A DNA stretch of 35,766 nt from Colwellia sp. GTDB lineage: Bacteria > Pseudomonadota > Gammaproteobacteria > Enterobacterales > Alteromonadaceae. The position numbers and the translations under genes were made by a program. Shown one piece after another: positions 1 through 35,766 of this stretch. Position 1 is the first letter of the stretch. Each line of letters opens with the position of its first letter. The stretch is taken from positions 1 to 35,766 of the forward strand of contig JAPHTO010000042.1 in NCBI GenBank assembly GCA_026196955.1, given 5' to 3'. The notes under the pieces were generated by a model. That model ran no database searches. It was not told the DNA's origin and worked only from the letters and a program-made list of their open reading frames with translations.

Positions 1-740
1 AAGGCATTAACCGTTGATAGGTATCGATTTGTTGGTTGTCTGATTAACTCAGCAACCGTGCCTGTTTCGTGAATATATTCTAGGTATTTTCCATCTGCGA
101 CTAAGTTAAATCCACCGACCCGAGTTACTTGGGTATTTTTGCGTTCGCCATTAGCCAACACGACTTCGCGATTGAAAGTGTGAATTTTGCCACTTTGCGT
201 CATTTCACGTTGTAGTTCAAACCATAAGCGCTCTATTTCTTCAATAGAAGCTAATTTGCTGCTAGCGCCTATGCTCTGTGCAAATTCATCTAAAAATTCG
301 CCACGATTAGGTATTTGCGCTGAAATCACTGAGGTTTGAAATTTACTACGCGTATCGCCCGAAACTTGCTGTAAAACACCAAATAGCTCTTTCAACTCAC
401 CCAGACGTTTATCTAATGCATCAGCTCTATTGGCTAGTTGCACCTCGTTATCCGCAAAAGTTTGTTCTAGTTGAGTGCTTAACTTAATGGCTGAATCTCT
501 TTGGTTTTTTACATCATTAAGCAATGATTGCTGCTGACTAACTTTCGCTTTAAATTCAGCTTCTCTTGCTTGATTTTGTTTAGATTGCGCTATTTTACCT
601 TGTTCAAGCTGGCTTAATAATTCATCTAAGTTGCTTGCCTGTTGCGCCATGCTCACACCAGTAAACAGTGTGAAAGAAAGTGCTACTGCTTTCATTGCTA
701 ATTTGCAGTGTTGGTTAAACGTTTTATTTATAATAGTCAT
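1..740 (-). CDS. TtpC/ExbB-like proton channel family protein, N-terminal part (cut by window edge)
   Basis: The visible part is the N-terminal 246 residues of a protein running off the left edge. It begins with a signal peptide (hydrophobic segment VALSFTLFTGVSMA, cleavage expected near MAQQ) and continues as a charged, coiled-coil-rich periplasmic region of about 110 residues, then a mixed region with GGFNLVADGKYLEYI. This is the layout of TtpC, the extended MotA/TolQ/ExbB-family protein of TonB2-type systems, whose TolQ-like membrane helices come later and lie outside the window. It starts 13 bp after the DUF3450 stop codon, in the same direction, so the two are one operon. By family precedent exbB, exbD, tonB and a TPR protein would follow. 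Role: energising TonB-dependent transport from the inner membrane. The identity is inferred from N-terminal layout and context, because the diagnostic membrane helices are not visible. Confidence 0.78.
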   Translation of the reverse strand, partial: MTIINKTFNQHCKLAMKAVALSFTLFTGVSMAQQASNLDELLSQLEQGKIAQSKQNQAREAEFKAKVSQQQSLLNDVKNQRDSAIKLSTQLEQTFADNEVQLANRADALDKRLGELKELFGVLQQVSGDTRSKFQTSVISAQIPNRGEFLDEFAQSIGASSKLASIEEIERLWFELQREMTQSGKIHTFNREVVLANGERKNTQVTRVGGFNLVADGKYLEYIHETGTVAELIRQPTNRYLSTVNA

Positions 741-753
741 GATGGATACTCTG

Positions 754-1551
754 CTATAGCTCAGTTTGGGTATTGGTCAATGGCACCATAATGAGATCAG
801 GTGCTAATTGCTTACGGGCAATACGAAGTGCTTTGTTAATACCTAAGCGGTAATCTTGAGAAAGTGATTGCCATTGACCACTTGTTTGATCCCAATGACC
901 TAAACGACTGCCATCACGCGTTTGGTAAATAAAACTCACTCTGCCTACACGTAAAAAATCAACATCCATTTGTTGACCTTCAACGGTTAGCAATCCGCTG
1001 TATGCTTCGATTGTTCTACCGTAGTCAACTTCGACTTGATAAGCCTCTAAGACACGACGAAATTTTTCAGATACAGAGATATCAGCTCGAGTCATCATCT
1101 CATTTAAATCATTCACTCGCTTATTACGCTCTTCTCCCAAAAAAGGAACGTCGAGCTGAACGAAGTTTTCTAATGTAGAAATCATACGTGCCATTAATGG
1201 CGAGATTTGGCGTTCAATGATGCTTACTTCTTCCATTGATCTAGCTAATTGAGCTAATTCTGATACTTGATTATCAAGCTGAGATTGCATTTGTTGGTTA
1301 TATACATTTAATCCGTCTAACTCTTTAGTAACCGCATTAAATTGTTGTAACTTTGTTTGAGCTTGCAGGGTAAAATCATTCACTTTTAATTGAGAATTTG
1401 CTGCAGATTCATTAATTTTTTGCCCGGCTATAACCACTTTTTCTAATTGCTGAGGTTGGCTTTGTGTATTAGCAAGTGCATTGATATGGTACAAACTACT
1501 TGTACTCACACTCAGTAATAAGCTTGCTTTGACAAGGTGTGATAACTTCAT
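754..1551 (-). CDS. DUF3450 family periplasmic protein of a TonB system
   Basis: A 265-residue protein with an N-terminal signal peptide (about residues 1-28, ending near NALA) followed by a long helical coiled-coil region (about 40-125) and a compact C-terminal domain ending in QLAPDLIMVPL. The pattern matches the DUF3450 family, which typically heads clusters encoding TtpC/ExbB, ExbB, ExbD, TonB and a TPR protein; its biochemical function is not established. Here it is the first gene of the operon, 13 bp ahead of the TtpC-like gene. An AGG-type ribosome-binding site precedes the ATG. Its promoter carries PhoB-like heptamers at 1607-1635, so expression is predicted to rise when phosphate is scarce. 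It probably works in the periplasm as an accessory of the TonB complex; that role is inference from context. Confidence 0.85.
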   Translation of the reverse strand: MKLSHLVKASLLLSVSTSSLYHINALANTQSQPQQLEKVVIAGQKINESAANSQLKVNDFTLQAQTKLQQFNAVTKELDGLNVYNQQMQSQLDNQVSELAQLARSMEEVSIIERQISPLMARMISTLENFVQLDVPFLGEERNKRVNDLNEMMTRADISVSEKFRRVLEAYQVEVDYGRTIEAYSGLLTVEGQQMDVDFLRVGRVSFIYQTRDGSRLGHWDQTSGQWQSLSQDYRLGINKALRIARKQLAPDLIMVPLTNTQTEL

Positions 1552-1590
1552 CGATTTACCTATTTCTTCTCATAAAAATAATTGAAATAA

Positions 1591-1635
1591 AGTCTACCGA
1601 GAAAATATGACACTTAAGTTATAGAAATATGACGG
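1591..1635 (-). promoter_or_regulatory. Predicted PhoB-dependent promoter of the DUF3450-TtpC operon
   Basis: Read on the minus strand, three 11-bp-phased heptamers are present: CCGTCAT (1635-1629), CTATAAC (1624-1618) and GTGTCAT (1613-1607). They are separated by the AT-rich spacers ATTT and TTAA. The first and third match the pho-box half site CTGTCAT at 6 of 7 positions; the middle one matches at 4. Exactly 10 bp after the last heptamer lies TAGACT (1596-1591), a plausible -10 hexamer, and no -35 is needed. This is the architecture of PhoB class promoters. The start codon is about 40 bp further on. The same arrangement precedes the lipoprotein operon at 8571-8648. Confidence 0.7.
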
Positions 1636-1932
1636 TTTTATTTCATCTTGTGAAACTTAAGATTCGGGGCATAGTAGAAATGAAGCATACTTCTCTTACA
1701 CGTTATTAACGCGTTTTTTGGCTATTTAACTGAATAATTTTTTATCCTCTAGCCTAAACTGATTAATCTAGTGTTCGTCTTCTAAGTAATGTTGAAAAGA
1801 GTTTTATTGGAAAAGAAATTGAAAAGCAACAGGATGAAGATTTAACGCTTAATATCAAGGCATTCAAGCTGTAATAGCTCATGTCTACTTGCTTGTGCTA
1901 AGTAGTGATTTGAAAGACTACAGAGATATAAT
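1636..1932. other. Intergenic region without a supported gene
   Basis: About 300 bp between the PhoB-like promoter and the methyltransferase gene. On the plus strand, 1767-1874 stays open for 35 sense codons and reads like protein (it includes EKSFIGKEIEKQQDEDLTLN) but has no usable start codon. It could be a decayed gene end or chance. No terminator or RNA was recognised here. Confidence 0.5.
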
Positions 1933-2583
1933 CTAGCGAATAAACTTAAGTATGTGCCCTTTGAACTCTTGCTCGAGATACGCGGTATTAATGGGTACTT
2001 GTTGAGAAGATGTAAAGCCGAAGCTTAGCATTCGAGCATTTAGTTTATTTTTTCTGCCGCGCCCTGGATCAACAATAATGACTTCGCAAACTGGCTTCGC
2101 ATGCGCTTCAATAAAAGAAGCCAGTAACTCAATATGCTCATCCTCATACAAGAGGTCGCTGCCAATAATCAAATCAAAAAGGCCAAGCGTATCATTGGTA
2201 TCAGCCCAACCTGTTCGCTCAAAGGCAATAGTGCTATCTTCATTAATTGAGGTATTGCGTTGCAAGAACTTTTTCACTTCGGGATGATAATCCGTTGCCG
2301 TAATGTCAGCACCTTGCTTGTTTAAGAGCAAACTAGACAGCGCTATGCCGCATCCAATTTCTAGTATTCGTTTTGAACTGGTATCGTAGTCAAAAATATA
2401 GTGTGCAAGCACTAAACTCGATGGCCAAATTACACCAAATAGGGACCAAGATGCTGAGCATATACCGAGTTTTTCGGCATTACCAGAGGGATCATAAAAC
2501 TCTTGTTTGTCGCGCAAAGTGCACAAATGGATATCAGTTTTACCAAACTCAACAGTTTGGTAGCTTAAGCGTAGGTTTGTCAT
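1933..2583 (-). CDS. Class I SAM-dependent methyltransferase, METTL21/Methyltransf_16-like
   Basis: A 216-residue cytosolic protein with the Rossmann methyltransferase signatures: motif I ILEIGCGIALSSLLL (about residues 74-88), an acidic ribose-binding loop ATDYHPEV (about 95-102), and motif IV DLIIGSDLLYEDEH (about 137-150). The SDLLYE motif after a GCGIAL motif I is typical of the METTL21-like lysine-methyltransferase group (Methyltransf_16), whose bacterial members are mostly uncharacterised. The N-terminal part contains ASWSLFGVIWPSSLVLAHYI, matching the W-P-S-LAHY pre-motif region of that group. It is flanked by intergenic regions of about 300 bp on both sides, so it is probably a single transcription unit although it sits between the two TonB-related operons. 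The substrate cannot be told from sequence; a protein lysine is the family-based guess. Confidence 0.82.
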   Translation of the reverse strand: MTNLRLSYQTVEFGKTDIHLCTLRDKQEFYDPSGNAEKLGICSASWSLFGVIWPSSLVLAHYIFDYDTSSKRILEIGCGIALSSLLLNKQGADITATDYHPEVKKFLQRNTSINEDSTIAFERTGWADTNDTLGLFDLIIGSDLLYEDEHIELLASFIEAHAKPVCEVIIVDPGRGRKNKLNARMLSFGFTSSQQVPINTAYLEQEFKGHILKFIR

Positions 2584-2592
2584 TGGGCGAAC

Positions 2593-2730
2593 TCAATATT
2601 GGGTTGCAGAGCCAACTATCGACGATAGATAAATGACAAAACGAGAATGTCTACCCAGCATATAGCATTCAGCTAATAAGGCAATGTATTTAACGAAATG
2701 ATTACGGCGCAGGAAAATAGCCAGCATCAT
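2593..2730 (-). other. Possible small ORF upstream of the methyltransferase gene (doubtful)
   Basis: A minus-strand frame opens with ATG-ATG at 2730 and runs 45 codons (begins MMLAIFLRRNHFVKYIALL) to a TGA at 2593, 9 bp before the methyltransferase start. No ribosome-binding site is visible. It has an amphipathic, basic, hydrophobic composition, but AT-rich spacer can give this by chance. It may be the leader region of the methyltransferase transcript rather than a gene. The rest of the 2584-2838 spacer shows nothing recognisable. Confidence 0.15.
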
Positions 2731-2838
2731 TTTGCTGAATATTGACGTCAATTTGATGGTTCAGAATACAAACTCAGATAGTAGCCGCCATATACAATAA
2801 TGGGCATAATCCTTTAAACTCCCTATGCGAGAGGAAAT

Positions 2839-2870
2839 AAAAAGACTTGGGGTTACCCGCAAGTCTTTTT
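2839..2870 (-). terminator. Intrinsic terminator after the TonB-dependent receptor gene
   Basis: A perfect 11-bp inverted repeat, AAAAAGACTTG and CAAGTCTTTTT, flanks a loop that can itself pair (GGG-TTA-CCC). On the minus strand the stem ends in CTTTTT followed by ATTT. It lies 35 bp past the receptor stop codon. Confidence 0.85.
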
Positions 2871-2904
2871 CTTTTTAAGCCGCTATATTATGGTTAATGT
2901 AGCG

Positions 2905-5571
2905 TTAGAAATCCCACTTTAAAGCCACTTCAAAGCGAGTTCCCTTGGTTTTACTCTGCAATAAAGTATCTTCAAACTCTAGCTCTTTATCTTCACCTAG
3001 CATGTTTTGTACTTTAAAGGTTAAGGTGGAAGAGAACGTTGGATAATAGGTATACACCATATCTAATGAGTGGAATGGTTGCTCGTAAGCATCCCCTTTG
3101 CCTTCAATACCCGGTACTATGATACGTTCACCAAATACATTGTAAGCTAAGGTTGCGCTATGATTACCATTAGGTGCATCCCAACCTAGATTGAAATTAA
3201 GCACGTATTCTGAATGCCCTGTCATTCGACGCGTTGGATTGGTTATACTGGTAGAAACGCCTGTTTGCTCAACAACCCGTTGTGTATCAATATTTATTTC
3301 AGAGTCACTTAGTGTGATGTTTCCAGACAAGAAAAAATCTGCGCCATTTATAGCGCCCAAGTCACCTAAGAACGTGAAGTCTTTTAAGAATTCCATTTCT
3401 ATACCATAAACATAACCATCTTCAGCATTAGCAATTCGTATGAGCGGCGGACCATCTTGTGACGGCGATTGCACTGCTTCAATTGGCATATCCATGTCTT
3501 TATAGAATAAACCAACAGACAAGTTTTCGCCTGTCTCCATATACCATTCCCAACGTAAATCATAGTTGGTGATGTCAGTGCTTTCTACGCCCGGCGTACC
3601 ACCAATAGGAAACCCTGTTAATGGGTCAATATAGGTTGCAGGTGCCACTTCACGCAGATCTGGCCTGATAGTTGTTTGACCAACAGTTGCGCGGAATTGC
3701 ATTTCCTCACTTAACACATAAGTAATTGCTAACGCGCCAAAGAAGTCATCTTCTTTAAACGTTAAATCAGCTAAGTCATCTTCCGTTGGTACGGCTGGTA
3801 AGTCAAACTTGCCTGTTGCTGGATCTAATGGTGCAACAACTTGTCTAAAGTCTTCCCAACGTACGCCACCCGTTAAGCGCCATGTATTGTCAAAGAAGAA
3901 ATCAGCTTCAACATAGTAAGCATCAACCATTTGACCTGAATAATAATCATCACCGGCAACTGACGTGTCGCGCATAATAATTTCATTGCCTCTTAATGGC
4001 TGATTTAACATCACATCATCAGTTAAAATACTGTTTAACTGATGGCCTGATAAATCTAAGTCATTAAAGGCTAGTGTATTAATATCAAGTCGTCGTGCAA
4101 ATGCTTCACGTGATTTTTTGATGAAATTACCACCAAATTTCAACTCTACTTCTGCGCTGTCTAAAGTGAAAGGTAGAGACATGTTATAACCATAGTTTTC
4201 AACTTCATCATCAAGATCTTGAAAACTATACCGTGTTGCAGTGGTCGCTTTTCTTAATGAGCTTTCATTTACATAGTCGAAAATGCCATCTTCAGGCTCT
4301 CCATTGTAACCATCAGCAACTATGTAACGTGTTTCAACATTGCCTGGTGCATAACGATTAGAGCGGGCATCTGAGTAGAACCAATCAACACCTAGCCCCC
4401 ACCAATCATTAAAGTTATGCGTGCCGCGAAGCTGATTAGAAATCATTTCCCGTTCTTCATAAATCACTTCCGTATCACGTACTCGCAAACCATCAGTGAT
4501 AGTAACGTTATTAGTGTTACCTCTTTTATCACTAATCTCATCTCGGGTGTCGTGCAAAATAAGTGAAGTGAAGTCTAGGCGGTGATCACGTCGATACTCT
4601 AACCCAAGGCTTAACATGCCAGAAAAACGCACAGAATGCTCTGTTGTTTCTACTTCATCAAAGCCGCGAACTAAAGACCAATTCCCCTCTGCGCCTTGCG
4701 TAAAGTCTTGCCCTTCATAGCCTTCTGATACTTCCCATTTATTGTCATATGAAACAGAAGAAAGAAATCCTAAACGAAAATCATCAAAATCAAACTTATT
4801 CCCTAACGTCAAATCTAAGCCTGTATTAGGGTTGATACTTTCACGTACTGGGTCATAATCTCGATTTAATTGCGCTGCAACTTGACGGTTATCTTCTTGG
4901 CCTAAATCATTAATAGCTGTGTAGCTATCCCATAACTTAGTTAAGTCACTTGGCGCTGCACGAGTACCATCATCAATTCCGTACCAGTCATCATCGCCAC
5001 CGCTATAGGTTAGCCCGTCATCAAAGTTATTGGTGTTACCACCAATTTTGCCTTTTACATTAAAAACAAAATCTGTCGGAATAGTTTTTAAACGTACATC
5101 AACATTACCGCCAGCAAAATGAGCAGGCATGCTGGGTGAATATGATTTTTGAACGGATAATGATTCAATAATACTTGATGGAAATAAATCCAAAGGAATG
5201 ACCGTTCTTGTTGGATCAGGGCTAGGTACAGCCGCACCATTTAATAGCGTGCTGGAAAAGCGCTCGCCTAAACCACGTACATAAATGAATTTACCATCGA
5301 CAAGTGTAATACCCGTAACACGACGAAGTGCTGCTGCTGCATCAGAATCACCTGTGCGAGATATTTGCTCTGCCCCTAAAATATCAGCAACAAACGCTTG
5401 GTTTTTACGCTCTTGCATTACAGCACTTGCTGTACCTTTTAAGCGACTCGCCTTAACCACTACTTCTTCCATGGCTTGGCTGTCATTTTCTTCTGCCACT
5501 ACTTGCCCTGTTGTTGCCATTACGGCAAGTGCTAGAGAAGATAAAGCAAAAGATGTAAACTTTTTATTCAT
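2905..5571 (-). CDS. TonB-dependent outer-membrane receptor
   Basis: An 888-residue outer-membrane transporter. The signal peptide is about residues 1-26 (MNKKFTSFALSSLALAVMAT..., cleavage near VVAEEN). A TonB-box-like segment (EEVVVKASRLKG) follows, then the plug domain (about 40-170) with GEQIS/LRRVTGI, VRGLGERFSSTLLNGA and GGNVDVRLKTIP, then a long beta-barrel of alternating aromatic strands. The protein ends in Phe (VALKWDF), as expected for BAM-dependent insertion. An ATG 12 bp upstream (5583) is in frame, but the GAGG inside that segment makes a proper ribosome-binding site for the ATG at 5571, so the shorter form is chosen. It lies downstream of the duplicated lipoprotein gene with a strong hairpin between them, and both should be transcribed from the PhoB-like promoter near 8571. 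The substrate is unknown; phosphate-linked regulation suggests a phosphorus-containing nutrient (inference). Confidence 0.93.
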   Translation of the reverse strand: MNKKFTSFALSSLALAVMATTGQVVAEENDSQAMEEVVVKASRLKGTASAVMQERKNQAFVADILGAEQISRTGDSDAAAALRRVTGITLVDGKFIYVRGLGERFSSTLLNGAAVPSPDPTRTVIPLDLFPSSIIESLSVQKSYSPSMPAHFAGGNVDVRLKTIPTDFVFNVKGKIGGNTNNFDDGLTYSGGDDDWYGIDDGTRAAPSDLTKLWDSYTAINDLGQEDNRQVAAQLNRDYDPVRESINPNTGLDLTLGNKFDFDDFRLGFLSSVSYDNKWEVSEGYEGQDFTQGAEGNWSLVRGFDEVETTEHSVRFSGMLSLGLEYRRDHRLDFTSLILHDTRDEISDKRGNTNNVTITDGLRVRDTEVIYEEREMISNQLRGTHNFNDWWGLGVDWFYSDARSNRYAPGNVETRYIVADGYNGEPEDGIFDYVNESSLRKATTATRYSFQDLDDEVENYGYNMSLPFTLDSAEVELKFGGNFIKKSREAFARRLDINTLAFNDLDLSGHQLNSILTDDVMLNQPLRGNEIIMRDTSVAGDDYYSGQMVDAYYVEADFFFDNTWRLTGGVRWEDFRQVVAPLDPATGKFDLPAVPTEDDLADLTFKEDDFFGALAITYVLSEEMQFRATVGQTTIRPDLREVAPATYIDPLTGFPIGGTPGVESTDITNYDLRWEWYMETGENLSVGLFYKDMDMPIEAVQSPSQDGPPLIRIANAEDGYVYGIEMEFLKDFTFLGDLGAINGADFFLSGNITLSDSEINIDTQRVVEQTGVSTSITNPTRRMTGHSEYVLNFNLGWDAPNGNHSATLAYNVFGERIIVPGIEGKGDAYEQPFHSLDMVYTYYPTFSSTLTFKVQNMLGEDKELEFEDTLLQSKTKGTRFEVALKWDF

Positions 5572-5603
5572 TGTAAACCTCATGAATTAGGTATTTGAAC
5601 ATT

Positions 5604-5642
5604 AAAATGCTGTAGTACCTTAAGCAGGCACTACAGCATTTT
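5604..5642 (-). terminator. Intercistronic hairpin between lipoprotein and receptor genes
   Basis: A perfect 13-bp inverted repeat (AAAATGCTGTAGT and ACTACAGCATTTT) with a 13-nt loop, 14 bp after the lipoprotein stop and 32 bp before the receptor start. The run of Ts after the stem is short, so it could be a leaky terminator that lowers receptor expression, or an mRNA-stabilising structure at the lipoprotein 3' end. Full termination would leave the receptor without an evident promoter. Confidence 0.7.
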
Positions 5643-5656
5643 GATTAGTTAAACTG

Positions 5657-8512
5657 TTACTCTAAACCTACAGTCCAACCAGCAGTCCAGTCATTGCTTT
5701 CCGTTACCGCACCAATGTGATTGGCATTGTCGAAGAAATCGCTACCTGTGAAGTCTTTCGCTGTTGTTGTATCGATAGTAAATACACCGTTTAGTACCGC
5801 ATTCATATCAACAGCAGTTGAGTTATCAGTATTTTGATTAAGCACCCAATCTTGTGTATCAAGTAATACTGAGCCATCTGAGGCTTTAGAATTTTTGAAG
5901 TTTTCGCTACACGCAAATACTGAGTGAGAAATCACAGTATCGCCTGCCACTGCTTGGTCAACCGTTATTGAAGAAGTATCGCCCCCCTCAATTTCAAAAC
6001 ACTCACCTGCAGCATTGGTTACAACAAAGTTATGAAGCTGTGCTTTAGTACCTTCACGTAAATAAACACCTTCACTGTCTTTATCAGCCGTATCAAAAGC
6101 ATTCCCTATGATGGTCATATTAGCGATTGTCGGGTTAGATTGCGGTTGTTTATTAGGTGTTGAGCCATCGTTGTCTGCTTCAATTGCACGGTTGGCTGCA
6201 CCATCGTTAGCATCATGCTTAACGAGTACATATTGCATGTTACCGCGGTAACCATTATCCCAATCGACACTGTCATCTTGGTTAGCCGTTAAAACAACAT
6301 ACTTAAGGTTTACTGTACCGCCAAAGAATTCAACACCATCGTCAGCATTTTCGTGCACTTGCAAGTACTCAACTTTAGTACCTGAGCCAACACCGCCAAA
6401 AGTAACACCATTTAACTCATTGTCTGGTGCAATTTCATAACCTGCATGCTTAACAACCACATAGCGCAACGTACCTGAGTTATCTTCATCGTTAGTACCA
6501 CCAAATACTGCCCCTTCTTCTACGCCTTCAACCTGCAGCGCACAATCAGAGCCATCTGACGGGCATTTGTTAGATTGAGCATTACCCAGAATAACGATAC
6601 CGCCCCATTGACCATGACCTGTTTCTTCACCGGTAATATCTTCACTTGATGTAAACGTGATTGGTGCAGTGTTACTACCTAGCGCTTCAATTTTTGAATC
6701 GCGGCTTACGACTAAGTAATCACCACCTGAGCGTCCAAAAATGGTTGTACCTGCTTCGATAGACAGAGTTGCGCTGTTCGCTTTGTCTTCACCAACAAAT
6801 ACCGGGCCATTTAAGGCGTATAAGTTATTAGACGTTAAGGTTAAATCACTGGTGATCTTCCCAGAAATTTCACATGTCGTCGTTGTACCATCAGCCGGTG
6901 TAATTGATGTTGTTCCAGTTGGGCAACCTTCAACTTCCGCTTGTGCCGTGACAATACCGCCACCAAAACCGAATGCCCAACCTTGACGCCAATCATTGCT
7001 GCCATCAAAGGCACCAATATAGTCAACAGTATCGAAGAAAGCGTCTTGTGTGCTTGCGACATCTTGACCTGCGCCAGCAGCAATTAATGGTGAATTTGCA
7101 TCTGGAACACCAGACTCGTTAATTAAAAGAGATGTTGAGATACTGTTTGATGGCTCAGCTGTAAACCAAGCAGCTAAATCAAGTAATACTGAGCCGTCAG
7201 CAGCTTTAGAATCTTTAAAATTTTCGCCATTTGAACAAGCCATAACCGAGTTTTGTATAACTATTTTACCGCTATTGGCGTTATCAACAGTAACAGAGGC
7301 CGTATCACCACCTTCAAACTCTAAACATTCACCCATTTCACTTGGGCCTGTTACCACAGTGTTGAAAATTTTAGCCGCTGTACCTTCACGAAGATAAATA
7401 CCTTCAGAGTCTTTATCTGCGGTATTAAAGTTATTACCAATGATGGTCATGTTAGACAAGGTAGGGTTTGATTGTGGCTCTTTCGCTGGGTTTGAGCCAT
7501 CGTTATCAGCCTCGATAGCACGGTTAGCAATACCCGCATTTTTAGCATGTTCAATATAGATATGTTGCAGCTTGCCTTTATAACCGTTATCCCAATCAAC
7601 ACTGTCATCTTGGTTTGCTGTTAACACTAAATGCTTAATGCTAGCGGCACCACCAAAGAACTCAACACCGTCATCAGCATTTGAGTGGACTTGAATGTAA
7701 TCAAGGGTAGTACCTGAGCCCACACCACCAAAGGTAATACCGTTTAATTCATTATCAGGGGCAATTTCATAACCCGCGTACTTAACAACAACATATTTAA
7801 GCACACCTGAGTTATCTTCAAAATCAGTACCACCAAAGACCGCACCTTCTGCTACACCTTCAACTTGCAGCGCACAATCACTTCCATCAGTTGGACACTT
7901 ATTAGAAGGTGCATTACCTAAAATTACTACGCCACCCCATTGACCAGCATCAGTCGCTTCGCCTTTAACATCCTGTAAAGAGGTCATGATAATTGGTTGA
8001 GCTTTTGTGCCTTCCGCCATGATTTGTGCATCACGGTGAACCACTAAGTAATCATTTCCTGATTGACCAAATAACACAGTGCCCGGCTCTATCGTTAATA
8101 CAACATCACCTACGTTACGTGCTTGCTTGTTTGCAGATGAGCCGCCAACTTCTAAGCCACCACTTATCGCATACATTACTGGCTTGCCGTTGCTATCTTT
8201 AGCAACTAAGGTAGTGTTTTGTGAAATTTTTGTATCAAGCACTTGTACTTGCACGTCAAAGCCCATTGCCGCTGACACTTGCGTACTTAACGCTGAATTT
8301 GACTTACCGGCTAAAACCGTTGCATCAGGTGTCGTTGGCGTAGTAGGTGCTGGGTTATTGATAACCGTATCACCTACAGAGTTATCAACATCAGACGCTA
8401 AATTTATATCGCCTCCACAAGCGGCAAGGCCAATAGACAGAGCGGCTACAATCGCTGCATTGGTAGTATTGTGTTTAAAAAGACTATTTAATTTTATGCT
8501 GTTCAATTTCAT
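5657..8512 (-). CDS. Large outer-membrane lipoprotein with a tandem-duplicated beta-helix-like domain
   Basis: A 951-residue lipoprotein. The signal is MKLNSIKLNSLFKHN then a hydrophobic stretch ending in the lipobox LAAC (Cys32), followed by a Pro/Thr-rich linker. The rest is two copies of one domain, about residues 113-513 and 565-946, at an offset of about 440-444 residues. Both copies carry the same blocks: SG-DYLVV-RD, GQWGG-VILGNA, a CX6C pair (NKCP-DGSDCALQVEGV), YEIAPDNELNG, ADDGVEFFGG, ANQDDSVDWDNGY and NRAIEADNDGS. The repeating short strands with G-N-D turns suggest a right-handed parallel beta-helix, a surface-ligand or polysaccharide-binding type of fold; I cannot assign an activity. 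The ATG at 8512 has GGAG upstream and gives a proper lipoprotein signal; an in-frame ATG 60 bp upstream would spoil it. It is the first gene before the TonB receptor and probably its surface partner. Confidence 0.82.
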   Translation of the reverse strand: MKLNSIKLNSLFKHNTTNAAIVAALSIGLAACGGDINLASDVDNSVGDTVINNPAPTTPTTPDATVLAGKSNSALSTQVSAAMGFDVQVQVLDTKISQNTTLVAKDSNGKPVMYAISGGLEVGGSSANKQARNVGDVVLTIEPGTVLFGQSGNDYLVVHRDAQIMAEGTKAQPIIMTSLQDVKGEATDAGQWGGVVILGNAPSNKCPTDGSDCALQVEGVAEGAVFGGTDFEDNSGVLKYVVVKYAGYEIAPDNELNGITFGGVGSGTTLDYIQVHSNADDGVEFFGGAASIKHLVLTANQDDSVDWDNGYKGKLQHIYIEHAKNAGIANRAIEADNDGSNPAKEPQSNPTLSNMTIIGNNFNTADKDSEGIYLREGTAAKIFNTVVTGPSEMGECLEFEGGDTASVTVDNANSGKIVIQNSVMACSNGENFKDSKAADGSVLLDLAAWFTAEPSNSISTSLLINESGVPDANSPLIAAGAGQDVASTQDAFFDTVDYIGAFDGSNDWRQGWAFGFGGGIVTAQAEVEGCPTGTTSITPADGTTTTCEISGKITSDLTLTSNNLYALNGPVFVGEDKANSATLSIEAGTTIFGRSGGDYLVVSRDSKIEALGSNTAPITFTSSEDITGEETGHGQWGGIVILGNAQSNKCPSDGSDCALQVEGVEEGAVFGGTNDEDNSGTLRYVVVKHAGYEIAPDNELNGVTFGGVGSGTKVEYLQVHENADDGVEFFGGTVNLKYVVLTANQDDSVDWDNGYRGNMQYVLVKHDANDGAANRAIEADNDGSTPNKQPQSNPTIANMTIIGNAFDTADKDSEGVYLREGTKAQLHNFVVTNAAGECFEIEGGDTSSITVDQAVAGDTVISHSVFACSENFKNSKASDGSVLLDTQDWVLNQNTDNSTAVDMNAVLNGVFTIDTTTAKDFTGSDFFDNANHIGAVTESNDWTAGWTVGLE

Positions 8513-8570
8513 GTGTATTTTGCTCCGAAGAGTTGGTTGTTTTAATAAAGAATTAATAAATTTTGACCAC

Positions 8571-8648
8571 ATGCTACAAGAGAAAAATGACAGAAATGTT
8601 TTAGAAATATGACCCTTTCTTGACGGTAATATGTCACTTTAGTGACAA
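8571..8648 (-). promoter_or_regulatory. Predicted PhoB-dependent promoter with six phased pho-box heptamers
   Basis: On the minus strand, heptamers start every 11 bp: TTGTCAC (8648), GTGACAT (8637), CCGTCAA (8626), GGGTCAT (8615), CTAAAAC (8604) and CTGTCAT (8593). All have AT-rich 4-bp spacers after them. Five of the six match CTGTCAT at 5 or more positions, and the last is perfect. Ten bp after it lies TAGCAT (8576-8571) as -10. Transcription should start near 8564, about 50 nt ahead of the lipoprotein ATG. The 16-bp palindrome TGTCACTTTAGTGACA (8632-8647) falls on the two most upstream heptamers. Confidence 0.75.
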
Positions 8649-8684
8649 GAGATTTTTTGTTACTCCTTTTTCAAACACATAAAA

Positions 8685-8704
8685 AAAGCGCCTTTCGGCG
8701 CTTT
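8685..8704 (-). terminator. Intrinsic terminator of acs
   Basis: Perfect 8-bp stem AAAGCGCC/GGCGCTTT with a 4-nt loop, followed on the minus strand by seven Ts. It lies 26 bp after the acs stop. Confidence 0.92.
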
Positions 8705-8729
8705 AAACACTAATAACTAATGAAGTAAC

Positions 8730-10676
8730 TTAACCTTCGTGCACAATACGTTTATTAATTAAGTCTTCAACAACACTAGGATCAGCCAGAGTTGAGGTAT
8801 CACCTAAGCTATCAACTTCATTTTCAGCAATTTTACGTAAAATACGACGCATAATCTTACCTGAACGTGTTTTCGGTAAACCCGGCGCCCATTGTAAGTA
8901 ATCAGGCTTAGCAAATCGACCTAACTCTTTAGCTACAAACTCTTTCAGCTCTTTGTTAAGCTCGTCTGATTCTTCAGCGTTCGCCATTAAGGTTACATAA
9001 CAGTATACGCCCTGCCCCTTGATTTCATGTGGGTAACCCACAACCGCAGCTTCTGCAACAGCAGGGTGAAGTACTAGCGCACTTTCAATTTCTGCTGTAC
9101 CTAATCTATGGCCTGAAACGTTAAGTACATCGTCAACACGACCAGTGATCCAATAGAAGCCATCTTCATCACGTTTAGCGCCATCACCGGTAAAATAATT
9201 ACCCGGATATTGACTTAAATACGTTTGATAGAAACGATTATGATCACCATAAACAGTACGTAATTGGCCCGGCCAGCTCGCTGTCATCACTAATAAACCT
9301 TGGTTTTCACCTTCAAGCGTATTACCGTCTTTATCAAATAATGCCGGTTGCACACCAAAGAATGGTTTTCCGGCACACCCTGGTTTCATATCAACAGAGC
9401 CTGGTAAAGAAGTAATTAAAATACCGCCTGTTTCAGTTTGCCACCAGGTATCAACAATCGGACAATTACTCTTACCTACTACTTCATAATACCAATGCCA
9501 CGCTTCTGGGTTAATTGGCTCACCTACTGTACCTAATAAACGCAAAGATGATAGATCCGCCTTTTCAACCAATTCATCACCAACACTCATCAGTGCGCGA
9601 ATAGCCGTTGGGGCAGTATAGAATACGTTGACACTATGCTTTTCACATACTTGCCAAAAACGTCCTGCATCTGGGTATGTTGGTACGCCTTCAAACACTA
9701 AGGTAGTTGCACCATTGGCTAATGGGCCGTAGAAAATATAAGAGTGACCTGTGATCCAACCTGCATCCGCGGTACACCAGTATATTTCACCTTCTTTATA
9801 ATCGAACACATACTTATGTGTCATTGCCGCATATAAAATATAACCACCACAGGTATGAACCACACCTTTTGGTGTACCTGTTGAGCCAGAAGTGTATAAA
9901 ATGAATAATGGATCTTCAGCGTCCATGATTTCTGGTTCGCAAACAGCAGGTAAGTCAGCTACTGCATCTGCATAATTAATATCTGTTTTTTCATTCCAAG
10001 CAACATCACCACCTGTACGAGTAACCACAATAACTGAATGTACATTTGGGCAATCAGCGATAGCGGCATCAACATTGGATTTAAGTGGAATACGCTTACC
10101 ACCACGTACAGACTCATCAGCGGTAATAACAACTTGGCAATCAGCATCAAGTACACGCGCTTTAATAGATTCCGTTGAAAAACCACCGAACACGACTGAG
10201 TGAATGGCACCAATACGCGCACAAGCTAACATGGCATAACCCACTTCTGGGATCATCGGCATGTAAATACAAACGCGATCACCTTTTTTAACACCACGCG
10301 CTTTTAATAAATTCGCAAAACGACAAACATGATCGTGTAGCTCTTGATAAGTGACTTTTAAATCATCCGATGGATCATCACCTTCAAAAATAATCGCGGT
10401 GTCATTTGCTTTGGTTGCTAAATGACGATCAATACAGTTATAACTAACGTTTAACTTAGCGCCTGAAAACCAGTTTATTTCAGAGTTTTTTAAATCTACT
10501 TTACTAACGCTATCCCAAGGCTGGTACCAATCAATAAATTCTTTAGCTTGCTCACCCCAAAACACATCAGGCTGTTCAATAGATTGCTTATACATTGCAT
10601 CATAAGTTGCACTATCAATGTGAGTGTGCGCCTTTGCTTTGTCTGATACAGGATAACAAGGTTTCAATTCATTCAT
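8730..10676 (-). CDS. acs: Acetyl-coenzyme A synthetase (AMP-forming)
   Basis: A 648-residue cytosolic enzyme that activates acetate with ATP and CoA to acetyl-CoA via acetyl-AMP. Visible features: the N-terminal ACS domain ([20 protein letters not shown]), the P-loop-like adenylate motif [16 protein letters not shown] (about residues 260-275), the acetate-pocket region [16 protein letters not shown] with the conserved WWQTETGG, the hinge segment [13 protein letters not shown], and the C-terminal catalytic lysine in [13 protein letters not shown], the site usually controlled by Pat/CobB acetylation. The length is close to E. coli Acs (652). The ATG at 10676 follows AAGGA with good spacing; an in-frame ATG nine codons upstream lacks this and was not used. 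It is a single gene ending in its own terminator. The upstream 250 bp is AT-rich and I saw no clear CRP site. Confidence 0.97.
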
Positions 10677-10957
10677 GAGATATTCCTTCAGGGTTTTTAA
10701 CACCCAATGTAATAATTTTTATTTTGAAAATTAGATTAACTTAATGCTAATTTTTTTACGTTAGTTTTTATATACGCCTTTAGTCTTAAATACTAACCCT
10801 ATTTATGATGAGATTCACTAACGATTAAGTATAAGCTATAGCCCTTTGTTTACTTCATAACCCTAATATTACCAACCACAAACGACAACGCTGTCATTTT
10901 TAGTGGTATAAATTGAATGAATGACAAAAATAGTAAGGATTAATTATCAGGATCAAA

Positions 10958-10977
10958 AAAGCGCCCGCAGGCGCTTT
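10958..10977 (-). terminator. Intrinsic terminator of amt
   Basis: Perfect 8-bp stem AAAGCGCC/GGCGCTTT with loop CGCA and a run of six Ts on the minus strand, 20 bp past the amt stop. The stem sequence is identical to that of the acs terminator at 8685-8704. Confidence 0.92.
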
Positions 10978-10997
10978 AAATAAGGATACAGAGTGGT

Positions 10998-12299
10998 TTA
11001 TAAGTTATAGCCTGACTCTTCGTGTTCAACTTGATCTAAACCATTCACTTCTTGCTCTTCATCAACGCGTAATCCATCAGTCATTAATGCAACCAACTTC
11101 AATAAAATATAAGTCACAATAGCAGTATAAACTAAGGTTGAAACAATACCGATAAGCTGTACACCAACTTGCTCTGCCATGCTTGCAATACCTTCTGCAA
11201 AACCAAAACCGCTAAATACACCTAAAGTGGTCGCTGAGAAAACACCCGCTAAGAATGTTCCTAAAATACCGCCAACACCATGTACTGGAAAAACATCTAA
11301 AGAATCATCTATTCTTAATTTTTGCTTGATATATACCGTAGAATAAAAACACACAAAACCCGCACTAATACCAATCACTAATGCGCCGCCTGGCCCAACA
11401 AAACCAGAAGCAGGTGTTATTGTACCTAAACCGGCAACCATACCTGTAACTGCGCCTAAAACACTAGCCTTACCAAATTTTTTCCATTCAATTGCAGCCC
11501 AAGTAAGCGTACCAGCTGCTGCAGAGATATGTGTCACTAACATCGCCATTGAAGCATCACCGTTAGCCGCTAGCGCGCTACCACCATTAAAGCCAAACCA
11601 GCCAACCCATAACATACCCGCACCTGTTACTGTCATGGTTAAGTTATGCGGTAACATTGGCGTTTTTGGAAAGCCGCGTCTAGGTCCTATAACTAGTGCA
11701 GCAACAAGCGCTGCCGTACCTGCAGTAATGTGCACCACAATACCACCAGCAAAATCATAGACACCCATTTGGCTTAACCAACCACCACCCCATACCCAAT
11801 GAGTAATAGGCGCATAAACAGCAAGCAACCATAAACCACTAAATATCAACACGGCAGAAAACTTCATTCTTTCTGCAAAGCCACCAATAATCAGCGCAGG
11901 GGTAATGACTGCAAAGGTCATTTGAAAGAGCATAAATAAGCTTTCAGGAATATCGCCAGACAGCACATCTTTACTAATACCGTGCATCATCACTTTAGAA
12001 AAATCACCAATAAAGGCATTACCTTCACTAAACGCTATGCTATAGCCAACGATCAGCCATAAAATAGAAGAGATGGAGCCGATAGCAAAACATTGCATTA
12101 AAATAGAAAGCACATTTTTCTTTCTAACTAAGCCGCCATAGAACAATGCTAACCCTGGCAGGGTCATCAATAAAACAAGGGCTGTTGAAGTCAATATCCA
12201 ACTGGTATTAGCACCGTTTAAGCCATCATCACTAGCAACAGCAAGTGATGGAATTGAAAGTAGAACAAGCGACAGAGTAAATGAAAGTATTCGTGACAT
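10998..12299 (-). CDS. amt: Ammonium transporter, Amt/MEP/Rh family
   Basis: A 433-residue inner-membrane channel for ammonium. The N-terminus is signal-like (LSFTLSLVLLSIPSLAVA, cleavage near ASDDG), followed by 11 hydrophobic helices. Family signatures: NTSWILTSTALVLLMTLPGLALFYGGLVRKKNVLS, WVWGGGWL, GGIVVHITAG with the first pore His, and FPVHGVGGILGTFLAG with the second pore-twin His. The C-terminal tail carries GLRVDEEQEVNGLD, the part contacted by GlnK in family members. The ATG at 12299 has GGA seven bases ahead and is preferred over an in-frame ATG four codons upstream (12311), which has no ribosome-binding site. Unlike many amtB loci, no glnK gene is adjacent. A sigma-54 promoter and an NtrC-like site upstream predict induction under nitrogen limitation. 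Confidence 0.95.
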   Translation of the reverse strand: MSRILSFTLSLVLLSIPSLAVASDDGLNGANTSWILTSTALVLLMTLPGLALFYGGLVRKKNVLSILMQCFAIGSISSILWLIVGYSIAFSEGNAFIGDFSKVMMHGISKDVLSGDIPESLFMLFQMTFAVITPALIIGGFAERMKFSAVLIFSGLWLLAVYAPITHWVWGGGWLSQMGVYDFAGGIVVHITAGTAALVAALVIGPRRGFPKTPMLPHNLTMTVTGAGMLWVGWFGFNGGSALAANGDASMAMLVTHISAAAGTLTWAAIEWKKFGKASVLGAVTGMVAGLGTITPASGFVGPGGALVIGISAGFVCFYSTVYIKQKLRIDDSLDVFPVHGVGGILGTFLAGVFSATTLGVFSGFGFAEGIASMAEQVGVQLIGIVSTLVYTAIVTYILLKLVALMTDGLRVDEEQEVNGLDQVEHEESGYNL

Positions 12300-12392
12300 C
12301 TTTTTATCCATTATTGTTTTAAACTTTGATTGCTAACAATTAGTGCAAATAATTTTTAACAAACAACTTATTATTTTTTCATGCTCAAGCAA

Positions 12393-12408
12393 TGCACAAA
12401 ATGAGCCA
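12393..12408 (-). promoter_or_regulatory. Predicted sigma-54 promoter of amt
   Basis: On the minus strand TGGCTCATTTTGTGCA fits the -24/-12 consensus TGGCAC-N5-TTGCA with two mismatches. GG and GC have the required 10-bp spacing. Transcription would start near 12382, about 80 nt before the amt start. Confidence 0.72.
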
Positions 12409-12471
12409 TTCAAAAAACAATATATTTAACAACAAGATAATAAAGTAGTGAACAATAACAGTGCTAACGAT

Positions 12472-12488
12472 TGCACCAAAAAAGTGAA
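12472..12488. promoter_or_regulatory. Predicted NtrC-binding enhancer site upstream of amt
   Basis: TGCACCAAAAAAGTGAA matches the dyad NtrC consensus TGCACYAWWWTRGTGCA at 15 of 17 positions. Its centre is about 98 bp upstream of the predicted sigma-54 start, a usual enhancer distance. A weaker match (13 of 17) lies at 12331-12347, downstream of the promoter. Confidence 0.6.
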
Positions 12489-12558
12489 GCGATACAGCTA
12501 AGGCACCATAGAAGTGCAAGAAAGGTGGCAGATATATTTCTTGCTTGATAGTTAGCTA

Positions 12559-13083
12559 TCAAGCAGACTTACATAAACCATAAACATAATCGTTAACAAA
12601 GCTATTATTGATAAAAGAGTTTTGTTGCAAACAACCTTCGCGAACGAACCCTAAGTTTTCGAGCAATTTATACGAGCCCAAGTTATTCACTGAGCATGTT
12701 GCTACCAGCTTATTTAATCTCAGCTCGTTAAATGCATAATCTTTAAGTAGATTAAAAGCTTCTCTGGCAAAACCCTTTCCTTGCACACCTTTTTTAATCA
12801 TAAAACCGATTTCTGCAATTCTTGCCTCGTGATTGATAATCTTAAGGCCTATATTCCCCAGCTTTTGACCTGTAGATATTTCTGTTATACCAAGGGTAAA
12901 CCAATTAGCACTTTCTATAGTCCAAGGCTTTGATTTAATATGAAAGGCTTCAATTGCCTCATCATAGGTATAAGCATCGTACACATGCTCCATCATTTGA
13001 GGGCACATAAACATTTCAATAAAAAGATCTTTGTCAGAATGATCAAGTGGCGATATTTTTAACCTTTGACCAGTAAGTTGCAT
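12559..13083 (-). CDS. GNAT-family N-acetyltransferase, RimJ/RimL-like
   Basis: A 174-residue cytosolic acetyltransferase. The N-terminal strand MQLTGQRLKISPLDHSDKDLF is typical of the RimJ/RimL-type GNAT group. The acetyl-CoA binding loop lies in IGFMIKKGVQGKGFAREAFNLLKDYAF (about residues 92-118, core QGKGFA). The C-terminal helix-strand NKLVATCSVNNLGSYKLLENLGFVREG is the standard motif B end. A strong AAGGG ribosome-binding site precedes the ATG. It lies 21 bp after the PDZ-protein gene and is probably cotranscribed with it, though the two have no obvious functional link. The acceptor substrate is unknown; group members acetylate ribosomal-protein N-termini or small molecules. Confidence 0.85.
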   Translation of the reverse strand: MQLTGQRLKISPLDHSDKDLFIEMFMCPQMMEHVYDAYTYDEAIEAFHIKSKPWTIESANWFTLGITEISTGQKLGNIGLKIINHEARIAEIGFMIKKGVQGKGFAREAFNLLKDYAFNELRLNKLVATCSVNNLGSYKLLENLGFVREGCLQQNSFINNSFVNDYVYGLCKSA

Positions 13084-13104
13084 GACGCACCCTTTAGTTA
13101 AATT

Positions 13105-13446
13105 TTATTCGACAAGTATGCTCACTGAGTATTCAGAGCCATCCGAACGCTGCAGTATTAAAGGTAATACTTGGCCTTTAAGCTTACTGATTAGTTTTTT
13201 ACCTTCTTGAGCTGGACAGCCTGGAATTTTACAGCCATCGATTGCAATTAACTTATCTCCAGTTTTTATTCCCACTTTCTCTGCAGGTGAATTAGCATCA
13301 ATTTTTTTAACTTCTGCACTGGTAAGCTCTGGACTAAAAAAGCCACTGACGCCTACTTCTAATGTGATCCCTGTATAGCCCTTCTCTTCTGCAATAACTG
13401 AAAAAGAAAGTACCGCCAAGAGTCCAAGAATTGAAAATAGTTTCAT
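13105..13446 (-). CDS. Small exported PDZ-domain protein
   Basis: A 113-residue protein with a signal peptide (MKLFSILGLLAVLSFSVIA, cleavage before EEKGY) and a single PDZ domain covering the rest. The PDZ core is visible as VKKIDANSPAEKVGIKTGDKLIAIDGCKI (about residues 46-74), with the ligand-groove region near GYTGITLEVGVSG. Two cysteines (DGCKIPGCP) could form a disulfide in the periplasm. There is no protease domain, so it is a stand-alone PDZ module rather than a DegP/RseP fragment; its length and intact ends argue against truncation. It is the first gene of a likely two-gene unit with the GNAT gene. The binding partner is unknown. Confidence 0.78.
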   Translation of the reverse strand: MKLFSILGLLAVLSFSVIAEEKGYTGITLEVGVSGFFSPELTSAEVKKIDANSPAEKVGIKTGDKLIAIDGCKIPGCPAQEGKKLISKLKGQVLPLILQRSDGSEYSVSILVE

Positions 13447-13664
13447 ATGATTTATATCCCTTAAAAAATGTCCATAGAAGTAGACTATATAGTTAGCCCA
13501 ATTGTGAACATAGTGAATGCGACCAACTGTTACATATCACTATGAGTTAGCGGCTTTATTGCTTAAAAACCAACCTAAATAATAGTAAGTGTTCGTTTAA
13601 TTAATGATAAAAATAATCTACTGCTTTTAAACTTATTTATCAACTTTTTAGCTGATTATTGCGT

Positions 13665-14027
13665 TTAGTTTGCATTTAAATCTAAATACGCAATTATGTA
13701 GCCGTACTCTTTATCACTAAGTTGATTTAAACTATGCAATTCTTGAGCATATTCAAACGTCCAAGGCTCAGAATTGGGCTGGGTTGGTAAACTAAGATCT
13801 ATTTCTAACAGTGTTTCATCGATAACTTTATGGCCTTGCTTCACCGCTTTTTTAGCACAATAACTCAGGATATATTCAACGGCGTATTTATCGACGGATG
13901 GTGCCCATGTATATTCCGTTTCACATGCTGTTTTTCGCTCTCCTTCAGCAGTTATGTACTCCAATTGGCCTTGAGTAGCGCAAGCCGTTAAAAATAGAAT
14001 AATTAATATTAAAGATAATTGTCTCAA
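13665..14027 (-). CDS. Small hypothetical lipoprotein
   Basis: A 120-residue protein with a lipoprotein signal: MRQLSLILIILFLTAC, with lipobox LTAC (Cys16). The mature part is hydrophilic and has two more cysteines (TACETEY and SYCAKK), perhaps a disulfide. No family was recognised. The start codon is TTG, with AGG seven bases ahead; no ATG is available in frame. Residues +2/+3 after the lipid-bearing Cys are Ala-Thr, which does not signal inner-membrane retention, so outer-membrane placement is likely. It stands alone, with gaps of about 120-220 bp on both sides. Confidence 0.65.
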   Translation of the reverse strand: MRQLSLILIILFLTACATQGQLEYITAEGERKTACETEYTWAPSVDKYAVEYILSYCAKKAVKQGHKVIDETLLEIDLSLPTQPNSEPWTFEYAQELHSLNQLSDKEYGYIIAYLDLNAN

Positions 14028-14147
14028 TGTAAACCTGTCCTGTAATAGTCAAAACACACTAATGGGGTAAGAAAAATAGTTCGATAAAGTTTCAATTCAC
14101 AACAAACTTTTGTTTTTATTATTTTACTTTTACTCGTTTATAGAGGG

Positions 14148-14867
14148 TTAAAGTGTGGATTCATTAACGCTTAAAGCTAGTTTAGCTGTATGCCTAAGTA
14201 AACGTTCATCACCTACCTTACCATGCCCAGGAACAACTACTTCTATACTAGGATATTTATCAATAACCTTTTGAATAGAGTCTGCCCAGTCTTTTATTAA
14301 AGCATCTTCAGTGTTACCTAAAGTTCTACTCTTTTTGCTTTTTATGAAACATCCACCAAATAATATATTGCTCTTTGGAAGCCAAACAACAATATTGTCC
14401 TCCGTATGACCAGCGCCAGGGTAAAATATTTCAATGGTACCTTTAACTAACTCAAATACATTACTAGAAATCTCATCACTCGATGTTTCTCTACCCCTTA
14501 AATTAAGTAGACTATTCGTCAAAGGGGTTGCGTATGTTTTTATTTTGAGTTTATTAAGAAGTGGGATCCCTCCGCTAGCATCTTCATGAAAATGAGAAAC
14601 AACACTGCTTTTAACAATTAGATCTTTTGACTTTATCCATTTGATTAATTTTTTAGTTTCCGCTTGAGTCCAAGGGGTATCAATAATGTGAGCATTATTT
14701 CCATCAACAACAATTAAACCTGATGCCCCAACCATTCCCCAAGGTTCAATCCTTTTATAGGAAATGTGTTGATAAACATTATCAGCTAGTTGTTTGATTT
14801 TTAACCGCTCATTATTAGCAAAAGCATTACTCGAAACTAACAACAAAAAAGCAAGAATATATTTCAT
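14148..14867 (-). CDS. Subclass B1 metallo-beta-lactamase (IMP-like motifs)
   Basis: A 239-residue periplasmic zinc hydrolase. The signal peptide is residues 1-17 (ending SNAFA). All class B1 zinc ligands are present in order: His92, His94 and Asp96 in SHFHEDASGG, His154 in PGAGHTEDN, Cys173 in FGGCFIKS and His215 in PGHGKVGD. The B1 substrate-binding lysine (Lys176, after Cys173) and the asparagine in LGNTEDA (Asn185) are also present. The stretches TYATPLTNSLL, DNIVVWLPKSNILFGGCFIK and IIDTPWT resemble clinical IMP-type enzymes. It is expected to open beta-lactam rings, including carbapenems, but activity is not shown by sequence alone. There is no integron, attC site or transposase nearby, and base composition looks like its neighbours, so it is probably a resident chromosomal gene. 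The ribosome-binding site is weak (GAG). Confidence 0.88.
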   Translation of the reverse strand: MKYILAFLLLVSSNAFANNERLKIKQLADNVYQHISYKRIEPWGMVGASGLIVVDGNNAHIIDTPWTQAETKKLIKWIKSKDLIVKSSVVSHFHEDASGGIPLLNKLKIKTYATPLTNSLLNLRGRETSSDEISSNVFELVKGTIEIFYPGAGHTEDNIVVWLPKSNILFGGCFIKSKKSRTLGNTEDALIKDWADSIQKVIDKYPSIEVVVPGHGKVGDERLLRHTAKLALSVNESTL

Positions 14868-14993
14868 ATAATTGCTCTTTCACTCTTTACCAAGCAGCAA
14901 TAATTGTTGACTAAAATAACGATAAAAAACTCTAGCCAACAATTTTTTATCTTTGTGTAAATGCCTGCTAAGCATTTCTGTATATAAACCGTT

Positions 14994-15185
14994 TTACTTT
15001 AATCGTGTGATACCAATCAAAACACTGATCACACCACCAGCCATACCAACCCATGCTTCAAGAGGAGCATCGCCGTTAAAAGCACGACTCACTTGTGAGC
15101 TAGCAGAATCATATATGTTGTATCCCCACATAGCTAAAACAACACCAGCAATGATAAGTACAATACCAAGGGTTTTATTATTCAT
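14994..15185 (-). CDS. DUF3185 family small membrane protein
   Basis: A 63-residue inner-membrane protein with two hydrophobic helices: about residues 4-22 (TLGIVLIIAGVVLAMWGYN) and 41-58 (WVGMAGGVISVLIGI). A short polar loop with SASSQVSRAFNGDAP joins them. This matches the DUF3185 pattern; the function is unknown. The ATG at 15185 follows GGAGTG at good spacing; a GTG two codons upstream belongs to that ribosome-binding site and was not used. It appears monocistronic. Confidence 0.78.
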   Translation of the reverse strand: MNNKTLGIVLIIAGVVLAMWGYNIYDSASSQVSRAFNGDAPLEAWVGMAGGVISVLIGITRLK

Positions 15186-15467
15186 TTTCACTCCAGTTTT
15201 TATAATTATATAGTTGAGTTAAGCTCAACATCGTTCTTAATGAAATACATATTAATTGATGAGACGAAAATTTTTCTCAGGCGAAATATCACCTAAGTTA
15301 AAATTTATTTATTGCTAACTTATATTTATATAACAAGTAATTCAAATATTTATTTTCCAATAGAGAAATTAATATTATGGGTTAAATAAGAAATATTTGT
15401 AGCAAGCATGTAGCATCCTGTGTAGCAAAACAGCTAAAGAATGTATAACTTGTTGAAAGTAAAGGTT

Positions 15468-15581
15468 GGGTGGCAACCCTAATAGCCACACCTCGGCACA
15501 TGAGTCGTCTGCTGCGGTTGCTTCCTTCCGGACCTGGCCGAGTTCACAGAGTATCATTGCGAGGGGACCAAAAGGGTCACC
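15468..15581 (-). ncRNA. ffs: 4.5S RNA of the signal recognition particle
   Basis: The minus strand carries the universally conserved SRP RNA apical core, CAGGTCCGGAAGGAAGCA, near 15520-15538, followed by the matching arm containing GCAGACGACTCATGTGCCGAGG. The ends pair: GGTG-ACCCT at the 5' end with AGGGT-TG-CCACC at the 3' end, closing a single long hairpin of about 114 nt, the usual bacterial gamma size. CTCGCAATGATACTCTGTGAACTCGG gives the lower 5' arm seen in E. coli ffs. The ends are estimated from the terminal pairing. The RNA binds Ffh and targets membrane proteins to FtsY/SecYEG. An open reading frame overlapping it (15375-15557) is an artefact. Confidence 0.95.
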
Positions 15582-15711
15582 ATAGAGTAAAGGTTTGCAG
15601 AACTCTTTGATAGCATTTTTGAGTAACTATCATGCAAAGACCAATAACGGCGCGAATTATCGCTAATGGTGCAGTTAGATGCAAGTACTTGTTAGTTTTT
15701 TTCAATTAACT

Positions 15712-16311
15712 TTATACTGCTTGTGGATTTTTTGCACAAACACCATCATAGTTTGCTTTAAAATTCACGAGTTCACGATCAATATCTTCACTGATATTAA
15801 CTGCCGAGTGAAATTTCAATTCTTTCTTAGCAAAATCTAAGCTCAAGGGAACCACTGGAACACCTGCTTGATAAGCAATATGTAAAAAGCCACTTTTCCA
15901 CTCATTGGTTTTTCGACGTGTTCCTTCTGGCGCTATCCCCAAAATCAACTGATCATTTTGTTTAAACTGCTGCACCATTTGTTCGACTACGCCATGCTTA
16001 GCATTACGATCAATAGCAATGCCACCCCAACTTTTTAGGATTGATTTAAATGGCCAGATAAAAATAGCCTTTTTTCCCATAAAGCGAACACGCAAATTCA
16101 TGGCTAACATAGCAGCAACTGCTACAACAAAATCCCAATTTGAGGTGTGTGGCGCAACAGCAACAACAAACTTAGGCTGTTTAGGAAACTCCCCTACAAT
16201 TTGCCAACCCAAGATGTTGAGTACAGTCAAGCCTACAGTACTTGATATTCTTCCTCTTGCTCTTGGAATACAATCAGGAATAGTCGGTAAGTCAGTTTTC
16301 TTTATTGCCAC
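15712..16311 (-). CDS. Lysophospholipid acyltransferase (PlsC-like) family protein
   Basis: A 199-residue protein with the acyltransferase signatures: the HX4D motif in APHTSNWDF (about residues 53-61), a following segment MGKKAIFIWPFKSILKSWGGIAIDR, and the substrate-binding PEGTRRKTNEWKSGF (about 128-142). It is shorter than the usual PlsC (about 245 residues) and has only one moderately hydrophobic segment, so it belongs to the short '1-acyl-glycerol-3-phosphate acyltransferase-like' group; the acceptor is uncertain. The start codon is GTG, overlapping the TAG stop of the DUF3014 gene (TAGTG), which indicates translational coupling. Likely to act at the inner membrane on lysophospholipids. 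Confidence 0.85.
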   Translation of the reverse strand: MAIKKTDLPTIPDCIPRARGRISSTVGLTVLNILGWQIVGEFPKQPKFVVAVAPHTSNWDFVVAVAAMLAMNLRVRFMGKKAIFIWPFKSILKSWGGIAIDRNAKHGVVEQMVQQFKQNDQLILGIAPEGTRRKTNEWKSGFLHIAYQAGVPVVPLSLDFAKKELKFHSAVNISEDIDRELVNFKANYDGVCAKNPQAV

Positions 16312-17210
16312 TAATGCACGCCATTTTCTTGCTGAGCTAATTTTTCATGTAATTCTAATAAAATAGATTTCATGACTAAAAGGTTGTCTTTGCCAAGGCG
16401 AAGTAGAAGCTTGTCACTCTCTGGTAAAGACTCTAGGCTAGGATCTGAAAATTGATACATAACACTAGGCCTAACTAGGGTCATTGATGATTTAACAGGT
16501 AATTCCATATCTAAAACACGTGTAATTGCGTCTTGCAAGGTTTGAGTAAAGTCTTCATCACCGTAGCCAAGTTCACTGTATGCCTCATCAATTAAAGGTT
16601 TAACTTCAAAATACCACTGAACCAAACTTTCACTGTCCATTGAGCGCATTAAATCAACGTACAAACTAAACCGCCTTGTTGAGCTTTCATTCCATTGCCA
16701 TATTTCTTGGTTATTTTGTTGAGTAACATTTTCTAACTGAGGAGCAAACTTACTTTTAGGTTGAGTAAAAGGACTATGCTCATAAGCAACAATACCTTGA
16801 GCAAAATTATCAGTAAAAACAACAAAGCGCCTGATCATGTCTTCATCAATCACTAACTTTAGTAGCTCTTTACGCCAAGTCATTTCAGGCAGTTTGATCT
16901 TCAACCACTCATCACTTTCATCTAACGATGGTAGCACAGGCTCAACAACTTCCGGCACAACCTCAACAACCTCTTCTACTGGCTCTTCAATAACGGGCTC
17001 AGGTATGACCTCAGGTATTTCAACAACAGGCTCAATAACAGGCGTTACAGGAGCCACTTGAACAGGCACTTCTTTTTCGCCAGTAAATTGCCATGCGACA
17101 CCAATACCAATAATGACGACAATAATAAAAGCGATGAATGACCAAGACACAGAGTTTTGCGTTGTTTGTGCTGTTTGCTCATCTTGTTGAGTTGCGTTTG
17201 AATTTTCCAT
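16311..17210 (-). CDS. DUF3014 family membrane-anchored protein
   Basis: A 299-residue protein. A polar N-terminus is followed by one membrane helix (about residues 24-43, WSFIAFIIVVIIGIGVAW), then a Val/Pro/Glu-rich linker with repeated PV-EP-EE units (about 50-95), then the DUF3014 domain (about 100-299) with LPEMTWRKELLKLVIDEDMIRRFVVFTDNFAQG and the C-terminal GKDNLLVMKSILLELHE. The topology is single-pass with the domain in the periplasm. Function is unknown. The ATG at 17210 is used because AGGTGA lies five bases ahead; the GTG at 17216 is part of that site. Its stop overlaps the start of the acyltransferase gene, so the two are cotranscribed and perhaps linked to envelope lipid handling (inference). 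Confidence 0.85.
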   Translation of the reverse strand: MENSNATQQDEQTAQTTQNSVSWSFIAFIIVVIIGIGVAWQFTGEKEVPVQVAPVTPVIEPVVEIPEVIPEPVIEEPVEEVVEVVPEVVEPVLPSLDESDEWLKIKLPEMTWRKELLKLVIDEDMIRRFVVFTDNFAQGIVAYEHSPFTQPKSKFAPQLENVTQQNNQEIWQWNESSTRRFSLYVDLMRSMDSESLVQWYFEVKPLIDEAYSELGYGDEDFTQTLQDAITRVLDMELPVKSSMTLVRPSVMYQFSDPSLESLPESDKLLLRLGKDNLLVMKSILLELHEKLAQQENGVH

Positions 17211-17269
17211 GATCACCTGTGCGTTATAAACTTGGCTTTTAAAGCCTTACTATTTTTTGAATGACGTTA

Positions 17270-18160
17270 TTATTCTGGCATCAGCATATGATTTTTTTGC
17301 TGCGCTAATTGTTTTAAATATTGCCACACTGTATTCACTTGTGACAACCGTTTCGATTCAGGATGAGTAACTAAATAAAAACTGCGTAATAATTTTATTT
17401 CATTAATACATAACTTGACTAAGCTAGCATCTTGCTCGGCCAAAAAGCAAGGTAAAATACCAATACCTAGGCCACTTTTAATTGCACTGTATTGGCTTGT
17501 AATACTAGTACTTTGAAAACTTGGCGCAATATCTGTGCTGAGATCTTTTACGTAAGATAATTGTTCCGTAAACAAAAGGTTATCAACATAGCTTACCCAC
17601 TGGTGTTGGGCTAATTGTTCAAACTTAACTTCATGGGCTAATGTTTTTAAATAACTCTCATGACCATAAAGTTGTAATTGGTAATCACAAAGTTTGCTAA
17701 TAATCGTTGAGGTATTTTTAGGCTTTTCCACAGCAATAGCGATATCCGCTTCATTACGACTAATTTTTACATCACGGGCAAAGTGCACGAGCTCTATTTG
17801 AATATTGGGAAAGTTTTGCTTAAGTTGAGCTAGGTGGGGAGCAATAAAAAAACTACCAAAAGCTTCCGTAACTCCTATCCTCACACGGCCACTGTTAAGG
17901 CTTTTTTGTACTTTAATATCACTAAACGCCTGACAAGCATCAAGCTCCATCCGTCTGGCATATTGCAATAATTTATCACCGTCATGGGTCAAGACATGAC
18001 CATCAACGGTTCTGTCAAAAAGCTTAGTCGCAAGGCTTTCTTCAAGCTTGTGAAGCCGCCTTGATAATGTTGATGCATCAATAGCCAATCGTTTAGCAGC
18101 AGTCGATAATCGAGTACTACGTGCGACTTCTAAAAATATTTTAATATCGTCCCAATTCAT
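17270..18160 (-). CDS. LysR-type transcriptional regulator
   Basis: A 296-residue regulator with the N-terminal winged helix-turn-helix (about residues 1-60: IKIFLEVARSTRLSTAAKRLAIDASTLSRRLHKLEESLATKLFDR) and a C-terminal periplasmic-binding-like sensor domain (about 90-290). The start MNWDDIKIF is the usual LysR beginning; a longer in-frame ATG 16 codons upstream gives an atypical Cys-rich leader and lies inside the predicted operator, so it was rejected. It is divergent from mmsA, and a palindromic operator lies between the two, so it most likely controls mmsA and itself. The residue pattern DASTLSRRLHKLE in the recognition helix places it in the short-HTH 'D-x-STLSRR' subgroup. The inducer is unknown; an intermediate of valine or propionate-type catabolism is a guess from the neighbour. 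Confidence 0.9.
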   Translation of the reverse strand: MNWDDIKIFLEVARSTRLSTAAKRLAIDASTLSRRLHKLEESLATKLFDRTVDGHVLTHDGDKLLQYARRMELDACQAFSDIKVQKSLNSGRVRIGVTEAFGSFFIAPHLAQLKQNFPNIQIELVHFARDVKISRNEADIAIAVEKPKNTSTIISKLCDYQLQLYGHESYLKTLAHEVKFEQLAQHQWVSYVDNLLFTEQLSYVKDLSTDIAPSFQSTSITSQYSAIKSGLGIGILPCFLAEQDASLVKLCINEIKLLRSFYLVTHPESKRLSQVNTVWQYLKQLAQQKNHMLMPE

Positions 18161-18185
18161 AACGATAGTGTAACAATGACAAACA

Positions 18186-18227
18186 CGTATTGCAAAAACA
18201 CAATGCATGTTGCATTTTTGCGTATTG
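18186..18227. promoter_or_regulatory. Nested palindromic operator between LysR gene and mmsA
   Basis: The core is AATGCA-TGT-TGCATT (18202-18216), a perfect 6-bp inverted repeat. It is nested inside a second inverted repeat, GCAAAAA (18192-18198) and TTTTTGC (18215-18221). CGTATTG also occurs twice, at 18186-18192 and 18221-18227, 35 bp apart. It lies 26 bp upstream of the LysR start and about 90 bp upstream of mmsA, as expected for a LysR regulator binding its divergent promoter region. Confidence 0.6.
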
Positions 18228-18316
18228 TTCTCTAGGCAATTAACACCTATTTTAGTAACAACGGTAATAATTCAAAATTATTTTCAAGCTTTCGCTACTC
18301 TATAAAAAGGCTCGCT

Positions 18317-19819
18317 ATGACTATTAAAGAAATTCCATTGATTATCAATGGTGAAAAAGTTCGTTCAACTACTGATACTTGGTTAGATGTATTAAACCCC
18401 GCGACTCAAGAAGTAGTTGCCCGTGTTCCAATGGCAACAAAAGAAGAAGTTGCAGCCGCTGTTGCCAGCGCGGAAGAAGCATTTAAAACATGGTCTAAAG
18501 TATCACTGACTAACCGCATGCGCATCATGCTTACTTTTCAGCAGTTAGTGAGGGAGCATACCAAAGAATTAGCAGAATTAGTGACCTTAGAGCATGGCAA
18601 AACTTTACCTGATGCTGAAGGTGAAGTGGGTCGTTCATTAGAAGCCATTGAGAATGCTTGCTCAATTACCCGTTTACAATTAGGTGATATGGCTAATAAC
18701 GCTGCAACAGGTGTTGATACTTATACATTAAACAAACCACTCGGTGTTGGTGTCGGTATAACGGCATTTAATTTCCCATTAATGTTACCGTCTTTCATGT
18801 TCCCGCCTGCCCTAGCGTGTGGTAACACTTTTGTTTTAAAACCATCAGAGCAAGATCCATCCTCAACGATTTTACTTGTTGAATTAGCGCTTAAAGCAGG
18901 TATTCCACCAGGTGTACTAAACGTCGTTCATGGTGGCCCTGACGTGGTTAATCAATTAATTGAAGCCGATGCGGTAAAAGCCGTTTCTTTTATTGGCTCT
19001 ACTGGTGTTGGTACTCATGTTTATAACCATGCCAGCAAGCACGGTAAACGCGCACAAGCAATGATGGGCGCTAAAAACCATATGGTTATTATGCCTGATG
19101 CCAATAAAGACAGAGCAATTAATGACTTATTAGGCTCTGCATTTGGCGCCGCTGGTCAACGCTGTATGGCTAATCCTGTCACTATTTTAGTCGGTGAAAC
19201 TCGTAACTGGTTACCTGAAATTGTTGAACGTGCTAAACAAATGAAAGTGGGTCCTGGAAGCCAACGTGATGCTGATTTAGGCCCTGTTGTATCACCACAA
19301 GCTAAAGCGCGTATTATCAGCCTTTTAGACTCTGGTGTAGAGCAAGGTGCTACGTTATTGGTTGATGGTAGAAATTGCCAAGTCGAAGGTTATCCTAACG
19401 GTAACTTTGTTGGGCCAACATTATTCACTGATGTGAAAACGGATATGGATATTTACACGCAAGAAATTTTTGGTCCAGCATTGTGTGTTTTAGAAGCTGA
19501 GACACTGGATGAAGCTATCGAGATCATTAATGCAAATCCAAATGGTAACGGTACCTCTTTATTTACTTCTTCTGGCTGGGCTGCTCGTAAATTTGAAAAT
19601 GATATTGACGTTGGTCAAGTAGGTATTAATGTACCAATTCCTGTACCCGTTGCCTATTTTAGCTTTACCGGCTCACGTGGCTCTAAATTAGGTGATCTCG
19701 GTCCTAACGGTAAGCAAGTAATAAGCTTTTGGACTTACACTAAATCGGTAACCGCCCGTTGGTTTGAACCAGATCATCAAGATGGAACGGCGATTCACAC
19801 GACCATTAGTATGAAGTAA
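18317..19819 (+). CDS. mmsA: CoA-acylating methylmalonate-semialdehyde dehydrogenase
   Basis: A 500-residue cytosolic aldehyde dehydrogenase that converts (methyl)malonate semialdehyde, NAD+ and CoA to propionyl- or acetyl-CoA plus CO2, in valine, myo-inositol or beta-alanine breakdown. Signs: the ALDH fold with [35 protein letters not shown], the nucleotide loop [13 protein letters not shown], and the catalytic Cys283 in [12 protein letters not shown]. The general-base Glu of hydrolytic aldehyde dehydrogenases is replaced by Asn in MGAKNHMV, which marks the CoA-acylating MmsA/IolA branch. The length is typical. The ATG has AAAGG ahead. It is a single plus-strand gene divergent from a LysR regulator, without the mmsB and acyl-CoA dehydrogenase genes usually beside it, so the rest of the pathway must lie elsewhere. 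Confidence 0.94.
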
Positions 19820-19855
19820 AATTATAGTGCGCACTCTCTGTACGCACGATAAAGA

Positions 19856-19903
19856 AAATAGCAACAAGTGATGAAGTCAACGCTTTTAAACTTGTTGCTA
19901 TTT
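19856..19903. terminator. Hairpin between convergent mmsA and DTW-protein genes
   Basis: A perfect 14-bp inverted repeat (AAATAGCAACAAGT and ACTTGTTGCTATTT) around a 20-nt spacer. It sits between two converging genes and is AT-rich at the stem base on both sides, so it may end transcription from both directions. The arms share AACAAGTGAT with the repeat at 22081-22116. Confidence 0.6.
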
Positions 19904-19923
19904 AAACCATTTCGTTAATAGCT

Positions 19924-20718
19924 TTAAATTTTTTCTTTTTTAAATCGTTGGTAATTTTCAATCGCCTCAGGGTTACCTTTATTGCGTTGACAAACACTTT
20001 TTTGATATTGAAAATTAAAAACGTCAAACCATAAGTCAAGTAAGTGAGCATTATCATGCTCCCCAAACATTGCTAATACTCTTGCCCCTACTTCAGCCGT
20101 AGAAAATTGATGGGCTAATTCTGTTTTTCTTACCGTATAACGTGAGTTTTCTCCAACCGGAGAATATGCTGCATCCACCATGTTGCTTTGAGTTAAGCAG
20201 CTTTCAGTAAATACCTTAGGATCGAAGGATACCATTGGAAACTTATCCAAATAAGGACTTTTTCTAAACATTTTCTTTGCTTCACGCCAACTACCATCGA
20301 GCATAATAAAAAGTGGCCTTTTTCCTAGCTCGCATTTTACCGCTTTACTTTCTACTCGCCGCCCTAGCTGCGCATATTCTTGTGGGAATACTACAAAGGG
20401 CTGCCACTGCTCATCATCTAGCACGGCTTGTAACTCATCATTTTTGGTGGTTCGAGACCATAGAAAGGCATAAGTATCAGGGATTAAATCAGCAATTAAC
20501 TTTCCTGTATTGCTAGGCTTAAGTACTTCAGTGTCGTACATCAATAGTAAAAAGCCTGCATTGCTTTTCAGCTCGTTCGCTTTTGGCGCGATTGAGCAAA
20601 TACAGTATTGTTTAGACAGTTGGCATAAAGAACAACGAATAACTCTCTGCCCTCTAGCTTTATAAGTCGTTGTACTAAGACTTTTACGAAAATGATGAAG
20701 TTGATGAACGGCGTGCAT
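19924..20718 (-). CDS. DTW domain protein, tRNA-uridine aminocarboxypropyltransferase-like
   Basis: A 264-residue protein of the DTW/TDD family. A Cys cluster at the N-terminus, RCSLCQLSKQYCIC (about residues 28-41), can bind metal. The diagnostic DxSWREAKKMFRKSPYL motif (LDGSWREAKK, about 140-150) and a later SRYTVRKTE motif are present. Characterised members (E. coli YfiP/TapT) transfer the 3-amino-3-carboxypropyl group of SAM to U47 of tRNAs, forming acp3U. It is somewhat longer than TapT, mainly at the N-terminus. No strong ribosome-binding site precedes the ATG, so the start is uncertain; an internal ATG is not available before the Cys cluster. Probably monocistronic, bounded by a terminator at 20746 upstream. 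Confidence 0.84.
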   Translation of the reverse strand: MHAVHQLHHFRKSLSTTTYKARGQRVIRCSLCQLSKQYCICSIAPKANELKSNAGFLLLMYDTEVLKPSNTGKLIADLIPDTYAFLWSRTTKNDELQAVLDDEQWQPFVVFPQEYAQLGRRVESKAVKCELGKRPLFIMLDGSWREAKKMFRKSPYLDKFPMVSFDPKVFTESCLTQSNMVDAAYSPVGENSRYTVRKTELAHQFSTAEVGARVLAMFGEHDNAHLLDLWFDVFNFQYQKSVCQRNKGNPEAIENYQRFKKEKI

Positions 20719-20745
20719 GAGAAACCAATAAACTTAAAAGAAAAA

Positions 20746-20771
20746 GCTCAACAATAATAACATTGTCGAGC
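20746..20771 (-). terminator. Intrinsic terminator of the yggN-like gene
   Basis: On the minus strand GCTCGACAAT pairs with ATTGTTGAGC (10 bp, one G-U pair), followed by TTTTTCTTTT. A second inverted repeat without a T-run, ACTAAACT/AGTTTAGT at 20813-20839, lies directly after the stop codon. Confidence 0.8.
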
Positions 20772-20840
20772 CTTGTTATATATTTTTACTTGAGGCTTAT
20801 ACAACTTAACTTACTAAACTTCACACAGGTGAGTTTAGTG

Positions 20841-21686
20841 TTACATAGCACTTTTGTCGTCTTTATGACTAGCTCGCTCATTGTAACGTGCTGAAATCAC
20901 GTTAATATCAGCAAGCGATTCAATATTATTTTGCAATTGCTCTTCGAGCTGATCAATTTTAACCGCTGAAAGGCACAGTTGCTCAGCTTTATGTTCAATT
21001 TTTTCTGCTCGAGATTCCATTTCATGTTCAATGCTTTCGCCAAAATTTTCCATGCGCGTTTCAAAAGCGTCACTATCACCGCCTGAGAATATCATTTCTT
21101 GACCAACGGCTACCATGATACTTCCCATCGAACTCATCACTGCTTTTTCTACTGCCGATTCGATGCGTTGCTCAAAATCGTCTCCAAGCAAGTCATTATT
21201 TTTAAGGCCATCTTCACCGATAGTAAAGCCATGCTCAAGTGTAAAGCGTGTTGAAACTTCATCACGAAGGTTTGTTAGCTCACGAGTTAAATCAGCACTA
21301 ACATCATTTCCCTCGCCTAATAGCTCATTAAAAGCCAAATTTACTCCCTCTACAGCCAAATCTACACCTTCAATAGCAACAGTTCTTACTTCAGGCACCA
21401 TGGCTTTAATACTTGCTGAATATTGACTCACCAAAGCTTGCTGCTCATCGTTTAAATCAACTGCTTGTCCCGCGACAAATAAAGATTCATCGTTATCTAT
21501 TCTATATAAAATATCTTTGTTTTTTTCGTTGAAAAACTCGATGCTATTCTTGCTAATATTAACCCCTGCTTCTAACTCAACATCGCAAGAGTTATGTGCC
21601 ATGACACTGGCTGAAGATAATGTTGCCAATAAAGTCACCGCTAACAGTGATTTTTTGAAGGTATTAGGTGTTTGTTTAGCTTTCAT
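20841..21686 (-). CDS. DUF2884 / YggN-like periplasmic protein
   Basis: A 281-residue exported protein. The signal peptide is about residues 1-30 (KSLLAVTLLATLSSASVMA, cleavage before HNSCD). The mature protein has the DUF2884/YggN pattern: CDVELEAGVNISKNSIEF at the start, a central helical region with VEGVNLAFNELLGEG, and a C-terminal part with QLCLSAVKIDQLEEQLQNNI. Two cysteines (CDVE and QLCLS) are likely disulfide-bonded. Function is unknown in the family. A good AAGGAAAG ribosome-binding site precedes the ATG. It is a single gene with its own terminator. Confidence 0.88.
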   Translation of the reverse strand: MKAKQTPNTFKKSLLAVTLLATLSSASVMAHNSCDVELEAGVNISKNSIEFFNEKNKDILYRIDNDESLFVAGQAVDLNDEQQALVSQYSASIKAMVPEVRTVAIEGVDLAVEGVNLAFNELLGEGNDVSADLTRELTNLRDEVSTRFTLEHGFTIGEDGLKNNDLLGDDFEQRIESAVEKAVMSSMGSIMVAVGQEMIFSGGDSDAFETRMENFGESIEHEMESRAEKIEHKAEQLCLSAVKIDQLEEQLQNNIESLADINVISARYNERASHKDDKSAM

Positions 21687-22170
21687 TGCGCTTTCCTTGT
21701 TGTTAATCTTTTATGTTATCGCTATCACTCATAGAAATTCAATAGCCGTTGTTACAATCGTAATAGTTACAAAAGCGATGCCAACTTTATTTCCCTTTAA
21801 TTTCAATGCAATAGCAAAACACTCTTATTATCCAAACAAAGCTATTGTTATTTTTTAGTAAAATTTACCAAATAGTAGTGCATTATTTATAGTACAACGA
21901 GGAGTATCAATTTTGCATTTCAAATAAACATGGTTGCAAGGCTGACATTTTAAAAGCAATAAACCGCCTCGATTCATCGGTGTATGTAAATAGACGCGTA
22001 ATACATACAGCGATTATGGGGCTGCTTTTATTGCTAGTTGGTAATTTTACTGATTAGAAGGTAGTGACGATGTCGTCATAACAACAAGTGATTGTTTTTC
22101 ACAAAGCACTTGTTGTAGAAATCATTGCAGGTATTGCTCAAGTAAAAAATTAATTCAGGATAATTACTCG
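21687..22170. other. 484-bp intergenic region with an orphan open frame
   Basis: The region holds the upstream sequence of the yggN-like gene and a plus-strand frame, 21893-22057, open for 54 sense codons after an upstream TAG. It reads CISNKHGCKADILKAINRLD then a basic and hydrophobic end. GAGGAG at 21899-21904 resembles a ribosome-binding site, but the only candidate near it is ATT at 21917; the first ATG leaves 13 codons. It could be a decayed gene or a gene with a non-standard start. A perfect hairpin lies at 22081-22116. No RNA family was recognised. Confidence 0.35.
22081..22116. repeat. Perfect inverted repeat downstream of dbpA
   Basis: ACAACAAGTG (22081-22090) and CACTTGTTGT (22107-22116) form a perfect 10-bp stem with a 16-nt loop, 55 bp after the dbpA stop. 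It lacks a T-run on either strand, so terminator function is doubtful. The arm sequence AACAAGTGAT recurs in the hairpin at 19856-19903. Confidence 0.5.
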
Positions 22171-23589
22171 CTAAACAGCTAGATAACGTACCTTAAAACT
22201 TCTCCCTTTCATTTTGCCCTTGGAAAGTTTTTCTAAGGCTAATTTTAGTGCTTTTTTATTAACAGCAACATAGGCTTTATTATCAAGCACATTGATTTTA
22301 CCAACATCAGCCCCCTTGATCGCACTACTACCTTTTGCAGTTAACGCACCTAAAATATCACCAGGACGTACCTTTTGTTTCTTACCACCGTCTATTTGAA
22401 TAGTCGCCATTTTTGCTTGTAACCTTGGCTTAGCAAGAATGTCACTTGCCGGTAATAGCTCAGCTTTAATGGTTTGATCTAACTCATCTTCAAGCAAACC
22501 AACTTTGTAACTTTCCTTATCACTATAAATTGATAATGCTATACCTGAGCTACCCGCACGCCCTGTTCTACCAATACGATGAATATGCACTTCGCTATCA
22601 TGAGCAATGTGATAGTTAATCACCACATCGAGCGAATCAATATCTAAACCTCGTGCAGCAACATCAGTTGCCACTAATATTGCAACACTCTTATTGGCAA
22701 ACCTGAGTAAGGTTTGATCTCTGTCTCTTTGCTCTAAATCACCATGCAAAGCGAGTACACTAAAACCATCATTGTGTAAGCTTTGACATACCGCTTGGGT
22801 TTCCTTTTTGGTATTACAAAAGATCACTGTTGATTCAACTGGGTTTGCCATCAGTAATAAGCGTGTCGCTTCAAACCTTTCCTCATCGTCAGCAACATGA
22901 TAAAAATGCTGATTGATATTACTTTTATCTTCACTCGCACTCACTTTAATTAGCGTGGGCTCTGTCATGATGCTTTCGCTAATAGCTTTAATTTGCTTTG
23001 GAAAAGTAGCACTGAATAACAGTGTTTGGCGATCGACGGGAGTACGGTCAATAATATTATCAAGCGCCGCTTCAAAGCCCATCTCTAACATGCGATCGGC
23101 TTCATCGAGTATCAGTAAGTTTAAATCATCAAGCTTTAATGTGCCTTTAATCACGTGCTCTTCAATACGACCAGGCGTACCAACAATAATATGAGCACCA
23201 TGCTCTAATGAGCCAATTTGCGGGCCAAAAGGCGTACCGCCACATAACGTAAGCACTTTTATATTATGTATTGCTCGCGCTAATTTACGTATTTCTTTAG
23301 CAACTTGATCTGCTAACTCTCTTGTTGGGCAAAGTATCATGGATTGAATACGAAAACGCTTTACTTGCAACTTTTCTAATAGTGCTAAACCAAAAGCAGC
23401 CGTTTTTCCTGAGCCTGTTTTACCTTGAGCAATGACATCTTTTCCCGCTAACATTTCAGGTAAGCTTTGCGCTTGAATGGGTGTCATTTTTTCATAACCC
23501 AGCGAAGATAAATTTTTCAGCAATTCTGGCGTTAAATTCAATGATGAAAATGCTTGATTATTGTTGGGGGTATTAGTTGACTCGTGCAA
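22171..23589 (-). CDS. dbpA: ATP-dependent RNA helicase DbpA
   Basis: A DEAD-box helicase of about 472 residues. Motifs in order: Q motif (FSSLNLTPELL... TPIQAQSLP), motif I AQGKTGSGKT, Ia PTRELADQ, GG and TPGR, motif II DEAD, motif III SAT, and motif VI HIHRIGRTGR. The C-terminal 75 residues (about MATIQIDGGKKQKVRPGDILGALT... SFKVRYLAV) form the DbpA-type RNA-binding domain that recognises 23S rRNA hairpin 92, so it acts in large-subunit assembly. LCGGTPFGPQ is also typical of DbpA. The TTG at 23589 with AGAGG eight bases upstream is taken as start; the longest frame starts at an ATG (23673) but adds 28 residues with no counterpart in DbpA. It is divergent from the small membrane protein gene at 23697. 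Confidence 0.93.
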   Translation of the reverse strand: MHESTNTPNNNQAFSSLNLTPELLKNLSSLGYEKMTPIQAQSLPEMLAGKDVIAQGKTGSGKTAAFGLALLEKLQVKRFRIQSMILCPTRELADQVAKEIRKLARAIHNIKVLTLCGGTPFGPQIGSLEHGAHIIVGTPGRIEEHVIKGTLKLDDLNLLILDEADRMLEMGFEAALDNIIDRTPVDRQTLLFSATFPKQIKAISESIMTEPTLIKVSASEDKSNINQHFYHVADDEERFEATRLLLMANPVESTVIFCNTKKETQAVCQSLHNDGFSVLALHGDLEQRDRDQTLLRFANKSVAILVATDVAARGLDIDSLDVVINYHIAHDSEVHIHRIGRTGRAGSSGIALSIYSDKESYKVGLLEDELDQTIKAELLPASDILAKPRLQAKMATIQIDGGKKQKVRPGDILGALTAKGSSAIKGADVGKINVLDNKAYVAVNKKALKLALEKLSKGKMKGRSFKVRYLAV

Positions 23590-23696
23590 GGTGACGACCT
23601 CTGATAGTAGCAAATGGTTTGATAAAAAACTTTCATGAGAAAGTGATTGCGCGCATAATAACAGCAAATCCACGCTAGCCCTAATTTAAACTGAAG

Positions 23697-24116
23697 ATGA
23701 CGCATAAACTTGCTGCTGATTTTGCCAGTGAATGGCAAACACTACATCACAGTCATGAAAAATATGAGCATTTTGCTTTGTTAATCAAGCTGTTTGCTGT
23801 TGCTTTAACACTGATAGCTTTCATGTTCACCCTATCCACGTTATTAATATTGTCTTTACTGGCTGTTTTATGGCTTCAAGAAGGAATATGGAAAACTTTT
23901 CAAGCAAGAGCCAGTGAGCGAATTGAATATATTGAACAAGCTCTCTGTAAACAACAAACAAGTGAACACCAAGCTTTTGCGTTTCAGTTTTACAGCCAAT
24001 GGACAGATAATCGTCCTGCAACAAGAGCATTGATGACTAGCTATATTAACAATGCTTTAAAGCCAACAGTTATCTACCCATACTTACCTTTAATGCTAGT
24101 GGTGTTATTCAGTTAG
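23697..24116 (+). CDS. Hypothetical small membrane protein
   Basis: A 139-residue protein with one long hydrophobic stretch that can form two membrane helices (about residues 26-62, LLIKLFAVALTLIAFMFTL and LLILSLLAVLWLQ). A polar helical region follows, containing EGIWKTFQARASERIEYIEQAL, and a conserved-looking C-terminal part (FYSQWTDNRPATRALMTSYI) ends in another hydrophobic tail (YPYLPLMLVVLFS). I do not recognise the family. The ATG follows only a weak GAAG. It is divergent from dbpA and 24 bp ahead of the DUF2986 gene in the same direction, so those two may be cotranscribed. Coding is supported by length and a coherent topology. Confidence 0.65.
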   Translation: MTHKLAADFASEWQTLHHSHEKYEHFALLIKLFAVALTLIAFMFTLSTLLILSLLAVLWLQEGIWKTFQARASERIEYIEQALCKQQTSEHQAFAFQFYSQWTDNRPATRALMTSYINNALKPTVIYPYLPLMLVVLFS

Positions 24117-24140
24117 CGAGAAAATAAGAAGCCTCAAACA

Positions 24141-24302
24141 ATGAACAGAAAGAAAAAAATTAACGAAACCTTGAAAAAAAAGCAGAAAAAGGCCAATGCA
24201 AAATTACATAAAAGTAATAAGCCCCGCTATATATCAAAAGCAGAGCGAGTGAAAATAGAGCAAGACTCAAACCAAGAAAACAAACAAGCAAGTGAAGAAT
24301 AA
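24141..24302 (+). CDS. DUF2986 family small basic protein
   Basis: A 53-residue, strongly basic protein. The N-terminal half, with MNRKKKIN then LKKKQKKANAKLHKSNKPRYISKAER, is the conserved DUF2986 segment found in short proteins of marine gammaproteobacteria; the tail is acidic and Gln/Asn-rich. Function is unknown; the charge suggests nucleic-acid or ribosome contact, which is only a guess. It starts 24 bp after the preceding plus-strand gene. The ribosome-binding site is weak (AAGAAG). Confidence 0.82.
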   Translation: MNRKKKINETLKKKQKKANAKLHKSNKPRYISKAERVKIEQDSNQENKQASEE

Positions 24303-24446
24303 AAGTACCTGCAATGCTTAATAATGAAATGCACAGACTGCCAACAATTGCGTTTTCACTACCTATCCTTTCTAGAGTAATATCATAGCTAAATAGCTAC
24401 TTTTAACTGACGTTAAACCTACAGGTCATTGAAGGTGAAATAAAAA

Positions 24447-24472
24447 TGGCTGTTTACATGAATAAACAGCCA
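24447..24472 (-). terminator. Intrinsic terminator of the RND efflux operon
   Basis: A perfect 10-bp stem TGGCTGTTTA/TAAACAGCCA with a 6-nt loop, followed on the minus strand by TTTTTATTT. It lies 37 bp past the permease stop codon. Confidence 0.9.
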
Positions 24473-24509
24473 CCAATAACGCTATGTCAATCCTACCTTA
24501 TATTTCGAT

Positions 24510-27500
24510 TTATGAGGCTTTAGCTTCACCTTTAAACTTCTCACGCATACGTTGCACTAACAAGTAAAAATAAGGTACTAACAAGGTTCCAAAAATAGTG
24601 GCGGCTAACATACCAGACAGCACTGTGATACCAAGTGAGACACGACTACCCGCACCGGCTCCGCTTGCAAAGACAAGGGGTAATACCCCCAGTACGAATG
24701 AAAGTGCTGTCATTAACACGGCACGAAAACGCATTCGAGCGGCATTTAAAGCTGCATCAAATATACTTTTTCCTGCTGCCCGCTCTTCCATTGCAAACTC
24801 TACAATCAAAATAGCTGTTTTAGTGGACATGCCTATTAATAACACTAAACCTACTTGTGCATAAATATTATTCGCCATACCAACAGTATATAAAGTCAGC
24901 ATGGAGCCAAATAAAGCTAAGGGTACTGCGGCAATAACAGAAAATGGAATTGTCCAACTTTCATATTGAGCAACCAAGAATAAATACACAAATAAGATTG
25001 CCAAGCCAAACAACACAGGCGCTAAATTACCGGCTTGTATCTCTTGTTTAGATTGACCTGACCACTCATAAATAAAGCCTTGTGGTAACTCATTTGCCAT
25101 TTCTTGCATTAAGTTGATAGCTTGCCCAGACGAATACCCCGCTGCAGGTTGTCCTGTAATACTAGCACTACGATAAAGATTAAAATGCTTGATTGTTGTC
25201 GGCCCTAATATAGGCGTTAATTTTGCTAAAGTCGTTAACGGCACCATATCATTATCTTTATTACGCACATAATAGTGACTTAAATCAGAAGGATCTTTTC
25301 GAAACTGCGTCTCTGCTTGAATGGTTACTTTATAAATACGGCCAAACTGACTAAAGTCATTAATATATAAAGAGCCAAGCTGAGCTTGTAAAGTCATAAA
25401 AACATCTGATAAAGCAACACCTTGCGCTTTTGATTTATTGCGATCAACTTCTAAGAAGTATTGCGGTACATTAGCCCGAAAAGTACTAAATACACGATTT
25501 AATTCAGGCCTTTGGTTAGCATCATAAATAAAACCATTAAGCACCTGTGCTAATAAAGCGGGATCACGCCCCTCACTATCTTGCAGCTGAAACTCAAAAC
25601 CAGAGCTAGTACCTAACCCTGGAATAGGCGGAGGATTAAACACCATCACTTGCGCTTCAGGCATTGACCATAACTGTCCCATTAAACGAGGAATGATTTG
25701 TTTAAGGCTAAGCTCTGGTGTTGTCCTGTCATCCCAATCTTTCAAAATGATGATTGCTAAGCCATTATTTGAACCTGCTCCACCTAGTAATGAAAACCCG
25801 CCAACAGTGATAATATCGTCAACCGCAGGGTCTTGCGTGATAATAGGCACTATTTTATCTAACACATCTGATGTTCGATTGGCTGATGAAGCATCTGGCA
25901 GCTGAACATCAACAAATAAATAACCTTGATCTTCATCTGGTATAAAAGCGGTTGGCACTGACGTTGTCAACCAACCTGCACCAGCAAACAATGCTAAAGC
26001 AAATATAGCAACTCTCATTAAACGCTTTAATAAAAAGTTTACTGTACTGGTGTAGCCTCCTGTCATTTTAGTGATTAACACTTCCATCGGGTGCAACCAC
26101 TTTATCGGCTTCATATTCTTTTCTGACAGTAAAACACTACATAAGGCAGGACTTAAGGTTAACGCATTAACCGATGAAATGAGGACTGCGAACGAAATAG
26201 TGATAGAGAACTGTTTATACAATTCGCCAGTAATACCCGGCATAAAACCAACGGGTACAAATACCGCTAAGAGTACTAATGTGGTTGCGATAATAGGCCC
26301 TGACACTTGACTCATCGCCTTTTCTACCGCTTCTTTTATCGGTAGCTTATCTTCTTTTAGAATTCGCTCGACATTTTCAATAACGATAATGGCATCATCA
26401 ACAACAATCCCTATAGCTAACACCAAGCCAAACAGAGTGATGGTGTTAATTGAATAGCCCATCAATAACATGAAAGCAAAGGTACCCACTAAAGATACAG
26501 GAATAGCTAGCGTAGGAATAATAGTGGCGCGCCAATTTTGTAAAAACAAAAATACCACTAAAATAACCAGTGCAACCGCTTGAAACAGCGTGACTTTAAC
26601 TTCAGCAATTGATCGATCAATAAACTCAGTTGTATCAAATGGAACAACATATTCTAGGCCATCAGGAAAACGCTCAGCAAGCTTTGCCATTTCAGCTTTA
26701 ACTAAACTAGCAACTTCCGTCGCATTAGCATCAGGCAATTGATAAATAACTAAAAATGCAGTGTCGTTACCATTTAATTTTGCTTTGGTTGAATAGTCTT
26801 CAGCACCTAGTTCAATGCGTCCAATATCCACAAGTCGAATAAAGTTGCCATTTTCATGCGCACGAATAATCGTTTGCCCAAATTCTTCTGGGCTTTTCAA
26901 TCGCCCTTGGGCTTGAATAGAGTATTCAAATTGTTGATTAGGTAAAGTTGGACTTGCGCCTAATTTACCCGCAGCAACAATCATATTTTGCTCATTCAAT
27001 GCTTGTTGTACTTCAGTGATAGTAACGTTGAGTGATGCCATACGATCTGGATTTAACCATACCCGCATACTGTAGGTCATTTCGCCCATCACTTCCGCTG
27101 AGGCAACCCCTTTAATTCGACCTAATGGCTCAATTAAATAATTTGAGGCGTAATTACTCAAAAATAACTGATCGATACTTTCTTGTTCGGAATACAGGTT
27201 AATCCCCATCAGCATGGAGCTAGATTTTTTCTTAACATTAACCCCCTGCCTAGTCACTTCTGGCGGTAAAGCACTTTGGGCTAGAGCAACTCGGTTTTGC
27301 ACATTAACTTGAGCGATATCACCGTCAGTACCGACCTTAAAGTAGACAGTGATTATTGCGCTGCCGTTATTCGATGCTGAAGAGTCGATATACATCATAT
27401 CTTCAACACCATTTACCTGCTCTTCAATAGGCCGAATAATTGACTCTTCAACAACTTGCGCACTAGCACCAGGGTAAACAGCGCTAATTTGCACTTGTGG

Positions 27501-27623
27501 TGGTGTTATTTCTGGGTACATATTGACAGGAAGTAAGCTCATCGCAATGAGACCTGCCAATGAAATTACGATAGAAATAACAAAGGCAAGTTTAGGGCGA
27601 TAAATAAAAGTTTTGCTGATCAT
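24510..27623 (-). CDS. RND multidrug efflux permease, HAE1 (AcrB/MexB-like) family
   Basis: A 1037-residue inner-membrane proton-driven pump; the length is typical for the family. There are twelve membrane helices in two halves, each followed by a large periplasmic porter/docking domain. The proton-relay residues are all present: Asp409-Asp410 in GIVVDDAIIVIENVER (helix 4), the lysine in GMSTKTAILIVEFA (helix 10), and the threonine in RAVLMTALSFVLGVLPL (helix 11). Family signatures: YPEITPPQVQISAVYPGASAQVVE and FVPVGFMPGITGELYKQFS. It is the second gene of an operon, 14 bp after the adaptor gene, with AAGGAT ahead of its ATG. No outer-membrane channel gene follows, so it should use a TolC encoded elsewhere. 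Substrates cannot be predicted from sequence. Confidence 0.95.
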   Translation of the reverse strand: MISKTFIYRPKLAFVISIVISLAGLIAMSLLPVNMYPEITPPQVQISAVYPGASAQVVEESIIRPIEEQVNGVEDMMYIDSSASNNGSAIITVYFKVGTDGDIAQVNVQNRVALAQSALPPEVTRQGVNVKKKSSSMLMGINLYSEQESIDQLFLSNYASNYLIEPLGRIKGVASAEVMGEMTYSMRVWLNPDRMASLNVTITEVQQALNEQNMIVAAGKLGASPTLPNQQFEYSIQAQGRLKSPEEFGQTIIRAHENGNFIRLVDIGRIELGAEDYSTKAKLNGNDTAFLVIYQLPDANATEVASLVKAEMAKLAERFPDGLEYVVPFDTTEFIDRSIAEVKVTLFQAVALVILVVFLFLQNWRATIIPTLAIPVSLVGTFAFMLLMGYSINTITLFGLVLAIGIVVDDAIIVIENVERILKEDKLPIKEAVEKAMSQVSGPIIATTLVLLAVFVPVGFMPGITGELYKQFSITISFAVLISSVNALTLSPALCSVLLSEKNMKPIKWLHPMEVLITKMTGGYTSTVNFLLKRLMRVAIFALALFAGAGWLTTSVPTAFIPDEDQGYLFVDVQLPDASSANRTSDVLDKIVPIITQDPAVDDIITVGGFSLLGGAGSNNGLAIIILKDWDDRTTPELSLKQIIPRLMGQLWSMPEAQVMVFNPPPIPGLGTSSGFEFQLQDSEGRDPALLAQVLNGFIYDANQRPELNRVFSTFRANVPQYFLEVDRNKSKAQGVALSDVFMTLQAQLGSLYINDFSQFGRIYKVTIQAETQFRKDPSDLSHYYVRNKDNDMVPLTTLAKLTPILGPTTIKHFNLYRSASITGQPAAGYSSGQAINLMQEMANELPQGFIYEWSGQSKQEIQAGNLAPVLFGLAILFVYLFLVAQYESWTIPFSVIAAVPLALFGSMLTLYTVGMANNIYAQVGLVLLIGMSTKTAILIVEFAMEERAAGKSIFDAALNAARMRFRAVLMTALSFVLGVLPLVFASGAGAGSRVSLGITVLSGMLAATIFGTLLVPYFYLLVQRMREKFKGEAKAS

Positions 27624-27637
27624 AAAATCATCCTTAA

Positions 27638-28825
27638 TTATTTACTATCAGTAGACGTTGTTTGCTCACTAATAGTCCCCGTCACAGCATCAACCGATTT
27701 TTCGATTGCTTGCACTTGCACTCCAGGTCTCACTTTTTGTAACCCTTCAATAATCACTCGCTCACCGGCATCAAGGCCATCCTTAACTAACCACATCGCA
27801 TTGATCCGTCTTCCTAACGTGACATGACGCTGTTTTACGGTATTATTTTCATCCACCACCAGCACAAACTTACCTTGCTGATTTGCTTGAACAGCGGCCT
27901 GTGGTACAAGTGCCATCGTGCTTTTATTTTGACTTTCAGTAACTAAGGTTACAAACAAACCAGGAAGAATAATGCCATCAGGGTTCGCAAACGATGCTCT
28001 TAATTCAACCGTTCCCATCCCCTGCTCTATTTTAGTATCAGCAAAGTCTAATTTACCCTTCTCACTATATTCACTGTCATTAGGTAAACGTAAAGACAAA
28101 TCTATTTTCACTTCACCTGGGGAGCTTGAGTTTTTATTTGCTTGTAAATAATTTAGATAAAGGCCTTCTTCTACCTGAAAACTCACATAGATAGGATCAG
28201 TTAAAATAAGTGATGCGAGTACATCACTTGTTGGGCCAACTAAATTTCCAACATTATAATTAACTTTACCGATATGGCCGGTAAATGGAGCCGTTATTGT
28301 CGTGTAACTTAAATCTAATTCAGACTTTTTCAGTGCCGCTTCTGCTGCCTTAACCGCAGCTTTAGCCTGAGACTCTTCTGTTGTTAAGCGATCAAAATCA
28401 GATTGAGAAATGTAACCATCATTAATTAAATCTTTCGCTCGCTTTAGGTTACGGATAGCATTTTGTTCCCCCGATTGCTTACTGGCTAAATCAGCTTTAG
28501 CTTGTGCCAGAGAAGCTTCATAAGCAGCAGGATCAATCTTAAGTAACAACTGACCTTGTTCAACTATACTCCCTTCTTTGAAGTGGCGCTCTATTAACTC
28601 TCCCTCTACACGTGCTCGCAAATTCGCTTCTTTAAAGGCTTCTGTTCTTGCTACAAATTCACGATGCCGACCTATTTGCTCCGTATAAATTTGATAAACC
28701 GATACCGCTGGTGCTGGTGCTTTTTTTGCTTGTTCAGGCTCACCACAAGCAAAAAGTGTTAATGAAAGTAAACCAAGTACAGTGATTTTACCAAGTGATG
28801 AAAATTGAATTGTGCGCTTAACCAT
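27638..28825 (-). CDS. RND efflux periplasmic adaptor (membrane fusion) lipoprotein
   Basis: A 395-residue periplasmic adaptor, lipid-anchored through the lipobox LFAC (signal ending LSLTLFAC, then GEPEQ). Domains in order: biotinyl-lipoyl-like half (EANLRARVEGELIERHFKEGSIVEQGQLLLKIDP), an alpha-hairpin (about residues 90-160, LAQAKADLASK... AVKAAEAALKKSELDL), the second lipoyl half (YTTITAPFTGHIGKVNYNVGNLV), then beta-barrel and membrane-proximal domains (VRPGVQVQ). It links the RND permease to an outer-membrane channel. The ATG at 28825 is seven bases after AAGGA; a TTG one codon upstream would be too close to that site. It is the first gene of the operon, and no regulator lies next to it. 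Confidence 0.94.
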   Translation of the reverse strand: MVKRTIQFSSLGKITVLGLLSLTLFACGEPEQAKKAPAPAVSVYQIYTEQIGRHREFVARTEAFKEANLRARVEGELIERHFKEGSIVEQGQLLLKIDPAAYEASLAQAKADLASKQSGEQNAIRNLKRAKDLINDGYISQSDFDRLTTEESQAKAAVKAAEAALKKSELDLSYTTITAPFTGHIGKVNYNVGNLVGPTSDVLASLILTDPIYVSFQVEEGLYLNYLQANKNSSSPGEVKIDLSLRLPNDSEYSEKGKLDFADTKIEQGMGTVELRASFANPDGIILPGLFVTLVTESQNKSTMALVPQAAVQANQQGKFVLVVDENNTVKQRHVTLGRRINAMWLVKDGLDAGERVIIEGLQKVRPGVQVQAIEKSVDAVTGTISEQTTSTDSK

Positions 28826-28926
28826 CAAGTATTCCTTTTCGATAAGGGTCGAATTTTTTTAAATTATTACACAGCAAGCAAGAGAAAGTGTACTTAATTG
28901 TTAAAAACAACTGAAATTACTTAAAA

Positions 28927-28958
28927 AAAAAGCTGTGAAAAATATTTCACAGCTTTTT
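28927..28958 (-). terminator. Intrinsic terminator of hpf
   Basis: A perfect 14-bp stem AAAAAGCTGTGAAA/TTTCACAGCTTTTT with a 4-nt loop. On the minus strand the stem runs into a continuous T-tract. It ends 25 bp after the hpf stop. Confidence 0.93.
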
Positions 28959-28982
28959 AAAATCAATTTTATTTTACAATAA

Positions 28983-29339
28983 TTAAGCTAAATTCATTTC
29001 TTGTATTTTCTCATGGGCGATATCAGGTGCGCTACTGACAGGTTTACTATGCAGATTTGCTTTCAATTGACCCTTTCTATGCTTTAAAGCAGCATCGAGT
29101 TTTTTTGCAGCACTCGCAATAGCTGGATACATAACAGCATCAGATCCTTTTGCCGATATTCGTGAGCCCTCATAATTCGTTGTCAGCTCAACTTGGTGTT
29201 TGTTGTGCTCTTTAGCAATGATAACGTCTAATGCGATTAAGGTGGGAAAGTGGTTTGCTATTTTGGAAAATTTTTCCTCGATATGTTCTTTTATTGAATC
29301 AGTAACTTCAACATGGTGACCAGAAAGATTTATTTTCAT
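28983..29339 (-). CDS. hpf: Ribosome hibernation promoting factor, short form
   Basis: A 118-residue protein of the HPF/RaiA fold (beta-alpha-beta-beta-beta-alpha). It starts with MKINLSGHHVEVTDSIKEHIEEKFSKI, and has the conserved GSDAVMYPAI-AAKKLDAALKHRKGQLK helix with the basic ribosome-facing residues. Length lies between E. coli Hpf (95) and RaiA (113); the N-terminal sequence is more Hpf-like, and the extra C-terminal 20 residues are not the long dimerisation domain of long HPF. It would bind the 30S decoding site and inactivate ribosomes in stationary phase. It stands alone, not in the usual rpoN cluster, with AAGGA before the ATG and its own terminator. RaiA/YfiA remains possible. Confidence 0.85.
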   Translation of the reverse strand: MKINLSGHHVEVTDSIKEHIEEKFSKIANHFPTLIALDVIIAKEHNKHQVELTTNYEGSRISAKGSDAVMYPAIASAAKKLDAALKHRKGQLKANLHSKPVSSAPDIAHEKIQEMNLA

Positions 29340-29571
29340 AAGTATTCCTTTTAACTGTTACTTTTAGCTAAAATTATTAACCGAATCTAGTTAACAATTT
29401 TTCTAGGCTCAACTATTTTATTATAGTTAATAGTAGAGCTGAGGGTGGAAAAATAAAAAACAAGTCTTATTGCTAAATTTTTCTATTTCTCAGTTTTTAA
29501 AGTAGCTTAAAAAATGCTGAAATACTATTGATTAAAGTCAAAAAAATGAAAGGAAAATAGGAAAGGAATTT

Positions 29572-30045
29572 TTAAAAAATTAACTGCATGATAATTAAGG
29601 CAAAGGCGCCAGCTAAAACATCATCCACCATAATACCAAATCCACCAGATACCTTTTTATCAATAAAAGATATCGGCCAAGGTTTTACAATATCAAATAA
29701 TCGAAAAAGAGCGAAGCCAATGAGAGTACTTTGCCAACTTACCGGGATCATAAACATAGTGATGAAAAAGCCAACAAACTCATCCCAAACAATAGCGGGA
29801 TGATCATGAACGCCAACATCCTCTGCTGCTTTTCCACAAATATAAAAGCCCGCTATGGTCATCAAAAGAACAATCAGGGCATAAGCCAATGGCGATAGGA
29901 AGGTCAATAATAAATAGACAGGAACTGCCGCTAGCGTGCCAAAAGTACCGGGAGCCTTTGGCGCTAAACCACTACCAAACCCCAATGCTAAAAACTGAAT
30001 AGGGTTTCGTAAAGTGAAGTTAGCCGTTGAAGGTGATTTATGCAT
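29572..30045 (-). CDS. pgpA: Phosphatidylglycerophosphatase A
   Basis: A 157-residue inner-membrane enzyme that removes the phosphate from phosphatidylglycerophosphate to give phosphatidylglycerol. The PgpA signatures are present: GFGSGLAPKAPGTFGTLAAVP (about residues 22-42) and the metal-binding VHDHPAIVWDEFVGF (about 81-95), plus four hydrophobic segments and KPWPISFIDK. It starts 5 bp after the thiL stop, so it is cotranscribed; thiL-pgpA is a common neighbour pair downstream of nusB. Slightly shorter than E. coli PgpA (172). Confidence 0.95.
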   Translation of the reverse strand: MHKSPSTANFTLRNPIQFLALGFGSGLAPKAPGTFGTLAAVPVYLLLTFLSPLAYALIVLLMTIAGFYICGKAAEDVGVHDHPAIVWDEFVGFFITMFMIPVSWQSTLIGFALFRLFDIVKPWPISFIDKKVSGGFGIMVDDVLAGAFALIIMQLIF

Positions 30046-30050
30046 ATTTA

Positions 30051-31013
30051 TTAAGTGGAGAAATGTTCAAAGCCCGCATCATTAATAGGCACAGGTTTAT
30101 TGTTTAATGTAGTAGAGATGGTTTGTGAGGCATTTATTTGTCCGATACAAGTTACCTGGATACCAGTGTGGGAAAGGGAAGTTTCCATACCTACTTTATT
30201 GTCTTCTGAAACAGTAAATAGCAACTCGTAGTCATCACCACCTGTTAGCGCTAAATTAATAGCATCTTCAAATATCAGAGAATCTCGCATAATATTCGAT
30301 AGAGGAATAGCATCAAGTACAATGTTTGCACCGACATTGGACGCTTGACAAATATGCCCAAGATCGGCAATTAAGCCATCAGAAATATCAATCGCTGATG
30401 ATGCATATTCCCTTAAAGTTTGGCCGACTAAAACACGTGGTTTAGGGTAATCCAGCTTATTTTTTACCGGTTCAATAAAAGCACTTTCTAAGCTAACTTT
30501 TTGATTAATATGTTGCAGCGCTAATGCCGCATCGCCTAGATCACCTGTGACATAAAGCCAGTCTCCAGCCTTAGCACCAGCACGTGATAAGTATTTCCCC
30601 TCAGGTGTTACCCCTTGAGCAGTAATTGTGATACTTAACGGGCCTTGTGTTGTATCACCGCCAATTAGCTCAACATTATAGTATTCACATAACTCAAAGA
30701 CACCAGCACAAAACTCACTTAGCCAATCATTATTTACTTCAGGCATCGTAATAGCCAGAGATAACCAACTTGGCTTGGCGCCCATAGCCGCAATATCAGA
30801 GAGATTTACGGCTACCGCTTTATGGCCAATAGCACGCGCTGAGGTATTTAGAGGAAAGTGAACACCTGCAACTAAAGTATCTGTCGTGACAACAATATTT
30901 TGGTTTTCAGAATTGGCAATAACAGCGCAATCATCACCAATACCCAGCAAAACATCTTTACGCTTTACTGATTGCTCAGTAAAGAAGTGTTTTATCAACT
31001 CAAATTCTTTCAT
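30051..31013 (-). CDS. thiL: Thiamine-monophosphate kinase
   Basis: A 320-residue cytosolic kinase making thiamine diphosphate from thiamine monophosphate and ATP. Motifs: LGIGDDCAVI near the N-terminus, the TTDTLVAGVHFP strand, GHKAVAVNLSDIAAMGAKP (the AIR-synthase-like nucleotide/Mg site), IGGDTTQGPLSITITAQG and AIDISDGLIADLGHI. Length matches E. coli ThiL (325). The ribosome-binding site is weak, and a hairpin (31035-31063) lies between it and nusB, so its translation or level may be tuned relative to nusB. Operon order ribH-nusB-thiL-pgpA is the conserved gammaproteobacterial one. Confidence 0.96.
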   Translation of the reverse strand: MKEFELIKHFFTEQSVKRKDVLLGIGDDCAVIANSENQNIVVTTDTLVAGVHFPLNTSARAIGHKAVAVNLSDIAAMGAKPSWLSLAITMPEVNNDWLSEFCAGVFELCEYYNVELIGGDTTQGPLSITITAQGVTPEGKYLSRAGAKAGDWLYVTGDLGDAALALQHINQKVSLESAFIEPVKNKLDYPKPRVLVGQTLREYASSAIDISDGLIADLGHICQASNVGANIVLDAIPLSNIMRDSLIFEDAINLALTGGDDYELLFTVSEDNKVGMETSLSHTGIQVTCIGQINASQTISTTLNNKPVPINDAGFEHFST

Positions 31014-31034
31014 AATACGAGGGTTGCTCTTTTT

Positions 31035-31063
31035 TAATAAAAGGCTGCATAAGCCTTTTATTA
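31035..31063 (-). terminator. Hairpin between nusB and thiL (attenuator-like)
   Basis: A perfect 12-bp inverted repeat, TAATAAAAGGCT/AGCCTTTTATTA, with a 5-nt loop. On the minus strand no T-run follows the stem (the next bases are mostly As), so it is probably a weak or partial stop, or a processing site in the nusB-thiL transcript. Confidence 0.55.
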
Positions 31064-31072
31064 ACTAACAAT

Positions 31073-31489
31073 TTAATCTTGGCTACGAACTAACTTGACT
31101 ACTTTATCGAGTACACCGTTAACAAACTTATGGCTATCGTCAGCAGCAAATGATTTTGCCAATTCAATAGCTTCGTTAATAACGACACGATAAGGTACTT
31201 CCTGACAATCACTCAATTCAAAAACAGCTACGCGTAGGATCGCTTTCTCAACATGATCAATATCATCTAAAGGTCTATCAACATGCGGTGAAATTGCTTG
31301 ATCTAATTCATTCACGCTCGTAGTAACACCACGAAGTAATAACTGAAAGTACTCGATATCAAAGCGACGCTTAGCATTATCCGTAATAAAGTTAACTTCA
31401 ACATCGTTAACGGAATTTTGACTAATCTGCCATGAATAAACCGCTTGAACGGCTAATTCACGTGCTTTTCTTCTAGGTGAAGGTTTCAA
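31073..31489 (-). CDS. nusB: Transcription antitermination factor NusB
   Basis: A 138-residue all-helical RNA-binding protein that joins NusE (S10) on boxA of rRNA operons. The N-terminus KPSPRRKARELAVQAVYSWQ, the central HVDRPLDDIDHVEKAILRVAVFEL and VPYRVVINEAIELAKSFAADDSHKFVNGVLDKV are diagnostic. The start is a TTG at 31489 with AGGA eight to nine bases ahead; this gives a length matching E. coli NusB (139). The reading frame continues upstream to 31624 but only as an overlap with ribH. It begins 10 bp after the ribH stop, in the same operon. Confidence 0.96.
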   Translation of the reverse strand: MKPSPRRKARELAVQAVYSWQISQNSVNDVEVNFITDNAKRRFDIEYFQLLLRGVTTSVNELDQAISPHVDRPLDDIDHVEKAILRVAVFELSDCQEVPYRVVINEAIELAKSFAADDSHKFVNGVLDKVVKLVRSQD

Positions 31490-31499
31490 AATATTTTTC

Positions 31500-31964
31500 C
31501 TAAATTTGACTAAGAACGTTAACCATTTCAAGCGCGCCAAGTGCTGCTTCAGCACCCTTATTACCCGCCTTAGTGCCCGCTCGTTCAATAGCTTGCTCGA
31601 TAGAGTCCGTGGTGATAACACCAAAAGAAACTGGAATTTCTGCGTCTAAACAAACTTGGGCTAAGCCTTTATTACATTCGCCAGCAACAAAATCAAAATG
31701 TGGTGTACCACCACGAATCACGGCGCCAATAGCAATAATGGCATCAAAATTACCGTTAGCAGCAAGTTTTTTCGCCGTAAGTGGCAATTCATAAGCGCCT
31801 GGAACTTTTGCAATAGTGATATCTTCATCAGCAACACTGCCATGGCGTTTTAATGCATCAACAGCACCTTCTAATAGGCTGTCTACGATAAAGTGATTAA
31901 AACGTGATACAACGATGGCAAATTTTTTGCCTTTCGCCTCAAATGAACCTTCAATGATATTCAT
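31500..31964 (-). CDS. ribH: 6,7-dimethyl-8-ribityllumazine synthase
   Basis: A 154-residue enzyme of riboflavin synthesis that joins the pyrimidinedione amine with 3,4-dihydroxybutanone phosphate; it forms large capsid-like oligomers. Motifs: [17 protein letters not shown] (substrate-binding FN), [10 protein letters not shown], and [20 protein letters not shown] with the catalytic His (about residue 89). Length is typical (E. coli 156). The upstream gene here is mlaA and not ribBA/ribD, and the 99-bp leader is too short to hold an FMN riboswitch, so riboflavin control is not visible at this locus. Confidence 0.97.
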
Positions 31965-32063
31965 CTAAAATTTTCCAATAATGTGGGTTGAATAAAAATT
32001 GCCGCAATTCTATCAAATTACAGTTTAATTCGGTACTGCTTTATGAGCCTATGTTAAATATTA

Positions 32064-32840
32064 TCAATCAATATCATCAAACTCATCTAATAAGGCATCA
32101 ATTTCAGCTTCAGCTTCTTCATCAACAACGATAGGCGGGTTACCATCATAAAGACGATAATTCATGTTTTGGAAATAAGCATTCTTAATAAATTCATAAG
32201 GGTCTGCTGACTCAACCACAAGTTGTTCTTGATCTCGAATCGCTGCTCTTTTTTCTAGACCTATAACACCTAACCGTACTAAATTAGGCCAAAAATCAAT
32301 AACGGCTAAAGGCCAATACAAACCATCAACATAGTCCCCTACCTCTTCTCTAACCGAGCTTGGCCCAAGACCAGGGATAACAAGGTAAGGACCATCACCA
32401 ACACCATAACTCCCAAGTACTTCACCAAATTCTTCTTGTTCGCCTGACCACTCAAAGTCACTGGCAGGATCATAAAAACCCAATAACCCTATAGTCGAAT
32501 TAAGCACAAATCGCCCAGTACTTTTAGCAGCGGCAGTAAATTTTAACTGCAACAAGTTATTGATAATACTTGCTGGCTCGTTCAGGTTTAGCGCCATATT
32601 GTACAGGCCAGTGCGCAAAAATGGTGGTGTGTAAGTGGTGTATAGCTCTGACGCGGGTTTAGCAACATATTTATCGGCATAATCCCAAGTAAACGTCCAA
32701 AAAGGGCGGTTAATGGCTTCTAGTGGGTCGCGAGGATCGTCAACCCCTTCCTCAACTGATGGCGTTGATGAGCAGCCACTAAGCACAACGATAGAAACTA
32801 ATAATAAAAGACGAAAATAGTGAGATACAGAAAAATTCAC
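32064..32840 (-). CDS. mlaA: MlaA (VacJ) outer-membrane lipoprotein of phospholipid retrograde transport
   Basis: A lipoprotein of about 258 residues with signal FRLLLLVSIVVLSGC (lipobox LSGC). The MlaA core is clear: DPLEAINRPFWTFTWDYADKYVAKP, the amphipathic donut region, NEPASIINNLLQLKF, and the glycine-rich FGEVLGSYGVGDGPYLVIPGLGPSSVRE. It removes misplaced phospholipids from the outer leaflet and passes them to MlaC. A GTG at 32840 with AAGGA upstream is chosen as start; the longest frame (ATG at 32897) adds 19 residues before a signal peptide and is unlikely. The acidic tail (DEEAEAEIDALLDEFDDID) is longer than in E. coli. The other mla genes are not adjacent, as is usual. Confidence 0.94.
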   Translation of the reverse strand: MNFSVSHYFRLLLLVSIVVLSGCSSTPSVEEGVDDPRDPLEAINRPFWTFTWDYADKYVAKPASELYTTYTPPFLRTGLYNMALNLNEPASIINNLLQLKFTAAAKSTGRFVLNSTIGLLGFYDPASDFEWSGEQEEFGEVLGSYGVGDGPYLVIPGLGPSSVREEVGDYVDGLYWPLAVIDFWPNLVRLGVIGLEKRAAIRDQEQLVVESADPYEFIKNAYFQNMNYRLYDGNPPIVVDEEAEAEIDALLDEFDDID

Positions 32841-32983
32841 AGGCCTTAATCCTTGCCAATACACATAAGTATTTAGGTGGATAATTAACAAATCCACACA
32901 ATTAATAATAAAAAAACGGCTAAGTTTAACACGAAAATAGCTCGTATTGTCTAGTGAATAGTTATCGTGATTTTTTGATGAGG

Positions 32984-33451
32984 CTAAGGGCGAGTTGTTC
33001 TTTGGTAGACAGATAATAACATTTCAGCTTCAGCACGGGGAAGTTCACACTCGCTGACAATTTCATCAAGCTCAGCGCCTTTTTTAGCTAATTTTATAGC
33101 ACGTGCATAAAACTTATCTTCCCCCTGCTCTCCTTGTAATTGCTCTAATGCAACCTGTTGTTCGTTAACATAAGCTTGAAGGGTTTTGATTCTATGTTCT
33201 AGCTGTTTAGAAACTTGCGTATTTTCGATGAATGATTGTTCATGCTTTGCTGCCAAATTTGCATATTCAACTTGCAGTTGTTCGTGTGCTGACTGCAAGC
33301 TGGTAATAAGCAATTCATTTGCCTGTGATTGCGACTGTGCAACGCCAAGAATAGCCTTATATCGAGCGGATAATACCAAGATTGCAACAATAGACAAAAA
33401 ACTCAATGCTAAAGCAAGCACAGCAATAATAGGTACAGCCAACATAGACAT
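32984..33451 (-). CDS. DUF2802 family membrane protein of the chemotaxis operon
   Basis: A 155-residue protein with one N-terminal membrane helix (about residues 5-28, AVPIIAVLALALSFLSIVAILVL), a long coiled coil (about 35-105), and a C-terminal helix-turn-helix-like DUF2802 domain (DKFYARAIKLAKKGAELDEIVSECELPRAEAEMLLSVY). It follows cheW by 33 bp, the standard place for DUF2802 at the end of polar-flagellar chemotaxis operons in gammaproteobacteria. Function is unknown; a link to chemoreceptor arrays or the pole is inference from synteny. Confidence 0.88.
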   Translation of the reverse strand: MSMLAVPIIAVLALALSFLSIVAILVLSARYKAILGVAQSQSQANELLITSLQSAHEQLQVEYANLAAKHEQSFIENTQVSKQLEHRIKTLQAYVNEQQVALEQLQGEQGEDKFYARAIKLAKKGAELDEIVSECELPRAEAEMLLSVYQRTTRP

Positions 33452-33484
33452 AAGGTTTAATCACCCACTTCTTTTATCATTCAT

Positions 33485-33979
33485 TTAGAACTGCTTCAGT
33501 TCATCCCATTCGTCATCAGATAGTAACTTATCTAGATCAACTAGAATAAGTAACTCACCATCACGATTTGAAACACCTTGGATAAATTGAGCACTTTCTT
33601 CATTACCAACATTTGGCGCATCATCAATATCAGAAGCTTTTAAGTAAACAACTTCTGCAACACTATCGACCAAAATACCAATAACTTGCTTCTCTGACTC
33701 AATAACAACAACACGTGTATTATCAGTAACATCACACGGCTCTAAACCAAAGCGAGATCGAGTATCGATGACAGTAACCACATTACCACGCAAGTTAATA
33801 ATGCCTAACACATATAATGGTGCCCCCGGAACAGGTGCAATTTCACTATATCTCAAGACTTCTTGAACCTGCATAACATTAATGCCATACACTTCATTCT
33901 CCAGCTTAAATGTTACCCACTGAAGCACTTCATCATTTGCATCTATTTTTCCACCAGTACTGCGTCTTTCATCAGACAT
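33485..33979 (-). CDS. cheW: Chemotaxis coupling protein CheW
   Basis: A 164-residue cytosolic adaptor consisting of one CheW domain: LQWVTFKLENEVYGINVMQVQEVLRYSEIAPVPGAPLYVLGIINLRGNVVTVIDTR is the family core (about residues 20-75), including the INLRG motif that contacts receptors and CheA. It links chemoreceptors to CheA. It lies 56 bp after parP in the che operon, with GAGG ahead of its ATG. Length agrees with polar-flagellum CheW proteins of Vibrio and Pseudomonas. Confidence 0.95.
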   Translation of the reverse strand: MSDERRSTGGKIDANDEVLQWVTFKLENEVYGINVMQVQEVLRYSEIAPVPGAPLYVLGIINLRGNVVTVIDTRSRFGLEPCDVTDNTRVVVIESEKQVIGILVDSVAEVVYLKASDIDDAPNVGNEESAQFIQGVSNRDGELLILVDLDKLLSDDEWDELKQF

Positions 33980-34035
33980 ACCACTCGCCTCTTAAATTTA
34001 TTTTTTATCAATTAATTGTATTTCTAACCATAGTA

Positions 34036-34812
34036 TTAATCATGTTGATTAATTCCGCTACCCTCATTAAGCAAGGTTATTAATGAGTCAACATCTAGCA
34101 AAGCACACATTCTATCCTTAACTAACCCCGCCAACCAAGGTCGCTTACTTGGAGAGTCTAACCACTTCACTTCATCTTGTTTTAATATAACTGTGTCAAC
34201 TAAATGCTCAGCCATTAAACCCCAACGACTATCACTTAACATGATAACATATTGATAGTTTAACGAACTTTTCAGTGCTTCGTCACATTTTTCTGGCATT
34301 ACCCACAATGCGGTATCAACAACGTTAATTTTTTCATCTCGATGAAGCATAACGCCCTGAAACCAGTCTGGTTTGCCCATTAAGGACGTAGTTTTGGTTA
34401 CTTTATGAATACCACCTAATTCTATTAAAGGTACCGCTATTGTTAAGCCCGCAACATCAAAAAAAAGTGCTTGAAAATTCCCTTGACGATAATTCTTAGG
34501 CGTTTTGGCTATAAAGTCACCACTACTTTTATGCGTTGTTAAAGCTGCCTCTGCTTGACGGGGCTGTGCTTTTTTATCTTTTAGACTTTCTTGTTGTGCA
34601 AGACCTTTATCCGTACTGACTTTATTTGAAGCAATATCTAGCTCAGCATTCACATTTTGAAGTAATGTTTCCAAAGCGTTATTTTCAATAACGTCAGCAA
34701 CCTTACTAACAGTTTTAGTTTCTTTTTTTTCAAGCTCAGGTGCTTCTTCTGTCAATAGTTCAGACAAATAGTTTTTCATTACCTTATTGCTTGCTGCTAA
34801 TGATTTTGCCAT
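34036..34812 (-). CDS. parP: ParP-like protein: CheW-like domain with variable N-terminus
   Basis: A 258-residue protein. A short conserved-looking N-terminal segment (VMKNYLSELLTEEAPELEKK) is followed by a low-complexity charged linker (about 30-110) and a C-terminal CheW-like domain (about 110-250: FQALFFDVAGLTIAVPLIELGGIHKV... WLAGLVKDRMCALLDVDSLI). This is the layout of ParP, which tethers CheA arrays to the cell pole through ParC in vibrios and relatives. Its ATG follows the parC TAA with no gap (TAAATG), so translation is coupled. The identification relies on domain layout and on being directly after a ParA-type gene in a che operon. A generic second CheW is the alternative. Confidence 0.82.
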   Translation of the reverse strand: MAKSLAASNKVMKNYLSELLTEEAPELEKKETKTVSKVADVIENNALETLLQNVNAELDIASNKVSTDKGLAQQESLKDKKAQPRQAEAALTTHKSSGDFIAKTPKNYRQGNFQALFFDVAGLTIAVPLIELGGIHKVTKTTSLMGKPDWFQGVMLHRDEKINVVDTALWVMPEKCDEALKSSLNYQYVIMLSDSRWGLMAEHLVDTVILKQDEVKWLDSPSKRPWLAGLVKDRMCALLDVDSLITLLNEGSGINQHD

Positions 34813-35592
34813 TTATGTGCTACTTTTCTTGGATAATTTCATCAAATAATCTAATAAGCTTTTATAAGCAAAAACGCCACGAGAGCTTGCTGAATAATGT
34901 GAAGGGACTTTTTGTGCAATACTTGCGTTTCTAAAGTTAGTATCAATAGGAATAACCCCAGGCCATACCTTCTCTTTGTATACTTCCTGTAACTGCTGAT
35001 ACGCAGAAATAGACGCTTTTGTGCGTTTATCAAACATGGTAGGAACAATTGTATATGCAAACGGATCATCTTGCTCGCCTTGCATGATATCCATAGTTTT
35101 AATCATGCGATCTAACCCTTTCAAGGCTAAAAACTCTGTTTGAACGGGCACAATTATTCGATCTGATGCCGCTAGCGCATTGACCATTAAAACCCCTAAT
35201 ACCGGAGGGCAGTCCATCAACGCATAATCATAATTTTCAGCTACTTTTTGCATGGCTTTTTTTAATACTAATCCCATGCCGCCTTTGGCGCCTAATGAGC
35301 GATCAAGTGTCGCTAGCCCCATCGTTGCAGGTAATATATCAATATTACCGTATTGTGTTGGACATAAGCTTTGCAAAATTTGCTCTTTAGAAGTGACCTG
35401 TGCAAAAAGATCATAAACACTTAGCTCTAAATCTTCTGACTCTATGCCAAAATAATAACTAAGGGATGCATGGGGATCCGTATCTACAAGTAGTACTTTT
35501 TTTCCACACTCAGCCAGCAGCCCAGCTAAGGCGATGGTTGTCGTCGTCTTACCAACACCACCCTTTTGATTTGCTACTGTCCAAACTTCCAA
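34813..35592 (-). CDS. parC: ParC-type ParA ATPase for polar localisation of chemotaxis proteins
   Basis: A 259-residue ParA/MinD-type ATPase. Deviant Walker A KGGVGKTTTT (about residues 10-19), Walker A' VDTDPHASLS, and Walker B-like DYALMDCPPVLGV are clear. There is no N-terminal DNA-binding extension and no parB next to it, so it is not the chromosome-partition ParA. In gammaproteobacteria with polar flagella a ParA-like protein in this position (between cheB and the CheW-like genes) is ParC, which recruits chemotaxis arrays to the pole. The symbol refers to that protein and not to topoisomerase IV subunit ParC. It is followed immediately by the parP-like gene. Confidence 0.87.
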   Translation of the reverse strand: MEVWTVANQKGGVGKTTTTIALAGLLAECGKKVLLVDTDPHASLSYYFGIESEDLELSVYDLFAQVTSKEQILQSLCPTQYGNIDILPATMGLATLDRSLGAKGGMGLVLKKAMQKVAENYDYALMDCPPVLGVLMVNALAASDRIIVPVQTEFLALKGLDRMIKTMDIMQGEQDDPFAYTIVPTMFDKRTKASISAYQQLQEVYKEKVWPGVIPIDTNFRNASIAQKVPSHYSASSRGVFAYKSLLDYLMKLSKKSST

Positions 35593-35653
35593 TATTTATT
35601 CCTACTTATCTTAATAAAAAAGCCAGCTTTTATTGCTTAATACTAGTTTATCA

Positions 35654-35766
35654 TTAATTTTGCTGATCACTTTCATTCTTTACGGCAATATTTTCATCTT
35701 GCTCGGACGATATGCCTTCATCTTCCTTTCGCGTAGTGATGCGTATTCCACCATTAGGTAATCGAA
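35654..35766 (-). CDS. C-terminal end of an unidentified protein (cut by window edge)
   Basis: Only the last 36 residues are visible: RLPNGGIRITTR followed by a polar, acidic tail to a TAA at 35654. The gene is upstream of parC in the same direction with a 61-bp gap, so it is probably part of the che operon. The tail does not resemble the end of a typical CheB. In Pseudomonas-type clusters motD lies in this place, so an OmpA-domain motor protein is possible, but too little is visible to decide. Confidence 0.5.
   Translation of the reverse strand, partial: RLPNGGIRITTRKEDEGISSEQDENIAVKNESDQQN

Follow-up and report, generated by a model that had tools for sequence, protein, structure and literature searches.

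An ElpS-type lipoprotein, its TonB-dependent receptor and a TonB2-type energiser behind Pho-box-like promoters in Colwellia sp.

In Caulobacter crescentus, the lipoprotein ElpS (CC0170) is produced under phosphate starvation and exposed at the cell surface, and the genes CC0170-CC0171 are followed by type II secretion genes. Overproduction of ElpS raised phosphatase activity in culture supernatants, ElpS itself showing none, and loss of elpS left phosphatase activity unchanged; CC0171 was reported as constitutive by RT-PCR, with data not shown in the source (PMC2996285). A comparable pair is known from Flavobacterium johnsoniae, where the receptor Fjoh_0545 (FC 8.02) and the lipoprotein Fjoh_0546 (FC 9.91), related by the authors to the Caulobacter protein, are induced in low phosphate, while OprP (FC −1.3) and PhoR (0.76) of the same phoBR locus show no significant change. 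The authors report that the low-phosphate TonB receptors of this species respond to phosphate depletion only, low iron and low nitrogen having served as controls; genes of the sigma and FecR-like kinds are present in further loci induced by low phosphate (PMC8115612).

TonB-related proteins are linked to phosphate in further organisms. TonB receptors belong to the Pho regulon of Caulobacter (PMC11208175), Pseudomonas aeruginosa has a PhoB-linked exbB2D2-tonB4 set and a PhoB-linked receptor-like signalling protein, VreA (PMC4971064), and the PhoB response of Bacteroides fragilis includes an ExbB-type gene (PMC3547664). The view, taken in an earlier note on this DNA, of a Pho response that does without TonB transport is thus outdated by work on Caulobacter, Flavobacterium and P. 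aeruginosa (PMC11208175, PMC8115612, PMC4971064). As for energisers, TtpB and TtpD are essential for TonB2-driven siderophore uptake in Vibrio vulnificus, whose TtpB/TtpC system has a Fur site and a role in iron supply (PMC6957404). Neither a Pho-controlled TtpB/TtpC system nor the Alteromonadales cluster described below was found in the literature, as searched by titles and abstract beginnings among the matches listed, without most subscription journals and bioRxiv; the available portions of PMC7029141 and PMC3400609 held nothing bearing on the cluster.

The window, that is the whole stretch of 35,766 nucleotides analysed here, is contig C68 of a draft Colwellia genome, and its position 1 is a contig end. 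All genes claimed earlier for its first 8,648 positions are present on the minus strand (Table 1), transcribed in the order lipoprotein, receptor, methyltransferase, DUF3450 and the first part of TtpC.

Table 1 Features of the cluster at the start of the window
Feature	Position	Strand	Remarks
TtpC, N-terminal part	1..740	-	contig end cuts gene; 54% identity to L058 TtpC residues 13-236
DUF3450 protein = TtpB	754..1551	-	PF11932 E=8.6e-85; first gene of TonB2-type energiser operon
Pho-box-like stretch, ttpB operon	1607..1646	-	two overlapping sites, score 19.2
Methyltransferase	1933..2583	-	PF10294; sits between both operons
TonB-dependent receptor	2905..5583	-	barrel PF00593 E=1.7e-22, plug PF07715 E=2.2e-9
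ElpS-type lipoprotein, two predicted beta-helix domains	5657..8572	-	likely real start 8512
Pho-box-like stretch, lipoprotein-receptor operon	8587..8648	-	overlapping sites, scores 20.2, 17.3, 15.8

Neither the receptor gene nor the methyltransferase gene has a Pho-box-like site of its own (best upstream scores −8.7 and −5.4, respectively), so the receptor is probably transcribed with the lipoprotein, as second gene of its operon. The methyltransferase probably stands outside the uptake system. The energiser is split over two contigs of this genome: the end of C157 (3,220 bases) encodes the part matching residues 254-453 of the L058 TtpC (69% identity), and after it come ExbB, ExbD and TonB, named from their translations.

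Pho-box-like sites were scored with a matrix of 14 training sites from pstS-type, pit and porin-phoB promoters, from which the lipoprotein and DUF3450 promoters were excluded. The training sites were best consensus matches of at least 14 of 21 before pstS-type genes, with pit and porin-phoB added; L143 (14) was omitted without reason and L130 entered in two registers. Four of the 14 come from this genome, which has strong Pho-box-like sites on C87 (upstream of a DUF47-pit pair), C56 (upstream of pstS) and C150 (upstream of a porin with a PhoB-like gene), its pit, porin and PhoB being named by eye. On C150, as in L128, the porin gene with its Pho-box-like site lies directly before the PhoB-like response regulator (both named by eye), and this porin is a candidate phosphate porin of the genome.

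At scores of at least 15, both strands of the window hold six sites, five of them in the two promoter stretches of Table 1; since these five overlap in two stretches, they are not five independent matches. The count of six was reached in 0/300 dinucleotide shuffles (mean 0.077, maximum 2), as were the observed counts at 17 and 19, and the single site at 20 was equalled in 1/300. With a matrix lacking the training sites of this genome, a site outside both promoters, at 21778, ranks fourth. This sixth site (21778-21806, minus strand, score 15.6) lies just upstream of a DUF2884 gene (20841-21686). The lipoprotein stretch consists of six units in a single 11-bp register (TTGTCAC, GTGACAT, CCGTCAA, GGGTCAT, CTAAAAC and CTGTCAT), and the ttpB stretch, ending 55 bp upstream of the ATG, of four (ATGAAAT, CCGTCAT, CTATAAC and GTGTCAT), again in one 11-bp register. 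Upstream direct repeats of the CTGTCAT type with 11-bp spacing, a trait of the PhoB regulon, are present at both promoters. The earlier reading that both operons appear to be under PhoB stands as regards PhoB-type promoter sites, from which PhoB-dependent expression would follow.

The same matrix was applied to relatives, with two controls: the 95th percentile (4.48) of 795 neighbouring upstream regions, some with starts inside operons, and a stricter set of 359 upstream regions whose preceding 120 bp are free of genes. DUF3450 has 40 members here, one of which lies too close to the end of its locus for scoring; the upstream regions of all other 39 are above the 95th percentile in either control. 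For the lipoprotein family, 54/81 regions pass the first control and 46/81 the stricter one. Alteromonadales, by which we mean loci L039-L096, L104 and L111, including L086 of Endozoicomonas, contribute 53/60 and 46/60 of these, 14/60 failing the stricter control; among the other 21 family members, one passes the first control and none the stricter. The stricter 99th percentile is passed by 19/81 lipoprotein and 18/39 DUF3450 regions. Lipoprotein regions of Haliea/Halieaceae (6/6) and Bacteroidetes (10/10) fail the first control, perhaps because the receptor comes first there or because control differs. As a positive control, 28/30 phoB upstream regions pass the first threshold. These counts are uncorrected and, as the species share ancestry, not independent.

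Copies of DUF3450 differ in this respect. PF11932 gave 45 matches in 20 genomes, and 31/45 upstream regions were scored. The best copy per genome, chosen by Pfam score and in some cases (L218, L225) not adjoining the pair, scores at least 8.9 in 19/20 genomes, the exception being L221 (−6.1). Second copies that have a locus (n = 10) range from −7.1 to 5.2, with −1.2 for the copy on C109 of this genome; two of them (4.6 and 5.2) slightly exceed the first control's 95th percentile of 4.48. The comparison is one of plain counts; a rank test was set aside because L221 had been grouped with the second copies in it once its score was known.

Gene linkage in relatives points in the same direction. 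The receptor follows the lipoprotein within 400 bp in 58/60 Alteromonadales loci, at 706 bp in one, and one locus is cut. Where the locus extends at least 6 kb upstream (58 loci), phoB and phoR were found in 30 and phoB, phoR and pstS in 28, phoB lying 2.3-6.0 kb upstream of the lipoprotein in all 30; it is absent from the other 28, including every Colwellia and Shewanella locus tested, and in the present genome the PhoB-like gene (by eye) is on another contig, C150. DUF3450 and TtpC are present in 40/55 loci with at least 6 kb downstream, two of the 40 having DUF3450 upstream of the lipoprotein. The order in L058 reads phoB-phoR-pstS-lipoprotein-receptor-ttpB-ttpC-exbB-exbD-tonB-TPR; in this one locus tested, the PhoB (TIGR02154), PhoR (TIGR02966) and PstS-family (TIGR02136) models score above cut-off. 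In Bacteroidetes (n = 10, one locus incomplete), a PiT-type permease was found near the pair in 6/10 loci and an OprP-type porin in 4/10, these families being confirmed by Pfam in L109 only. No phosphatase was recognised by eye in the 45 largest neighbour clusters; with PstS, PiT and OprP, all concerned with inorganic phosphate, as neighbours, the substrate could be bound phosphate or a compound that is cleaved by Pho enzymes from other loci. In 12 loci (L051, L056, L057, L059, L061, L065, L075, L076, L077, L080, L087 and L094) members of one gene cluster stand directly before the lipoprotein; the single member tested (L065) is a 2OG-Fe(II) oxygenase (PF13640).

These data bear on the reading that the Pho-box-like sites arise by chance or serve another OmpR-type regulator, in a system importing iron or carbon. 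Direct repeats with comparable spacing are bound by regulators of the OmpR family. In V. vulnificus, TtpB and TtpC belong to a system with a Fur site that works in iron supply (PMC6957404). This reading sits poorly with the shuffles, none of which reached the observed count at 15, with the low scores of second ttpB copies, with the phoBR-pstS linkage in relatives and with the F. johnsoniae low-phosphate TonB receptors, reported as induced in phosphate depletion only (PMC8115612); we regard it as highly improbable.

The pair itself has counterparts beyond the Alteromonadales. In Sphingomonas parapaucimobilis and Indioceanicola profundi, type II secretion genes come after a homologous pair, as in Caulobacter; the window pair shares 33-39% identity with these lipoproteins and 28% with the receptors, over 877-908 positions. 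The Sphingomonas receptor retrieves the window receptor from this genome with 6.6e-67 (next receptor 9.1e-8), and a flavobacterial partner receptor likewise finds it best (4.7e-22 versus 2.9e-8). Type II secretion genes are not beside the pair in the window. They were found beside homologous pairs in 5/21 loci examined (L188 and L191 by annotation; L193, L199 and L203 by tblastn), L200 giving a single GspE-like match only, and are treated here as a lineage mark that an ElpS-type pair does not require. Judged from synteny, the published description and homologues, the window pair probably belongs with ElpS-CC0171. In both, the lipoprotein adjoins a TonB receptor, and the Caulobacter lipoprotein is made in phosphate starvation; the window differs in its two-domain lipoprotein and in having an energiser operon nearby instead of type II secretion genes, and CC0171 is reported as constitutive.

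With Fjoh_0545/0546 (lipoprotein FII; PUSIV or phoBR operon), likewise judged from description and homologues, the locus has in common the receptor-lipoprotein pair and, in its relatives, the linkage to phoBR; the Flavobacterium pair is strongly induced in low phosphate, and a further likeness is that Fjoh_0546 carries IPR011050, the pectin-lyase fold. The Flavobacterium order is receptor then lipoprotein, however, and the Bacteroidetes lipoproteins are shorter. PUMA3 of P. aeruginosa (vreAIR; exbB2D2-tonB4) is likewise a gammaproteobacterial TonB energiser tied to phosphate and PhoB, but it uses an ECF sigma factor, and an ElpS-type pair was not seen in the part of its description at hand.

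The lipoprotein has 971 residues, a lipobox LAAC with Gly at +2, and an internal duplication with 248/424 aligned positions identical (58%, E=3e-171). Translation probably begins at the ATG at 8512, as GGAG stands before it and relatives (e.g., L045) begin at the corresponding site. The nearest named relatives are in a Colwellia MAG (88%) and Litorilituus (82%). No match was obtained in Pfam or NCBIfam, nor in PDB sequences at E up to 10. The AlphaFold model (40 sequences, mean pLDDT 86.2, pTM 0.57) has a disordered part (residues 1-83) and two strand-rich domains (about residues 85-545 and 546-971), both of which are read as beta-helices; in view of the pTM, their relative placement is uncertain. 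The mature chain is acidic (pI 4.1, computed charge −81), a property that hardly points to bare phosphate being bound directly. Acidic residues D300, D301, E304, D322, D323 and D326 are near-invariant in domain 1, and their motifs recur in domain 2.

A SusC/D-like division of labour had been proposed for the pair. SusD is helical and BtuG a beta-propeller. What the window locus shares with the SusCD and BtuBG systems of Bacteroidetes is the pairing of a lipoprotein with a TonB receptor; its lipoprotein is a beta-helix in the model and matches no SusD family, so that membership in the SusC/D group is not upheld. A SusD-type lipoprotein was ruled out by the modelled fold and by the Pfam and NCBIfam searches.

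Lipoprotein relatives vary in length, from 338-678 residues in Bacteroidetes and about 510-630 in many open frames outside the family to 1,361-1,386 in six genomes of the family and 1,366 in a frame of Pseudoalteromonas shioyasakiensis. Lipoproteins of about 1,370 residues, in L190 (12004-16104) and the six genomes, apparently consist of three units of the same domain, which suggests that its copy number changes. Two short relatives lie near ExbB/ExbD-like matches in a Sulfurovum MAG (L113), where a receptor match was not found.

It is possible, though we hold it for the less probable course, that the lipoprotein acts chiefly as an enzyme or activates a secreted phosphatase, phosphate being freed outside the cell, and that the receptor imports the product or serves otherwise. 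ElpS was proposed as such an activator, in line with the effect of its overproduction on supernatant phosphatase activity in Caulobacter (PMC2996285). A Foldseek search with the model returned, as top matches, beta-helix enzymes that act on glycans, with PL6 alginate lyases and hydrolases among them (best E=4.4e-5), and the nearly invariant acidic residues of domain 1, repeated as motifs in domain 2, would suit an enzyme. TM scores of the eight matches with E up to 0.001 are nevertheless low (0.13-0.19), in part because the model has two domains; the matches may be generic for beta-helices. The near-constant pairing with the receptor favours a joint role of both proteins.

That the receptor is a surface sensor signalling phosphorus availability, and not a transporter, appears very unlikely. 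The possibility was considered in the ElpS paper (PMC2996285), and precedents exist in the PhoB-linked VreA of P. aeruginosa (PMC4971064) and in the sigma and FecR-like genes of other F. johnsoniae low-phosphate loci (PMC8115612). The window receptor, however, matches plug and barrel only, a signalling domain being absent among its Pfam matches, inspection by eye of the 45 largest neighbour clusters brought up no sigma or anti-sigma gene, and an energiser with a similar promoter site adjoins it. It had no PDB sequence match at E up to 0.001.

The energiser is of the TonB2 type. The order DUF3450-TtpC-ExbB-ExbD-TonB-TPR is present in L058 and in two annotated Pseudoalteromonas records, which label the final gene 'hypothetical', and a second such set lies on contig C109 of this genome, its small genes named from translations. 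By gene position, the TPR gene corresponds to TtpD. The earlier note had left the role of DUF3450 open; it can be narrowed, as the protein is TtpB, a component that the V. vulnificus TonB2 system needs (PMC6957404). Both systems share gene kinds and order, from DUF3450 (TtpB) through TtpC, ExbB, ExbD and TonB to TtpD, whereas the operon in Vibrio carries a Fur site and acts in siderophore uptake and the window copy has a Pho-box-like site and, in relatives, phosphate genes as neighbours. The best Fur-consensus matches before DUF3450 reach 10-13 of 19 whichever kind of copy is taken, and the Fur test does not tell the two apart. The comparison suggests that TonB2/TtpC copies specialise by nutrient.

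Overall, we favour, with a probability of roughly 0.7, a PhoB-controlled lipoprotein-receptor pair that, together with a TonB2-type energiser, captures or processes a phosphorus source at the cell surface and imports it in a TonB-driven manner. Under phosphate scarcity, PhoB would activate two transcription units, one for the ElpS-type outer-membrane lipoprotein and its partner TonB-dependent receptor and another for the TtpB-TtpC-ExbB-ExbD-TonB-TtpD energiser. The lipoprotein, presumably exposed at the cell surface, would catch or process the phosphorus source with its two acidic beta-helix domains and hand it to the receptor, which would import it, powered by the TonB2-type set; in the periplasm, PstS or other Pho-regulon proteins would take over. 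The promoter sites, the pairing and the gene linkage are directly readable from the sequence; we infer that PhoB drives expression, that the lipoprotein faces outwards as reported for ElpS in Caulobacter and passes its ligand on, which way transport runs, that the receptor draws on this energiser, and what kind of substrate is moved.

The phosphate-linked TonB system with a paired lipoprotein, as initially proposed, is thus supported by the Pho boxes, the phoBR-pstS linkage and the low-phosphate relatives in two other groups. What the locus adds to the known systems is the duplication within its lipoprotein, an energiser of the TonB2 type that has a Pho-box-like promoter to itself and, in Alteromonadaceae, linkage to phoBR-pstS. 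More tentatively, one might imagine a widespread outer-membrane phosphorus route common to Gammaproteobacteria, Alphaproteobacteria and Bacteroidetes, in which a modular beta-helix lipoprotein of one to three units would form a capture and cutting head for polymeric phosphorus and feed its partner receptor; in Alteromonadales the drive would come from a TonB2 motor of its own, under phosphate control and encoded alongside the phosphate sensor.

Growth is phosphorus-limited in some regions of the sea, and little is known of how bacteria bring large or scarce compounds of phosphorus through the outer membrane. A lipoprotein family that is a strong low-phosphate product is now tied to a receptor, an energiser and phosphate sensor genes in a single cluster. 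As this cluster is present in named Alteromonas strains, a search for the substrate by gene removal is feasible.
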